Positions 1 to 64,000 of a stretch of DNA of 64,000 nucleotides are shown here, piece by piece (positions within the stretch are counted from its first letter, which is position 1; the number at the start of each line of letters is the position of its first letter). Position numbers and translations under genes: made by a program. Source of the DNA: an uncultured Bacteroides sp. (GTDB lineage: Bacteria > Bacteroidota > Bacteroidia > Bacteroidales > Bacteroidaceae); contig CAMTPA010000003.1 in NCBI GenBank assembly GCA_947074275.1, positions 1-64,000 on the forward strand, written 5' to 3'. The notes under the pieces are model-generated. The model saw only the letters and a list, made by a program, of their open reading frames with translations, had not been told where the DNA came from and made no database searches.

Positions 1-886
1 CAGAGGTTAGCCCGTTGGTAAACGAACCCATCTCTACATCGAGTCCGTAGAGGGCAGCCTCTTTGGTGTCGTGCGTGCCACCCCAGTCGGTCACTACCAC
101 GCCATCAAAGCCCCAGTCGCCTTTCAAAATATCGTTGAGCAAAAATTCGTTGTGACAAGCGTGCTGGCCACGAACTTTGTTGTATGCCCCCATAATAGTC
201 CATCCTTCGCCATCTACGATAGCCGCCTTGAATGGAGGAAGATATATTTCGTGAAGCGCACGGTCGGATAGCTCTACGTTGATGTGTCCACGCCACTTCT
301 CTTGGTCGTTGAGCACGAAGTGCTTGGTACTTGTGGCTACTCCATTTTGTTGCACCCCTTTGATATAGGGCACCACCAACATTGAAGCCAAGTGAGGATC
401 TTCGCCCATATACTCAAAGTTGCGTCCGTTGAGTGGGTGGCGATACATATTTACACCGGGGCCTAAGATTACATCTTTTTTGCGGTAGCGTGCCTCTTCG
501 CCCAGTGCGTTTCCATATTCGTACGATAATTCGGGGCTCCACGTAGCGGCAAGACAAGTAAGAGCGGGGTATGCAGTGATGGAGTCGTTAGTCCAGTTGG
601 CATAGCCCCACGAGTTCCACTCTATCTCGGCACGTACTCCGTGTGGGCCATCGCTCCACCATAGTTCGGGTATGCCCAATCGGGGAACTCCCGGACTGCT
701 AAATTTGCTTTGTGCGTGGGTCATCGCCACTTTTTCTTCGAGTGTCATACGCGACAAGGCATCTTGCACACGTGCCTCGATGGGTTGGTTTTTATCTAAA
801 TAAACGGGTGTTTGGGCTTGTAGTGGCAAAGCGCACAATCCACCCAGTAAACACGTTATCAATGCTTTTCTGCTGTTCATTTTCAT
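1..886 (-). CDS. Glycoside hydrolase family 3 (beta-glucosidase-like), N-terminal part, truncated by window edge
   Basis: Minus-strand translation MKMNSRKALITCLLGGLCALPLQAQTPVYLDKNQPIEARVQDALSRMTLEEKVAMTHAQ...LGIPELWWSDGPHGVRAE...GPGVNMYRHPLNGRNFEYMGEDPHLAS, typical GH3 N-terminal motifs with signal peptide. Start could also be 895 or 880. Confidence 0.9.
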   Translation of the reverse strand, partial: MKMNSRKALITCLLGGLCALPLQAQTPVYLDKNQPIEARVQDALSRMTLEEKVAMTHAQSKFSSPGVPRLGIPELWWSDGPHGVRAEIEWNSWGYANWTNDSITAYPALTCLAATWSPELSYEYGNALGEEARYRKKDVILGPGVNMYRHPLNGRNFEYMGEDPHLASMLVVPYIKGVQQNGVATSTKHFVLNDQEKWRGHINVELSDRALHEIYLPPFKAAIVDGEGWTIMGAYNKVRGQHACHNEFLLNDILKGDWGFDGVVVTDWGGTHDTKEAALYGLDVEMGSFTNGLTS

Positions 887-909
887 CGGTATCATTTGAT
901 TGTAGTTGC

Positions 910-974
910 AAAAAAAAAAAAAGACTTGTAGGGCACTGCCTTAAAGTGACTTCACTCAGATAGTCCCTACAAGT
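910..974 (-). terminator. Strong intrinsic terminator (10-bp stem plus T13 tract) between GH2 and GH3
   Basis: ACTTGTAGGG (924-933) pairs with CCCTACAAGT (965-974); on the minus strand it is followed by a 13-T run (910-922). Confidence 0.8.
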
Positions 975-1005
975 TTACTTACTTATCAATTAAGAAAACA
1001 CACAC

Positions 1006-3516
1006 TTATTTTTTTGTTTGGATGGTGATGGATGCTGGTTGCAATCCCTCGCCAGTAGCTGTCAGCTCTATGTTGCCCGATTTGCCATCGTTTTGCAATA
1101 TCACCAAGCACTTGCCATAAAAGGCTTTGCGTTCAGGTGCTTTGAAGCTTTCGTGCGATACAGGGTTGCCATTATCTACTCCTGCGATAAAGGCAGGGCC
1201 TTTCACGTCAAACTTCACCAAATCGTGTGCATTGGGGCATAGATTTCCATCTTTGTCCAAAATTTCCACGGTCACAAAACTCAAATCTTTTCCGTCCGAA
1301 CAGATAACATTTCGATCGGCGGTCAATCCTATTTTGTAGGGTTGACCAGCTGTCTTAATCTCTTTGGCGAGCACCTCTTTGCCATCCTTGCGCGACACGA
1401 TGCTTACTGTTCCCGGTTTGTACATCACACGCCACATCACGTGTAGGTCGTCTCCCTCTTTGTGTTTGGTGCCTTGCGACACTCCGTTCACAAATAGTTC
1501 CACTTCGTCGGCGTTGTTGTAGTATGCCCACATATCAATCTCTTCGCCCCGAGACCAGTTCCAGTGAGGAAACAGGTGTAACACGGGTTCGTCAGTCCAC
1601 TCGCTCTGATACATATAGTAGACATCTTTTGGGAAACCAGCCAAGTCGATAATACCAAAGTAAGAGCTACGTGCAGGCCATCCATAAGGAGTAGGCTCAC
1701 CCAAATAGTCGAAGCCTGTCCACACGTAAAGTCCTGAAATGAAATCATTATCACGTGTCAGTTGCCAGCTCTTTTCGTGCGTAGTGCCCCAAGGCACGTG
1801 GCAGTTGTCATACGAAGAGCAAGACATCGATTCGTCGAAAAATGGTTTGTCCCATCGTTCGGGCCAGATATACATCGAGTCGCTTTTCATTCGGTAATAT
1901 CCTCTTGTCATCAAAGCCGAAGTGCTTTCGGTGATGATAAATGGCTTGTTGGGGAAATTTTGAGGTACTGCGGCAAAATCGTGGTCTTGATAATTGAACC
2001 CAATCAAATCGAGTGCACCCGATTGGAACAAGAAGTTGCGCGGGTTCGACTCGTTGCAACCAGCCGTGATGGGGCGTGTATCATCTACGCCTCGTACAAT
2101 ATCCGCCAATTTTTGAGTGAGCAAAGAGTTTACTCCCAATTCACCATCTTCTTGTGCCAGCATACTTTCGTCTTGACCGAAATTTAGTATCAAGTTGGCT
2201 TCGGCAAGGCTCAGTGTATCGGCATCGGCGTGGCTCCATTGCTCGAGCACCTCGTTGCCAATGCTCCACATAAAGATGCTGGGGTGATTGCGATCGCGTG
2301 TGATGTGATCTACAATATCACGTTCGTGCCAATCGTTGAAATAATGCGAATAATCGAACTCCGTTTTGCGCTTGCGCCACACGTCGAATGTTTCATCTTG
2401 CACGATGAAACCCATACGGTCGCAAAGTTCAAGCAATTCGGGCGCAGGAGGATTGTGAGCTGTGCGAATGGCGTTGCAGCCCATCTCTTTCAATATTTCC
2501 AACTGGCGTTCGAGCGCACGTGCGTTGATGGCTGCGCCTAAACTTCCTAAATCGTGATGTTGGCATACCCCCTTTATTTTGGTAGGCACTCCGTTGAGGA
2601 AAAATCCTTTTTCGGCATCAAAATGAAAATTGCGGATACCCACTGTGGTTTCATATTGGTCTACCGATTTTCCATCTTTCATTACGCTGGTGCGCAGTGT
2701 ATATAGATAAGGGTCTTCCAGTGTCCAGCGAATGGGGTTTTTCAGCAAAATGGTTTGTTTTACAATGGCTGTGTCGCCTGGTGCTACCGTTGCTTGTGAT
2801 GATTTCACTTGCGCCACTCGGCTACCTTTTGCATCTATCAGCGTAGATACAATGCTGAAATTATCTGTTTTTGTGCTTGCGTTGCGAACGGTGGTGGCTA
2901 CATCTATTTGCGCCTCTTTGTCGGTCACCACGGGGGTAGTCACATACGTTCCCCACAGATCGACGTGTAGTGGATTGGTGATGTTGAGCCACGTGTTGCG
3001 GTAGATACCACTACCGGTGTACCAACGTGAGTTGGGTTGTTTCGAGTTGTCCACCTTCACGGCTATCACGTTGTCTTCGCCTGGTTTCAGGTAGGGGGTC
3101 AGGTCGTATCGGAAACTGTTGTATCCAAATGGGCGCACCCCCAATGAGTGTCCGTTGATGAATACTTCCGAATTCATATATACACCATCGAAGTCGATGT
3201 AGACTTGCTTGTCTTTCATTTCGTTGCCTACGGTGAAATGCTTGCGATACCAACCTATGCCACCAGGCAACGCTCCACCGCCGGCACCAGCAGGAGCTAT
3301 TTCGGAAAAAGGTTGCTCGATAGACCAATCGTGAGGCACGTTGAGCTTGCGCCAATTGCTATCATCAAACGTTGGTTCGGATGCTTCGGCCGATTCGCCC
3401 AAGTAGAAGAGCCAATCGTCGTTGAACGAAACCCGCTCGCGGTGCTGTGCAGAGCAACCTGCACAGACCGCCAACACGGTGATTAAAAAAGAGAGAATGA
3501 TTGTATTACGTATCAT
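1006..3516 (-). CDS. Glycoside hydrolase family 2 (beta-galactosidase-like) lipoprotein
   Basis: 836 aa; lipobox-like ...VLAVCAGCSAQ; SFNDDWLFYLG, GVYMNSEVFINGHSLG, GVCQHHDLGSLGAAIN, NAIRTAHNPPAPELLELCDRMGF and SIGNEV motifs. Confidence 0.93.
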   Translation of the reverse strand: MIRNTIILSFLITVLAVCAGCSAQHRERVSFNDDWLFYLGESAEASEPTFDDSNWRKLNVPHDWSIEQPFSEIAPAGAGGGALPGGIGWYRKHFTVGNEMKDKQVYIDFDGVYMNSEVFINGHSLGVRPFGYNSFRYDLTPYLKPGEDNVIAVKVDNSKQPNSRWYTGSGIYRNTWLNITNPLHVDLWGTYVTTPVVTDKEAQIDVATTVRNASTKTDNFSIVSTLIDAKGSRVAQVKSSQATVAPGDTAIVKQTILLKNPIRWTLEDPYLYTLRTSVMKDGKSVDQYETTVGIRNFHFDAEKGFFLNGVPTKIKGVCQHHDLGSLGAAINARALERQLEILKEMGCNAIRTAHNPPAPELLELCDRMGFIVQDETFDVWRKRKTEFDYSHYFNDWHERDIVDHITRDRNHPSIFMWSIGNEVLEQWSHADADTLSLAEANLILNFGQDESMLAQEDGELGVNSLLTQKLADIVRGVDDTRPITAGCNESNPRNFLFQSGALDLIGFNYQDHDFAAVPQNFPNKPFIITESTSALMTRGYYRMKSDSMYIWPERWDKPFFDESMSCSSYDNCHVPWGTTHEKSWQLTRDNDFISGLYVWTGFDYLGEPTPYGWPARSSYFGIIDLAGFPKDVYYMYQSEWTDEPVLHLFPHWNWSRGEEIDMWAYYNNADEVELFVNGVSQGTKHKEGDDLHVMWRVMYKPGTVSIVSRKDGKEVLAKEIKTAGQPYKIGLTADRNVICSDGKDLSFVTVEILDKDGNLCPNAHDLVKFDVKGPAFIAGVDNGNPVSHESFKAPERKAFYGKCLVILQNDGKSGNIELTATGEGLQPASITIQTKK

Positions 3517-3529
3517 ACCTATTGCAAAT

Positions 3530-6391
3530 TTATAGCTTCACTTCCACACGTTTGCCATCATACTTCACGCTGATGCCTTTTGCATCGGGGTTGTAGCCAA
3601 TGGGGTTTTCAGGTGTCACATACACCACGTTGAACGTGCGTTCTTGCAACATTCCGGGGAACGAACCTTCGCGTTTTTCGATAATCAAAGTTTGTGTTTT
3701 GTTGTCGAACTTGAATGGAATGCGTGCATATTGTCCTTTTTCGTAGTCGTAAGTCTCGCCATCGTCTTCGTATAGCTTAAACTCACCGTCTTTGCCACCA
3801 TACACATAAAGCGTGATGTTTTCATCTTGCTTTTCGTTTGTGTATTGAATTTCTGGGCCATAAGGGATAATACCACCAGCTTTCGCATACAAAGGAATGC
3901 GTTCGTAAGGAGCCTCTACGGTCATTTCTTGTCCGCCGGCTATGTATTTGCCTGTATAGAAGTCGTACCAGCCACTTGTTTCGGGGAAGTAAACTTTGCG
4001 GCTACGTGCTTCGTATTCGTATACAGGGCACACCAACAGTGAGGGACCAAACATAAACTCATCGCTGATGTTGAGTACTTTCTTGTCTTTGCCGTGATCC
4101 ATCACCAACGCACGCATCAATGTATAATCGTCGAAATGGCTCATACCTGCAAGCGAGTAGATGTAAGGCATCATACGATAGCGCAAATCGGTGTACCACA
4201 CAATGGAGTTGTAGGTAGGTGTGCCTTCGGGAGCGATGTTCCACACTTCGCGATATGGGAACTGACCGTGTGCCCGGAAGAGTGGGCTGAATGCACCAAA
4301 CTGGTACCAACGTGTATTTAGCTCGCGCCACTCTTTGTAATCGTTGTTGGCCTTGCCCGTTTTATCCAGTTCTCTTTGAGCATCTTCGTAGCGTTTTTCT
4401 ACGCAGAATCCACCAATATCCATTGTCCAGTAAGGAATACCACTCATAGCGAAGTTAAGACCAGCAGAAATCTGTGCTTTCAAATCTTCCCAACGTGTAG
4501 CGATGTCGCCACTCCAAGTAGCTGTGCTGTAACGTTGCAATCCTGCAAATCCCGAACGGGTGAGCAAGAACACACGTTTGTCTGGTTCCACCTCGCGTTG
4601 TCCATCGTAGATGGCTTCGGCATTCATCAAAGCATAGGTATTGAAGTATTTGGCAGCAGGGCCAAGTGCAGTAGGGCCACTCAATGCTTTGCGGTATTCT
4701 ACATCGGTACAGTCGCGCACGTTTGGTTCAGAAGCATCCATCCACCAAGCATCGATGCCCAATGGGTAATAATGGTCTTTCATCTGATTCCAGAAAAGTT
4801 TACGTGCATCTGGATCGTAAGCGTCGTAGAAACCGTAGGTATAGCCAGGGCCTACCCAGTCGCGTAGTGAGTCGATAACCGATTGTTGATACATCCAACC
4901 TTTTTCGTCGAACTCTTTAAAGTGTTCGGTAGTGGTATAGAATTTAGGCCAAACGCTAATCATAATTTTGGCGTTCATTTGGTGAATGGTGTCTACCATT
5001 TCCTTTGGAGTAGGGAATCGCTCTAAATCAAATTCGTGGCTACCCCAAGCATCTTGTGGCCAGTGATTCCAGTCGAGTACAATATTGTCGATAGGGATTT
5101 TGCGATCGCGGAACTCTTTCAAAACGTCGAGCATTTCACGTTGTGTGTTGTACTTCTCACGACTTTGCCAGTAGCCCATTGCCCACTTAGGCATAATTTG
5201 AGCCTTCCCAGTCAGGGTGCGATAGCCGCTGATTATCTCGTCCATATCATCGCCATAGATGAAGTAGTAGTCAATCTCGTTGCCCATCTCGCTGAACAGA
5301 GACAACTGCTCTTGTTCGCCTTTGTCTACGGGGCTAAGCACACGAAGACCACAATACGATTCTGCTCCATCGGGTATCCATTCTATTTTGACAGGTGTGG
5401 GCTGACCTGCCTCCAATTGGGCAGTAAACTTGTAACTGTTGGGGTTCCAAGCCGTACGCCAGCGTTCCGGCACTATCAAGCGGTCGTTCAAGTACACCTT
5501 CACATAGCCTGCATAATAGAGGATGAAATTGTACACGCCACTTTCGGGAGCTTCGATGCTACCGTTGAAAGTCACCTCCGAACCCATCAATGGAAATCCT
5601 TCTGGAAGATACTCTTTGTTGGCTTTTAGATTTTCGAAATAGAGGAATGGTTCAGTACGCACCAAAGTAGAAGCACCCGATTTAGCTGCTGGAACGTAGG
5701 TACCAGTCAATCCACCCGGTTTTCCGTTTTGGTCGTACAACTTAAACACCTCGTTTAGCTGCGAGTAGTCGTTGGGGTTTCCAAAGCGGCTCAGTGAATA
5801 ATTGTCCCATAGCACACCGTAATTCTTGTTCGACACGATGAAGGGTACAGACACTTTTGTGTTGTACTGAAACAATTCCTCGTTTTTGCCTTTGTAGTTG
5901 AACTCGTCTGCTTGATGCTGTCCCAAACCATAGAATGCCTCATCTTCGGGGCTTTCAAATACTTGGCGCATCGCATATCCGTCGGTGCCTTCTATGTTGA
6001 TAGATTCAAACGTTTTGCCACCGCCTGTTTTCTCTTGCAAGATGGGATTTCCTACCGAGTCGGCAAAAATCACCTCGCCCGTAGTCATATCAACTGTTGC
6101 TTGTATAGATGGTGTAGCAAGCATCACCTTGTTGTCCTTTTCGGTCACGGTGAAATCTTTGTACCTATCTTGAGGCACAACAATTAAGCTTGGCTCATCT
6201 TTAAACTTCTTATCGGGTGTGGCCGACACACGGATAATCTTATCGTTTATAACCTGCAAACGTACTTTTTGTGCCTCATTGGGGGATTGAGACTGTACGT
6301 TCACTACTACCCCGTCGGCTTGCTTTTGGTATCTTGGCGAGCCGCATCCGCAGAATGTGATTGCTGCTAAGAGAATTAAGGTGTTTCTCAT
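3530..6391 (-). CDS. Glycoside hydrolase family 31 (alpha-xylosidase/alpha-glucosidase-like) with inserted PA14 domain, lipoprotein
   Basis: MRNTLILLAAITFCGCGSPRYQ start preferred over the ORF-track start; WWMDASEPN catalytic motif; PA14-like SGVYNFILYYAGYVKVYLNDRLIV. Confidence 0.92.
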   Translation of the reverse strand: MRNTLILLAAITFCGCGSPRYQKQADGVVVNVQSQSPNEAQKVRLQVINDKIIRVSATPDKKFKDEPSLIVVPQDRYKDFTVTEKDNKVMLATPSIQATVDMTTGEVIFADSVGNPILQEKTGGGKTFESINIEGTDGYAMRQVFESPEDEAFYGLGQHQADEFNYKGKNEELFQYNTKVSVPFIVSNKNYGVLWDNYSLSRFGNPNDYSQLNEVFKLYDQNGKPGGLTGTYVPAAKSGASTLVRTEPFLYFENLKANKEYLPEGFPLMGSEVTFNGSIEAPESGVYNFILYYAGYVKVYLNDRLIVPERWRTAWNPNSYKFTAQLEAGQPTPVKIEWIPDGAESYCGLRVLSPVDKGEQEQLSLFSEMGNEIDYYFIYGDDMDEIISGYRTLTGKAQIMPKWAMGYWQSREKYNTQREMLDVLKEFRDRKIPIDNIVLDWNHWPQDAWGSHEFDLERFPTPKEMVDTIHQMNAKIMISVWPKFYTTTEHFKEFDEKGWMYQQSVIDSLRDWVGPGYTYGFYDAYDPDARKLFWNQMKDHYYPLGIDAWWMDASEPNVRDCTDVEYRKALSGPTALGPAAKYFNTYALMNAEAIYDGQREVEPDKRVFLLTRSGFAGLQRYSTATWSGDIATRWEDLKAQISAGLNFAMSGIPYWTMDIGGFCVEKRYEDAQRELDKTGKANNDYKEWRELNTRWYQFGAFSPLFRAHGQFPYREVWNIAPEGTPTYNSIVWYTDLRYRMMPYIYSLAGMSHFDDYTLMRALVMDHGKDKKVLNISDEFMFGPSLLVCPVYEYEARSRKVYFPETSGWYDFYTGKYIAGGQEMTVEAPYERIPLYAKAGGIIPYGPEIQYTNEKQDENITLYVYGGKDGEFKLYEDDGETYDYEKGQYARIPFKFDNKTQTLIIEKREGSFPGMLQERTFNVVYVTPENPIGYNPDAKGISVKYDGKRVEVKL

Positions 6392-6567
6392 GATGATGTG
6401 AACTATGTAATAATTATTATTTTTCAATGTTGTAAAAGTACTGCTTTTCATAATAATAGTACTTCCCTTTTGTTTTCAGTTGCAACCTTATTTGTTTGCA
6501 GCGGGTGTGTTGTATGTTTCTTTGGAGTGTATAGTTTGTTAATAAACCCCCTTTCAGTGTGTTGTGA

Positions 6568-6624
6568 AACTGTTTTTAGCTATCTAAAAACAGTTGCGCC
6601 AACCCTCGAAAAGAGCTGGCGCAA
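6568..6624. other. Two adjoining/overlapping hairpins between kinase 3' end and GH31 5' end
   Basis: AACTGTTTTTAG-ctat-CTAAAAACAGTT (12-bp perfect stem, 6568-6595), then TTGCGCCA...TGGCGCAA (6594-6601 / 6617-6624). Confidence 0.7.
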
Positions 6625-6788
6625 ACCTACTGATTATTTCATTTGATACAAGTTAATAGTTGACGGATTGACTCTTCACATTGGATACGATACTTGTTAA
6701 TATGCAAGATATGCAGTATAAACAATGCTTTATAGAGCTGTTGATTATCTATTTGTAAACTATATCATAGCTTGTTTCCACCAATCTT

Positions 6789-9700
6789 TTATTCTATAAA
6801 CTCGGCTTTGCAGGGAAACCAGGCCCAGAAAGTAGACCCTTCGCCATAGGTTGAATCAAATCCAATTTCTCCGTCGAGGCGTTCGGTAATAGCCTTGCAG
6901 ATGGCAAGTCCCAAACCCGTGCCTTGTGCAAAACTGTCAATCTTCTCAAAGCGTTGGAATATTAGATGCTTTTTATCCTCTGGTATGCCAATGCCTGTGT
7001 CTTTTACAAAAACCTTGATTCCGTTGTTCACGTAGTCTATTCCCACTACAATTTCTCCATCCGGGGAGTATTTCATCGCATTTGAGGCAAAATTGGATAA
7101 GACCTGTGTGACACGTGCCCTATCAATGGTGACAATGCACTTACTGAGATTGCACTCTCGTTTCAAAGTGATGTTTTTGGGGCATCGCTCACTGAAGTGT
7201 ATAAAACCCGTTTCAAATGATTCGATAATATCGAATGTTTCTGGTTTTATTTCGATGGTGCCCGATTCTAATTTCGATAAATCGAGTATGTCGCCTATCA
7301 ACCGAAGGAGCAGTTCATTGTTTGTATTGATGATTTTGATGTACTCCTCTCGTTCCTCGTCATCTTCCACATCTTGCAATAGCCCCGAAAAGCCTACGAT
7401 TGCATTGAGTGGTGTGCGTATCTCGTGGCTCATATTGGCAAGAAACGCCATTTTTAGTCGCTCCGATTCTTCTGCCTTCTCTTTGGCTATGGCAAGCTCA
7501 CTGTTTATTTCACGCAAGTTGCTCACCATTCGTGTTTGTTCGCTGATGTCGTCTACCTTCATCAGCAACCCTTGTGCCACTCCATTGTTGGAGATTGGTA
7601 TGTGGATAACCTCCAATATTTGATCGCTGTTTTCTACTTCGCTTACAAACTTGCACGTTCTGTTGGTGCTTATCGCATCCATTGCTTGGCATCCTTCGCA
7701 AGGAGAATTGAGTCCATAACCTGCATAACACTTATCGCCAATCTTAAATTCATTTCCGTTGAGCGATCCAAAAATATGCGACATATTGCTCCATTGCACC
7801 GTGAAGTCTCTGTCGATATAGAGGATACCCGAAGAAATGTTGTTTAATATCAACGTGTTTTGCTTGTTTAATGCCTCCAGCTTTAGTTCATCCTGTTTTC
7901 TATTTTCGATGTTGAGTGTGATGCCATATAGCACCTTGTGCGGCACTTCATTTTCATAGGTTGTTTCGAGCACGCAGTGTGCCTCCCACCATTCATATAC
8001 GCCCACTTCGAGCAAGTCGATGCGAAACGCGATGGTTGCTTCGCCCGATTCCATTTGGAGATAATCATAGCCCAACACAGCAAACTTCTCTCTATCTTCG
8101 GGGTGAATACATCCCATAAACAATTCGAGTGAGTTCAGTTCTGTCAAGTCGCGTGCAAACTTCATTTCGTGACTACCATAATGCACCACTCCATCGTTGG
8201 CATTCATATACCAAGTGTAAGCCTTGAGCGAAGGAAGCGAAGCCGATAATATCTTTGATTCGCGCTTTGCGATGTTTTGCTCGGTGAGATTGAGTCGCAC
8301 TGCCAATATCTGCATCATTCCATCGATATTGATAGGTATCTTCTTTACAAAAGTCTCAAGTACTCTGCCGTCTTTATAGTGCAACACCTCATTGCCTATA
8401 TATTCTTCTCCCGATTCGATGAGTAGTTTGTCTACTCTTTCCATTTCAATCGCATTCTCTTTGGTGAGTAGGTCTGAGGCGGTTGCTCCTAAGCTCAAGT
8501 TGTATGTTTTGATGGCTTCATCGTTTAGGTAACTGTACGATAATGAATAATAATCTTTCATCATAATAGGAAGCGGGAGCTTTCCTAATATTTTTTTCAA
8601 ACGGGCCTCGCTATCTATCGCTCTCTTGTTCTCTTCTTGAAGTTGTAGGTTTAAATCTTCCAACTGTTTTTTTGCCTCCAATTCCAATGTAATGTTGCGT
8701 CTGATACCTGTGAGCTGAGTAATTTTACCATCATCGCACACTCCCATAAATGATGATAGATACCATTGCCACCCTTTTGGTGTGTGAAAACGGAATTGAA
8801 CAGAGGTCTTTTCTAATATTCCACAAGCAACTGCATTGATTGCTGCCCAAGTTGTCTCCAAATCATCGGGGTGAATATTGGAATTGTAATACTCCTTGCT
8901 CATTTTCCCTTCAAGGCTGATAGACATACCTTGTAGCACAGAAAATGTTTGCTTCTTACAGTCGTATATCCACGTGGTCATATCGCCTGCTTCAAGAGCC
9001 ATCGCTATGCGTTTCTGAAGCTCTATGATTTGCTTTTTATCAGTACTCGATTCTGTCACATCTTTCCATACACCATAAATAGCTGTTGGCACCTCATCTT
9101 CGAAATAGGCCATTGCCGTCACCTCGTACGAAACATAGTGCGAACCATCAGGGTGTTTTATTCGTGCTTCAATCGATTTTTCTGCGTCTTTGTCTTTGGC
9201 AAGGTCGTATAGGTAGTTGGTGAAACGTTCTCTATCTTCTGGAGCCACTTGATTTATATTATCTTTTCCGATGAACTCATATTCAATATCGTTTTCGTCG
9301 ACAATCTTGCTCACCATCTCTTTTATGTCGTAACTCCACCTAAGTAATTTGCCCGAACGCAATGCCAAGTGAAGGTTGTTTATCAACTCGCTTTGGTTGG
9401 CGATGGTTTCATTCACTTCGGTGCAATTTCGCTTGGTGAAAATAAATTTGGTAACTACGCCTTTTTCATTGTGCTGTATGGGGCTGATAACGTGCTCGAA
9501 ATATTCGTATTTTTGCAATTCCGGATTGAACATACGAAAGGAAGATACTACCGTATCCTTACTTCCTGATATAATTTCAGCATAGTTCTTTTTATGAAGA
9601 GCTAAATCATCGGGATGAATAAGATCTTCAAAATATTGGGTGCTCTCCTCTATAAGTTTGTACTCTCCATCATCTAATACATATAATTTTTTATTTTCAT

Positions 9701-10661
9701 CGTCTTGCAAATAAACATCAAAATCGGCATCTTTGAAAAGGGTGCTTAGTGATTTTCCCAACTCCAGATTGCGATCATCGGTTCGTTTCACTTTTTCTAC
9801 AGCTCTTCTTATCTTGCTTCTCAGCACAAAAAAATGAAGTGAGAATGCCACTAAAGCAACCAAAAGAATGATTAATGCCCAATACACATATTTGGATATG
9901 GGGTTGGTGGGCTGATTGCCAAACCATTGATAATAGATTTTATCGTAGGTTCCATCAGCTAAAAGTGAATTGAATATATTGTTTATATCTCGCATAAGAA
10001 AGCGATCTTTTGAAGCAAAACAAATCTCATAATCGGGTAAATCAGCTTTTGCTACTTTCAAGTTCGTTATCTCTTCGCGAGTAATGATGTCTTTAGCACT
10101 TGCATTGCCCAGCAAAGCTGCGTCTCCTTTGCCTTGTGACAACATTTGAAGCCCTATCTGCATATCGGGCACTAATATTAAATCTTCTTCTTTGGCTAAT
10201 CCTTTTTCGATAAGTAGATGATGAATTAACCCTTGGCGTTTCACGATGATTTTCTTGTCTTGAAGATCGGCCAAGTTTTGGAAATTATCTCCTGTTCTCC
10301 ACACAATGTCGTGCGTGTATTTTTGATAGCCTGTGCTAAAGGTATATTTCTCAGCTCTTTTTTTTGAGAATATCATGGCGGCAGCCATATCTATTTTGTT
10401 GCTATCAAGCAAATTGAAATGGTCGCCAAATGGTATCATTCTAACTTCATAGGGTCTTCCCATTCTTTGAAAAATAACCTCAATGAGATCTATTGAGAAA
10501 CCGTCTATTTCGCCGTTGTAGTTTACAAAACTATATGGGGTATTTCGTTGTTGAGCACCGATTATCACTTTTTGCTGTGAATCTTTGAGTGTTTCTGATG
10601 CAAGCAGAGTGGTGTGTGCTATAAATAGGAAAATTACAAACGAGTATAATCTCATAAACAT
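6789..10661 (-). CDS. Sensor histidine kinase: periplasmic SBP_bac_3-type sensor, TM, multiple PAS domains, HisKA, HATPase; no receiver domain
   Basis: 1290 aa; N-term [37 protein letters not shown] (solute-binding family 3); [23 protein letters not shown] (H box); [48 protein letters not shown]-terminus. Confidence 0.92.
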   Translation of the reverse strand: [1290 protein letters not shown]

Positions 10662-10897
10662 ATATTAATTTTAGCCGCGTGGGTTTTATTTTGAAGTAAT
10701 GAAAAGTCTGCAAGTTTAACAAAAAATCTATAAATGCAAATATATACAAATAATTTATATAGACTTATTGTTTTGTCAATTTTGAAAGCTTTTGGTGTTA
10801 ACTAATGATAAATTATTAATAATTGATGTTAGATTCTCAATGAGCAACTAAGTTTATTCTATGAAATTTAAGATTATGTTTTTATAAAATAAGTGTT

Positions 10898-11842
10898 CTA
10901 ATTGCTCTTTAAACTTCCTGTATCAGTTATCTTCTGCCAAATTCCGTATATGGTCAAAGGCGTATCGGTGTCGTAATAGCAAATGGCCGTGAGCTGATAT
11001 AAATTGTATTTTGCATTTTTGCGACGTTTGAACTCCAATTCGATACTAAGCTCACGAAGTTGGTTGGTGGTCAGTTCGTTGATAAAATCAAGATACTTTG
11101 TTTGATATTGAGGGGATATAAGGTGTATAAATTCTTCCTCGCACATCGCAAATACCGTATCGTCTTTGTCTGTCATTTTACTTATTTTTGTGTCTACATC
11201 GTAGCTCCATCTCATCATTTGCCCAGCTTTTAATGCCAAGTGCATGGTTACTTTCAGCTCATTTTGTTTAAGTAAATCTTCTTTGAAGGCAGTTCGATTG
11301 TGTTTGGTATAAAGATATTTGGTAACAATGCCTTGAGCATTTCGTTTAATAGGATTTACAATGTGCTCAAACTCTTCAAACTTTTTCAATTCGTTGTTGT
11401 ATATACGAACACGTGACACGACGGTTTCTTTCACATTATTAATCATATCCGAGTAGTCTTTGCAATATTGCTCCATATCGTCTGGGTGGATTTTACTTTC
11501 AATATCTTCCAATTCAAAACCCGCAGATTGATAATCCCCATCGGCAAATTTATACAGTTCTTTTCCTATTTCATCAAACATATACACATCTATATCCGAA
11601 TCACGAATCAACGCACCTATCGATTTATTTAGCTCAACGATACGTGTCTCTAAGTTCTGAATCTTTTTTGATGCCTCTTTCAACTTGTTGCGCTGAAATA
11701 CTGAATAGGATGCTATTAAAATAAAAAGAAATGCGAGAGCTACTATTATTATAGCGTCTAAGTCCATCACCTGAAGCGTCAGTAGACTGTTGCCTGGGGG
11801 GAGTAGCAAGAGTAATACATACGTTTTCATAAAATCTGCCAA
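10898..11842 (-). CDS. Membrane-anchored PAS-domain protein, paralogous to the PAS region of the adjacent kinase but lacking kinase domains
   Basis: One TM ([19 protein letters not shown]). Collinear with the kinase: [24 protein letters not shown] vs [41 protein letters not shown] vs [26 protein letters not shown] vs IYGVWKDVT; then stop. Confidence 0.8.
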   Translation of the reverse strand: [314 protein letters not shown]

Positions 11843-12150
11843 TTTATCTTCTTTACCTTATTATTTATATATCTCGTGTTTTTTTTGACTCACGGCCTCA
11901 CTGCTGTGCCAAACTTTGTTATACTTAAATATGATGTTGGTTTATCCAACTTTAATTGGAACGTATTTAAACCATATTTCATAACTGTAACAAAATAAAA
12001 GATAGTTTGCTCATTTGTGAAACATTATTTAACTACGTGGTGGCTCTTTTCTTTTATTAATAAGAAGCTTTTCAGAACGAAGAAATCGTTTTATTTGTTT
12101 TACTTTGTATGCACCATACTTTGGATAATATAAATAACAACAATAAGAAT

Positions 12151-14295
12151 ATGGCGAAAAAGAAAGAAAAAAAGGCTGGTAAACGGATGAATAAGAAGGA
12201 ACTGGCAAACAAAGTGATGGATTTTTTCCAAGAGAAAGCTGGTGAAATAATCGGTTTGAAATACCTTTTCTCGGAGCTTCGCCTCACTACACATCCGCTT
12301 AAAATGCTCTGTATGGACATTTTGTACGACCTTACCGCCGATGATTATCTGACGGAAGTAGAAAAAAACAAGTACAAGTTCAACAGCAGTGGGAGTGAAC
12401 AAATTGGAACATTCCAGCGCAAAAGCAACGGGAAAAATTCGTTTATTCCCGAAGGTGGAGGCGACCCTATATTTGTGGCCGAACGCAACTCTGCTCACGC
12501 TATGAACAATGACAAAGTGAAGATAACCCTCTTTGCCAAGCGAAAAAATCGTCAACCCGAAGGGGAAGTGACCGAAATCATCGAACGCGCCAACGACGTG
12601 TTTGTGGGTACGCTTGAGGTGAACAAAAACTATGCGTTTTTGGTGACCGAAAACCGAACACTTGCCAATGATATATTTATTCCACGCGACAAACTTAAAG
12701 GTGGAAAAACAGGTGATAAAGCGATAGTAAAGGTGATGGAATGGCCCGAAAAAGCCAAAAACCCCATTGGTCAGGTAGTGGACATATTGGGAGTGGCTGG
12801 CGACAACACCACCGAGATGCACGCCATACTTGCCGAGTTTGGATTGCCTTATGTATATCCACAAGCGGTGGAGAAAGCAGCTGATAGAATACCTGCGGAA
12901 ATTACCCCCGAAGAGATTGCACGTCGTGAAGATTTTCGAGGTGTGACCACTTTCACCATCGACCCCAAGGATGCGAAAGATTTTGATGATGCTCTCTCCA
13001 TTCGTAAGCTCGACAATGGTTTGTGGGAGATAGGTGTACACATAGCCGATGTGTCGCACTACGTGGCAGAAGGTAGCATTATTGATAAAGAGGCCGAGAA
13101 ACGAGCAACATCTGTCTATTTGGTAGACCGCACCATACCAATGCTTCCCGAACGTTTGTGTAACTTCCTTTGTTCGCTTCGCCCCAATGAAGAGAAGCTT
13201 GCCTACTCGGTGATTTTTGAGATGAACGACAAGGCAGAGGTGGTAAACTCGCGCATTGTGCATACGGTTATCTATTCCGACCGTCGTTTCACCTACGAAG
13301 AGGCTCAAAATATCATCGAAACAGGCGAAGGAGACTACAAAGAGGAGGTGCTGAAGATGGATCAGTTGGCAAAACTATTGCGTCAGAAGCGATTTGCTGC
13401 TGGTGCTATCAATTTCGATCGCTATGAGGTGAAGTTTGAGATTGATGAAAAAGGCAAACCCATCAGTGTCTATTTTAAAGAGTCGAAAGATGCCAACAAG
13501 CTTGTAGAGGAGTTTATGCTACTTGCCAATCGCACCGTGGCCGAATATGTAGGACGTGTGCCCAAAGGGAAGAAAGCGAAAGTATTCCCTTATCGTATTC
13601 ACGACCTGCCCGACCCAGAAAAATTGGACAACTTAGCGCAGTTCATCGCTCGCTTTGGCTACAAGCTACGCACAAGTGGCACCAAAACCGATATATCCAA
13701 ATCCATCAATCACCTGCTGGACGATGTTCACGGCAAGAAAGAAGAGAATCTGATAGAAACAGTTTCCATCCGTGCGATGCAAAAAGCACGTTACTCTACG
13801 CACAACATCGGACACTATGGTTTGGCATTCGATTATTACTCACACTTCACATCGCCCATTCGTCGATTCCCCGACTTGATGGTGCATCGTTTGCTAACCA
13901 AATACATTGATGGTGGTCGTAGTGTATCGGAAGTGAAATACGAAGGGCTTTGCGAACACAGTTCGACAATGGAGCAAATAGCAGCTAATGCTGAACGTGC
14001 TTCTATCAAATACAAACAGGTAGAGTTTATGAGCGAACGCTTGGGACAAACATTCGATGGAGTGATTTCGGGAGTGACCGAATGGGGGCTTTATGTGGAA
14101 CTAAACGAAAACAAGTGCGAGGGTATGATACCGATGCGCGACTTAGACGATGACTACTATGAGTTCGACGAGAAAAACTACTGCTTGCGTGGCCGTCACA
14201 AACACCGTGTATTTAGCTTGGGCGACACCATTACAATAAAAGTGGCAAGTGCCAACATAGAACGTAAACAATTGGATTTTGCATTGGTAGAATGA
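12151..14295 (+). CDS. rnr: Ribonuclease R
   Basis: TTFTIDPKDAKDFDDALSIRKL, HIADVSHYV, TIPMLPERLCNFLCSLRPNEEKLAYSV, YSHFTSPIRRFPDLMVHRLL, S1-like C-terminus. Start set to MAKKKEKKAGKR. Confidence 0.95.
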   Translation: MAKKKEKKAGKRMNKKELANKVMDFFQEKAGEIIGLKYLFSELRLTTHPLKMLCMDILYDLTADDYLTEVEKNKYKFNSSGSEQIGTFQRKSNGKNSFIPEGGGDPIFVAERNSAHAMNNDKVKITLFAKRKNRQPEGEVTEIIERANDVFVGTLEVNKNYAFLVTENRTLANDIFIPRDKLKGGKTGDKAIVKVMEWPEKAKNPIGQVVDILGVAGDNTTEMHAILAEFGLPYVYPQAVEKAADRIPAEITPEEIARREDFRGVTTFTIDPKDAKDFDDALSIRKLDNGLWEIGVHIADVSHYVAEGSIIDKEAEKRATSVYLVDRTIPMLPERLCNFLCSLRPNEEKLAYSVIFEMNDKAEVVNSRIVHTVIYSDRRFTYEEAQNIIETGEGDYKEEVLKMDQLAKLLRQKRFAAGAINFDRYEVKFEIDEKGKPISVYFKESKDANKLVEEFMLLANRTVAEYVGRVPKGKKAKVFPYRIHDLPDPEKLDNLAQFIARFGYKLRTSGTKTDISKSINHLLDDVHGKKEENLIETVSIRAMQKARYSTHNIGHYGLAFDYYSHFTSPIRRFPDLMVHRLLTKYIDGGRSVSEVKYEGLCEHSSTMEQIAANAERASIKYKQVEFMSERLGQTFDGVISGVTEWGLYVELNENKCEGMIPMRDLDDDYYEFDEKNYCLRGRHKHRVFSLGDTITIKVASANIERKQLDFALVE

Positions 14296-14777
14296 AAACG
14301 ATAGAGATAAAAGATAAGCAACGAGTGGAAGAAATCATCGCTCGTTGCTCTATATGCTATGTAGGTATCACCGATTTAGAAGGAAACCCCTATGTGATAC
14401 CAATGAATTTTGGTTATCGCGATGGGGTGATTTACATTCATTCGGGACCTACGGGTAGTTGCCTCGATATGTTGGAGCAAAACAATCGGGTATGTATCAC
14501 CTTTTGTTCCGATACTGAGTTGGTGTATCAACACGAGCAGGTGGCTTGTAGTTACCGTATGAAGGCACAAAGTGTGATTTGTCGTGGAAGTGTTGGTTTT
14601 ATCGAAGATATGGACGATAAACGCGAAGCACTCCACATCTTGATGCGTCAATATGTGGAGCGTGAGTTTACCTATTCCGATCCTGCTGTGCGCAATGTGA
14701 AGATATGGGAGATACCCATCGATGAAGTGACGGCAAAAGATTATGCTGTACCTCATCAAAAACCAAAGATTGGATAA
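14292..14777 (+). CDS. Pyridoxamine 5'-phosphate oxidase-related flavin-binding family protein (NimA-like)
   Basis: ARCSICYVGITDLEGNPYVIPMNFGYRDGVIYIHSGPTG; ATGA overlap with rnr. Confidence 0.85.
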   Translation: MKTIEIKDKQRVEEIIARCSICYVGITDLEGNPYVIPMNFGYRDGVIYIHSGPTGSCLDMLEQNNRVCITFCSDTELVYQHEQVACSYRMKAQSVICRGSVGFIEDMDDKREALHILMRQYVEREFTYSDPAVRNVKIWEIPIDEVTAKDYAVPHQKPKIG

Positions 14778-14828
14778 TTTGTCTCTGAGTTTTGATAAAA
14801 GAGTTATAACTCGTGTTCTCTTCAGTGT

Positions 14829-15647
14829 ATGGAAAAACTAAAAGTACTGGACTATTCGAATGTTTTTATAGCGAGCTACTTCACGGACAATTGTGAATGT
14901 GGCCACTCCAATGCAGAGCATACATTGATTTACCTATGCTCGGGCGAGTTGGAGATAACAGACCAAGGCAAAAAGAGCACACTGCATAAAGGAGAATGTG
15001 CCTTTATGCGAAGAGATCATAAAATGATGTTGCGTAAGCAGATTGTAGATGGAGAACCATACCAATCGATTGTATTGAAGTTTTCTCGTGGCTTCTTACG
15101 CAATTTTTATAAAGACATCCCCAAAGAATCTTTGCCCGAACAAGCTTATAGAAATAAAGAAAGCCTATGTCTGTTAGAATCTAACAGACCCGATATAAAA
15201 AGCCTCTTCGAGTCTATTATCCCCTATTTTGATTCAGAAACTCAACCTTCGGAAGAATTGTTGCGATTGAAAATGATAGAAGGGATATATGTGCTTTTAA
15301 ATACCGATAAAAACCTATACGCTTCCTTATTCGATTTTACTGAGCCGTGGAAAATCGATTTGATGGATTACTTGAACGAAAACTACATGCAAGAGCTAAC
15401 GATGGAAGAGATAGCAAGCGACACAGGGCGAAGTTTGGCAACCTTTAAGCGCGATTTTAAAAAAATAAGTGATTTGTCTCCACGAAAATGGCTTGTGAAA
15501 AAGCGGCTGGAAGCGGCGCACGAGCTGATAAGAAATGGTAATAAAAAGATTTCGGAAGTGTGCTTGGATGTTGGGTTTAAAAATCTTTCTCACTTTTCTA
15601 AAATATACAAACAGATGTATGGTAGTTCGCCCATAAACAACATCTAA
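14829..15647 (+). CDS. AraC family transcriptional regulator
   Basis: C-terminal MEEIASDTGRSLATFKRDFKKISDLSPRKWLVKKRLEAAHELI...EVCLDVGFKNLSHFSKIYKQMYG. Confidence 0.92.
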   Translation: MEKLKVLDYSNVFIASYFTDNCECGHSNAEHTLIYLCSGELEITDQGKKSTLHKGECAFMRRDHKMMLRKQIVDGEPYQSIVLKFSRGFLRNFYKDIPKESLPEQAYRNKESLCLLESNRPDIKSLFESIIPYFDSETQPSEELLRLKMIEGIYVLLNTDKNLYASLFDFTEPWKIDLMDYLNENYMQELTMEEIASDTGRSLATFKRDFKKISDLSPRKWLVKKRLEAAHELIRNGNKKISEVCLDVGFKNLSHFSKIYKQMYGSSPINNI

Positions 15648-15783
15648 CATCACAATCTTTCTCTGAGTTCTTGGCTTCTATCCTAAAAAGAAGTGAGCTT
15701 CCCAGCAAATTGAAATGACCCTCAAAACAAAGTTGCTATTGAATTTCCACTTTACATTTGCGTTCTATAAAGTTGGAAAAATA

Positions 15784-16947
15784 ATGGAAGATAGAAAAGA
15801 ACAAAAAAATGTGGGTCGCAGAGGCTTTTTGAAGACAATAGCGGCAACTAGTGCGATGTTTGCTTTGCAACCTGCGGTCAACAAGGTAAAAGCGGCCAAC
15901 AATCTGATAACCGATGGAGATTTGTTGGCGGTGGAACAGGGTGATATGCAATATCGAGTATTGGGCACAGGCAAAGCTGCCTTCAAGGTGTCGGCCCTTG
16001 GTTTTGGTGTGATGGGTATGAACTACAATCGCTCACAAGCCCCCGATCGTCAAAAATGTATCCGAATCATCCACGAGGCAGTAGAACGTGGAGTAACACT
16101 TTTCGATACTGCTATTATCTATGGCCCTTTGCGCAATGAGCTGCTTGCTGGTGAGGCTTTAGCCCCATTCAAAGGCAAAGTAAATATTACCACGAAGTTT
16201 GGACACGAAGTTGTTGATGGAAAAAGCACTGGTAGACAAGACAGCAGTCCGAAAACGATACGCCGATATTGTGAAGAGTCGCTACGTCGCTTGCGCATCG
16301 ATTCTATCCCGTTGTTTTACCAACATCGCTTCGACCCCAAAACACCAGTAGAAGAGGTGGCGGCTACCATTGGCGATTTGATAAAAGAAGGCAAGGTGCA
16401 GCACTGGGGAATGTGCGAAGTAAATGCCGACACCATCCGTAAAGCTCACTCCATACAGCCACTTACAGCCATACAGAGTGAGTATCACCTAATGCACCGC
16501 TTGGTAGAAGAGAACGATGTGCTTGAGGTCTGTCGAGAATTAGGCATTGGTTTTGTGCCCTACAGTCCCATTAATCGTGGTTTTCTGGGTGGAAGTATCA
16601 ATGAATATACTATTTTCGACCCCAATAATGACAATCGTCAGACTTTGCCACGCTTTCAGCCCGATGCCATACGTGCCAATACGCGCATCGTAAACGTATT
16701 GCAGCAGTTTGGACACAAATACGGAATGACTTCCTCGCAAGTGGCATTGGGGTGGCTGATGCAAAAAGCTCCTTGGATTGTGCCAATACCCGGAACAACC
16801 AAATCGTCGCACTTGATAGAGAATCTACACACACTTCACTTTAACGTGTCGCCTGAGGAGTGGAATGAGTTGGAAGTAGCCGTGACCGCTATTCCTGTGA
16901 TGGGGGATAGATACAATGCCGAGCAACAACGGCAAGTGGGTCATTGA
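15784..16947 (+). CDS. Aldo/keto reductase with N-terminal Tat-like signal
   Basis: GRRGFLKTIAATSAMFA; LFDTAIIYGPLRNELLAGEAL; VALGWLMQKAPWIVPIPGTTK. Start moved from the ORF-track start. Confidence 0.9.
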   Translation: MEDRKEQKNVGRRGFLKTIAATSAMFALQPAVNKVKAANNLITDGDLLAVEQGDMQYRVLGTGKAAFKVSALGFGVMGMNYNRSQAPDRQKCIRIIHEAVERGVTLFDTAIIYGPLRNELLAGEALAPFKGKVNITTKFGHEVVDGKSTGRQDSSPKTIRRYCEESLRRLRIDSIPLFYQHRFDPKTPVEEVAATIGDLIKEGKVQHWGMCEVNADTIRKAHSIQPLTAIQSEYHLMHRLVEENDVLEVCRELGIGFVPYSPINRGFLGGSINEYTIFDPNNDNRQTLPRFQPDAIRANTRIVNVLQQFGHKYGMTSSQVALGWLMQKAPWIVPIPGTTKSSHLIENLHTLHFNVSPEEWNELEVAVTAIPVMGDRYNAEQQRQVGH

Positions 16948-16993
16948 TGAAATGGGTGATATATGGCGAGTCATCTTGTTGTGTCTTTAATAA

Positions 16994-17059
16994 AACCCTG
17001 CTTTTTTCACGAAAGAACCCTGCTTTTATTCGAATAAAAGCAGGGTTCTTTTGCAATGG
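16994..17059. repeat. 22-bp-period repeat / near-perfect palindrome (locus 1 of the 22-bp array family)
   Basis: aaccctgcttttttcacgaaag (16994-17015) then aaccctgcttttattcgaataa (17016-17037): direct repeat at 22 bp, partly inside the palindrome. Confidence 0.6.
17012..17051. terminator. Bidirectional terminator: 40-bp perfect palindrome
   Basis: AAAGAACCCTGCTTTTATTC|GAATAAAAGCAGGGTTCTTT, between convergent aldo/keto reductase and cysK. Confidence 0.8.
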
Positions 17060-17115
17060 TTTGCTACAAGCCTTGATTTACTAACAATTAAAAAATACTG
17101 ACTGAACAAACTACA

Positions 17116-18063
17116 TTATAATGGATATTCCTCGAAAGCGTAGAGCAATGTGGATAGGTAGCGTTCTCCTGTGTCGGGCAAGAGTGCTACGATGGTTTTG
17201 CCTTTGTTTTCGGGGAGCTTGGCTATTTGGGTGGCTGCCCATACTGCTGCCCCCGATGAAATGCCCACCAACAAGCCTTCGGTAGCGGCAAGCTCTCTGC
17301 CTGTGCGTATGGCATCATCATTCTCCACACCCACTATCGCATCTACAATGGTTGCGTCGAATATCTTTGGCACAAATCCTGCACCGATGCCTTGTATTTT
17401 GTGAGGCCCCGGATTACCACCCGATAATACTGGTGAATCGGCTGGTTCTACCGCCACTATTTTTACCGCTGGGCTGTGTGCTTTCAATGCACGTCCCACC
17501 CCAGTTACGGTGCCTCCTGTGCCTACTCCTGCAACGAAATAGTCAATCTGCCCGTCGGTGTCGCGCCATATCTCTTGTCCTGTGGTGCGTTGGTGCATGG
17601 CAGGATTGGCTGCGTTTTCAAACTGCTGCAAAATAATAGCGTCGGGAGTCGACTCTTGTATTTCTATCGCCTTGGCGATAGCACCCTTCATCCCCTCCGA
17701 TCCGGGTGTCAACACTAATTCTGCCCCCAACGCTTTCAGTAGATTTCTTCGCTCTATACTCATTGTGTCGGGCATTGTGAGTATTAGCTTGTAGCCTTTG
17801 GATGCTGCTACAAAAGCCAATCCTACGCCTGTGTTGCCACTGGTAGGCTCTACAATAGTTGCTCCGGGTTTCAGTATGCCCGATTGTTCGGCCGTTTCTA
17901 TCATAGCCAATGCCACACGATCTTTCACGCTGCCTGCGGGATTGAAATATTCCAATTTCACGATTAGTCGTGCTTCCAATCCGTGCTTTTTATTGTAGTT
18001 GGTAAGCTCCAACAGTGGGGTGTTTCCCACTAAATCTGTCAACCTGTTTGCAATCTTTCCCAT
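17116..18063 (-). CDS. cysK: Cysteine synthase A
   Basis: [78 protein letters not shown]. Confidence 0.96.
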
Positions 18064-18179
18064 CGTTTTTTTTCTTTTTGATTATTAGTTCGTTATGATG
18101 AAACAAAGGTAGCGTATGTGGTTGAGACTCGAAATACCACATTTATGGTAATTTCATACTATAAAAAGGGGGCTTTGGA

Positions 18180-18289
18180 GGCTGATATAACCCCGTTTGC
18201 TGGCAAGCTATATCTACCGACCTGGCAAGCTGTATCTACCGAGCTGGCAAGGCCTACCTACCAACCTGAGAAGGCCTTGCCAACAAATG
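18180..18289. repeat. Degenerate tandem repeat, exact 22-bp period (locus 2)
   Basis: ggcaagctatatctaccgacct / ggcaagctgtatctaccgagct / ggcaaggcctacctaccaacct / gagaaggccttgccaacaaatg, with a weaker unit upstream. Confidence 0.85.
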
Positions 18290-18406
18290 GCCTGACTACG
18301 CTTTGTGGGCGGCTCATCAAACTTGGATATTTTATATTTGGTAACCACAGAAATAGGGGCTATTTTTGTGAACTGGTAGCACTTACAAACCTATTGAGAA
18401 CAACAG

Positions 18407-19426
18407 ATGGATAAAAATACGAAAAAGATATTGATAACAGGAGCGAGCGGCTTCATCGGGAGTTTTTTGGTGGATGAGGCTCTGAGGCAAGGTTATCAAA
18501 CGTGGGCTGGAATGCGCCAGGGAAGTAGCAAACGCTATTTGCAACAACCCGAATTGCGTTTTCTGGTGCTCGACTTTGCCAACGTGGAGGTGCTGAAAGA
18601 GCAACTTGCAGCTTTCAAAGCTACGTTTGGTAAATTCGATTACATTGTGCATTGCGCAGGTGCTACCAAGTGCCGCAACAAAGAGGAGTTCGACCGCACC
18701 AATCACCTGCAAACACGCCATTTTGTAGAGGTGCTCACCACCCTCGATATGATACCCGCGCAGTTTCTTTACATCAGCACGCTTAGCGTGTTTGGCCCTA
18801 TTCGCGAAGGCGACTATTCACCCATACAAGAAACCGATGTGCCTGCCCCCAACACCGCTTACGGGATAAGCAAACTTCGTTCAGAACAATTCCTGCAATC
18901 GCTCACGGGGTTCCCTTATGTCATTTTTCGCCCCACGGGAGTATATGGCCCGCGCGAGGCAGATTATTTCCTGATGGCTAAGTCGATAACCAATCACATC
19001 GATTTTTCGGTGGGCTACACCCGGCAAGACCTCACCTTTGTGTATGTGTGCGATGTGGTGCAAGCTGTTTTCGCTGCAATCGACCGTGGTGTGGTGCGTA
19101 GATCCTATTTCCTGTCTGATGGGAGCGTGTATCCAAGCCGTCGTTTTTCTGACCTAATTCAAAAAGAGTTGGGCAAATCGTTTGTTATTCGGGTGAAATG
19201 TCCGTTAATTGTACTTAAAGTAGTATCTTTGCTGGCCGAAGCGGGTGCAGGGCTTTTTGGCAAGAGTAGTACCCTCAATTCGGACAAATTTAAAATAATG
19301 AAACAGAGAAACTGGCAATGCGATATAACCCCAGCTCAAAAGGAGCTTGGATATGCGCCCCAATACAATTTGGAACGAGGTGTGCGCGAAACCATTGCAT
19401 GGTACAAACGTGAAGGATGGCTTTAG
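18407..19426 (+). CDS. NAD-dependent epimerase/dehydratase family protein (extended SDR)
   Basis: ILITGASGFIGSFLVDEALRQGY; YISTLSVFGPI; NTAYGISKLRSEQFL; FRPTGVYGPREADYFLM. Confidence 0.9.
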   Translation: MDKNTKKILITGASGFIGSFLVDEALRQGYQTWAGMRQGSSKRYLQQPELRFLVLDFANVEVLKEQLAAFKATFGKFDYIVHCAGATKCRNKEEFDRTNHLQTRHFVEVLTTLDMIPAQFLYISTLSVFGPIREGDYSPIQETDVPAPNTAYGISKLRSEQFLQSLTGFPYVIFRPTGVYGPREADYFLMAKSITNHIDFSVGYTRQDLTFVYVCDVVQAVFAAIDRGVVRRSYFLSDGSVYPSRRFSDLIQKELGKSFVIRVKCPLIVLKVVSLLAEAGAGLFGKSSTLNSDKFKIMKQRNWQCDITPAQKELGYAPQYNLERGVRETIAWYKREGWL

Positions 19427-20385
19427 ATTTATTTAAGCGAGTAGAAACTCGCAAGGGGTTGTTTGCCGTAGAAAAAGTGGCATTGGTGTACAACCTACTC
19501 ACCACCATATTGATACTCTTTCTGTTTCCGCGGATAGAGACCCCGTGGAATATGCTTTTAGATAGAGCGATGATAGCCGGAATGACTGTTTTGCTAATGT
19601 ATCTCTATCGATTGGCACCCTGCAAGTTTTCGGCCTTTGTGCGTATAGCAGTGCAAATGGCTCTGCTCTCTTATTGGTATCCCGACACGTATGAGTTCAA
19701 CCGCTTCTTTCCCAACTTAGACCATTGGTTTGCCAATGCCGAGCAATGGTTGTTTGGAACTCAACCCGCCATTCATTTTTGCGAGTGGATGCCCTACCAT
19801 TGGTTTAGCGAGGCCGTGAATATGGGCTACTTCGCCTATTACCCAATGATATTTTTAGTGGTGATGGTTTACTTCTTAAAGCGTTTCGACCTTTTTGAAA
19901 AAGCTACTTTCACCATCATCACCACCTTTTTCATCTATTATCTTATCTATATATTTGTGCCGGTGGCTGGGCCGCAATACTACTTCCCCGCTATTGGTAT
20001 GGAGCATGCCGAACAAGGCACTTTTTGGGCGATAGGCGATTACTTCAACTACAACCGTGAATTGCTTCCTGGCCCGGGCTACGAAGATGGTTTCTTTTAC
20101 AGTTTGGTAGAAGGCTCTCAGCAGGTGGGCGAGCGTCCTACTGCGGCATTTCCAAGCTCACACGTGGGCATATCTACCCTGCTTATGATTATGGCGTGGC
20201 GCATCAGTAAAGTGCTCTTTGGCTGTTTGGTGCCATTCTATATGTTGCTGTGTTGTGCCACCGTCTACATTCAAGCCCACTACCTGATAGATGCCATTGG
20301 TGGCTTCGTATCGGCATTTGTGCTCTATGTGTTGGTGACTAAGATGTTTAAGAAGTGGTTTGTGAAGCCGATGTTTGGGGGATGA
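19417..20385 (+). CDS. PAP2-superfamily membrane protein (PAP2_3 / inositol-phosphotransferase-like)
   Basis: Multiple TM; ERPTAAFPSSHVGISTLLMI and QAHYLIDAIGGFVSAFVLY; overlaps the upstream SDR gene. Confidence 0.85.
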   Translation: MALDLFKRVETRKGLFAVEKVALVYNLLTTILILFLFPRIETPWNMLLDRAMIAGMTVLLMYLYRLAPCKFSAFVRIAVQMALLSYWYPDTYEFNRFFPNLDHWFANAEQWLFGTQPAIHFCEWMPYHWFSEAVNMGYFAYYPMIFLVVMVYFLKRFDLFEKATFTIITTFFIYYLIYIFVPVAGPQYYFPAIGMEHAEQGTFWAIGDYFNYNRELLPGPGYEDGFFYSLVEGSQQVGERPTAAFPSSHVGISTLLMIMAWRISKVLFGCLVPFYMLLCCATVYIQAHYLIDAIGGFVSAFVLYVLVTKMFKKWFVKPMFGG

Positions 20386-20421
20386 TGTTCGCATCTTCGG
20401 CTTGTTTTTATCCGTGCAGGT

Positions 20422-21405
20422 CTAATACCCGTGTTCCTCTACAATCCGTTCGAATATCTGAAACAAATCTTGAACCGATTCCGTGCGAAGCATTGCAATG
20501 CGGTTTTCGCGGAAGTTGGGGATGCCCTTGAATAGCGGAGTAGCTGCCAAATGCCTACGGATATGAATGATGCCACGGCGTTCGTCCAATCGCGCCACAC
20601 TGTCGGTCACTTGTTGTCGGAGTATATCGAGATACCAAGCAAAGGACTCGGCAGGCAGTGTTTCGCCAGTTTCGAGATAGTGTTTGATTTCGCGAAATAT
20701 CCAGGGGCGGCCAATGCTACCACGTCCCACCATAATTGCATCTACTCCATAACGGTCGAAGTGCTCTTTTGCTTTTTCTGCCGAGGTGATGTCGCCATTG
20801 CCAATAATGGGTATGTGCATACGTGGATTGTTTTTTACCTCTCCAATCAAAGTCCAATCGGCTTCGCCTGTATACATCTGCGCACGAGTGCGGCCGTGTA
20901 TGGCCAGTGCTGCCGCTCCACAATCTTGTATCTTTTCGGCTAAATCTACAATAATCTTCTGGTTGCTATCCCATCCCAAGCGTGTTTTCACAGTCACGGG
21001 TATCTTCACCGCATCTACCACTGCGCGAGTTATTTCAAGCATCTTTGGCACATTCTGCAGCATTCCTGCTCCAGCACCTTTGCCAGCCACACGTTTCACG
21101 GGGCAACCAAAGTTTATATCAAGAATATCGGGTTGAGCTTCCTCCACAATGCGTGCGGCCTCTACCATCGCATCGGTGTCTTTGCCATAGATTTGAATCA
21201 CTACCGGACGCTCTTCGTCGCTGATGTGCAGTTTTTGAGCTGTTTTGTTGACAGCACGAATCAAGGCATCGCTCGACACAAATTCGGTGTATACCATATC
21301 CGCTCCAAATCGTTTGCACATCAAGCGAAAAGCGGGGTCGGTCACATCCTCCATCGGAGCAAGCAGGATAGGGTATTTCCCTAAATCTATGTCTCTAATC
21401 TTCAT
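20422..21405 (-). CDS. dusB: tRNA-dihydrouridine synthase (DusB/NifR3 type)
   Basis: LLAPMEDVTDPAFRLMCKRFGADMVYTEFVSSD, DINFGCPVKRVAGKGAGAGMLQNV, IHGRTRAQMYTGEADW, IIGNGDITSAEKA, MVGRGSIGRPWIF. Confidence 0.95.
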   Translation of the reverse strand: MKIRDIDLGKYPILLAPMEDVTDPAFRLMCKRFGADMVYTEFVSSDALIRAVNKTAQKLHISDEERPVVIQIYGKDTDAMVEAARIVEEAQPDILDINFGCPVKRVAGKGAGAGMLQNVPKMLEITRAVVDAVKIPVTVKTRLGWDSNQKIIVDLAEKIQDCGAAALAIHGRTRAQMYTGEADWTLIGEVKNNPRMHIPIIGNGDITSAEKAKEHFDRYGVDAIMVGRGSIGRPWIFREIKHYLETGETLPAESFAWYLDILRQQVTDSVARLDERRGIIHIRRHLAATPLFKGIPNFRENRIAMLRTESVQDLFQIFERIVEEHGY

Positions 21406-21451
21406 TTGTTTGTAGATATAAAAAAGGAAAGTTCAAAAAATAGGTAGGTGG

Positions 21452-22339
21452 CTACTCTTCTACAACAACCTCTTTGATGATGCTAATCTTTTCGCCTTGC
21501 GCCGCTCGGTTGCGTAGCGATCGAGGGGTGTCGCCAAAGGAGGCTTTACAGAAGTGAGCGAAATGTGACATTGAGTCAAATCCGTAGCGTTGGCTGATGT
21601 CGCCAATGCGGTCGGTGGTGAACTGAAGATCATCGAGGATGCCTTCGCGTTTTTTATTCAGTATCCATTCGTAGACAGGCACTCCATACATATTCTTGAA
21701 CAGGCGGCGGAAAGTGGTGGTGCTGTAACCTCCCAAGTGGGCAAACTCTTCTACGTTCTTCACCTTTTCGTAGTTTTGAAGTACAAAGAAGTGGAAACTC
21801 TCGGTATAAGTGCTTATGGGGTAGAAGAATGAACTGAGTTGAGGCAATGGGTAGTAGTTGGTGAGCAGATAGATAAGTTCCTTGCTCTTCATCTCTACAT
21901 AGAGGCCACACGACATTCCTTCTTTTAGATACTCTTTCAAGTCGAGCGTGCAGCTCATCAACCGATTGTGCATTTGAAGAGGTGTGTAGGTGGTGGGAGC
22001 TTCTGCGTTGTTTATGATTTCGTTGTAACGCTCTTCGCACAAGATGGGAAGCTCGTTGAACCACAACACAAGATACTCTACGTCGGTGAGTGCCAGCAAT
22101 TCAACCTTCGACCCGATGGCCTGCAGTACGATGTGCCCCTCGTGCAAAGTTTTACCGGGATACTCTTCGCTGTTAATCAAAAGTTCGCCTCGTATCATAA
22201 AAAGGATGAAATTTTGCGTACATTTATCCGCAGGAAAATGCTCTCCACGAGGAAGGTCACGATAAACGAGTGAACCCTCTGAAGCTTTCGGACACTGAGA
22301 ACAGTCTGAAAATCTCTTGCAAGAAAAGTTTCTAATCAT
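21452..22339 (-). CDS. AraC family transcriptional regulator
   Basis: C-terminal VEEFAHLGGYSTTTFRRLFKNMYGVPVYEWILNKKREGILDDL...DISQRYGFDSMSHFAHFCKASFGDTP; start set to MIRNFSCKRF. Confidence 0.88.
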   Translation of the reverse strand: MIRNFSCKRFSDCSQCPKASEGSLVYRDLPRGEHFPADKCTQNFILFMIRGELLINSEEYPGKTLHEGHIVLQAIGSKVELLALTDVEYLVLWFNELPILCEERYNEIINNAEAPTTYTPLQMHNRLMSCTLDLKEYLKEGMSCGLYVEMKSKELIYLLTNYYPLPQLSSFFYPISTYTESFHFFVLQNYEKVKNVEEFAHLGGYSTTTFRRLFKNMYGVPVYEWILNKKREGILDDLQFTTDRIGDISQRYGFDSMSHFAHFCKASFGDTPRSLRNRAAQGEKISIIKEVVVEE

Positions 22340-22451
22340 AGGTCGGGGCAGACGTATTTTATTTGTAGCGGTGCAAAGATAGCTCATTTTTATCAATAGC
22401 GTGCAATTTTGCATTATCTTTGTGTCCAAACAACTAATAATTAGCTATTAA

Positions 22452-23081
22452 ATGAAACGACTTTTAATTGGGCTTTTACTATCAGTTTGCATTTTCACTA
22501 CTGCAACTGCTCAAAATTGGGATATTAACACGCTTCATAAAATAAACAGTTGGGATGGCAAGTTTGTGCGAGGATATAGCAAGGCGATGTCGAAATCAGC
22601 TCCTTATCTCACCATCGGCCTTCCTGTGGGAATGGCTCTTTATGGTGGAATTACTAAGAACAAACCACTGCTTGCCGACGCTATATACATTGGCACAAGC
22701 TTGGTAGAAGCGGTTGCTATTACATCGGCCTTGAAGGTTATGGTGAAACGCGAACGCCCCTACGATAAGTATCCCGACAGGGTGCATCCGTATAGTCGCG
22801 AGAGTAGTTATTCGTTTCCCTCATCGCACACGGCAGCAGCTTTTTCGGTGGCCACTTCATTGTGTATACGCTATCCCAAATGGTATGTCATAGCACCGTC
22901 GGCACTTTGGGCTTGCTCGGTTGGCTTTTCGCGAATGAACGAAGGAGTACACTATCCATCGGATGTGTTTGCAGGAGCTGCCATTGGTGCGGGATGTGCG
23001 GTGATGAACGTCTATATCAATCGGGCCCTCAATCGCTGGCTTTTTGGTTGGGAGAAAACTCCTAAAGTGATACGCTACTAA
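22452..23081 (+). CDS. Phosphatase PAP2 family protein with signal peptide
   Basis: KVMVKRERPYDKYPD, SSYSFPSSHTAAAFSVATSL, SRMNEGVHYPSDVFAGAAIG. Confidence 0.92.
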   Translation: MKRLLIGLLLSVCIFTTATAQNWDINTLHKINSWDGKFVRGYSKAMSKSAPYLTIGLPVGMALYGGITKNKPLLADAIYIGTSLVEAVAITSALKVMVKRERPYDKYPDRVHPYSRESSYSFPSSHTAAAFSVATSLCIRYPKWYVIAPSALWACSVGFSRMNEGVHYPSDVFAGAAIGAGCAVMNVYINRALNRWLFGWEKTPKVIRY

Positions 23082-23098
23082 TAGCATCTATATAAATG

Positions 23099-23137
23099 AA
23101 AAGAGGATATGTCTGTTTCTGACATATCCTCTTTTTT
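23099..23137. terminator. Bidirectional intrinsic terminator (15-bp stem)
   Basis: AAAAGAGGATATGTC-tgtttct-GACATATCCTCTTTT TT. Confidence 0.88.
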
Positions 23138-23185
23138 ATGTTATTGCTCAAGCTCGATGAGCCTGATTTCATCCGTTTTATATCA

Positions 23186-23229
23186 AGGCCTTTCCAGGTC
23201 GGTAGGTAGGCTATATCTACCAAACACCG
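23186..23229. repeat. Short copy of the locus 2-type 22-bp repeat word, inverted orientation (locus 3)
   Basis: caaggcctttccaggtcggtaggtaggctatatctacc contains the reverse complement of the 18.2-kb unit words (ACCGACCTGGCAAGG; TATATCTACC). Confidence 0.6.
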
Positions 23230-23236
23230 AGAATAG

Positions 23237-24868
23237 CTATTGGTTTTTGGTCATTACTTTTTCGTATTCGCCCGATTTAAGAATGTGCAAAGCTTTGTTC
23301 ACACTTTCGTTGGTCGAGTTCATCACTTGGTAATACTCATTCATATCCCAGAGGTCGCGAGCTATCAAAGCTTTCAATTGGGTTTTGATAAGTGGAAGCG
23401 ATTTGTTGTATTGCTCTTCGTTAAACTCAATGCCTTCTTTATCGCCCAACTCTTTGAGTTGTTTCATCACCTCGTCGCTAATCTCGAACTCGGCGTTGTA
23501 GGCATTGAAGTTTTTATATTTACTTTTAAGCTTCTGACGGTTTGCTTCGATGTGTTTAGCTACCTCTTTTATTACCACACCTTTGGCTACCAAGTTGCGA
23601 TGATAGTCGGTGTAGAGGGTGGTGTCGATGGGCACAAAATAGTCGGGCATAATGCCTCCCCCACCATAAACGGTGCGTTGCAAGCGTAAAGTTTGGTTTT
23701 TGAGCGAGTCGGGAAAATGGATGCTATCGGCATTTGTCAGTTCTCCACGGTTGTAGCGTTCTATCAGGTCGCTGTGATACTTCTTGATGTTTTCCTCGCT
23801 GCTGTTTCCTTTGCCCATTTCTGTATCCGCACTACTTTCATACGGTTTTTGTATGCAGCGTCCGGCAGGTGTATAATATCGTGCCACGGTGAGTCTAATC
23901 ATCGAATTGTCGGGTAGCTCTACGGGGCGTTGGACCAACCCTTTGCCAAACGAGCGTCTGCCCACTATCACGCCTCTATCCCAGTCTTGCACAGCTCCCG
24001 ATACGATTTCGCTGGCCGATGCCGAGTATTCGTCTACCAGCACCACCAGTCTTCCGTTTTTGAAGCCACCATTGCCCTTTGCGTGAAACTCGTTGCGCTG
24101 GGCGGTTCTTCCTTCGGTATATACAATCAGTTCTTTTTCGCCCAAAAACTCGTTTGCCATATCAATAGCGGCGTTGAGATAGCCACCGCCGTTACCTTGT
24201 AGGTCGAGTATGAGGTCTTTCATGCCTTTTTTCTGAAGCTCTTTCATCGCTTTCACAAACTCTTCGGCGGTAGATGCGCCAAATCGGTTGATGCGTATGT
24301 AGCCCACGCCAGGTTCTATCATATAAGCAGCATCCATACTAAGGATGGGAATCTTGTCGCGAGTCACCTTAAAAGTGAGTGGTTCGTTCACTCCTCGGCG
24401 ACTGATAGAGAGGTTTACTTTTGTTCCTTTGGGGCCACGCAAACGTTCCATAATCTGTTCGGTGCTCATCTTAACCCCAGCAATGGCCGTGTCATTCACA
24501 GCTATGATTCGGTCTCCAGACAATATCCCCACCTTTTCGGAAGGGCCGTTACTGATGGGTTGAATCACGAGCAGCGTGTCTTCAATCATCTGAAACTGTA
24601 CGCCGATACCTTCGAAATTTCCTTGCAGTGGTTCGTTCATCTTTTTCACCTCTTCGGCGTTGGAATAGGTAGAGTGGGGGTCGAGTTGTGCCAACATTTG
24701 TATAATGGCCTCTTCTACCAGTTTGTTTTCGTCTACCGAATCTACATAAAGATTGGTGATGGCAAATTCTGCCATATTGAGCTTCTGCATCGCTGCACTG
24801 CCAAACTTCTGCGCTTGAATAGCAAGGCTGAAAAGTCCTGCTAACGCAACAAATATTACTTTCTTCAT
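23237..24868 (-). CDS. S41 family C-terminal processing peptidase (PDZ + protease)
   Basis: FEGIGVQFQMIEDTLLVIQPISNGPSEKVGILSGDRIIAVND (PDZ); LILDLQGNGGGYLNAAIDMANEFL; DEYSASASEIVSGAVQDWDRGVIVGRRSFGKGLVQ. Confidence 0.95.
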   Translation of the reverse strand: MKKVIFVALAGLFSLAIQAQKFGSAAMQKLNMAEFAITNLYVDSVDENKLVEEAIIQMLAQLDPHSTYSNAEEVKKMNEPLQGNFEGIGVQFQMIEDTLLVIQPISNGPSEKVGILSGDRIIAVNDTAIAGVKMSTEQIMERLRGPKGTKVNLSISRRGVNEPLTFKVTRDKIPILSMDAAYMIEPGVGYIRINRFGASTAEEFVKAMKELQKKGMKDLILDLQGNGGGYLNAAIDMANEFLGEKELIVYTEGRTAQRNEFHAKGNGGFKNGRLVVLVDEYSASASEIVSGAVQDWDRGVIVGRRSFGKGLVQRPVELPDNSMIRLTVARYYTPAGRCIQKPYESSADTEMGKGNSSEENIKKYHSDLIERYNRGELTNADSIHFPDSLKNQTLRLQRTVYGGGGIMPDYFVPIDTTLYTDYHRNLVAKGVVIKEVAKHIEANRQKLKSKYKNFNAYNAEFEISDEVMKQLKELGDKEGIEFNEEQYNKSLPLIKTQLKALIARDLWDMNEYYQVMNSTNESVNKALHILKSGEYEKVMTKNQ

Positions 24869-24881
24869 TCAATATGTGGGG

Positions 24882-25334
24882 TTAAATTTCCATTCCCTCG
24901 GGCAAAAACATACTGATGTCTTTGTCGAAACCCAAGAGTTCTCTTACTATAGTAGAACTGATACAAGTCATTTCTGGTTCAGTAAATAGCAAGATTGTTT
25001 CGATATTCGATAATTTGCGGTTTATATCGGCAATGGTTTCTTCGTATTCAAAGTCCTTCACAGTGCGTATGCCACGAACAATGAAATTTGCTTCTATTTG
25101 TTGTGCAAAGTCTACCGTCAGGCAAGCGTAGGGCATCACCTTAATGCGTGGTTCGTTCTTGTAGAGTTTTTCTATCATCTCCACACGTTTTTCTATGGGG
25201 AAGTAGGTGTGTTTGTTCTCATTGATTCCAATGCCTATCACTACTTCGTCCATAAAGGTGAGGGCACGTTTCACTATCGAGAAGTGTCCGATGGTGAATG
25301 GATCGAATGTTCCGGGGAATATAGCTCTTTTCAT
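24882..25334 (-). CDS. coaD: Phosphopantetheine adenylyltransferase
   Basis: [72 protein letters not shown]. Confidence 0.95.
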
Positions 25335-25344
25335 TTGCAATAGT

Positions 25345-27225
25345 TTATTCGGGTAGGTCTTCTTCTACCACCAAGTTGTCGATGATGAAGGTTTGACGCT
25401 CCATTGTGTTTTTGCCCATATAAAATGCGAGCAACTCCTTCACCAAGTCGTTTTTGCGAAGCGACACTTGCTCTAAACGCATATCTTTGCCAATGAAGTG
25501 CTTGAACTCATCGGGTGATATTTCGCCGAGACCTTTAAATCGGGTGATTTCAGGGTTCGGGTTTAGTTCCTTGATTGCGTTGATACGCTCTTCATCGGTG
25601 TAGCAGTAGCGAGTTTTCTTTTTGTTTCGCACACGGAAAAGAGGGGTTTGCAGGATATACACGTGTCCTTTTTTAATGAGGTCGGGGAAGAACTGCAAAA
25701 AGAAAGTGATAAGCAGCAGGCGAATGTGCATACCATCCACGTCGGCATCGGTTGCTACGATAACTTTGTTGTAGCGCAATCCTTCGATGCCCTCTTCTAT
25801 GTTGAGTGCTGCTTGTAGCAGGTTGAACTCTTCGTTTTCGTAAACCACTTTTTTGGTCAGCCCATACGAGTTGAGTGGCTTGCCTCGCAAGCTGAATACC
25901 GCTTGTGTGTTCACGTCGCGGCTCTTGGTGATAGAACCACTTGCCGAATCTCCCTCGGTAATGAAAATAGAAGAGTTTTCTTCCAGTCCTTTCCCTTTGG
26001 GGTCGTTCAGGTGTACACGACAGTCTCTTAGCTTTCGATTGTGCAGGTTGGCTTTTTTGGCACGTTCACGAGCCAGTTTGGTTACTCCAGCAATGGCTTT
26101 TCGCTCTTTTTCCGATTCCTGTATCTTTTGCAACATCGCCTCTGCCACATCGCTGTGTTTATGCAGGTAGTTGTCTACTTCGGTTTTGATGAAATCACCT
26201 ACAAACTTATTCACACTAATACCCCCGGGCGACATATTGGTAGAGCCCAGTTTTATCTTGGTTTGGCTTTCAAAGAGTGGCTCTTCCACATTGACAGCGA
26301 TGGCTGCCACCATACCATTGCGAATATCGGCATAGTCCATATTCTTGCCAAAGAAGTCTTTGATGGTGCGGGCTATGTGCTCTTTGAACGCACTTTGGTG
26401 TGTACCGCCTTGTGTGGTGTGCTGCCCGTTTACAAACGAATAATACTCTTCGCCATATTGCCCAGTGTGTGTGAAGGCTATTTCAATATCCTCTCCTTTC
26501 AGGTGAATGATGGGGTAAAGGCTACTGGCGGTCATATTATCATTCAGAAGGTCTTCCAATCCATTGCGTGACACGATGCGTTGCCCGTTGAACACGATGG
26601 TCAGTCCCGTGTTGAGATAAGTGTAGTTGCGAAGCATCGTTTCAATGTAGTCGTAATTGAAACTATACCCCGTGAACAGCGTGTTATCGGGTTCAAAGAA
26701 GATAAAAGTACCACTTTCTTCGCTGGCTGTGTCTTGTGTGTTGTCTTCCAGCAAATCACCTTTCGAGAAGCGTGCCATACGCACTTTGCCATCGCGGTAA
26801 CTTCGCACTTCAAAGTCGATGCTCAATGCGTTTACCGCCTTGATACCCACCCCGTTTAGCCCTACACTCTTTTTGAATGCTTTGCTGTCGTATTTACCAC
26901 CTGTGTTGAGCACGCTCACTGCTTCGATAAGTTTTCCTTGCGGGATGCCTCGTCCGTAGTCGCGGATGCTTACACGTAGGTTCTCTTCAATGGTAATCTC
27001 GATTTTCTTTCCAGCATTCATCTTGAACTCATCGATGCTATTGTCCAACACCTCTTTCAATAGCACGTATATGCCGTCTTCGGGGTGTGTTCCGTCGCCC
27101 AACTTCCCGATATACATACCGGGGCGCGTGCGAACGTGCTCCATATCGCTTAGGTGGCGGATGTTGTCGTCGGTGTAGTCTACGGAGGCGATGCTTGGAT
27201 TCAGCATCAATTCATTCTTTTCCAT
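25345..27225 (-). CDS. parE: DNA topoisomerase IV subunit B / GyrB-type type IIA topoisomerase
   Basis: [108 protein letters not shown]. Confidence 0.92.
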
Positions 27226-27227
27226 AA

Positions 27228-28364
27228 TCACTTTATCTCTTTTACAAATGCTCTACGTCTTTTATGTTGCTCGGTTTCAAAGTAGCTCCACTGTGCTTGC
27301 ACTTTTCCATTGTGCTCCAGCTCAGGGTTGCTTTCGGCGTATTTAAAGCCTAACTTCTGATAAACAGGAATCAAGTCGGAAAACAACAGTGCGTTTACTC
27401 CCTTGTTCTGATATTCTGGTTTCACCGCCACAAGTAGCAAGTCGAGAATGTGCGAACGCTTCTTCATAAACAATGCTTTCAGCAGGTGATACCAACCGAA
27501 GGGAAGCAATCGCCCATTCGATTTCTGCAAAGCCGATGATAGCGAAGGCATTGATATGCCTACTGCAACCAACTTATCTTCCTCGTCTACGATGAGTGTT
27601 AGCATACGTAGGTCGATGATGGGCAGATACATTTTGATGTATTGGTCTATCTGTCGTTGTGATAAGGGCGAATAGCCATATAGGGGGCTGTATGCTTCGT
27701 TCATCAACTTGAATATTTCTTGGCCATATTCTGCCGAGAGCTTTTTGTTCGAGGTATATTTCTTGATTTGCAGGTTGTACTTGCGCTGTATTAAGTCCGA
27801 GATGCGTTGATGCTTTTCAGGGATTGCGTCGGGAATGTATATCTTGAACTCCACCCAATCGGCCTCTTTTTCGTAACCCAGCTTTTCGATGTGTTGTGGA
27901 TAGTAAGGGTGGTTGTAGGTAGTAGACATTGTACTCAGTTGGTCAAATCCCTCTACCAGCATGCCTTCGGCATCAAAATCGGTAAAACCCAATGGCCCAG
28001 CGATGTGTGTCATACCCTTTTTCTTGCCCCATTGCTCTATTGTGTCGAGCAAAGCGGCCGATACCTCTTCATCGTCTATAAAGTCAATCCAGCCAAAGCG
28101 CACATCTTTTTTATTCCATATCTCGTTGGCTTTGTGATTGATGATGGCTGCTGCACGTCCTACAATTTGTCCTTCTTTGTATGCCAAGAAGTATTCCGCT
28201 TCGCAAAACTCAAAAGCGGCGTTTTTCTTTTTGTTGAATGTGTTGAGCATATCGTCATACAAATCGGGTACAGAATAGGGGTTGTCCTTGTACATTTGGT
28301 AGTTGAATCGGATAAACTTGTGCAGATCTTTTTTTGAAGATACTTGTTTTATTGTTACAGCCAT
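27228..28364 (-). CDS. GNAT-like N-acetyltransferase family protein
   Basis: 378 aa; [54 protein letters not shown] typical of a conserved Bacteroidetes family; abuts parE. Confidence 0.7.
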
Positions 28365-28423
28365 ATCAATTTGTGGTATTTAGTGCAGCAAATATACAGG
28401 ATAATCTTCAAATAATCACGTCG

Positions 28424-29509
28424 CTACGTGGTAAAATCGGTCTTTTGCAATGCTGTTTTTCTGAAATTAAGAGGAGTGACACCCGTATTCTTGATGAATG
28501 CGCGTCGAAAAGTAGATATAGCATTAAACCCCGAAAGCTCTGCAATCTCCTCGATTGTTGTAGAGTGAGACGACTCTAACAAAGGGATGCTTACTTTTTC
28601 GATGCGATAGCTGTTTATATAATCATAAAAACTGATTTGAAGAATGTTGTTGAAATATATCGAAAGATACGTTCGGTTGGTGTTGATGGCATTTGCTACA
28701 TCGGTGAGGGTAAGCTTCGGATTCAAATAAGGTTTTTCTTCCTCCATTACTTTCGTTAACATTTCTTTGATGGGAATGTTAGCCACGTAGTCTTCTTGCC
28801 TATACAATTCCAACTCTTCTGGTTTCCCCTCTGCTTCTTCGTCGGCGGGTGATATGTCGACCACAACTTGACGCTGTGCGTGATGGATGATGTAAGCCCA
28901 AAAAGCAATAGACGAAAGATAGTAAATCAGGTCTCCCCATCCGGGCTGACTAAATGCGGTGGTGTATATCCATAGCGACAGGCATATAACCAAAATGGCG
29001 GTGGCTTCTCGTATCCATTTTATATCAATGTTGTCCGAGTAGGAGTAGAAATTGCGGATGTGTTTTTGGTATCGGTATATAGCCGTGTAAAGAGCTATAA
29101 CGGTGATGAGGCTATAACAAACCAGAAAAACACAATAGCATTGAAAAATCCAAAGAGTGGGATGCACAAAGTAGACCGTGGTGAAGCAAGCGAAAGGTAA
29201 CAGCAGAAACAACAGTTTATTGAGCGTAATCCATTTTGGTTTGGTGAGTTCCATCAAGTAGAAAGAACATATTGCTACACCCCATCCATCTATCATAAAG
29301 AGATACTTTTGAAACTCTTCTGCCCAGTTTGTGTCAAAGATGAAAACAAGGTCTTTCAGTTCGAGAAATGCCCAAAATAGCATCATATAGCCCAACAGTT
29401 TATCAGCTCTTTTTCTCTTTTTCTTGTATCGAAGCAAACTTGCTCCGGCAAATGCAAAAAACATAAATGCCATTCCGTTGGCAAAGTAAGATAGGTTGGT
29501 TGCAATCAT
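28424..29509 (-). CDS. Membrane-bound AraC family regulator (N-terminal multi-TM sensor, C-terminal HTH)
   Basis: Several TM segments; C-terminal LTDVANAINTNRTYLSIYFNNILQISFYDYINSYRIEKVSIPLL...EEIAELSGFNAISTFRRAFIKNTGVTP. Confidence 0.9.
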   Translation of the reverse strand: MIATNLSYFANGMAFMFFAFAGASLLRYKKKRKRADKLLGYMMLFWAFLELKDLVFIFDTNWAEEFQKYLFMIDGWGVAICSFYLMELTKPKWITLNKLLFLLLPFACFTTVYFVHPTLWIFQCYCVFLVCYSLITVIALYTAIYRYQKHIRNFYSYSDNIDIKWIREATAILVICLSLWIYTTAFSQPGWGDLIYYLSSIAFWAYIIHHAQRQVVVDISPADEEAEGKPEELELYRQEDYVANIPIKEMLTKVMEEEKPYLNPKLTLTDVANAINTNRTYLSIYFNNILQISFYDYINSYRIEKVSIPLLESSHSTTIEEIAELSGFNAISTFRRAFIKNTGVTPLNFRKTALQKTDFTT

Positions 29510-29599
29510 AATTTTACGTTCCTGTTTGGTGTTTTACAAAAGTATAATATTCTTTCGAATTAAAGAAGCGGTGGTGAAAGTAATTTCGATTGAATATAA

Positions 29600-29640
29600 A
29601 ATGCCAGGATAAAAGTTTTGCTAAACTCCATCCTGGCATT
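29600..29640. other. 11-bp-stem inverted repeat in a long non-coding gap
   Basis: AATGCCAGGAT (29600-29610) ... ATCCTGGCATT (29630-29640). Confidence 0.7.
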
Positions 29641-30226
29641 CCCCCAACCAATTAATGTAAATGTCTTTTAAATATAGAATATAAATCTATTTTCTTTTTA
29701 AAAGAACTACTTTGTTTGTGTTGTAGCAAACAAATTTAAAGTTGTAAAGTTTTTCTGTTTTGCTTAGAATCTCTGCTTGCTGTTGCTAAAAATAGAACAA
29801 AATGGAGGGAAGTGTAGGTTCAATAAAACAAAAAAAAGTTCAATGCGTAAAAAAACGCTAATTGAGGCGTGGATTTTATGTTAAAAAAAGGATGAAAATG
29901 GAACACTTGTAGAGCTTGGGTAAAATGTACAACTATTTGTATGTAATCATAAACTTTTGATTCTGTTGGCTTTTGTGATGATTATTTGTAGCCTCTTTTC
30001 TTTGTTTCAAATAGTTGTCTTTCATTTCAATCTCCAAAAAATGTGCGAGTAAAACATTCTCAAACTCTCTTCTGTTATTATTTTTATTAAAGCGCTCGTA
30101 GGTGCAGAATGGGTGGTGTTTTGATAAAAAACAATAGAAACTCACCTTGGTGATGAAACCAAAGCCTGCAAGTAGATAATGAGTGTTTTATAAAATATGT
30201 GATACTAATTAAAGGATAAATAGAAA

Positions 30227-32143
30227 ATGATGCGGAAAGGAGTTTTGCTTTGTTTGATGCTGGTGGCGATTGGAGTGTGTGGCACGTTGCAAGCGCAATT
30301 GCTTAAAGAGATGCGCAACTATTTGAAAGATTCTACTTCCAATGCTTCCGAAACACCCTCTTTTCAGACTGACTCCGATTCTTTGGCATTTGTGACGATG
30401 CAGCTTCAGTTGCAAGAGGCACGGCTCAACGAAGCCAATCTGCGGATGCAACTCGAAGACTTGAAACTGCAACAAGTGTCGGGCGACTCATTGAAACGGC
30501 TCAAACAGAAAGCGCGCATCGACTCGCTGCGCAGTGTCACTACGGGTGTGCCTGTGGTGGTAGACGAAGATACGCTGTTTTACCTCTACGCCAAAAACGG
30601 TGGGTTTAGTGCTTTGCAGCGTGCCGAGATGGAAGCACACTCCATCGATCAATTGGGCCGACGGATGAAATTACAACCCGATTCGCTCTATCTCGAAAAC
30701 AGTGAGAGTGGAACCGATTTGATGTATGGCAACAAAGTAATCACCACCATTACCGACCAAGATGCAATGTGGACTGGGTCTTCACGACAAGAACTGGCAG
30801 AGCTACATCGCAAAGTGGTGACAGAAAAGCTGGCAAAGATGAAACGTGAACACAGTTTGTGGCAATGGGGCAAGCGTCTGTTCTATTTCCTATTGGTCAT
30901 TGTGGGGCAATACTTGTTGTTTCACCTCACCAACTGGGTATATCGCAAGGCCAAAGTGCGCATTGAGAAACTGAAAGATACCAAGCTCAAACCTTTTCAG
31001 ATACAAAATTACGAGCTGCTCGACACGCAACGGCAAGTTCACATCATTATTTTCTTTGCCAACGTGGTGCGGTGGATTGTGATGGGGCTTCAACTGCTCA
31101 TTACCGTGCCGCTGCTTTTCTCCATCTTTCCCAAAACCAAAAAGTTTGCTTTCGAAATACTCTCTTACATTTGGGAACCTGTGAAAAGCATTGCTTTGGA
31201 TGTGGTTCATTACATCCCCAACCTTTTCACCATTTGCATCATCTGGATAGCTGTGCGCTATTTGGTGAAATTGGTGCGCTATCTTGCCACCGAAATTCAA
31301 GCTGAGCGGCTCAAGATAGGGAGCTTTTATGCCGATTGGGCGATACCTACCTACCACATCGTTCGTTTTTTGCTCTATGCTTTTATGATAGCGATGATTT
31401 ATCCTTATCTCCCCGGTGCTAAGTCGGGTGTGTTTCAAGGCATATCGGTGTTCATTGGGCTTATCGTGTCGTTGGGGTCGAGCACCGTGATAGGCAATAT
31501 CATAGCTGGGCTTGTCATCACCTATATGCGTTCGTTCAACGTGGGCGACCGCATTAAGCTAAACGACACCACGGGCAATGTAATCGAGAAAACACCCCTT
31601 GTGATTCGAGTGCGCACACCTAAAAACGAGATAGTCACCATCCCCAATTCGTTTATGATGTCTTCTCAAACGGTCAATTACAGCAACTCGGCACGCACCT
31701 ACGGGCTTATTATCCATTCCGAAGTCACCATTGGCTACGATGCCCCGTGGCGCGAGGTACACCAGTTGCTCGTGGATGCTGCTCTCAACACCCCCGGTGT
31801 GCAAGACGACCCACGTCCCTTTGTGCTCGAAACTTCATTGAGCGATTTCTATCCTGTTTACCAGATAAACGCTTACATCAAAGAGGCAGATAAGATGCCA
31901 CGTATTCTGTCCTACTTGCATCAGAACATACAAGATCGTTTCAATGAAGCTGGTATCGAAATCTTGTCTCCACACTATCGCGCCAATCGCAATGGAGATG
32001 AAACCACCATCCCCAAAGATGATTTGCACGCTAAATATCCCCAATACGATGTGGCTTCGCGAAAGAGTGGAATGGTCGATAAAGAGGTGGAGGAGACGAA
32101 AGGTGAAAACGCGGCAGCTTCTCAAGAATCGCCTCGTGAGTAA
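30227..32143 (+). CDS. MscS-family mechanosensitive ion channel
   Basis: SVFIGLIVSLGSSTVIGNIIAGLVITYMRSFNVGDRIKLNDTTGNVIEKTPLVIRVRTPKNEIVTIPNSFMMSSQTVNYS. Confidence 0.93.
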   Translation: MMRKGVLLCLMLVAIGVCGTLQAQLLKEMRNYLKDSTSNASETPSFQTDSDSLAFVTMQLQLQEARLNEANLRMQLEDLKLQQVSGDSLKRLKQKARIDSLRSVTTGVPVVVDEDTLFYLYAKNGGFSALQRAEMEAHSIDQLGRRMKLQPDSLYLENSESGTDLMYGNKVITTITDQDAMWTGSSRQELAELHRKVVTEKLAKMKREHSLWQWGKRLFYFLLVIVGQYLLFHLTNWVYRKAKVRIEKLKDTKLKPFQIQNYELLDTQRQVHIIIFFANVVRWIVMGLQLLITVPLLFSIFPKTKKFAFEILSYIWEPVKSIALDVVHYIPNLFTICIIWIAVRYLVKLVRYLATEIQAERLKIGSFYADWAIPTYHIVRFLLYAFMIAMIYPYLPGAKSGVFQGISVFIGLIVSLGSSTVIGNIIAGLVITYMRSFNVGDRIKLNDTTGNVIEKTPLVIRVRTPKNEIVTIPNSFMMSSQTVNYSNSARTYGLIIHSEVTIGYDAPWREVHQLLVDAALNTPGVQDDPRPFVLETSLSDFYPVYQINAYIKEADKMPRILSYLHQNIQDRFNEAGIEILSPHYRANRNGDETTIPKDDLHAKYPQYDVASRKSGMVDKEVEETKGENAAASQESPRE

Positions 32144-32541
32144 GGTGAATCAGAGTGAATTATAGCTGCTTGGAGCTTGGATGCCGATAAGCGGTGCTAT
32201 ACAAAGCTATTTGCCGAAGCATTGTCGGTGGAGTTAAAAGAAATGGGACGCAATCTCTGCGTCCCAACCAATCTAATCATTGATACTTGAGAATGGAGTT
32301 TTCGGCATTCTCACTGTTCTTATATTACTAATCTGTGTGTGCTTTTCTTGTAAGAGAGATATTTATCTTTTCAATCAGCTCATCGTGTCTATAAAGTGCT
32401 TCTTGCTGTTACCGAGTATTTGTTTGTGGTGTTCGTACTAAAAAATCACAATGCAAAAGTAGCAGCTTCTCTTTACGCTACTTTTACATACCATTTAAGA
32501 AACTGCTACGTGGGTGTGACGATGCTGTTGCGCATCGCCAT

Positions 32542-33756
32542 TCACTTGGTGCAATGCACCAATATCTTCTTTTCGTCGGCAAGGGTAGTGGCAAATAGGT
32601 AGTCGTCTCCTCCCTCGGCAAGCTTGGTGCGCTTGCGAAGCTCTGCTACTGTGGCAGGGAAGTTGCGCACGGTGAGGTTGGCTTTTTTGATGTCGCCCAA
32701 CAGCCTCTTTAGCTCTTTTTTTGCGAAAGTACAGTAACTTTTCACCTCAAATATGCGTCCGGGAAACTCTTCTACAAGATTGTCCGAAGTGTATAGGTGG
32801 CTATTGGGGTGTAGCTTCGCTAAACCATATTGTACTGCTACGCTTCGGTAGCCTCCTGCTTTCAGTATAGATGCGTTAGGTTCGTACAGATAATGTTTCA
32901 GCTTGTTGGTATAGCAGCAAGTGGCTTGTTGCTCTGTGATTCGGTTGAAGGTGAAGCGTTGTTCGCCTTGCGTGGTGAGGTTGGTGCAATGCAGAGTTGG
33001 TTCGGTTTCGGCATTGGTTTTCGATAGCACCAACAACAGTTCCTTGCATTCGTTTGCTACCGACACCACGTGAATCTCACGGATGTGTTTCAGCGTGCTC
33101 ACAGTCTTTGCTATGTCGAGCATTGGCGATAGCTTCACCAACACGTTCGTTGTTTTCTCGGTAAGCAAATCTTCGAGCTGTTCTACGTCGGGTTCGCAGT
33201 CCGATATGGCTACGGTTTTGCCTCCGTGCCCGTCGCGTCGCGCTGGGTCTATCATTATCCAGTCGGCAGAGGGCATTTGCATTAAGTAATCTATTGCGTC
33301 ACTATTATGTGTGCGAATGTGGTGAAGTGATAACGTATTGTAATTATTCGTAGTTATTTCGCAGAGTTCTGTTTGTCGCTCCACATAGTGTACTTGTTCA
33401 AATTGTGTAGCCAAAAAAGCGCAATCTACTCCAAAGCCCCCTGTCAAGTCTACCAATATTTTGCCTTGAGCGATGGATGCCTTGTAGCGTGCAGTTGCTT
33501 CCGATGAGCATTGTTCCATCGACAAATGTTGCGGATAGCGCAGTTCATCTTTCGCTGCCCACGAGGGTATTTTGATGCTTGCCGCCTGCCTACCGCTTAT
33601 TTGTGCAATGGCTGTGGGCATATCCACCTCAAGGTATTTGGCGGCTTGCAGAGCCAGTTGTTTCACATCGCTATGGCGATGGTTGGCAACAAACTCTTGG
33701 GTGGCTTGTGATAGTGGTTTCATAAAGGGGTTGTTTTTCTTCTCCAATCTGTTCAT
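32542..33756 (-). CDS. Class I SAM-dependent methyltransferase (THUMP-like domain)
   Basis: ILVDLTGGFGVDCAFLATQFEQVHYVERQ, DWIMIDPARRDGHGGKTVAISDCEPDVEQL. Start MNRLEKKNN chosen; the ORF-track N-terminal extension is translated repeat. Confidence 0.88.
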   Translation of the reverse strand: MNRLEKKNNPFMKPLSQATQEFVANHRHSDVKQLALQAAKYLEVDMPTAIAQISGRQAASIKIPSWAAKDELRYPQHLSMEQCSSEATARYKASIAQGKILVDLTGGFGVDCAFLATQFEQVHYVERQTELCEITTNNYNTLSLHHIRTHNSDAIDYLMQMPSADWIMIDPARRDGHGGKTVAISDCEPDVEQLEDLLTEKTTNVLVKLSPMLDIAKTVSTLKHIREIHVVSVANECKELLLVLSKTNAETEPTLHCTNLTTQGEQRFTFNRITEQQATCCYTNKLKHYLYEPNASILKAGGYRSVAVQYGLAKLHPNSHLYTSDNLVEEFPGRIFEVKSYCTFAKKELKRLLGDIKKANLTVRNFPATVAELRKRTKLAEGGDDYLFATTLADEKKILVHCTK

Positions 33757-33799
33757 TATAAACACAATGCAAACTGTATATAGATAGGTAGGTATAAAA

Positions 33800-33891
33800 A
33801 CACCCGGATGTTGTGATATAAAACATCCGGGTGTTGTGATGCAAAACATCCGGGTGTTGTGGTGCAGAACATCCGGGTGTTGTCACACCTT
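33800..33891. repeat. Tandem repeat, 23-bp period, four units (locus 4)
   Basis: acacccggatgttgtgatataaa / acatccgggtgttgtgatgcaaa / acatccgggtgttgtggtgcaga / acatccgggtgttgtcacacctt. Confidence 0.92.
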
Positions 33892-34043
33892 GTTCTCTAC
33901 ACTTAATTTACTCGTGTGGCAAAGGTCGTTATTTTCTACTAAAGTTTCATCGTTTCCGATGTGCTATATTGATAAATCATTGCTATATTTGCTCGTGAGA
34001 CTGCGTTCTTAGAAGCTAAACACACGATAATACCCCTGCTGTT

Positions 34044-35279
34044 ATGTTTTATAATTTGATGCTGCTTTTGCCTTGTTGTACCTGTATATTTTGGGGCATC
34101 AACCTGTTGTTAAATGTGCGTAATAACTCGCGCGCTCAAAATATATTGATGATACTCACCGTGCTGGTAGGGTTGTTCTTTTACATTCAGGCCGATTACT
34201 TTGCCACCCCCAGCGATTATCTTGTTTTTCATCGTCTCGAAATAGTAGATGGATACATCTCGATGCTTATTCCTCCATTTACCTACCTATATTTTAAGTC
34301 ACTCACCAATAATAATCCTTTCAGTTGGAAAGATTACTTGCTTTTTCTGCCCTCTTTGATGGTGGGGATGGGTTCACATCTGCTTTACTGGGCTATGGGA
34401 TTGGACAATGCCTTGCTTTATGCGCAAGCTTACGTGGAACAACGCGACAGGTTGTTGGAGATTTTTCCAGATCGATTGTATCGTTTGCACTACTTTGTGG
34501 GCATACAGCTCTACAATTTGGTGGCTTTTTTGCAGATGGTGCTGGTGGTGATATATGCCAACTACAAGGTGATAAAGTATCATCGAGAGCTGGGCGACTT
34601 TTACTCCAACCTCGACGATAAATCGGTGCGTTATAGTTCGGCGGTGCTCTTTTGGGCCAGTGTTTCTATGTTGCTTCCTTTGGTGTTCATTGTCACCAAG
34701 CGCACTTTCTGGGTCGAACACCCTCACTACAATATGGTGTTATTGACGTTGTGGACTATCCCTTATTTCATTTGGTTTTATTTTGCCAATAAACTGCAAT
34801 TTACGGTAGAAGAGTTCTCGCACGACTTGCAAGAGGCCGACGCAGAACAGCACGAAGCAGAACTGGTGACGAATGCTCGGCAGATGCAGCTTTCCTTGTT
34901 TGATGCAATGAAAGAGAGCAATGGAGAAATGACAGAGGCCGATTACAACCTGATGGAGCTGAGAGAGCAATTGGATTTGCTGATGAAAACAAAGCAATTG
35001 TTTTTGCAAAATACGCTTCGGATAGATGATGTGGCAAATGTGTTGCGCACCAATCGCACCTATCTTTCACAACTGATAAAAAAACTGTTCGGGTGCAATT
35101 TCTCAGACTACGTAAATCAGCTACGGGTGGAATATGCTCAAAAATTGCTTGCGCAAACACAAGGTGAAGATTTAAACCAAATAGCCATAGAGAGCGGTTT
35201 CTCGAGCTTATCATCTTTTTATAGAGTGTTCAAAAAATACGTTCACCGCTCGCCCAAGGAGTGGGTTGCAAAACATTAA
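34044..35279 (+). CDS. Membrane-bound AraC family regulator
   Basis: Multi-TM N-terminus; IDDVANVLRTNRTYLSQLIKKLFGCNFSDYVNQLRVEYAQKLL...QIAIESGFSSLSSFYRVFKKYVHRSPKEW. Confidence 0.92.
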   Translation: MFYNLMLLLPCCTCIFWGINLLLNVRNNSRAQNILMILTVLVGLFFYIQADYFATPSDYLVFHRLEIVDGYISMLIPPFTYLYFKSLTNNNPFSWKDYLLFLPSLMVGMGSHLLYWAMGLDNALLYAQAYVEQRDRLLEIFPDRLYRLHYFVGIQLYNLVAFLQMVLVVIYANYKVIKYHRELGDFYSNLDDKSVRYSSAVLFWASVSMLLPLVFIVTKRTFWVEHPHYNMVLLTLWTIPYFIWFYFANKLQFTVEEFSHDLQEADAEQHEAELVTNARQMQLSLFDAMKESNGEMTEADYNLMELREQLDLLMKTKQLFLQNTLRIDDVANVLRTNRTYLSQLIKKLFGCNFSDYVNQLRVEYAQKLLAQTQGEDLNQIAIESGFSSLSSFYRVFKKYVHRSPKEWVAKH

Positions 35280-35383
35280 GCAACTCAGCCATTAGCAAAT
35301 AAACTCCATTTTATAAATGCAATTTTGATGATGTTTTCAAATGGATTGTGCTATTTTTGTGGCACAAAATAAAAAGGATACTA

Positions 35384-36250
35384 ATGAAACAATACGAAAT
35401 AGGCGGATGCCTCTGCACGATAAAAGGCGACGAACAAGTGGCTGGTGCAAACTATACCCCTTTTGAGCGAGATAACTCCACTGCAAACCCACTGTTTGAG
35501 CTTGATGTGAAACTCAACCAAACGCCCTCATCTATTGAAGAATGGAGTGAGGTGGACGAGTATGTGGATGAGAACAATCGCTTTGTGGCATATCAAAAAG
35601 AGGATAAGTTGCGATTGGTGGGCTATCTGCCAGGCAAACCACATCCCATATCGGTGGTGGAGTGCAACGAACGATTCAATCAGAATACGCTTTGGATTAT
35701 AGAGCCAAACTTCAAGCAAATGGCTTTCGACAACGCGATGATGCTTGTTTATGCTTGTGCGGGCGCATTGCGTCAAGACACGTTGCTCATTCACAGTTCG
35801 GTGGTGGTGCGCAATGAAAAAGCTTATCTGTTTTTGGGCAAAAGTGGCACGGGAAAAAGTACACACACGCGTCTTTGGCTCGAACATATCGCCCACACAC
35901 ACCGACTGAATGATGATAATCCCGTGATAAAGATAGAACACGATGAAGTAATCGTGTATGGTTCGCCTTGGAGCGGCAAAACTGCTTGCTACTTAGACGA
36001 ACATTACCCCGTAGGCGCATTCACTCGTTTGTGGCAAGCACCCGAAAACAAAATCAATCGTCTGAAAGGGGCGATGGCCTATGCTTCGTTGATGCCCACA
36101 GTGAGCACCCTTCCTTGCTCGGCAGCGGTGGGCGAAGGGGTAAGAAACGCACTCACCAAAGTGGTGGAGCACACGCCTGTTTTCCGTCTCGACTGCCTGC
36201 CCGATGAGGCCGCTGCACAATTATCGTTCAACACCCTCGCCGTGCAATGA
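35384..36250 (+). CDS. HPr kinase-like / PEPCK-like P-loop protein
   Basis: DTLLIHSSVVVRNEKAYLFLGKSGTGKSTHTRLWLEHI (Walker A), DDNPVIKIEHDEVIVYGSPWSGKT; start MKQYEIGGC. Confidence 0.8.
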   Translation: MKQYEIGGCLCTIKGDEQVAGANYTPFERDNSTANPLFELDVKLNQTPSSIEEWSEVDEYVDENNRFVAYQKEDKLRLVGYLPGKPHPISVVECNERFNQNTLWIIEPNFKQMAFDNAMMLVYACAGALRQDTLLIHSSVVVRNEKAYLFLGKSGTGKSTHTRLWLEHIAHTHRLNDDNPVIKIEHDEVIVYGSPWSGKTACYLDEHYPVGAFTRLWQAPENKINRLKGAMAYASLMPTVSTLPCSAAVGEGVRNALTKVVEHTPVFRLDCLPDEAAAQLSFNTLAVQ

Positions 36251-36690
36251 GAAGAGTGCTGATAGCCAACGATGTGATAGCCGAAGAGACAAAACGGCTG
36301 ATAGACGAAGGGCAAGAGGTGACTTTGCGCGTGAAAGGCAACAGCATGCTTCCCTTTATTCACGGCGATAAAGATATGGCGGTGCTTCGGTCGGTATCAA
36401 AGCCTCTAAGCAGGTGGGACATTGTGTTGGCCTACGACACACGTGGTGTGCTGGTGCTACATCGCATCATAAAGATAGAGGACAACGTGCTGACACTAAT
36501 GGGAGACGGCAACCTGAAAGGAGTGGAACAGTGCAAGCAAACCGATGTGATAGCCAAACTGGAAGCTGTGCAACGCGAAGAGCGGCGATGGGATTGCAAC
36601 ACGAGAAATGCACGGCTGAAAGCGGTGATATGGTTTCGCATTCGCCCACTGCGTCGCTATCTGCTGGGCGTATATCGCCGAATAATCTGA
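36247..36690 (+). CDS. S24/S26 (LexA/signal-peptidase-like) family protein
   Basis: EVTLRVKGNSMLPFIHGDKDMAVLRS...WDIVLAYDTRGVLVLHRIIKIEDNVLTLMGDGNLKG; ATGA overlap with upstream gene. Confidence 0.82.
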   Translation: MRRVLIANDVIAEETKRLIDEGQEVTLRVKGNSMLPFIHGDKDMAVLRSVSKPLSRWDIVLAYDTRGVLVLHRIIKIEDNVLTLMGDGNLKGVEQCKQTDVIAKLEAVQREERRWDCNTRNARLKAVIWFRIRPLRRYLLGVYRRII

Positions 36691-36722
36691 AGAAGTGATA
36701 ACCAATAATAATAAGAAAAACA

Positions 36723-36995
36723 ATGAAAGTAAAACCCGAATTTGAACTCCGCACCGTAGCAGGCGAAAATATTGTAGTAGCAACTGGCAAAGCTGCCACC
36801 AACTTTTCTCGTTTAATATCGCTCAATGATTCCGCCGCCTATCTGTGGCGCGAGGTGTCTGCTATGCCTGCTTTCGATGAGCAAACCATAGCACAACTAC
36901 TCACTCAGCGTTATGGCGTAGATATGCAAACGGCATTGGCTGATGGTGGCGAGCTGGTGCAAAACTGGTTGGACGCTGGCATCATCGAAGCGTAG
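36723..36995 (+). CDS. PqqD-like (RiPP recognition element-type) protein
   Basis: 90 aa; MKVKPEFELRTVAGENIVVATGKAATNFSRLISLNDSAAYLWREV...DEQTIAQLLTQRYGVDMQTALADGGELVQNWLDAGII. Confidence 0.82.
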   Translation: MKVKPEFELRTVAGENIVVATGKAATNFSRLISLNDSAAYLWREVSAMPAFDEQTIAQLLTQRYGVDMQTALADGGELVQNWLDAGIIEA

Positions 36996-38697
36996 CAATA
37001 TCTACCACCTTACTACATACCGACAATGCCTCGCTGCGATGAGAAATAACCACAATCGTCAAAGCGGGGCATTGCTGTTTGAGGTGTAGCAGCGCATCGT
37101 TGATGTTCTCTTGCGTATCTTCATCAAGCGACGATGTGGCTTCATCGAGTAACAATAGCTCTACATTGCGATACAGGGCACGTGCTATGCCCAATCGTTG
37201 ACGCTGTCCACCCGATAGCCTTGAGCCACCTTCGCCCACCTCGGTAGCCATCCCTTGTGGAAGAGTCTCTACAAAAGCAGTGAGCGATGCTAATTCCAAC
37301 ACCTTGTTTATGCGCTCATAGTCTACCTCTGCGCCCATCACAATGTTGTCTGTCAAAGTGCCGTTTATCATAAATAGCTGTTGCGATACATAGCCTATCT
37401 GTTTACACCACGACGATTGGTGTTCGGCAGAAAGTGGTGTATTGTCTATCATCACTCTGCCTTGCCACGGTTCAACAAAGCCCAAGAGCAGATAGAACAA
37501 AGTGCTTTTGCCCGAACCCGACTCTCCTTTGATGCCCAAGAAGTCGCCCCGCTCTATTTGTAGTGAGATGTTGGTTAGCACAGGCTTATTCTCTTCATAG
37601 CCAAAGGTGATGTTCTCTACCGATATATTTTGTTTAAAGCTGATGGGCTTGTCTGTTGTTTGGATGGTTTTGTCGTTCTGTTCTGCCTTCAATTCATCGA
37701 GCAAAGAGAGGGCGAACGAATTGCCTCGCATCGTGAAAATAGCATTCGAACTTTTCACCACTCCAGGCATCACCCGGTAGATAGCGATAGCGAATAGCCC
37801 CACCACCAAACCCAATGAAGGAAGTGATAACAACTGAGATGTAGCCACCAGCACCACCACCGAGCAGATTACAGTAAACTCCAACACTCGTTGCAGGGAG
37901 GCTTGTAGCGTGTTTCGTTTCGATGTAACTTTACCTTGTTCTATCAGAAGTTGCTCGTATTGCTTTGCGCTGTGACTGAACATCCCGCTAAGTGCCATAT
38001 CGCCATAGCCTATAAAAGTCTGTTGCAGAAGTTGTGTTTTCTGTGGATAGATGCTATAAAGACGTGTGCCATATTGACGAATGCGTTTTTGGGTGAGTTT
38101 GTAGTATATAAAAGAGACGGGCGCAAAAGTGAGCACCACCAAACCAAACACTTCAATGTTGTAAACCATCAGTGCAATCAATACCATCAATGTCACTACC
38201 CCCTCGCACAGCAAGGTGACGAAAGGTATGAAGTAGCCTTGTATCAGGTAGGTAGATGCTCCTTCTATCTTGTTAATCAGTTTATGGCTATTGTGTAGTT
38301 TCACAAATAAGAAGCCGCTGTTGTAGTATAACCGATAGAGACGGATGGACAAGTATTGCGATATATCGAACAAGGCACGGTTTTGATGATAATGGATGAA
38401 TGATGCAAGCAACAAACGCAGCAATGCTACCCCAAGCACCACGGCTAAAACTACGATGACAAATGAACGTGCGGAGGTAAATGCTCCAGCACTGTACAAA
38501 AGGCTCAAATAAGGGTTTTCGGTGATGTTGTTTTCGCTCAGCACCAACACCAAAAGCGGGAGCAGAATACTCACACCTACTACATCGAGCAGAATCATTG
38601 CAAATGTGTTGATGCCCGTAGCTATCAGTTTGCGGCGAAGTTTGCCCGGCAACACAGAGTATAGCAGGTGGATGGATTGAAATGTATTTTTCATCAA
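36982..38697 (-). CDS. ABC transporter, fused permease and ATPase (no C39 peptidase domain visible)
   Basis: GDFLGIKGESGSGKSTLFYLLLGF (Walker A), GEGGSRLSGGQRQRLGIARALYRNVELLLLDEATSSLDEDTQ; TM region N-terminal. Confidence 0.92.
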   Translation of the reverse strand: MMKNTFQSIHLLYSVLPGKLRRKLIATGINTFAMILLDVVGVSILLPLLVLVLSENNITENPYLSLLYSAGAFTSARSFVIVVLAVVLGVALLRLLLASFIHYHQNRALFDISQYLSIRLYRLYYNSGFLFVKLHNSHKLINKIEGASTYLIQGYFIPFVTLLCEGVVTLMVLIALMVYNIEVFGLVVLTFAPVSFIYYKLTQKRIRQYGTRLYSIYPQKTQLLQQTFIGYGDMALSGMFSHSAKQYEQLLIEQGKVTSKRNTLQASLQRVLEFTVICSVVVLVATSQLLSLPSLGLVVGLFAIAIYRVMPGVVKSSNAIFTMRGNSFALSLLDELKAEQNDKTIQTTDKPISFKQNISVENITFGYEENKPVLTNISLQIERGDFLGIKGESGSGKSTLFYLLLGFVEPWQGRVMIDNTPLSAEHQSSWCKQIGYVSQQLFMINGTLTDNIVMGAEVDYERINKVLELASLTAFVETLPQGMATEVGEGGSRLSGGQRQRLGIARALYRNVELLLLDEATSSLDEDTQENINDALLHLKQQCPALTIVVISHRSEALSVCSKVVDIATLR

Positions 38698-38786
38698 CAG
38701 AGGTGTTTTATGTATTTAGTTACACAAAGTTACTGTTTATCCCCCTTTATTTCACTATTTTTGTCGTACTAAAATTGCTTCTTAAT

Positions 38787-39890
38787 ATGAATAGAACCAC
38801 AAATACTACTTTGGAAAGCGCATTCTTTTCTTTGCTTCGTGCTGGTCTATGGGAAAATCATACGCCCGACCCTACTTTGTTTAATGAGGATACCAATTGG
38901 GAAACGCTGTTCGAAATAGCCAGACAACAAACAGTAGTGGGCATTGTGTGGGATGGTATCGCAAAGCTTCCTCCTGCGCTTCAACCGCCTCGCAACATCA
39001 AGTTCAATTGGTATTCGTTTGTGCTCAAGCTGGAGCAAACCAATCAGTTGATCAACGAGAATGTGGTGGAGCTAATCCAATTGTATCAACAAAACGGACT
39101 ACACCCCATCTTGCTTAAAGGAGCTGGAGTAGCCACGCTATACCCCAATCCGTTGCATCGAGGCTGTGGAGATATTGATATTTATGTAGGCAAAGCCGAT
39201 TATAAAAAGGCCAACGAGCTGGCTGCGTCTATTGGTTTTAGCATGGAGCACGAAACTCTTTATCACAGTGGTATGCAGCGTGGAGTAATTCATCTCGAAA
39301 ACCACAATAAGATGATTAATGCCTTTCTGCCTTATATGAAGCAGATGTTTGGAGAGCAGTTGGATGCTTGGTATCCTCACTCTTCTCATACAGTTTCTAT
39401 CAATGGTGTTGATGTTCCTGTTTCGCCTATCGAGTTTGATGTGCGTTATGTTTTCTGTCATCTCTACAAGCATTTTATGATTGGTGGAGTAGGGCTTAGA
39501 CAGCTATGCGATTGGGCTGTAATGCTCGATAAAGCCAAATTGAAAACGATGGATATTAAAGGTGGGATTGTTGCGTGGCAGTTTTTAGGTTTATTCTTAG
39601 TCGATTATTTAGGCTTGGAATCGGCTAAACTTCCCTATTACAACGATAGATACCTCAATAAAATGTTGAAAGCAAAGCAAATCATTATAGAAGAGGGAAA
39701 CTTTGGGGCTAAAAGCAAAAGCAGTCGCTCGGAAAGACCTCAGGGATATATTGCAGGAAAGTTGCACACTTTAAGTTACCTTGCTTCTCGATGGCCTAAG
39801 CAATTGCAGCTTCAGCCTGTTGAGGTTTTCAAGTACCTGTTCTTCTATCAGTTTGTTTCGGCCACTAAAGGAATCCTGAAAGGAAAGTAA
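38787..39890 (+). CDS. Nucleotidyltransferase family protein (NTP_transf_5 type)
   Basis: HPILLKGAGVATLYPNPLHRGCGDIDIYVGKADYKKANELAASIGF; FDVRYVFCHLYKHFMIGGVGLRQLCDWAVML; start MNRTTNTTLES. Confidence 0.85.
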   Translation: MNRTTNTTLESAFFSLLRAGLWENHTPDPTLFNEDTNWETLFEIARQQTVVGIVWDGIAKLPPALQPPRNIKFNWYSFVLKLEQTNQLINENVVELIQLYQQNGLHPILLKGAGVATLYPNPLHRGCGDIDIYVGKADYKKANELAASIGFSMEHETLYHSGMQRGVIHLENHNKMINAFLPYMKQMFGEQLDAWYPHSSHTVSINGVDVPVSPIEFDVRYVFCHLYKHFMIGGVGLRQLCDWAVMLDKAKLKTMDIKGGIVAWQFLGLFLVDYLGLESAKLPYYNDRYLNKMLKAKQIIIEEGNFGAKSKSSRSERPQGYIAGKLHTLSYLASRWPKQLQLQPVEVFKYLFFYQFVSATKGILKGK

Positions 39891-39912
39891 ACCACCAATC
39901 CATAAAGCGTAT

Positions 39913-39950
39913 AAAAGGCGTTATTAACAATGTTGTTGATAACGCCTTTT
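39913..39950. terminator. Intrinsic terminator
   Basis: AAAAGGCGTTAT (39913-39924) ... ATAACGCCTTTT (39939-39950). Confidence 0.8.
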
Positions 39951-39951
39951 T

Positions 39952-40039
39952 ACTTGTTCATAAATGACGGGATACTTGTTAATAACTGTGTTGATAACTG
40001 TTCATAAACCACAAGACACTTGTTAATAACTAATATTTA
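39952..40039. repeat. Degenerate tandem repeat, exact 22-bp period, four units (locus 5)
   Basis: acttgttcataaatgacgggat / acttgttaataactgtgttgat / aactgttcataaaccacaagac / acttgttaataactaatattta. Confidence 0.85.
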
Positions 40040-40129
40040 GGAGAATAATTTTATCAAAAAGAGACTAAAGCTGCCTACAATTGGATAGAACATTGAGATT
40101 TACTTGTAATTTTGCAAAAGATAATTTCG

Positions 40130-40690
40130 ATGGAAATGAATAAACTGTTATTGATTGTAGACCCTCAAGTAGATTTTATTAGTGGCACACTGCCTGTTCC
40201 ACAAGCATCCGTTGCAATGGATGAGCTTTGCAAATACATAGTAGACAACGATGGGGTATATACCTACAAAATAGTGACCAGCGACTGGCATCCATTCAAT
40301 CATTGTTCTTTTGCAGAGAATGGTGGGTTGTGGCCTGCTCATTGTGTGCAGCATAGCGTGGGTGCAGCTCTCTATCCGCCACTGATTGCACCACTTCACA
40401 CCACCGCTGGCCCCGTGGAGGTGCTGCACAAAGGCGACTCTGCCAATGTAGAAGAGTATTCGGTGTTCAAGAATGAAGCAATGGCACTACACATAAAAAA
40501 GATCGTTGACACTCATCGGATAGAGCAGATTGATATTTGTGGCATTGCTGGCGATATATGCGTGCTCGATACTTTGAAAGATGGGATAGAGCTATTTGGA
40601 AAGTCGATGTTTTGCGTATTGCCTCAGTTTTCGCCTTCGCTCGACGGCGGAGCGGCTCTGAACGAATATATAAACTCACACCTACAATGA
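40130..40690 (+). CDS. pncA: Isochorismatase-family nicotinamidase
   Basis: KLLLIVDPQVDFISGTLPVPQA, TSDWHPFNHCSF, GGLWPAHCVQ, IDICGIAGDICVLDTLKDGIELFG. Confidence 0.88.
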   Translation: MEMNKLLLIVDPQVDFISGTLPVPQASVAMDELCKYIVDNDGVYTYKIVTSDWHPFNHCSFAENGGLWPAHCVQHSVGAALYPPLIAPLHTTAGPVEVLHKGDSANVEEYSVFKNEAMALHIKKIVDTHRIEQIDICGIAGDICVLDTLKDGIELFGKSMFCVLPQFSPSLDGGAALNEYINSHLQ

Positions 40691-41886
40691 GACAGATAAT
40701 AAACCACTTCACAGACGATGATCTGTATAAACTGACGATGTGTTGCGCGGTGATTGATAACTTTCCGCGAGCACAAGTGAAATACTCATTTACCGACCGA
40801 AACAACACGGTATATCCAGCGGGCTTTGCGCAGTTGTTTATGAAGCAGATTGAGATGCTCGAAAATGTGGTGATAACCGATGAAGAGGTCGATTTCCTAA
40901 AACGTAAGTGTGGCTATATTCCCCATTGGTTTTATACCTATCTCAAGGGCTATCGCTTCAATCGGGAGTGGGTAAAGGCAAGTCAAGACGAAGAAGGACA
41001 CCTGCACATCGAAATAGAAGGCAATTGGTCGGATACGATTCTGCTAGAGGTGAAGGTGCTTGCCATCATTTCGGAACTTTACTACATTCTTACGGGCGAT
41101 GCCGATCACTTCGACTACGACCTCTATTATGCCAAATCGTACGAGAAAGCAGAGAAACTGCTCGATGCCGGTTGCGTGTACAGCGATTTTGGCACACGCC
41201 GACGCGCTTCGCTCAAAGCCGAAGATGCGGTGGTGAAGGCGATGAAAGATTGTTATAACGCTCGTTCGTGGAAAGGGCGGTTGGTGGGCACAAGCAATGT
41301 CTACTTGGCGATGAAATACGACCTGCTACCTGTGGGCACAATGGCGCACGAGTTTATTTGCGCCATCGGTGGTATGTATGGCCCTCAAATGGCAAACCAC
41401 ATTGCTATGAACTCGTGGCGAAACACTTTTAGGGGTGCGCTTGGCACCTATCTATACGATAGCTTTGGATGGGAAATATTTAGCTTGAACTTTTCGGAAG
41501 ACTTTGCCAATCTATTTAAAGGCTTGCGCGTGGATAGTGGCGACAACTACGAACAACTGCATAAGATTGTAGACAAATACAAGTCGCTGGGCATCGACTC
41601 GCGCACCAAGCAAGTGGTGTTTAGCAATGCGCTCGATACCGACAGTGCCATTGCCATACAAAAATACGCTTCACAATATTGTCAACCCTCGTTTGGCATT
41701 GGCACACACTTCACCAATGATTTTGAACAAGTAGAGCCGATGAATATCGTGATAAAACTGGTGGCGGTAAAAATCACCGAGTCGTGGACATTCTACAACG
41801 ACACCTGCAAAATAAGCGAAGACGACGGCAAGCACACGGGTAAGCCCGAAGTGATAAAACGCTTTATGGAAGCACTGCATATTTAG
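40687..41886 (+). CDS. pncB: Nicotinate phosphoribosyltransferase
   Basis: MRQIINHFTDDDLYKLTMCCAVIDNFPRAQVKYSFTDRN; DFGTRRRASLKAEDAVVKA; GTSNVYLAMKYDLLPVGTMAHEFI; RVDSGDNYEQLHKI. ATGA overlap with upstream gene. Confidence 0.95.
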   Translation: MRQIINHFTDDDLYKLTMCCAVIDNFPRAQVKYSFTDRNNTVYPAGFAQLFMKQIEMLENVVITDEEVDFLKRKCGYIPHWFYTYLKGYRFNREWVKASQDEEGHLHIEIEGNWSDTILLEVKVLAIISELYYILTGDADHFDYDLYYAKSYEKAEKLLDAGCVYSDFGTRRRASLKAEDAVVKAMKDCYNARSWKGRLVGTSNVYLAMKYDLLPVGTMAHEFICAIGGMYGPQMANHIAMNSWRNTFRGALGTYLYDSFGWEIFSLNFSEDFANLFKGLRVDSGDNYEQLHKIVDKYKSLGIDSRTKQVVFSNALDTDSAIAIQKYASQYCQPSFGIGTHFTNDFEQVEPMNIVIKLVAVKITESWTFYNDTCKISEDDGKHTGKPEVIKRFMEALHI

Positions 41887-41907
41887 TTTCATTGTTTTCT
41901 ACGCCTT

Positions 41908-41973
41908 GAAACTTTAGTTTCAACAAGGCGAAACTTTTGTTCCAAGGCGGAGAAACTTTTGTTTCAAGGCGGT
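41908..41973. repeat. Tandem repeat, exact 22-bp period, three clear units (locus 6)
   Basis: gaaactttagtttcaacaaggc / gaaacttttgttccaaggcgga / gaaacttttgtttcaaggcggt; each core is a dyad GAAAC-N4-GTTTC. Confidence 0.88.
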
Positions 41974-42029
41974 GGAACTAAATCGACTGTTAATAGCTGA
42001 TTTTCTCACCATTTACACATAAATAGCGT

Positions 42030-42037
42030 TATCTTTG
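42030..42037 (+). promoter_or_regulatory. Bacteroidetes -7 element upstream of fur-like gene
   Basis: TATCTTTG matching TAnnTTTG, 27 nt before ATG. Confidence 0.55.
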
Positions 42038-42063
42038 CATCTATGCTATAACAACGAACGGCT

Positions 42064-42477
42064 ATGAAAGAAGATGTGATAACATTGTTGGACGATGCCC
42101 GTATAAGACCTACTTCAACAAGGATACTTATTTACCAATACATTGCTCAGCAAAGCGATACATTTAGCTTGCGCGACATTGAAGATGCACTTCTTAGCGT
42201 CGACAAATCGACGATATTCAGAACACTCATTCTCTTCGAGGAACACCATCTGATTCATAGCATCGAAGATGGGAGTGGAGCGATGAAGTATTGCTTTTGT
42301 CGCAATGCTGCCGATTGTGATAGTGATGTATATCATTGTCATTTCTATTGCGAAAGATGCAAAAAGACCTACTGCTTAGACGAAAGTGCCGTCGCAAACA
42401 TTGCTCTGCCGGCAGGATTTGTGATGCACCACATCAATTACATCGTAAAGGGTGTTTGCAACAAGTGCTCGCAATAG
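42064..42477 (+). CDS. Fur family transcriptional regulator
   Basis: ITLLDDARIRPTSTRILIYQYIAQQSDTFSLRDIEDALLSVDKSTIFRTLILFEEHHLIHSIEDGSGAMKYCFC...YHCHFYCERCKKTYCL. Confidence 0.9.
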   Translation: MKEDVITLLDDARIRPTSTRILIYQYIAQQSDTFSLRDIEDALLSVDKSTIFRTLILFEEHHLIHSIEDGSGAMKYCFCRNAADCDSDVYHCHFYCERCKKTYCLDESAVANIALPAGFVMHHINYIVKGVCNKCSQ

Positions 42478-42576
42478 GCGATGGAGGTGCTTCTATCTTG
42501 CCCAAAGTTTCACTATTATATCCATTTGTCCACCAGTTTGAGCAAAAAATAAACCTACCAAGCAATTGCATTGAGC

Positions 42577-42584
42577 TATCTTTG
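42577..42584 (+). promoter_or_regulatory. Bacteroidetes -7 element upstream of GH43 gene
   Basis: TATCTTTG matching TAnnTTTG. Confidence 0.5.
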
Positions 42585-42632
42585 TGAACAACAACTAATC
42601 GTTTGTTCACTATTAAAAACAGAATTAATATT

Positions 42633-43613
42633 ATGAAAAGACTTTTTTTATCGCTTTGCTTGGCAATGCTGGGCCTATGCTTGTATGCACAGCACACGGC
42701 TTATCTATTCACCTATTTCACCGGAAACAACGACAACCACGAAGCGGTGCGTATGGCTGTCAGCTTAGACGGTTTCAACTATCGTGCTTTGAATGGCAAC
42801 AACCCCGTGATAGATTCCAAACAAATAAGTTCTACTGGCGGTGTGCGCGACCCCTTTATTTTGCGTTGCGAAGATGGGAAAACCTTTTATATGGTGCTCA
42901 CCGATATGGTGGCGGCCAATGGTTGGGACTCTAACCGTGCGATGGTTTTACTGAAATCGGACGACTTGATAAACTGGCAATCGTCGGTGGTCAACATCCA
43001 AAAGAAGTATGATGGACAAGACGACTTAAAACGGGTGTGGGCACCGCAAGTCATCTTCGACAACGAAGCAAACAAATACTTGGTCTACTGGTCGATGAAA
43101 CACGGCGATGGCCCCGACATTATCTACTACGCCTACGCTAATCCCGACTTTACCGACATTGAGGGCGACTATAAACCGTTGTTTTTGCCTCAATCGGGCA
43201 AATCGTGTATCGATGGCGATATTGTGTACAAAGACGGACTTTATCATCTGTTTTACAAAACCGAGGGTCATGGCAATGGCATCAAAAAGGCCACCACTAA
43301 GTCGCTCACATCGGGGGTGTGGAACGAATCGGACGACTACAAACAACAGACAACCGAGGCGGTAGAAGGTTCGGGCATCTTCAAGATAGCCAATACCGAT
43401 ACCTATATCTTGATGTACGATGTGTATATGAAAGGTCACTATCAGTTTACCGAAAGCACCGACCTCGAAAACTTCCGTGTGATAGACAGCGAAATAAGTA
43501 TGGATTTTCATCCACGTCACGGCACCATCATTCCAATCAATCAACAAGAGCTTCAACGCTTGATTGATGCGTATGGTATGCCTCAAGACTTCGATACTCA
43601 TAAGCTTCAATAA
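42633..43613 (+). CDS. Glycoside hydrolase family 43-like protein, secreted
   Basis: MKRLFLSLCLAMLGLCLYAQ signal; VRDPFILRCEDGKTFYMVLTDM; VWAPQVIFDNEANKYLVYWS; CIDGDIVYKDGLYHLFYKTEG. Confidence 0.88.
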   Translation: MKRLFLSLCLAMLGLCLYAQHTAYLFTYFTGNNDNHEAVRMAVSLDGFNYRALNGNNPVIDSKQISSTGGVRDPFILRCEDGKTFYMVLTDMVAANGWDSNRAMVLLKSDDLINWQSSVVNIQKKYDGQDDLKRVWAPQVIFDNEANKYLVYWSMKHGDGPDIIYYAYANPDFTDIEGDYKPLFLPQSGKSCIDGDIVYKDGLYHLFYKTEGHGNGIKKATTKSLTSGVWNESDDYKQQTTEAVEGSGIFKIANTDTYILMYDVYMKGHYQFTESTDLENFRVIDSEISMDFHPRHGTIIPINQQELQRLIDAYGMPQDFDTHKLQ

Positions 43614-43636
43614 GCCACCTCACCATTATTCACCAA

Positions 43637-43685
43637 TTAAATGGGCTATAATTCTGCTTGCAAAGGTAGAATTATAGCCCATTTT
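43637..43685. terminator. Long-stem terminator-like hairpin after GH43
   Basis: AAATGGGCTATAATTCT ... AGAATTATAGCCCATTTT. Confidence 0.75.
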
Positions 43686-43929
43686 AGTAGAATATCTCAA
43701 ATTCTACCTTCAATATCTATATTTCGAGTTCCATAGAGATTATACTCCCTACATTTGTTTTCGTTAACTCAGTGTTACAAACTTTAAGGCCTTTGTATTG
43801 TGACTTTGAAACTGTTCAAAAATGATAATCATAAAGAGAAAACATAGCGATGGTTCTTTTTAAGGTTAAAGAGATTTTTCGGGATTTAATAATAAGGTAA
43901 TTTCTAAACTTGTTAATATTAAAATTAAA

Positions 43930-46900
43930 ATGGGAAAACACAGATTTCTATTCTTGTTTGCTTTGTTGCTGACAACGGTTGCAAGCATAAGTGCCCAAGA
44001 AATTAATGTAAAAGGTGTGGTGAAAGATGCTGCGGGAGAGCCGATAATTGGCGCAAACGTGGTACAAGAAGGCACCACCAAAGGTACTATTACCGACTTA
44101 GACGGTAATTTCTCTATGAATGTATCTCCCAATGGAGTGTTGGTGGTTCGCTATGTAGGCTACATCACACAAGATGTTCCGGTAGGTGGAAAAACGTTCT
44201 TGAACATCACGATGAAAGAAGATGCTAAGATGCTTGATGAAGTGGTAGTGGTGGGCTACGGAACGATGCGTAAAAAAGACTTAACTGGCTCTATCGTGCA
44301 GATTCGCCCTGATAAGATGGCAAATGAAAGCCCGCGCAATGTGCAAGACTTGCTGCGCGGCACGCCCGGTTTGCAAATTGGTATGGATGCTTCGGCAAAA
44401 GGTGGTGGCTCAATGCAACTACGTGGACAACGCTCGGTGTACACCGGAGGCGACCACAATGCACCACTCATCATTCTCGATGGTATGATGTTCTACGGCG
44501 AGTTATCGGAAATAAACCCCGATGACATTGGACAGATTGATATTTTAAAAGATGCTTCGGCAGCTTCTATCTACGGTGCCAAAGCTGCGAGTGGTGTTAT
44601 TATCATCACCACTAAAAAAGGAAAGATGGGTAAACCTACTATCAATGTGTCGGCCAATATCGGTATCAATACCAAGAGTGCTTATCGCAAAGTGTATGAT
44701 GCGGCGGGTTATATGAAGTATCGTGAAGATTGGTATAAAACCCCTACCTATGGACTAAACGCTGCAACTGGCAACTATGAAGCCTATGCAGCAACCGATA
44801 GTAAAGGAAACTTGGTGAAACAACCCGGTTACTACGATCATCCAAGCAACTTAGGACAATGGGGTCTATCGCAAAACCAATGGAGCGAATACACGCAAAA
44901 TGAGGCTGGCGAGTCGTCACTAAGCATTTACGCCAAGCGTTTGGGGCTTGAAGATGCGGTGTTGAGAAACTACCTCAATGGCAGTTCATTCGATTGGTAC
45001 AATCACACTTTCCGCACAGGTATCAATCAAGACTACAATGCAAGTGTTTCGGGTGCAAGCGACCGTATGAGCTATTATATGTCGGTGGGTTATTTAAAAA
45101 ATGAAGGTGCTGTAAAAGGCAATGATTACAACTCCATCCGTGCCAATCTGAAGGTAGAAGGAAAGGTGACTAAATGGCTGGAGATAGGTGCGAATGTAAA
45201 TTTTCAAGATCGTAGCGACGGTGATATTCAAGTAGGTTTGGGTACAAACTATTGGGATCAAAATCAGATTAGAAATAGCCCCTTCAGCAACTATCGTGAA
45301 GAAGATGGCACTGTGTCGCAATATCCAATGGGTACTACCGTAAAACGTGGTTACAGCTACGATTTCGAACGTCAATATATGAATTTAGAGAAAGGTTATA
45401 CTGTGTTGAATACGATTTTCAACGCAAAGGTAACTTTGCCTTGGGGCATCTCTTACAATTTTAATATATCTCCTCGTTTCCAATGGTTCCACAATCGTTA
45501 TTTTACCTCTGCCGAAATGCCCGATAGCAATCCGCTAGGTCGTGGTGTAGACCGTGAACACGCTAAAAACTTCGATTGGTCGCTCAACAATATGCTTACT
45601 TGGGACTACACTTTTGCAAAGAAACACCACGTGATACTTACATTGGTGCAAGAAGCCGAAGAACGCCGATTTTGGAGTGATAAAATCAACGCACGTGATA
45701 TTCAACCCTCGGATGCACTGGGCTTCCACAACACGCAAAATGGAACGAAAGAGGCGAGCGGTTTCTCTACAAACGATACACATCAAACTGCTGACGCTTT
45801 GTTGGCACGTCTGTTCTACTCTTACGACGACCGCTATATGATTACAGGTTCGGTGCGTCGTGATGGATATTCAGCATTTGGCTCAACCAATCCTTATGCA
45901 ACATTCCCTTCGGTTGCCGCTGCGTGGTCGTTCACCAACGAAAACTTTTTCAAGTGGAAACCAATGAGTAGTGGTAAACTTCGTATGTCGTGGGGTAAAA
46001 ATGGTAATCGTTCGCTTGAGGATCCTTACGTATCTCTTGCCAATCTTGGCACAGGCACAGGCTCTACAATGGAGTATATCGATGCTTCGGGGAAAGTGGT
46101 AAACTACAAATACTTGGGTGTCGATCGTTTGGCCAATCCTAATTTGCAATGGGAAAAAACATCGTCTTTCAACGTTGGGCTCGATTTTGGATTCTTTGAG
46201 GATCGCCTTTCGGGTAGCATTGAGTACTACACAATGAAAACACACGATATGATTATGGGACAACGCCTGCCTGCTTTCTGTGGTTTTGGCTCAATCACCA
46301 CCAACTTGGGTGAGGTACAAAACAAAGGGATAGAAGTGACATTGAACTCTATCAACATAATGAATCGCAACTTTGAATGGCGCACTTCGCTTGGGTTCTC
46401 TTACAATAAAAACGAGATTAAGCATCTGTATTATGAATATGAGGATGTACTTGATGCCGCAGGAAACGTGATTGGCAGCAAAGAAATGGACGATAAAACC
46501 AACGGATGGTTTATCGGTCAGCCTATCGGAGTGATTTGGGATTACAGAGTAGACGGCATTTGGCAAGCAAACGAAATAGAAGAGGCCAAAAGACACGGAC
46601 AAGTGCCTGGCGACCCCAAGGTGGCCAACGTTTATACCGAAGATGATATTGTGAATGCCGATGGTTCTATTACTCCAGTCTACAATGACAATGATAAAGT
46701 GTTTCTTGGCAAAACTGCACCTCCTGTGCATTGGTCGTTCCGCAATGACTTTACTATTATGAAGAATATCGATTTCTCATTTACATTTTATGCCTATATG
46801 GGTCACAAAAGTCTTTCGGGATATTACTTGAACAACGACAACAGTGGTTCGATGATTACCTATCAGATGAATACGTTTGAAAAGGAGTATTGGACACCTG

Positions 46901-47181
46901 ATAATGCTTCTAATAAGTATGCTCGCCTCAATGCAACGGGACCAGTTGGTGCTACGGGCGCACAACGCTTGCACAACCGCTCGTTCATTCGTCTCGATAA
47001 CATTTCTATTGGTTACATTTTCCCAAAAGCGTGGATCTCGAAACTGGATATTCAAAATGTAAAAGTGTACGGGAGCATCCGCAACGTGTTTACTTGGAAA
47101 AAAGACTGGGAGTATGGCGATCCTGAAACGGGAAACCTTGCTACACGTACCTTTAACCTTGGAATTAACTTAACCTTCTAA
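43930..47181 (+). CDS. SusC/RagA family TonB-linked outer membrane protein
   Basis: INVKGVVKDAAGEPIIGANVVQEGTTKGTITDLDGNFSMNV; DEVVVVGYGTMRKKDLTGSI; DILKDASAASIYGAKAASGVIIITTKKGK. Confidence 0.97.
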   Translation: MGKHRFLFLFALLLTTVASISAQEINVKGVVKDAAGEPIIGANVVQEGTTKGTITDLDGNFSMNVSPNGVLVVRYVGYITQDVPVGGKTFLNITMKEDAKMLDEVVVVGYGTMRKKDLTGSIVQIRPDKMANESPRNVQDLLRGTPGLQIGMDASAKGGGSMQLRGQRSVYTGGDHNAPLIILDGMMFYGELSEINPDDIGQIDILKDASAASIYGAKAASGVIIITTKKGKMGKPTINVSANIGINTKSAYRKVYDAAGYMKYREDWYKTPTYGLNAATGNYEAYAATDSKGNLVKQPGYYDHPSNLGQWGLSQNQWSEYTQNEAGESSLSIYAKRLGLEDAVLRNYLNGSSFDWYNHTFRTGINQDYNASVSGASDRMSYYMSVGYLKNEGAVKGNDYNSIRANLKVEGKVTKWLEIGANVNFQDRSDGDIQVGLGTNYWDQNQIRNSPFSNYREEDGTVSQYPMGTTVKRGYSYDFERQYMNLEKGYTVLNTIFNAKVTLPWGISYNFNISPRFQWFHNRYFTSAEMPDSNPLGRGVDREHAKNFDWSLNNMLTWDYTFAKKHHVILTLVQEAEERRFWSDKINARDIQPSDALGFHNTQNGTKEASGFSTNDTHQTADALLARLFYSYDDRYMITGSVRRDGYSAFGSTNPYATFPSVAAAWSFTNENFFKWKPMSSGKLRMSWGKNGNRSLEDPYVSLANLGTGTGSTMEYIDASGKVVNYKYLGVDRLANPNLQWEKTSSFNVGLDFGFFEDRLSGSIEYYTMKTHDMIMGQRLPAFCGFGSITTNLGEVQNKGIEVTLNSINIMNRNFEWRTSLGFSYNKNEIKHLYYEYEDVLDAAGNVIGSKEMDDKTNGWFIGQPIGVIWDYRVDGIWQANEIEEAKRHGQVPGDPKVANVYTEDDIVNADGSITPVYNDNDKVFLGKTAPPVHWSFRNDFTIMKNIDFSFTFYAYMGHKSLSGYYLNNDNSGSMITYQMNTFEKEYWTPDNASNKYARLNATGPVGATGAQRLHNRSFIRLDNISIGYIFPKAWISKLDIQNVKVYGSIRNVFTWKKDWEYGDPETGNLATRTFNLGINLTF

Positions 47182-47194
47182 AAAACTTGATGCA

Positions 47195-49177
47195 ATGAAA
47201 CAATATATTAAAAATAAATTGTCTAAAGGAGTTGTGATACTCACAGGAATGGCTGCTATGTATGGTTGTTCGGAAAGCTTTTTGAAGCCCGACCCGCTTT
47301 CGTTTTACGAACCCGAAACTACGTTTAGCACCGAATCGGGGCTGCAAGCTGCTTTGGCTATGACCGACCGTCATCTGCGCTTGTATTGGACTAATTATAC
47401 AGCCAACAACATTCTGGTACCCATTGGCACCGAATATCTGTTCTCGGATATGGCTGTTTATGGAAAGACCGATGCCGGTGGAGGAATTTTCGATGACATA
47501 GCTGCAAAACTTACTCCTACAAGTGGAGCGGGCAATAATGATAGCAATCACATATTATACTTCTGGGATCAGACTTACACGGGCATTAAGTATGCCAACA
47601 CGGTGCTCAGTTTTATCGACAATGTGACCGGGCTGGACGAAAATACCAAGAATGCCTACAAAGGACGTGCTTATTTTCACCGTGCTTTTCGCTACTACGC
47701 GTTGGTATTTCAGTTTGGCGATGTGCCTTTGGTAACTAAGATTCTCGAAGTGCCCAAGCAAAACTACAGCTCTACCAAAAAAGAGGCAATACTCGATATG
47801 ATAACAAAAGATTTGGAATTTGCCATCGAGTGGGTGCCCGATCAGAAAGATATGAATCTCATTGGTATGGTGAACAAAGGTGCTTGTCGACAATTGCTTA
47901 TTAAATGCTACTTGGCTACCGGACAGTTTGAAAAAGCCGAACAACAGGCCGATATGCTAATCAATGGTTCGGGATACGCACTGATGCAAGAACCTTTTGG
48001 CATCAACAACCCCGGAGGCGAACCAAATACTTGGGCTATTACTCGCAATGTGATTTGGGATCTTCACCGACCCGAAAACAAGCTGACGAATGCCAATACA
48101 GAAATGATTATGGGTATGCCAAATAGTGGCTTGGAGTCGCACACCGACTTTTTGACAATGCGTATTTTCGGGCCAATGTGGAGTGATGGAAATATGAAAT
48201 CGCCCGATGGAAAGAATGCGGTGACCAATTATGCCCGAAACAATGGCAATTACAATCAAGAACTCGACTTCTTGCGTGCGATGGGACGTGGCATTGCAAC
48301 TGTTAGTTCCAACTACTTCTCGCAACACACGCTTTGGGAAGTCAATGGTGAAGAAGACCATCAAGACTTGAGACACAACCGTGAAGTGGGAAACTGGGTG
48401 TGTATGGAAGATTTTAAATACAACGATCCCACTTCGGAGTATTACGGACGAAACGTGCAGAAGTACAGCCCCGTCACGGGCGACATTTTGTGCCCCGACA
48501 CCATTCGCGACTGGTTCGACTTTCCGCTATACAAAATCTATCTTGACGATGCTTCGGCTGCTGCCAACTTAGGTGCAAATCAGTTTAATGGTGCTACAAA
48601 TGGAAGCAATGCCAACTGGTATCTCTATCGCCTTGCCGAAACCTATCTGCTACGTGCGGAGGCCAAGTTCTATCAGGGCAAAGTGAGCCAAGCTGCCGAC
48701 GACGTGAACGAGGTGCGCAAAAGGGCACAATGCACTCAGCTATATACCACTGTCACCATTGGCGATATTGCCAGCGAGCGTGCTCGTGAGCTTTATCTTG
48801 AAGAGTGGCGAAACGTGGAGCTGACTCGCATCTCTATGTGTTTGGCATTGAGTGGCAAAGCCGACGAGTGGGGCAACGTGTATAATGTAAGCAACTGGGA
48901 TAAGCAAAGTGGCACAGATGCTACTGGAGGTAGCTATTGGTATCAACGCATCAACCGCTATACTCCCTACAACAAAGGCGATATAAGAGTGCGTACCGCT
49001 ACGCTCAACTACACGATGAGCAAGCACAACATCTATTGGCCTATCCCCAATAGTGCTATCACGGCCAACAACAAAGGTGTGTTAAGTCAGAATTACGGTT
49101 ACGACGGCTACGATGCAAGCGTACACGTATGGGACAATTGGCAAGATGCGGTAGCAGATGAAGATAAGACGGAATAA
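47195..49177 (+). CDS. RagB/SusD family nutrient uptake outer membrane lipoprotein
   Basis: GMAAMYGCSESFLKPDPLSFYEPETTFSTESGLQAAL; AETYLLRAEAKFYQGKVSQAADDVNEVRKRA; RARELYLEEWRNVELTR. Confidence 0.95.
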   Translation: MKQYIKNKLSKGVVILTGMAAMYGCSESFLKPDPLSFYEPETTFSTESGLQAALAMTDRHLRLYWTNYTANNILVPIGTEYLFSDMAVYGKTDAGGGIFDDIAAKLTPTSGAGNNDSNHILYFWDQTYTGIKYANTVLSFIDNVTGLDENTKNAYKGRAYFHRAFRYYALVFQFGDVPLVTKILEVPKQNYSSTKKEAILDMITKDLEFAIEWVPDQKDMNLIGMVNKGACRQLLIKCYLATGQFEKAEQQADMLINGSGYALMQEPFGINNPGGEPNTWAITRNVIWDLHRPENKLTNANTEMIMGMPNSGLESHTDFLTMRIFGPMWSDGNMKSPDGKNAVTNYARNNGNYNQELDFLRAMGRGIATVSSNYFSQHTLWEVNGEEDHQDLRHNREVGNWVCMEDFKYNDPTSEYYGRNVQKYSPVTGDILCPDTIRDWFDFPLYKIYLDDASAAANLGANQFNGATNGSNANWYLYRLAETYLLRAEAKFYQGKVSQAADDVNEVRKRAQCTQLYTTVTIGDIASERARELYLEEWRNVELTRISMCLALSGKADEWGNVYNVSNWDKQSGTDATGGSYWYQRINRYTPYNKGDIRVRTATLNYTMSKHNIYWPIPNSAITANNKGVLSQNYGYDGYDASVHVWDNWQDAVADEDKTE

Positions 49178-49210
49178 TAGGTTTTTCTGTATCAAGCTAT
49201 TTTAGCTTAA

Positions 49211-49262
49211 AAGTGCTTTGAGGGGATTTAAAATGTTCGTTTTTTCACCTTGAAGCACTTTG
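49211..49262. terminator. Stem-loop downstream of SusD gene
   Basis: AAAGTGCTT (49211-49219) ... AAGCACTTT (49254-49262). Confidence 0.55.
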
Positions 49263-49340
49263 TTTTTACTAAAACCGCCCAACTCCAACAGCTTCCATTT
49301 ATAGCTATAAAGCAAGGCTATTTATCTGCTTAGCTCAGTT

Positions 49341-49428
49341 GCGAACAGTTATCGTGTAGAGTGTTCACAGTCGGCGAAATAACTGTTCACAGTTGGTCTA
49401 TCAATTATTAACAACTATCACAACAAGT
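49341..49428. repeat. Degenerate tandem repeat, exact 22-bp period (locus 7)
   Basis: gcgaacagttatcgtgtagagt / gttcacagtcggcgaaataact / gttcacagttggtctatcaatt / attaacaactatcacaacaagt. Confidence 0.75.
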
Positions 49429-49437
49429 TTTCAACGT

Positions 49438-50610
49438 ATGAGTTTACACAAATATATTTTCGTTTTTTGCTTTCTACTATTGACCTCCATCATTGTGTCG
49501 GCTCAAAACAACAACCAAGTTATTCGGTCTAAAACGGTGTGGAACGATGACAAAGGTAGCCACATCAACGCCCACGGTGGTGGAGTGCTCTTTCATCAAG
49601 GAAGATATTATTGGTATGGAGAACATCGCTTGCCCAAAGGAGATGCCCCCAGCGGAGGGGTGAGTTGCTATTCGTCGGCTGATCTTTGCAACTGGGTAAA
49701 CGAGGGAATTGTGCTTGCTACCACCAACGAAGCAGGGCACGACTTAGAGCGAGGTTGCATCATAGAGCGACCTAAGGTGATATTCAATCCCATCACGGGG
49801 CAGTTTGTAATGTGGTTTCATTTGGAGCTAAAAGGGCAAGGCTATGCTGCTGCACGTGCAGGTGTAGCAGTGAGCGACTCACCTACTGGCAATTTTCAGT
49901 TTCTTCGTTCGGGACGAATCAACGCAGGCGTTTATCCAGCTAATATGACCCAAGAAGAGCGTGCTTTCATTTTCGACAACGATAAGTATAAAGAGTGGTG
50001 GACTGCCGAGTGGTATCGTGCCATAGACAAAGGGTTGTTTGTGAAACGCGATTTAGAGAGCGGTCAGATGTCGCGCGATATGACCCTTTATGTAGATGAG
50101 GATGGGAAAGCCTATCACATCTATTCGTCCGAAGACAACCTGACGCTTCACATAGCCGAGCTTACCGACGACTATTTGCATCATACGGGCAACTACATTC
50201 GCCTATTTCCCGGAGGACACAATGAAGCCCCCGCCATATTCAAGAAAGAAGATACTTATTGGATGATAGCTTCGGGCTGCACGGGGTGGCAACCCAATGA
50301 AGCACGCTTGTTTTCATCGCCTACAATGTGGGGGCCGTGGACACAACACGCCAATCCCTGTATAGGTACAGATGCGGCTATCACCTTTGGAGGGCAAAGC
50401 ACCTTTGCCTTGCCTGTTGAAGGGGCGAACCAACTGGTTATCTTTATGGCAGATGTTTGGAATCCCGATAATCTTATTGATTCAAGATATGTGTGGCTTC
50501 CTGTTGAGTTTCAATCAGACGGAACACCTACCATCGCTTGGAGCGAACAGTGGTCTCCACTCGATTTTGTAGTGCAGCCAGAGCCATTATTCTCCCTTTT
50601 TGAAGAATAA
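49438..50610 (+). CDS. Glycoside hydrolase family 43-like (five-bladed propeller) secreted protein
   Basis: INAHGGGVLFHQGRYYWYGEHRL; CIIERPKVIFNPITGQFVMWFHLE; EAPAIFKKEDTYWMIASGCTGW; resembles GH43 members annotated as exo-beta-1,3-galactanase. Confidence 0.85.
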   Translation: MSLHKYIFVFCFLLLTSIIVSAQNNNQVIRSKTVWNDDKGSHINAHGGGVLFHQGRYYWYGEHRLPKGDAPSGGVSCYSSADLCNWVNEGIVLATTNEAGHDLERGCIIERPKVIFNPITGQFVMWFHLELKGQGYAAARAGVAVSDSPTGNFQFLRSGRINAGVYPANMTQEERAFIFDNDKYKEWWTAEWYRAIDKGLFVKRDLESGQMSRDMTLYVDEDGKAYHIYSSEDNLTLHIAELTDDYLHHTGNYIRLFPGGHNEAPAIFKKEDTYWMIASGCTGWQPNEARLFSSPTMWGPWTQHANPCIGTDAAITFGGQSTFALPVEGANQLVIFMADVWNPDNLIDSRYVWLPVEFQSDGTPTIAWSEQWSPLDFVVQPEPLFSLFEE

Positions 50611-50708
50611 GATGTGTTTATTAACCATATATCCACCATTTTTGGCGAAAATGTACCGTTGTCCTTGTACGTGATAGGCTATTTTTGCAATCGAGAAAAA
50701 CACAATTA

Positions 50709-52019
50709 ATGATGCTACTCACAATGCGCTACACTTTATTCATTCTCTTTTGGGTATATGCCTTTTCGTTTTGCCAAGCTCAACATTTGGTAGAAGTGGA
50801 CAAGGGATATAGTGAAACCTCGGTAAACACAGCCGTGTTTCGCAACAATGCGCTGGCCACTCACAACAATCGGCAATACATCTGCTACTACAATCACGAA
50901 GGCTATTTGATGGTAGGCAAACGAGAGCTGGGTACAAGCGAATGGACTTTGCAACGCACCCCTTACAAAGGAAATGTGAGCGATGCCCACAACGTGGCTT
51001 GCCTCACGGTAGATCGTGATGGGTACATTCATCTCGCCTTCGACCACCACGGACATCCGCTCAACTACTGCAAAAGCATAGCACCCCATTCGCTACAAAT
51101 GGGCGATAAAATAAGTATGGTAGGCGATGATGAACACAATGTAACCTATCCAGAGTTTTACACGCTGAGCAATGGAAATTTGCTATTTGCTTATCGCTCC
51201 GGCTCTTCGGGACGTGGCAACTTGGTGCTCAATAGGTATGATACATCAACGCAGCAATGGAACCGAATGCACAGCGTGCTTATAGATGGCGAGAACGAAC
51301 GAAATGCCTATTGGCAGATTTACGTAGATGCACAAGGAGCGATACACCTGTCGTGGGTGTGGCGCGAAACGTGGATGGTAGAAACCAACCACGACCTCTG
51401 CTATGCACGCTCTTCGGACAATGGCGAAACGTGGCACAAAGCAAATGGTGAACCCTACACGCTACCCATCACTCAAACCAATGCCGAATATGCCTGTATC
51501 ATACCCCAAGAAAGCGAACTGATAAACCAAACCAGTATGAGTGCCGATGAGAATGGAAATCCTTACATCGCTACCTATTGGCGCAGTCTCGATAGCGATG
51601 TACCTCAATATCGCTTGGTGTGGCACGATGGAGAAGCGTGGCACAACTGCCAAGTGGGGGAACGCACCACTCCTTTTTCGCTGAAAGGAGGAGGAACGAA
51701 ACGAATCCCCATTGCACGCCCTCGAATTGTAGCCGATAAAAATGCGGTGTATTATATGTTTCGCGATGAAGAGCAAGGAAGTAAAGTGTCGATGGCTTAT
51801 GCGGTATTCGCTGATATGAACACGTGGAAAAACATTCATTTAACTCACTTTGCGGTGGATGCGTGGGAACCGATGCACGATGCTGACCTGTGGAAACAAA
51901 AGCAGATGCTACATTTGTTTGTACAAAATAGCGGACAAGGTGACGGAGAAACAACTGAGGTGAAAACACCCCAGCCGATATATGTATTAGAAGTTGATTT
52001 AAACACATTATTCAAATAG
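50709..52019 (+). CDS. BNR_4 repeat (seven-bladed propeller) secreted protein; possible polysaccharide lyase or rhamnosidase
   Basis: HNVACLTVDRDGYIHLAFDHHGHPLNYCKS; NVTYPEFYTLSNGNLLFAYRSGSSGRGNLVLNRYD; VDAQGAIHLSWVWRET. Confidence 0.8.
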   Translation: MMLLTMRYTLFILFWVYAFSFCQAQHLVEVDKGYSETSVNTAVFRNNALATHNNRQYICYYNHEGYLMVGKRELGTSEWTLQRTPYKGNVSDAHNVACLTVDRDGYIHLAFDHHGHPLNYCKSIAPHSLQMGDKISMVGDDEHNVTYPEFYTLSNGNLLFAYRSGSSGRGNLVLNRYDTSTQQWNRMHSVLIDGENERNAYWQIYVDAQGAIHLSWVWRETWMVETNHDLCYARSSDNGETWHKANGEPYTLPITQTNAEYACIIPQESELINQTSMSADENGNPYIATYWRSLDSDVPQYRLVWHDGEAWHNCQVGERTTPFSLKGGGTKRIPIARPRIVADKNAVYYMFRDEEQGSKVSMAYAVFADMNTWKNIHLTHFAVDAWEPMHDADLWKQKQMLHLFVQNSGQGDGETTEVKTPQPIYVLEVDLNTLFK

Positions 52020-52022
52020 CAT

Positions 52023-53156
52023 ATGAAAAAGATATACTGTATGACCGCAGCAGTGCTGCTAATCGTGCTTGCTGGTTGCAAAAACCACCAAAACTCACAA
52101 GCCGGCGAGGTGGTAGGCGTGATTCGCAAGGTAAATGACTACTGGCAAAACAACAACCCTCATCACGGACGATCGTTTTGGGATAATGCTGCCTATCACA
52201 CTGGCAATATGGAGGCCTATTTTTTGACCGAAGACCCTGCATACCTGAAATATTCGGAAGAGTGGGCAAAACACAACGAATGGAAAGGGGCGAAATCGGA
52301 TGATAAAGAGAACTGGAAATACAGTTACGGGGAGAGTGATGAATACGTGCTTTTTGGCGATTATCAAATTTGTTTTCAAACCTATGCCGACCTCTACAAC
52401 ATTGCTCCCGATGAGGCGAAGATAGCTCGTGCAAGAGAGGTGATGGAGCACCAGATGGCAACACCCAACAACGATTACTGGTGGTGGGCAGATGGGCTTT
52501 ATATGGTGATGCCTGTAATGACTAAGATGTATAACATTACACAAAATCCGCTCTATCTTGAAAAGCTCAATGAGTATCTTCTCTATGCCGATAGCATTAT
52601 GTACGACGAAGAGGTGGGGCTATACTATCGCGATGGAAAATACGTCTACCCAAAACACACCACCGTCAACGGGAAGAAAGATTTTTGGGCACGTGGCGAT
52701 GGCTGGGTGTTGGCAGGCTTGGCAAAGGTGATAAAAGACCTCCCCGTGGATGCTCCCTATCGAGATAGATACATCGACCGTTTTCGCACAATGGCAAAAG
52801 CAGTGGCAAACAGCCAGCAAAGCGAAGGCTACTGGACGCGTAGTATGCTCGACCCCGAACACGCACCGGGACCCGAAACCAGTGGCACCGCATTCTTCAC
52901 CTATGGATTGCAATGGGGGGTGAACAACAACTTGCTTAGCGAAACCGAATATCAACCTGTGATAGACCGGGCATGGGGATACTTGACACAAACGGCGTTG
53001 CAGCCCGATGGCAAGGTGGGTTATGTGCAACCCATTGGAGAGAAAGCCATTCCCGGACAGATTGTCGATGCCAATTCTACTTCCAATTTTGGGGTAGGTG
53101 CATTTTTGCTGGCCGCCTGCGAACGTGTAAATTACTTGAAGGGCACTAAAAAATAG
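52023..53156 (+). CDS. Glycoside hydrolase family 105 (unsaturated glucuronyl/rhamnogalacturonyl hydrolase-like) lipoprotein
   Basis: AAVLLIVLAGCKNHQ; WWWADGLYMVMPVMTKMYNIT; DFWARGDGWVLAGLAKVIKDLP; GPETSGTAFFTYGLQWGVNN. Confidence 0.9.
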   Translation: MKKIYCMTAAVLLIVLAGCKNHQNSQAGEVVGVIRKVNDYWQNNNPHHGRSFWDNAAYHTGNMEAYFLTEDPAYLKYSEEWAKHNEWKGAKSDDKENWKYSYGESDEYVLFGDYQICFQTYADLYNIAPDEAKIARAREVMEHQMATPNNDYWWWADGLYMVMPVMTKMYNITQNPLYLEKLNEYLLYADSIMYDEEVGLYYRDGKYVYPKHTTVNGKKDFWARGDGWVLAGLAKVIKDLPVDAPYRDRYIDRFRTMAKAVANSQQSEGYWTRSMLDPEHAPGPETSGTAFFTYGLQWGVNNNLLSETEYQPVIDRAWGYLTQTALQPDGKVGYVQPIGEKAIPGQIVDANSTSNFGVGAFLLAACERVNYLKGTKK

Positions 53157-53210
53157 CTTTTTCTTTTTAGGTTGACGGATCAATCGTTATTTTTGTGGAT
53201 AAATAATGCT

Positions 53211-53254
53211 GGCTGTGAAAATATCTTTCAGGATAAGAGGGTATTTTCGCAGCC
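53211..53254. terminator. 13-bp stem-loop between GH105 and the following gene
   Basis: GGCTGTGAAAATA ... TATTTTCGCAGCC with one G-U pair. Confidence 0.6.
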
Positions 53255-53321
53255 AAATTTCTGTTTGCGTCAAACAAAATAAAAATACTGAGTGTTACAA
53301 CTCTAAAAATGAAATGAAGAT

Positions 53322-55079
53322 ATGACGGAATGGTGGCTCATAATATCTGTATCGGCAACTGTTGTTCTAACGCTAATTGTTTACCAATTTATCCCAAGCA
53401 AATGGCTTGTGGGGCAAAATGGTAAATCTTCGGCGAGGGGCGGACAGCAATCTAAAGATGTGGACTCGGTAGATGAAAAAACAATTAAGGCACTGATAAT
53501 ATGCGTACTAAAATCCTTAAACTGCAATTATCAAACTGACAAGGAAGGCAATCTAATCTTTGAATACCAAGCTTCAAAGTTTCGCATTATCTACTATCCC
53601 AATAGAGCTATTATAGATATTTACTATCTCTATTTTTATACTACCGCTTTCGACCACTTGGGAGCAATGCGCTTTTTGTGCAACGACCTCAACACCCAAT
53701 CTAAAATAGCCAAATACTTTTATTCGATAGACGAAAAGAACAATGAAGTGGATGTGCATTGTTCCACTCACTTTGTGTTTGTAAATGATGTAGAGTATGT
53801 TAAATCGGTGTTTAAGCACCTGTTAAATGATTTGTTTATCGGGCAGCGCAACTTTTTGAGTGCAGCCAAAGAGATTGAAGAACAACAAAAACAAAGTCAG
53901 ACCATTGATGATGCAGAGGTGGATGACTACAAAACCGAACGCGAACTCTTTTTATTGCGTGAGCAAGAAATGATGCTGCACGCAGAGAATCTCCATTTTA
54001 GAGGAAATGAGGAAGAGGCATTGACATTGGGAAACCTGTTGATAAAAGCTTTTAGCTTGAGTGATGTCCAATTTGTCAGTCTGCTTGTTTGGGATGAGGC
54101 TCGGCAAGAGATAGAAGATAGTGAAGAGATAGCACGCTTCAACGTGATTGAGGCACTGATAGACACAACACTCCCTAAGCAAGCTTTTTTTAAGAAAGAA
54201 GAAGTGGTGCTCATCGTGAAGTACAAGAACCCCAAATTGGCTAAGGTGAAAAGATGCCAACAGCTGATGATAAACCTCAAAAGCGAAGGAGAAACCGATG
54301 AATCACTCTATGTTCGGGTCACGGCTTGTGCCATTCCGTGTAGCATTAGCAAAAACGTGGCGTTCAACTCTACCAACACCGAGTCGGTACACTCTTCGTT
54401 TTTAGTAGCATTTGATAAAATGTCGGTCGAAAACAAGCTTGCCAAACTAAAATATATGTGGGAAGATGCGGTGGAGAAATCCGAAAATGGCAAACAAGAA
54501 GAGTTGAGCGAAGAGCAGCGATTGATATTAGATTGCACAAATGAAAGTGTGGCCTACGACCTCTATTTTGGGAAATATTGCTTCCTGAACAAGCGATACT
54601 ATGAGGCTCTGTTTTACTTAGAAAACGCTTATGCGTTCTTGAGCCAATCGTACCACTCGCTCAATGGATATGGTAGAAACAAGTTTCTCAGCATTTGCTA
54701 TTACATTGGTTTTTGCTATACTGAGTTGAAACTCTACAAACAAGCCTATTATTATCTGAGCATCATCACCAATGAAGATAACTACCTTTTCTTACAAGAA
54801 TATATCAATTGTATGACCAATATGAACGATTTTCGTGCTATCTACTGCATTCGCAACTTGATAGAGCGTATCAATCAGCAGATAGAGGCAAGCGAAGAGG
54901 ATCTGTCGGATGATTTTGTGTTCTTCGTCAATTTCATAAAGCGTCGTCACGCATTTGTACTCATCAATATTCGTCAGTTCGAAGAGGCAGAATCGCTACT
55001 CAAAGAGATGCTCGAAGAGCCTGCCAATAAGGACTTTGCGCTCAACGAGCTGGCCTACTTGCAGCGCATTCGCGAATAA
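53322..55079 (+). CDS. Hypothetical protein: N-terminal TM, YbjN-like middle segment, possible TPR-like C-terminal half
   Basis: 585 aa; one TM (WWLIISVSATVVLTLIVYQFIP); KALIICVLKSLNCNYQTDKEGNLIFEYQASKFRIIY; repetitive helical C-terminus (YDLYFGKYCFLNKRYYEALFYLENAYAFL). No recognised family. Confidence 0.75.
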   Translation: MTEWWLIISVSATVVLTLIVYQFIPSKWLVGQNGKSSARGGQQSKDVDSVDEKTIKALIICVLKSLNCNYQTDKEGNLIFEYQASKFRIIYYPNRAIIDIYYLYFYTTAFDHLGAMRFLCNDLNTQSKIAKYFYSIDEKNNEVDVHCSTHFVFVNDVEYVKSVFKHLLNDLFIGQRNFLSAAKEIEEQQKQSQTIDDAEVDDYKTERELFLLREQEMMLHAENLHFRGNEEEALTLGNLLIKAFSLSDVQFVSLLVWDEARQEIEDSEEIARFNVIEALIDTTLPKQAFFKKEEVVLIVKYKNPKLAKVKRCQQLMINLKSEGETDESLYVRVTACAIPCSISKNVAFNSTNTESVHSSFLVAFDKMSVENKLAKLKYMWEDAVEKSENGKQEELSEEQRLILDCTNESVAYDLYFGKYCFLNKRYYEALFYLENAYAFLSQSYHSLNGYGRNKFLSICYYIGFCYTELKLYKQAYYYLSIITNEDNYLFLQEYINCMTNMNDFRAIYCIRNLIERINQQIEASEEDLSDDFVFFVNFIKRRHAFVLINIRQFEEAESLLKEMLEEPANKDFALNELAYLQRIRE

Positions 55080-55099
55080 CCCAAAACAACAACCAACCA

Positions 55100-55765
55100 A
55101 TGAAACACGTTTTTACTATTATCGCTTTTCTTTTCTCGTTCTATTTGTCGGCGCAACAAATCTCTATTCACGCACGCTTGGAGGCGATGGGACTGAAAAA
55201 CATTGCTGTCGCAGATAGCTCCATTGTGATAGATTTAATGTATGCGAAAGCTGACAACTTTACAGGTGTGGTGCTTTATGACGACTTGACGGAGGGTTAT
55301 TTGCATCCTCACGCATTGCAAGGAGTGCTCAAAGCGCAGCGTATGCTTCAGGCATTGCATCCTCAATACAAGCTTATTGTTTACGATGCAGCTCGCCCTA
55401 TGTCGGCGCAGCAGAAGATGTGGAGTGTGGTGAGAGGAACACCTTTGCGCATATACGTGTCCAATCCAGCCAATGGTGGCGGATTGCACAACTATGGTTT
55501 GGCGGTGGATGTGAGTATTCTTGATGGATGTGGGCGGCCGCTCGATATGGGCACAGAGGTCGATTATTTAGGCGATGAGGCACATATCACCCACGAAGCC
55601 GAGTTGATGGATAGTGGTGTGTTGTCGGCAAGGGCGGTCTTAAACCGTCAGTTGTTGCGCAGCGTGATGCGAAAAGCTGGATTCACTCCGCTGCATAACG
55701 AATGGTGGCACTTTAATTGGTGTAGCCGAAAAGAGGCGGTGGCAAACTATCCCGTCATTCCTTGA
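55100..55765 (+). CDS. M15 family D-Ala-D-Ala dipeptidase (VanX/DdpX-like), secreted
   Basis: YDAARPMSAQQKMW; GGGLHNYGLAVDVSILDGCGRPLDMGTEVDYLG; HNEWWHFNW zinc-site motif. Confidence 0.9.
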   Translation: MKHVFTIIAFLFSFYLSAQQISIHARLEAMGLKNIAVADSSIVIDLMYAKADNFTGVVLYDDLTEGYLHPHALQGVLKAQRMLQALHPQYKLIVYDAARPMSAQQKMWSVVRGTPLRIYVSNPANGGGLHNYGLAVDVSILDGCGRPLDMGTEVDYLGDEAHITHEAELMDSGVLSARAVLNRQLLRSVMRKAGFTPLHNEWWHFNWCSRKEAVANYPVIP

Positions 55766-56066
55766 TAAATAACCCCAGCCATACAGCATCTTCCGAAACG
55801 GACTCTACACGGTGTTGCAGATGGGGTGGAATCAGTAGCGTATCGCCTGCTTTCATCTCAGTTGTCAATCCGTCTTTGTACACCAATGTGGCAGAGCCTT
55901 TTATCAATGCTACCCATTCGGTTTCATCCTGATCGTACCATTCGCCTTGTGGAGTGGGGTGACCAAAAGAGACGATTCGCTCTAACTTGATATGTGTGTT
56001 AGATAATAACTCTTCAAACTGTTCTGCATCAGCAGACAAACCTTTTATGTCAAACAAATTACCCAT
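55755..56066 (-). CDS. Cupin domain protein
   Basis: RIVSFGHPTPQGEWYDQDETEWVALIKGSATLVYKDGLTTEMKAGDTLLIPPHLQHRVES. Confidence 0.9.
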   Translation of the reverse strand: MGNLFDIKGLSADAEQFEELLSNTHIKLERIVSFGHPTPQGEWYDQDETEWVALIKGSATLVYKDGLTTEMKAGDTLLIPPHLQHRVESVSEDAVWLGLFIKE

Positions 56067-56156
56067 AATGTATCCGTTTTAGCCTTAACGGGCACAAATA
56101 TACATTTTAATTTGATTTTTATACTCTATGCGATAAGTAGAGAAAAAGAAAGTAAC

Positions 56157-56164
56157 TATATTTG
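56157..56164 (+). promoter_or_regulatory. Bacteroidetes -7 element upstream of TonB-like gene
   Basis: TATATTTG matching TAnnTTTG, 27 nt before the ATG. Confidence 0.5.
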
Positions 56165-56190
56165 TTTGTACTCAAAATCGATATTTACTT

Positions 56191-56595
56191 ATGAAACACC
56201 TGATTACTATTTTTATGCTCCTATTTGCAGGGGCTACCATTCAGTGCTACGCACATCAGTCACATCACTGCTCACAAGATTCTGTTCCCAAGAAGGGTCG
56301 GGTTATGCCCGAATTTCCCGGAGGACCGAAAGCGATGATGGAATACCTCGTTGTTTATGTGTCGGCCGATACTCACGGCGGAGGAATCCGAGGTCGGGTT
56401 GTTATTGAATGTATGATTCAACCCGATGGCAGTGTGAGCGATGTAAAGGTGATACGCAAAGTAGACCCACGTGTGGATGCCGAGGCGGTGAAGCTGGTAG
56501 AGAATATGCCTCGATGGTCACCGGCTATGAAAGATGGACAAGCGGTAGCGATGCCCTACACGTTGCCCGTTATGATTCGTGAAAAACGTGATTGA
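56191..56595 (+). CDS. TonB C-terminal domain (energy transducer-like) secreted protein
   Basis: MPEFPGGPKAMMEYL; GRVVIECMIQPDGSVSDVKVIRKVDPRVDAEAVKLVENMPRWSPAMKDGQAVAMPYTLPVMI. Confidence 0.88.
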   Translation: MKHLITIFMLLFAGATIQCYAHQSHHCSQDSVPKKGRVMPEFPGGPKAMMEYLVVYVSADTHGGGIRGRVVIECMIQPDGSVSDVKVIRKVDPRVDAEAVKLVENMPRWSPAMKDGQAVAMPYTLPVMIREKRD

Positions 56596-56614
56596 ACCTT
56601 GACGCTATAACGAG

Positions 56615-56824
56615 ATGACCGAAGAGGAAGAAGAGATGCTCTATCGAGAAATGAACCCCGAAGATGAGTTCTATATGGGCGATTCGCCACGCGATGAAGA
56701 AGAGCTAATAAAGGTGCTGATTACAGAAGAGGACATAAAACAAACTCGCTTTGCCATAGGTTGCGTGGCGGTGGCCTCGTTGTTGTTTCTTATTGGCTGC
56801 TTTCTATTGGGTTTATTTTGGTAA
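56615..56824 (+). CDS. Small membrane protein, acidic N-terminus plus one TM, unknown
   Basis: 69 aa MTEEEEEMLYREMNPEDEFYMGDSPRDEEELIKVLITEEDIKQTRFAIGCVAVASLLFLIGCFLLGLFW; sits in a tight + strand run. Confidence 0.6.
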   Translation: MTEEEEEMLYREMNPEDEFYMGDSPRDEEELIKVLITEEDIKQTRFAIGCVAVASLLFLIGCFLLGLFW

Positions 56825-56845
56825 TTGATACAATCTGTTGATACA

Positions 56846-57991
56846 ATGAAAAAGATCATTCTTGCTTTCGATTCATTCAAAGGGTCGGCTTCATCATTGG
56901 AGATAAGTGAGGTGGCGCAGCAAGCCATTTGTAGCGAAATGCCTACTTGCAAGGTGGTTTCGCTCCCCATAGCCGATGGAGGCGAGGGAACAATGCAAGC
57001 CATTTGCTCGGCACTACAAACCACGGAAATAGCGTGCCACGCCCACGACCCATTGATGAACCCAATCGAAACAACTTATCGCATCACTGCCGATGGCACT
57101 ACGGCCATACTCGAAATGGCTGCTACGAGCGGTCTGCCACTTCTTCCTTCCGAACTCAGAACCCCACTCTACACATCTACCTACGGCACGGGCGAGGTGG
57201 TGAGAGATGCTTTGCAGCGTGGATGTCGTCGTTTTATATTGGGGCTGGGCGGTAGTGCCACCAACGATGCGGGCACAGGAATGCTATCTGCACTCGGTGT
57301 TCGTTTTCTCGACAAATGTGGCAATGCGCTGCAACCGTGTGGCAAAAACCTCATCAAGGTTGATGCAATAGACGATACGCAAATAAACACCGCATTGTGT
57401 CGAAGCACATTTACTCTGATATGCGATGTGAACAATCCTTTTTATGGAGCCGATGGTGCTGCTTTTGTCTTTGCACCTCAAAAAGGAGCTTCGCCTGCCG
57501 ATGTGTTGACGCTTGACGCTGGGTTGCGACACTATGCACATACGTTGAAACTGCAAAAAGGGGTGGATGTTTCGGCAATGGCTGGAGCTGGAGCGGCTGG
57601 AGGTATGGGAGGCGGTTTGATTCCTTTCCTGCAAGCTCAATTGAAACCGGGCATAGAAACGATTTTAGAACTTCTCAACTACCGTGAGGCATTGCAAGGA
57701 GCCGATTTGGTGATTACGGGCGAAGGGCATATTGACGCACAAACCACAATGGGAAAAGCGTTGGGAGGAGTATTGAAAATAGCCAAAGAGTATCAAGTAC
57801 CTGTTGTGGCGCTGGGCGGCGGTGTAGAGCACGTGCATCAACTCAATGAGTTGGGTTTTACTGCGGTGCTGTCTATACAAGCTTCGCCCGTTGATTTGTC
57901 GCAAGCAATGGACAAAACCTACACGCTGGCTAACTTGGAACGCACCGTGAAACAAGTGGTGCGCATTGTCAACCAGTTTTCACCCCAATAA
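56846..57991 (+). CDS. Glycerate kinase
   Basis: MKKIILAFDSFKGSASSLEISEVAQQAI; ADGGEGTMQAI; GLGGSATNDAGTGMLSALGVRFLD; ADLVITGEGHIDAQTTMGKALGGVLKIAK. Confidence 0.95.
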   Translation: MKKIILAFDSFKGSASSLEISEVAQQAICSEMPTCKVVSLPIADGGEGTMQAICSALQTTEIACHAHDPLMNPIETTYRITADGTTAILEMAATSGLPLLPSELRTPLYTSTYGTGEVVRDALQRGCRRFILGLGGSATNDAGTGMLSALGVRFLDKCGNALQPCGKNLIKVDAIDDTQINTALCRSTFTLICDVNNPFYGADGAAFVFAPQKGASPADVLTLDAGLRHYAHTLKLQKGVDVSAMAGAGAAGGMGGGLIPFLQAQLKPGIETILELLNYREALQGADLVITGEGHIDAQTTMGKALGGVLKIAKEYQVPVVALGGGVEHVHQLNELGFTAVLSIQASPVDLSQAMDKTYTLANLERTVKQVVRIVNQFSPQ

Positions 57992-59101
57992 CTTATACAC
58001 CCCTCCTGCAAGGGCACGAATCACCCCTTTCATCTCCATTTCAAACAGCAAGGCAGTCATTTTGTGTATGGGTATATCCGCTTCCACCACTAATGTGTTT
58101 ATCTGTTGGTCGCCTTGTTTTCCAAGAATCTCTACAATGCGCTGTTCTTCCTCCGAAAGGTCTACAAAGAGCTTGCGTTGCACGATTGCTGTTTTCTTTG
58201 GTTGGGCTGTGTCGTTCCATCTCATTGCTTGTACAAAATCATCAGCACCAAGCAGCAGCGAAGCTTTGTTGTCACGAATTAACTGGTTGCATCCCAATGA
58301 CAGCTCATCGCCTGCACGTCCGGGAAAAGCAAAACAATCTCTGCTGTAACTCTGGGCTATTTCGGCTGTGATGAGCGAACCTCCTTTGGCAGCCGACTCC
58401 ACTACAATTGTAGCATCGGCGATGCCGGCCACAATTCGATTGCGGCGCACAAAATTGTGTCGGTCGGGATTGGTTTCACTCAAAAACTCGGTAAGTAGTC
58501 CACCCTCTCGAAGCATTTGCACGGCGGTGTTGCGGTGTGTAGATGGATAGATGCGGTCGAGTCCGTGAGCCAGCACGCCTACCGTAGGCAGTTGATGCTG
58601 CAATGCGGCTCGGTGTGCGTTGATGTCGATGCCAAAAGCCAATCCACTGACGATAAGGGTGTCGGGGCATAAGGCTTGCAAGTCGCGCACAAAGCTATCG
58701 CAAAGCTCACGCCCGTAGTCGGTGGCGTGGCGAGTGCCTACGATGCTAACCACACGCAGCGCATTCAAATTTGCCTCCCCTTTGAAGAAAAGCACCGAAG
58801 GGGCATCGTCGCATTCGCGTAGTCGAGAAGGAAATGTTTCGTCGGTCAGGGTGAGGCAGGTGATGTTATTCTTTTCGATGAAAGCGTATTCGCATTGGGC
58901 ACGCTCCCAAGCATCGGGACAATGCAGGGCAGATACAATCTTTTCGCCAACACCGTGTAGCAGACGGGGTAGCTCCGTACGCTGTTCAAACACAGCCACG
59001 GCACTTCCCATTCCCTCTATTAATCGTTTTGCTCCCGTAGACCCTATGCCTGGCACTAAGTTGAGTGCCATTGCGGCAATGCACTCTTGGCTATTGTTCA
59101 T
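57980..59101 (-). CDS. dprA: DNA-processing protein DprA
   Basis: VSIVGTRHATDYGRELCDSFVRDL; IVSGLAFGIDINAHRAAL; VLAHGLDRIYPSTHRNTAVQML; FVRRNRIVAGIADATIVVESAAKGGSLITAEIA. Confidence 0.95.
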   Translation of the reverse strand: MNNSQECIAAMALNLVPGIGSTGAKRLIEGMGSAVAVFEQRTELPRLLHGVGEKIVSALHCPDAWERAQCEYAFIEKNNITCLTLTDETFPSRLRECDDAPSVLFFKGEANLNALRVVSIVGTRHATDYGRELCDSFVRDLQALCPDTLIVSGLAFGIDINAHRAALQHQLPTVGVLAHGLDRIYPSTHRNTAVQMLREGGLLTEFLSETNPDRHNFVRRNRIVAGIADATIVVESAAKGGSLITAEIAQSYSRDCFAFPGRAGDELSLGCNQLIRDNKASLLLGADDFVQAMRWNDTAQPKKTAIVQRKLFVDLSEEEQRIVEILGKQGDQQINTLVVEADIPIHKMTALLFEMEMKGVIRALAGGVYKLLG

Positions 59102-59504
59102 TATCGAGGTATTGACTTAGCAGGCTGTCGAATAAGTCGCTGGTGCTCAGTCTGCCATTTACCACGCATACCGCCTCCACTACTCCTTTTACTACCACTT
59201 TTTCATCCGCTTTTCGGAAAATATCTTGGTAGAACACATACTTGATTCCCTCTTTTTTAAGGTACAAGCGAGACACAAATTCGTCACCACTTTTCAGTGG
59301 AGTTTTGAATGCCATATTAATGCGTGCCACCACAGGGTCGATGCCTTGTTGATGCAGTGCTGCAAAATCGCCCCCCACCGAAGCCAAAAACTCGTGTCGG
59401 GTATGCTCTAAGTAGTGTTGGTAGTTGGCATTGTTCACAATGCCTTGCAGGTCGCATTCATAATCGCGCACCTTTAGTGTTAGTTCATAGATGTATTTTG
59501 CCAT
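59091..59504 (-). CDS. Acyl-CoA thioesterase, 4HBT hotdog fold
   Basis: YELTLKVRDYECDLQGIVNNANYQHYLEHTRHEFLASVG. Confidence 0.9.
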   Translation of the reverse strand: MAKYIYELTLKVRDYECDLQGIVNNANYQHYLEHTRHEFLASVGGDFAALHQQGIDPVVARINMAFKTPLKSGDEFVSRLYLKKEGIKYVFYQDIFRKADEKVVVKGVVEAVCVVNGRLSTSDLFDSLLSQYLDNEQ

Positions 59505-59519
59505 ATTATTAAAAAGTTT

Positions 59520-60794
59520 TTATCTTTCTTTTCCGCCTTTAAAAGCCTTTAGTTCTTCGGTAGAAACCAATTTATAGAGCTTGTCGCTGGGGCGCACTTT
59601 GTCCATCACCTTAAACGAGCATCGTTCTCCTTTTTGGGCCACTTCCACCGGTTTCAGGTCTACCCGAATCTCTTCTACGGTGCTAAATACAGCTCCTGTT
59701 GTAGGGCCTGTAATCAATATCTTCTCACCCACACGCAGTTCGGCTGCTTCTATCAAAAATTCAGCCACGTGTATGTTTCCGAAGTAGCGGATGCCCTTAC
59801 CTACATAAATCTTGCGTTCGGTAGCTTCCGATCCGTAGTTGGCACTCCACTCGCCAAGACGCTGCCCCAAGTAGTAGCCATCCCAAAAGCCTCGGTTGAA
59901 CACCGTCTTTAGTCGCTCGTCCCACTCCGCCACTCTCTCGTTAGTAAACTCTTCTGCCATATATGCCTTGATAGCCTCTTTGTAGCACTCCACTACGGTG
60001 CGCACATATTCGGGTCCACGAGCACGGCCTTCAATCTTGAATACACGCACGCCAGCATCAATCATCTTATTCATAAAATGAATCGTCTTGAGGTCTTTGG
60101 GCGACATAATGTATTGGTTATCTACCTCTAATTCAATATCGGTTTCTTTGTCTTTTACGCTGTACGAGCGACGGCAAATTTGTGTACACGAACCGCGATT
60201 GGCCGATGTGTTCATCTCGTGAAGCGATAAGTAGCATTTACCCGAAACGGCCATACAAAGAGCACCGTGACAGAACATCTCAATACGTACCTGCTCACCA
60301 CTTGGGCCGCAAATGTTTTCTTTGCAAATGCAACGATAAATCTCTGCTACCTGTTCCAGATTCAGTTCACGAGCCAATACCACCACATCGGCAAAGTTGG
60401 CATAAAACTTCAATGCCTCCACGTTGGATATGTTGAGCTGTGTGCTCAGATGCACCTCTTGCCCAATGCTTCGTGCGTAGCTCATCACCGCCACGTCGGC
60501 CGCTATCACCGCCGATATACCTGCTTGCTTGGCAGCGTCCACAATCACTTTCATCAGTTCGATGTCGTTGTCGTAGATAATGGTGTTCACGGTGAGATAG
60601 CTCTTCATTCCGTGTTCATCGCAAGTGGCAGCTATTTCGTGCAAATCGTCTATGGTAAACGTGTTGGCAGAGCGTGCGCGCATATTGAGGTTTTCTATAC
60701 CAAAGTAGATGGAGTCTGCTCCTCCTTGTATAGCGGCTGCGAGCGATTCGCGCGAACCAACGGGAGCCATTATTTCAAAGTCTTGTAAACGCAT
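59520..60794 (-). CDS. Peptidase U32 family protein
   Basis: FEIMAPVGSRESLAAAIQGGADSIYFGIENLNMRARSANTF; VRIEMFCHGALCMAVSGKCYLSLHEMNTSANRGSCTQICRRSY. Confidence 0.94.
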   Translation of the reverse strand: MRLQDFEIMAPVGSRESLAAAIQGGADSIYFGIENLNMRARSANTFTIDDLHEIAATCDEHGMKSYLTVNTIIYDNDIELMKVIVDAAKQAGISAVIAADVAVMSYARSIGQEVHLSTQLNISNVEALKFYANFADVVVLARELNLEQVAEIYRCICKENICGPSGEQVRIEMFCHGALCMAVSGKCYLSLHEMNTSANRGSCTQICRRSYSVKDKETDIELEVDNQYIMSPKDLKTIHFMNKMIDAGVRVFKIEGRARGPEYVRTVVECYKEAIKAYMAEEFTNERVAEWDERLKTVFNRGFWDGYYLGQRLGEWSANYGSEATERKIYVGKGIRYFGNIHVAEFLIEAAELRVGEKILITGPTTGAVFSTVEEIRVDLKPVEVAQKGERCSFKVMDKVRPSDKLYKLVSTEELKAFKGGKER

Positions 60795-60930
60795 ATATGT
60801 GTAGTTATTATATTCATTAAAATAAAGAAGCACTATGCAAAGGTAAGTCTTTTTCTTATTTGTGCCGATAAGTATAAACGATATTTATAAAAAGAGGCTC
60901 GTCGTTTCAGCGGAATCGTTTCGGATGGTA

Positions 60931-60954
60931 GCACCAACCAATTGATGATGAAGC
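60931..60954 (+). repeat. 24-bp direct repeat, copy 1
   Basis: gcaccaaccaattgatgatgaagc, identical to 63166-63189. Confidence 0.95.
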
Positions 60955-61210
60955 ATTGCGCGGCTTTTTTGTGCGCTTCGGTGTGTGGGGCTGATAGCTT
61001 TTGCACCCACCGTTTCAGTTATAGCAAATTTGCACGTTTTGCTTATTTTTTTTTGTTGTTAATAGTTGTTATGTCGGATAAAGTCGCTATTTTTATCGCA
61101 ACTGATTGAAAAACACCTTAAAACACAAACTTGTGATGGTGAAAATGTGGTTAGGTTATTGAAGAGTATATATGTATATATTAAATTCCATAAATAATTT
61201 ATTATATAAA

Positions 61211-62950
61211 ATGAAAACGAAGCAACTACTACACGCAGCCGCGGCGCTGCTGTTGCTTGGCACTGCCACAGGCTGCCAGCAAGAGTTTTTTGAAGAAAAC
61301 ACACCCTCGCAGGGGGCAATGAGAGAAATCACCATCCAAGCCTCGATGGGCGAACCGGGCGGAAACACAAGGGCTTCGATGACACCCGATGGCAGTGACA
61401 TCACAACCTCTACTTGGGTGTCGGCTTGGGAGAGTACGGATAAGCTCGGTGCTTGGGCAAGCGGCGAATCCTCCTTCTCGGAGTTCAGCATTGGCACATA
61501 TGACAACGATGCAAAAACCGCTTCGTTCACAGGGACGATACCTACCAGTGCGTCGCAACTACGCTTTGTGTACCCTTGGGACAATACAGCGAATGCGATA
61601 AGCACCAATAGCTATACGGTAGACATCAGCAGCCAGCAGTTCGATGCCACGGCTCCATTCTTGCACTACGGCAAAAACAAGCCGATGGTGAGCGACCTGA
61701 TGCCTGTGACAGATGACAACGTGGGCAGTGTGAAGCTGCGCAACCTCTGTGCCGGGATGGAGTACAAGTTAGCGTTCTCGGGGATGACAACAGGACAAGA
61801 CGTGCGTGTGCTCTACGTCGAAGTGGAGGGCATCAACAACAAGGGCACGCTCGATATGGCAAATGGCACACTGACCGAAACTGCCGGAGCTATCCGCATT
61901 GATGTTTCCAATTCGCCCCAAATGACCACGAGTAACTTCTCGGTGATTGGCGCGGTGTTCCCATTCAAAATAGCTGCTGCTACTGGCGTCCTCACCGTGA
62001 AGGTGATGACCAACTACGGTATGGTGCAGATAACTAAAACAAACACTGGTTCAGAGCTTGACTTCGGCATAGGCAAGCATCACAACATCAACCTGGATGT
62101 GGATATGAGCACGGTGGCGGCTTTTACCGAGTATTGGAAAGATTGTGCAGCAAATAGTTTTGATGCCGGAAACGGAGATTCGTCATCTCCTTACATCATC
62201 AAAACCCCCGAGCAGTTTGCCAAGCTTATAAATGATGTGAATGGCGGAAATGACTACACTGATAGCTACTTTGAACTGGGCAACGACATCGACCTGAGCG
62301 GCAAGCAATGGACGGCGATAGGGACAATCACCGAGACTTTCTCGGGCAGATTCGATGGAAAGGGCTATAAGGTTACGGGGCTGTATATAAACAAAAACGT
62401 TGGACTCCAAGGCTTGTTTGCCTTCTTGATTGGTGCCACTATCAAGAACCTGCACGTGTCGGGTTCGGTCACTACTACTAGATCTCAGGTTGTGGGCGGC
62501 ATCGTAGCAAGTCTGGAAGAACAGAGTAAAATTGAGGGATGCAGCTTCAGTGGGGTTGTTTCGGCTACTTATAGTTCTTATGGATTATATGTCGGTGGCA
62601 TCGTTGGTTCTTCTCATAGTACTTCTTCTATCACCTCTTGCTACAACACGGGGTCTGTGTCGGCTTCGGGTAGTGGCAGTACCTATGCTGGCGGCATATT
62701 GGGAAAGAGCGAAGGCGGCACAGTAAGCTATTGCTACTGCCTCAATGCTGTCGATGGTGGAACGAATACCGTGGTAGGCACTGGTACGGCTACAAATTCA
62801 GCCACCTTGAGCGATGCGCAGATGAAAGGAACAGAGACTTTCCAATATACTGGTGCTGGTGATAATGTGTATATGATAGATGAGCTGAAAAAAGGCGATG
62901 CCACCTACTGGCAAGCTCGTCCAGGCAATTATCCTTGGCTTGGCTTTTAG
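61211..62950 (+). CDS. Fimbrillin (Mfa/FimB-like) family lipoprotein with C-terminal GLUG-motif repeats
   Basis: LLLGTATGCQQEFFEE lipobox; fimbrillin-type RASMTPDGSDITTSTWVSAWESTDKLGAWASG...LRFVYPW; GLUG-like VGGIVGSSHSTSSITSCYNTGSVSASGSGSTYAGGILGKSEGGTVSYCYC. Confidence 0.88.
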   Translation: MKTKQLLHAAAALLLLGTATGCQQEFFEENTPSQGAMREITIQASMGEPGGNTRASMTPDGSDITTSTWVSAWESTDKLGAWASGESSFSEFSIGTYDNDAKTASFTGTIPTSASQLRFVYPWDNTANAISTNSYTVDISSQQFDATAPFLHYGKNKPMVSDLMPVTDDNVGSVKLRNLCAGMEYKLAFSGMTTGQDVRVLYVEVEGINNKGTLDMANGTLTETAGAIRIDVSNSPQMTTSNFSVIGAVFPFKIAAATGVLTVKVMTNYGMVQITKTNTGSELDFGIGKHHNINLDVDMSTVAAFTEYWKDCAANSFDAGNGDSSSPYIIKTPEQFAKLINDVNGGNDYTDSYFELGNDIDLSGKQWTAIGTITETFSGRFDGKGYKVTGLYINKNVGLQGLFAFLIGATIKNLHVSGSVTTTRSQVVGGIVASLEEQSKIEGCSFSGVVSATYSSYGLYVGGIVGSSHSTSSITSCYNTGSVSASGSGSTYAGGILGKSEGGTVSYCYCLNAVDGGTNTVVGTGTATNSATLSDAQMKGTETFQYTGAGDNVYMIDELKKGDATYWQARPGNYPWLGF

Positions 62951-62980
62951 TCGATAGTTTGGGCGAAGTGGGGAGGCGGA

Positions 62981-63008
62981 GAGATTCTTCGCTTCGCTCA
63001 GAATGACA
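62981..63008. repeat. Copy of the widely dispersed AGATTCTTCGCTTCGCTCAGAATGACA motif
   Basis: gagattcttcgcttcgctcagaatgaca; its minus-strand translations are the familiar spurious peptides CHSERSEES and VILSEAKNL, both visible in the ORF track. Confidence 0.85.
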
Positions 63009-63040
63009 TATACTAATAAAAATAAAAAACAATAAATAAT

Positions 63041-63151
63041 ATGACGACAACAGAAACTTACGTGAAGCCCACCATCGAGGTGATACACCTGGAGCTGGAA
63101 GCCCCCGTGCTATCGGGTAGCAACCAAACCACCGGGACGGGCTGGGGATAG
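63041..63151 (+). CDS. Small ORF, 36 aa, absent from the supplied ORF track
   Basis: MTTTETYVKPTIEVIHLELEAPVLSGSNQTTGTGWG*, downstream of fimbrillin gene; YxxPxIEV...LSGS layout recurs in small Bacteroidales ORFs. Confidence 0.65.
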   Translation: MTTTETYVKPTIEVIHLELEAPVLSGSNQTTGTGWG

Positions 63152-63165
63152 ACGATATATCTTTC

Positions 63166-63189
63166 GCACCAACCAATTGATGATGAAGC
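63166..63189 (+). repeat. 24-bp direct repeat, copy 2
   Basis: gcaccaaccaattgatgatgaagc. Confidence 0.95.
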
Positions 63190-63234
63190 GGCGCAATGCT
63201 TCACCCTGCTTGTGTGGGGTGGGTGTTGCGCCGC
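63188..63234 (+). terminator. GC-rich hairpin overlapping the end of repeat copy 2
   Basis: GCGGCGCAA (63188-63196) pairs with TTGCGCCGC (63226-63234). Confidence 0.6.
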
Positions 63235-63358
63235 ACCTCTTCTTCGGCATACTCGTACACCGCATATTCGGTATGCAGCATTCTAAATGGAATTTTCTTA
63301 TTTTCCGGAAATTCGCATAAAAAAGAATAAGTTTATAATATATAAATACTTGTGCCGA

Positions 63359-63491
63359 CAGCTATTCACATTCATCAGGTCAGCTATTCACATCCATCAG
63401 CTCAACTATGCACATTCCATTTGCTGGGTAGCTATACCTACCGCGGTGGACAGGCCTTGCCAGGTCGGTAGATAGGGCTTGCCAGCAAAAG
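63359..63491. repeat. Composite 22-bp-period array, six units with two sequence themes (locus 8)
   Basis: cagctattcacattcatcaggt / cagctattcacatccatcagct / caactatgcacattccatttgct / gggtagctatacctaccgcggt / ggacaggccttgccaggtcggt / agatagggcttgccagcaaaag. Confidence 0.85.
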
Positions 63492-63618
63492 CGGAAACAG
63501 ACACCTGTTTGGTTCTTTGTATTGACACACATACTTTGCAATATGCGTATCATTCTTTTACTTTGTGCGCTTCGGGGTGTTTATTCTCTGTTTCATTATG
63601 GAATTATTTCTTTAATCT

Positions 63619-63650
63619 TTTGGTGAATCAACCGAATTCACGTAATTTTG
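63619..63650 (+). promoter_or_regulatory. Bacteroidetes promoter upstream of sdhC-like gene
   Basis: TTTG (63619-63622), 20-nt spacer, TAATTTTG (63643-63650). Confidence 0.65.
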
Positions 63651-63719
63651 CACGGAATGAAAAAATTCGTTAGAACCGACTATAACACTAATAATTAAAT
63701 AATTTAAAATCAAACTTTT

Positions 63720-64000
63720 ATGTGGTTAAGCAATTCATCTGTAGGAAGGAAAGTTGTGATGAGCGTAACAGGTCTCGCACTTATTCTTTTTCTAACATTT
63801 CACATGGCGATGAATCTTGTGGCTCTTTTCTCTGCGGAAGGCTACAATATGATTTGCGAATTTTTGGGTGCCAACTGGTATGCCTTGGTGGCTACTTTGG
63901 GGCTTGCGTTTCTTTTTGTCGTTCACATTATCTACGCGTTTTGGCTCACTGTTCAAAACCGTCGTGCACGTGGCAACGAACGCTATGCGGTGGTGAACAC
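63720..64000 (+). CDS. sdhC: Succinate dehydrogenase/fumarate reductase cytochrome b subunit, N-terminal part, truncated by window edge
   Basis: MWLSNSSVGRKVVMSVTGLALILFLTFHMAMNLVALFSAEGYNMICEFLGANWYALVATLGLAFLFVVHIIYAFWLTVQNRRARG. Confidence 0.9.
   Translation, partial: MWLSNSSVGRKVVMSVTGLALILFLTFHMAMNLVALFSAEGYNMICEFLGANWYALVATLGLAFLFVVHIIYAFWLTVQNRRARGNERYAVVN

Follow-up and report, generated by a model that had tools for sequence, protein, structure and literature searches.

The 36-residue open reading frame (ORF) at positions 63041-63151 of the window, the whole 64-kb stretch of DNA analysed here, is probably a RiPP-type precursor of a pathway resembling that of the linear polyphosphorylated peptides (LPPs), supplied in trans to a modification cluster centred on PqqD and located 24-26 kb away. 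The ORF belongs to a conserved peptide family whose members co-occur with PqqD, are linked to it in several genomes, and are paired with or fused to lipoproteins. The initial annotation had put the ORF forward as a candidate trans substrate of this cluster, and the proposal is well supported by co-occurrence, genomic linkage and operonic precursors.

The small gene and its peptide family

The ORF and its YxxPxI element were found exactly as first described, and no other ORF of this motif kind occurs within the window. The features of the small gene are the following.

63041..63151, + strand: precursor-like peptide of 36 aa, MTTTETYVKPTIEVIHLELEAPVLSGSNQTTGTGWG (ORF reading and homology)
63059..63076, + strand: putative binding motif for the RiPP recognition element (RRE; PqqD), Y7-V-K-P10-T-I12 of the leader (family conservation; motif common to LPP and lasso leaders)
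63113..63121, + strand: S25-G-S27, conserved Ser position just past the leader and proposed zone of phosphorylation and cleavage (Ser in 86/87 members)
63122..63148, + strand: hypervariable tail NQTTGTGWG, proposed core (tail versus leader identity)
63188-63234, + strand: strong hairpin 3' of the ORF, probable transcript end (z = -3.4; no good T run)

Scans of the peptide against Pfam and NCBIfam returned no match. Thirty dinucleotide shuffles of the window yielded two motif-bearing short ORFs in total (0.07 per window), so the YxxP motif alone is mildly unlikely by chance and counts as weak evidence. Counted genome-wide, as the initial annotation had suggested, such small ORFs number six in the source genome (G000; 3.3 Mb, 161 contigs, 93% complete), the window ORF included, and the paralogue on contig C1 (MKTKIRYVKPTIEVITIELEASVLSGSNQSSGTGWG) is 74% identical to it. 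Compared with its nearest homologue outside this genome (in G152), the window ORF differs over residues Y7-S27 at eight codons synonymously and at three non-synonymously, as expected of a translated peptide under constraint. An untranslated chance ORF would fit the very short length and the rate at which such motifs arise in shuffled DNA, but it is contradicted by dozens of homologues, the purifying pattern and the conserved neighbours. This explanation is refuted in practice and retains a negligible probability. Since homologues exist, five further ones in the same genome among them, the reality of the ORF is regarded as settled and, judged from its sequence, 63041-63151 is almost certainly a coding gene.

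Because searching 61 genomes with a single sequence lacked sensitivity, 93 family members, 87 of them non-redundant, were collected with profiles (A1, A2). The members are 35-75 aa long and widespread in Bacteroidales. Their consensus (87 members) reads Y-x-x-P-x-[IV]-E-V-[IL]-E-x-E-x-E-x-x-[IFL]-[AL]-x-S and is followed by a hypervariable tail, 8-47 residues long, in which Gly, Asp, Ser, Glu and Asn are abundant and an aromatic residue often stands near the end. Mean pairwise identity is 0.40 for the leaders and 0.10 for the tails. The Y and P are invariant among the 87 members, an invariance that is partly by construction, as the pattern used to pick members fixes the P and an aromatic residue; the third motif position is I or V in 76%. 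In 86/87 members, a Ser is found 18-20 residues C-terminal to the Tyr, compared with 29% of equally long tail windows, a contrast somewhat inflated by the presence of these positions in the member-finding profile and pattern. The earlier suggestion that Ser phosphorylation is conceivable thus holds up, given a Ser just after the leader in nearly every member.

Two tail subgroups were also observed. In several Bacteroides genomes (L034-L036, L047, L082:16211, L105:16433, L112:9517, L199), longer tails end in a second conserved motif, S-x-L-E-D-x-I-N-D-I-L-T, which is absent from window-type members. In other Bacteroidales families (L123, L131, L141, L144, L150, L151), tails end in YRSNLWGDDED or similar; this subgroup is present in many copies per genome, 3' of large proteins.

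The modification cluster and its co-occurrence with the family

Pfam and NCBIfam matches confirm the PqqD/HprK-like/nucleotidyltransferase/ABC cluster that had been described about 24 kb from the ORF without a local precursor. Located at 35348-39890, it has no family member beside it within the 64-kb window. Its genes are listed below.

35348..36250, + strand: HprK-like kinase that probably starts at ATG 35385; candidate enzyme for Ser phosphorylation of the peptide (P-loop and N188-D189-D190)
36247..36690, + strand: S24/S26 signal-peptidase-like protease, proposed leader peptidase (triad Ser33/His72/Asp87)
36723..36995, + strand: discrete PqqD/RRE protein (Pfam PF05402, 6.8e-12; model pLDDT 91.5)
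36982..38697, - strand: MsbA/PglK-like ABC exporter (Pfam/NCBIfam)
38682..39890, + strand: NTP_transf_5 nucleotidyltransferase (PF14907, 1.7e-43)

The catalytic residues of the cluster are conserved. The P-loop and N188-D189-D190 of the kinase were retained in 53 homologues, and D164 and D166 of the nucleotidyltransferase are invariant in its homologues. In the S24/S26 protein, Ser33, His72 and Asp87 are invariant in 51 homologues and resemble the triad of archaeal/ER-type signal peptidases and of LppS (S29/H68/D93). Fold matches did not separate LexA/UmuD from signal peptidase, and the protein is assigned to the signal-peptidase type because its Ser-His-Asp residues are invariant. The PqqD model adopts the three-strand winged-helix RRE fold, and among solved structures it is nearest to two lasso RREs with bound leader peptides, TbiB1 and TfuB1. 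Residues N35 and D74 of PqqD are invariant in 24 homologues. In LppB, D70 hydrogen-bonds the leader Tyr (PMC13381572), and D74 is suspected to be its counterpart. A reduced cluster of HprK, S24 and PqqD only was seen in Prevotella amnii (L180) and Prevotella bivia (L182); the surroundings lack an NTP transferase or ABC gene, and precursor-like ORFs occur elsewhere in the genome.

Phylogenetic co-occurrence of the small ORFs with the cluster, named in the initial annotation as a check, proved strongly positive. Of 151 genus genomes, the small ORF is present in 57 (called at E <= 0.1; 50 of these at E <= 0.01), PqqD in 69 and both in 52. PqqD is present in 52/57 genomes with the ORF and in 17/94 without it (Fisher 8e-20, a value that ignores kinship); when restricted to genomes at least 90% complete, the counts are 27/29 and 7/61. 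The same relation was found in 295 Bacteroidales genomes spanning many families, with PqqD in 14/17 genomes with the small ORF and in 35/278 without it (p = 1e-9, likewise calculated without reference to the tree). When only strong PqqD matches were counted in this sample, the small ORF was present in 12/18 PqqD genomes. Relatives picked by PqqD alone, including Prevotella bivia DSM 20514 and P. amnii DSM 23384, hold family members in 14/14 cases, with up to 14 per genome. Exceptions occur in both directions: PqqD was not detected in seven genomes with the small ORF (G127, G131, G144, G163, G314, G387 and G441, several of them incomplete), and the small ORF was not detected in about a dozen genomes with PqqD. 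When exceptions were re-examined, G130 turned out to have PqqD, and five further genomes with PqqD turned out to have members.

The family is also linked to the cluster physically. In 18/52 genus genomes, pqqD has a family member within 10 kb, whereas about one such genome would be expected. At three loci from separate lineages the precursor is within or adjoining the PqqD operon. In L115, the gene order is HprK-S24-PqqD-NT-ABC-small-lipoprotein-small-lipoprotein; in L096, the precursor is in or beside a PqqD operon that lies inside an exopolysaccharide operon; and in L255, from another family, the small ORF is 38 bp before hprK. The family is very probably tied in function to the PqqD cluster.

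Lipoprotein partners and leader fusions

The small gene also has a near-constant neighbour, represented in the window by the following feature.

61172..62950, + strand: partner lipoprotein of 592 aa, fimbrillin-like (Mfa_like_1) with GLUG, 90 bp upstream of the peptide gene

The Mfa_like_1 match of this protein falls below the curated cut-off; the protein also has GLUG matches. The C1 paralogue is likewise 37 bp 3' of a homologous lipoprotein of 949 aa, and the two lipoproteins share 44% identity across a stretch of about 520 residues. An adjacent lipoprotein gene on the same strand was found for 29/35 members with well-covered flanks, compared with a lipoprotein background of 20%. Two more of these 35 have a neighbour that is lipoprotein-like by eye and was overlooked by the heuristic. 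The partners carry Mfa_like_1, GLUG, BspA-type leucine-rich repeats, a Mac-1 match or no known domain. Mfa_like_1 is also the domain of the Mfa/FimA fimbrillin operons of Bacteroidales; fim/mfa operons are not known to include such a 36-aa protein. The small ORF forms a unit with its neighbouring lipoprotein gene rather than being an isolated orphan.

Two partners have further characteristics. The partner lipoprotein at L115:11769-13325 matches Pfam Mac-1 (PF09028) in addition to Mfa_like_1. One member of the source genome (G000:C27:15451-15576; L009:8449-8586) lies 7 bp 3' of a secreted protein of 1483 aa that is alpha-amylase-like, rather than a fimbrillin-like lipoprotein.

The small ORF is located just upstream of the lipoprotein gene in 27/35 loci, an arrangement that would also be expected of an attenuator or regulatory leader peptide controlling the lipoprotein gene. 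In the window and at the C1 paralogue, however, the ORF is downstream, and the window ORF is followed by a hairpin. Its protein sequence is conserved with synonymous changes, and in some genomes the peptide is fused into a protein. A regulatory leader peptide is therefore very unlikely.

In three genomes the leader is fused in-frame to the N-terminus of a fimbrillin-like pre-lipoprotein, directly before the lipoprotein signal sequence, as in MKQKSPYQAPSIDLLKMEGEGVIAASTQDFGAGKRYDLGQ...LPLVAALWLLPAC. The fusion loci are the following.

L228, L232, L234-L238: seven copies in genome G088
L229/L240: genome G019
L241: genome G154

The PqqD cluster is carried by G088 and G019, and G154 is absent from the PqqD matches. 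In G163, G027 and G140, the small ORF shares its reading frame with the lipoprotein gene, and a stop codon separates the two. Of the evidence that peptide and lipoprotein act in one process, the natural fusions are the strongest. Since the lipoprotein signal peptide comes directly after the leader, LspA would remove the modified part in the fusions, and a peptide that stays on the lipoprotein is therefore hard to reconcile with this layout.

The same observations could be read as those of an accessory to the surface lipoprotein only, such as a cytoplasmic factor for assembly or secretion, or a partner in translation, with the YxxP motif and PqqD co-occurrence resulting from a common accessory gene pool. 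Adjacency to lipoproteins is as consistent as co-occurrence with PqqD, fusions to pre-lipoproteins exist, and in a few genomes with members PqqD was not detected. Against this, no residues of the family are better conserved than the Y and P of the RRE motif, the PqqD operon contains or adjoins a member in three separate lineages, and PqqD predicts the presence of members even across Bacteroidales families. A purely accessory function is accordingly unlikely, and it is not mutually exclusive with the preferred reading of the peptide as a substrate of the PqqD cluster.

Relation to known systems and proposed pathway

The closest known system is that of the LPPs, not lasso peptides. LPPs were described in Bacillota from the lppA-K-B-S-D-N genes of Paenibacillus alginolyticus (Popov et al., 2026; PMC13381572). 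No other LPP pathway has been characterised, and LPPs were stated in May 2026 to be restricted to Bacillota, with the function of their products unknown (PMC13381572). With the same five genes, phosphorylation of core Ser3 and cleavage of the leader by an SpI-like protease have been demonstrated experimentally (PMC13381572). The window cluster includes the complete LPP core set, namely an HprK-like kinase, a discrete RRE, an SpI-like Ser-His-Asp protease, an MsbA-like ABC protein and an NTP transferase. The LPP system requires neither a macrolactam cyclase nor a B2 protein, and the source genome yielded no B2 match above the cut-off and, apart from a housekeeping-sized AsnB, no cyclase candidate. 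LPP precursors resemble the present family in having 35-200 aa, a YxxPxV leader and a variable C-terminus, and a conserved Ser follows the Tyr by 18 residues in LPPs and by 19 or 20 here. LPP clusters frequently occur in a capsule/EPS context (PMC13381572), and several of the present loci are within exopolysaccharide operons.

The two systems also differ. LPP precursors carry YxxPxVLxHQxIxFET, are cut, and continue with xxS (PMC13381572). The Bacteroidales leader has EV[IL]ExExE...[FI][AL]xS where LPPs have VLxHQxIxFETxxS, and VLxHQxIxFET is absent here; because the leader past YxxPx[IV] differs, the LPP cleavage site is not transferable. For an LPP, the precursor is expected in or near the cluster; the window ORF is 26 kb from it, and homologues are near the cluster in 18 genus genomes and in L115, L096 and L255. 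The present system has a Bacteroidota host, many dispersed precursors per genome and a near-constant pairing with fimbrillin-like lipoproteins, with occasional fusion. A pattern search for LPP-type precursors at six Bacillota loci found none. The Bacteroidales system is best described as LPP-like rather than as a proven LPP system, because gene content, YxxPx[IV] and Ser distance match while the rest of the leader consensus does not, and the chemistry is presumed.

The initial annotation had taken a lasso leader as its template, citing a paeninodin leader given there as starting YSKPSLEV. The YxxPx motif is indeed common to LPP and lasso leaders, although paeninodin-type leaders mostly have WxxP rather than YxxP (PMC13381572), and it is the LPPs that form the closest system. 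Phosphorylated lasso peptides of the paeninodin and Bsf type have in common with the window a discrete B1/RRE, an HprK kinase, an NTP transferase, an ABC protein and a [Y/W]xxPx leader motif. A lasso precursor acted on in trans would thus agree with the YxxPx[IL] leader, with the similarity of the PqqD fold to TbiB1 and TfuB1, and with the HprK/NT/ABC set also found in paeninodin-like clusters (PMC13381572). However, no B2 transglutaminase-like leader peptidase scored above the PF13471 cut-off in the source genome, where, besides marginal matches, the sole strong Asn_synthase match is a housekeeping-sized AsnB-type frame of 568 aa on another contig. No cyclase was seen in the clusters inspected, and the tail GSNQTTGTGWG contains no Asp or Glu that could serve as ring acceptor at core position 7-9. 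The lasso reading is largely refuted by the lack of B2, cyclase and acceptor and is scarcely credible; the earlier judgement that the ORF is unlikely to encode a lasso core was sound.

PqqD, HprK-like and ABC genes are also shared with radical-SAM RiPP loci that have a stand-alone PqqD, such as L189 of Intestinibacter bartlettii, where a nearby ORF begins MKREYSSPVMEVEIFEASEY with a leader resembling this family. Loci of this type contain a probable radical SAM enzyme, and the window cluster has none. L188 is similar to L189: it too has PqqD/HprK/ABC and a probable radical SAM gene, together with ORFs that begin MKREYSSPVMEVEIFEASEY. Literature searches returned no report of the family in Bacteroidota, and no such cluster appeared in the passages that keywords retrieved from a Bacteroidales RiPP survey (PMC10352776).

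For the LPP-like pathway, the following sequence of events is proposed. Residues 1 to about 24 would form the leader, and docking of its YxxPxI element on the PqqD/RRE protein is likely. The HprK-like kinase would then phosphorylate the conserved Ser at the junction of leader and tail (S25 or S27), a step favoured with moderate confidence. Cleavage of the leader near S25/S27 by the Ser-His-Asp S24/S26 protease is considered slightly more probable than its absence. Decoration of the phosphate may fall to the NTP transferase, and the ABC protein would export a linear peptide of about 10 residues. That the product works together with the fimbrillin-like surface lipoprotein encoded beside it, being co-displayed with it or controlling its maturation, for instance, is likewise favoured with moderate confidence.

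New here are the Bacteroidota host, the different leader consensus, the many dispersed precursors, the lipoprotein pairing and the leader-lipoprotein fusions in three genomes. More tentatively, these characteristics may reflect a Bacteroidales peptide-modification pathway dedicated to surface lipoproteins. Leader-bearing mini-precursors, each with its own adhesin-like lipoprotein and sometimes fused to the pre-lipoprotein N-terminus, would be served in trans by one RRE-kinase-protease set, and modification or cleavage would gate or accompany lipoprotein display. If so, the RiPP-type machinery would not make a free natural product but would act on secreted structural proteins or on their behalf. 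The family would account for a class of tiny unannotated ORFs in Prevotella and Bacteroides, and the long-unexplained HprK/PqqD/NTP_transf_5 gene set becomes testable in a defined background. The LPP-type class of modified peptides would be extended from Bacillota to Bacteroidales, with a suggested link to the cell surface. This second branch, very common in gut and vaginal Bacteroidales, would provide a concrete handle on what such peptides do.
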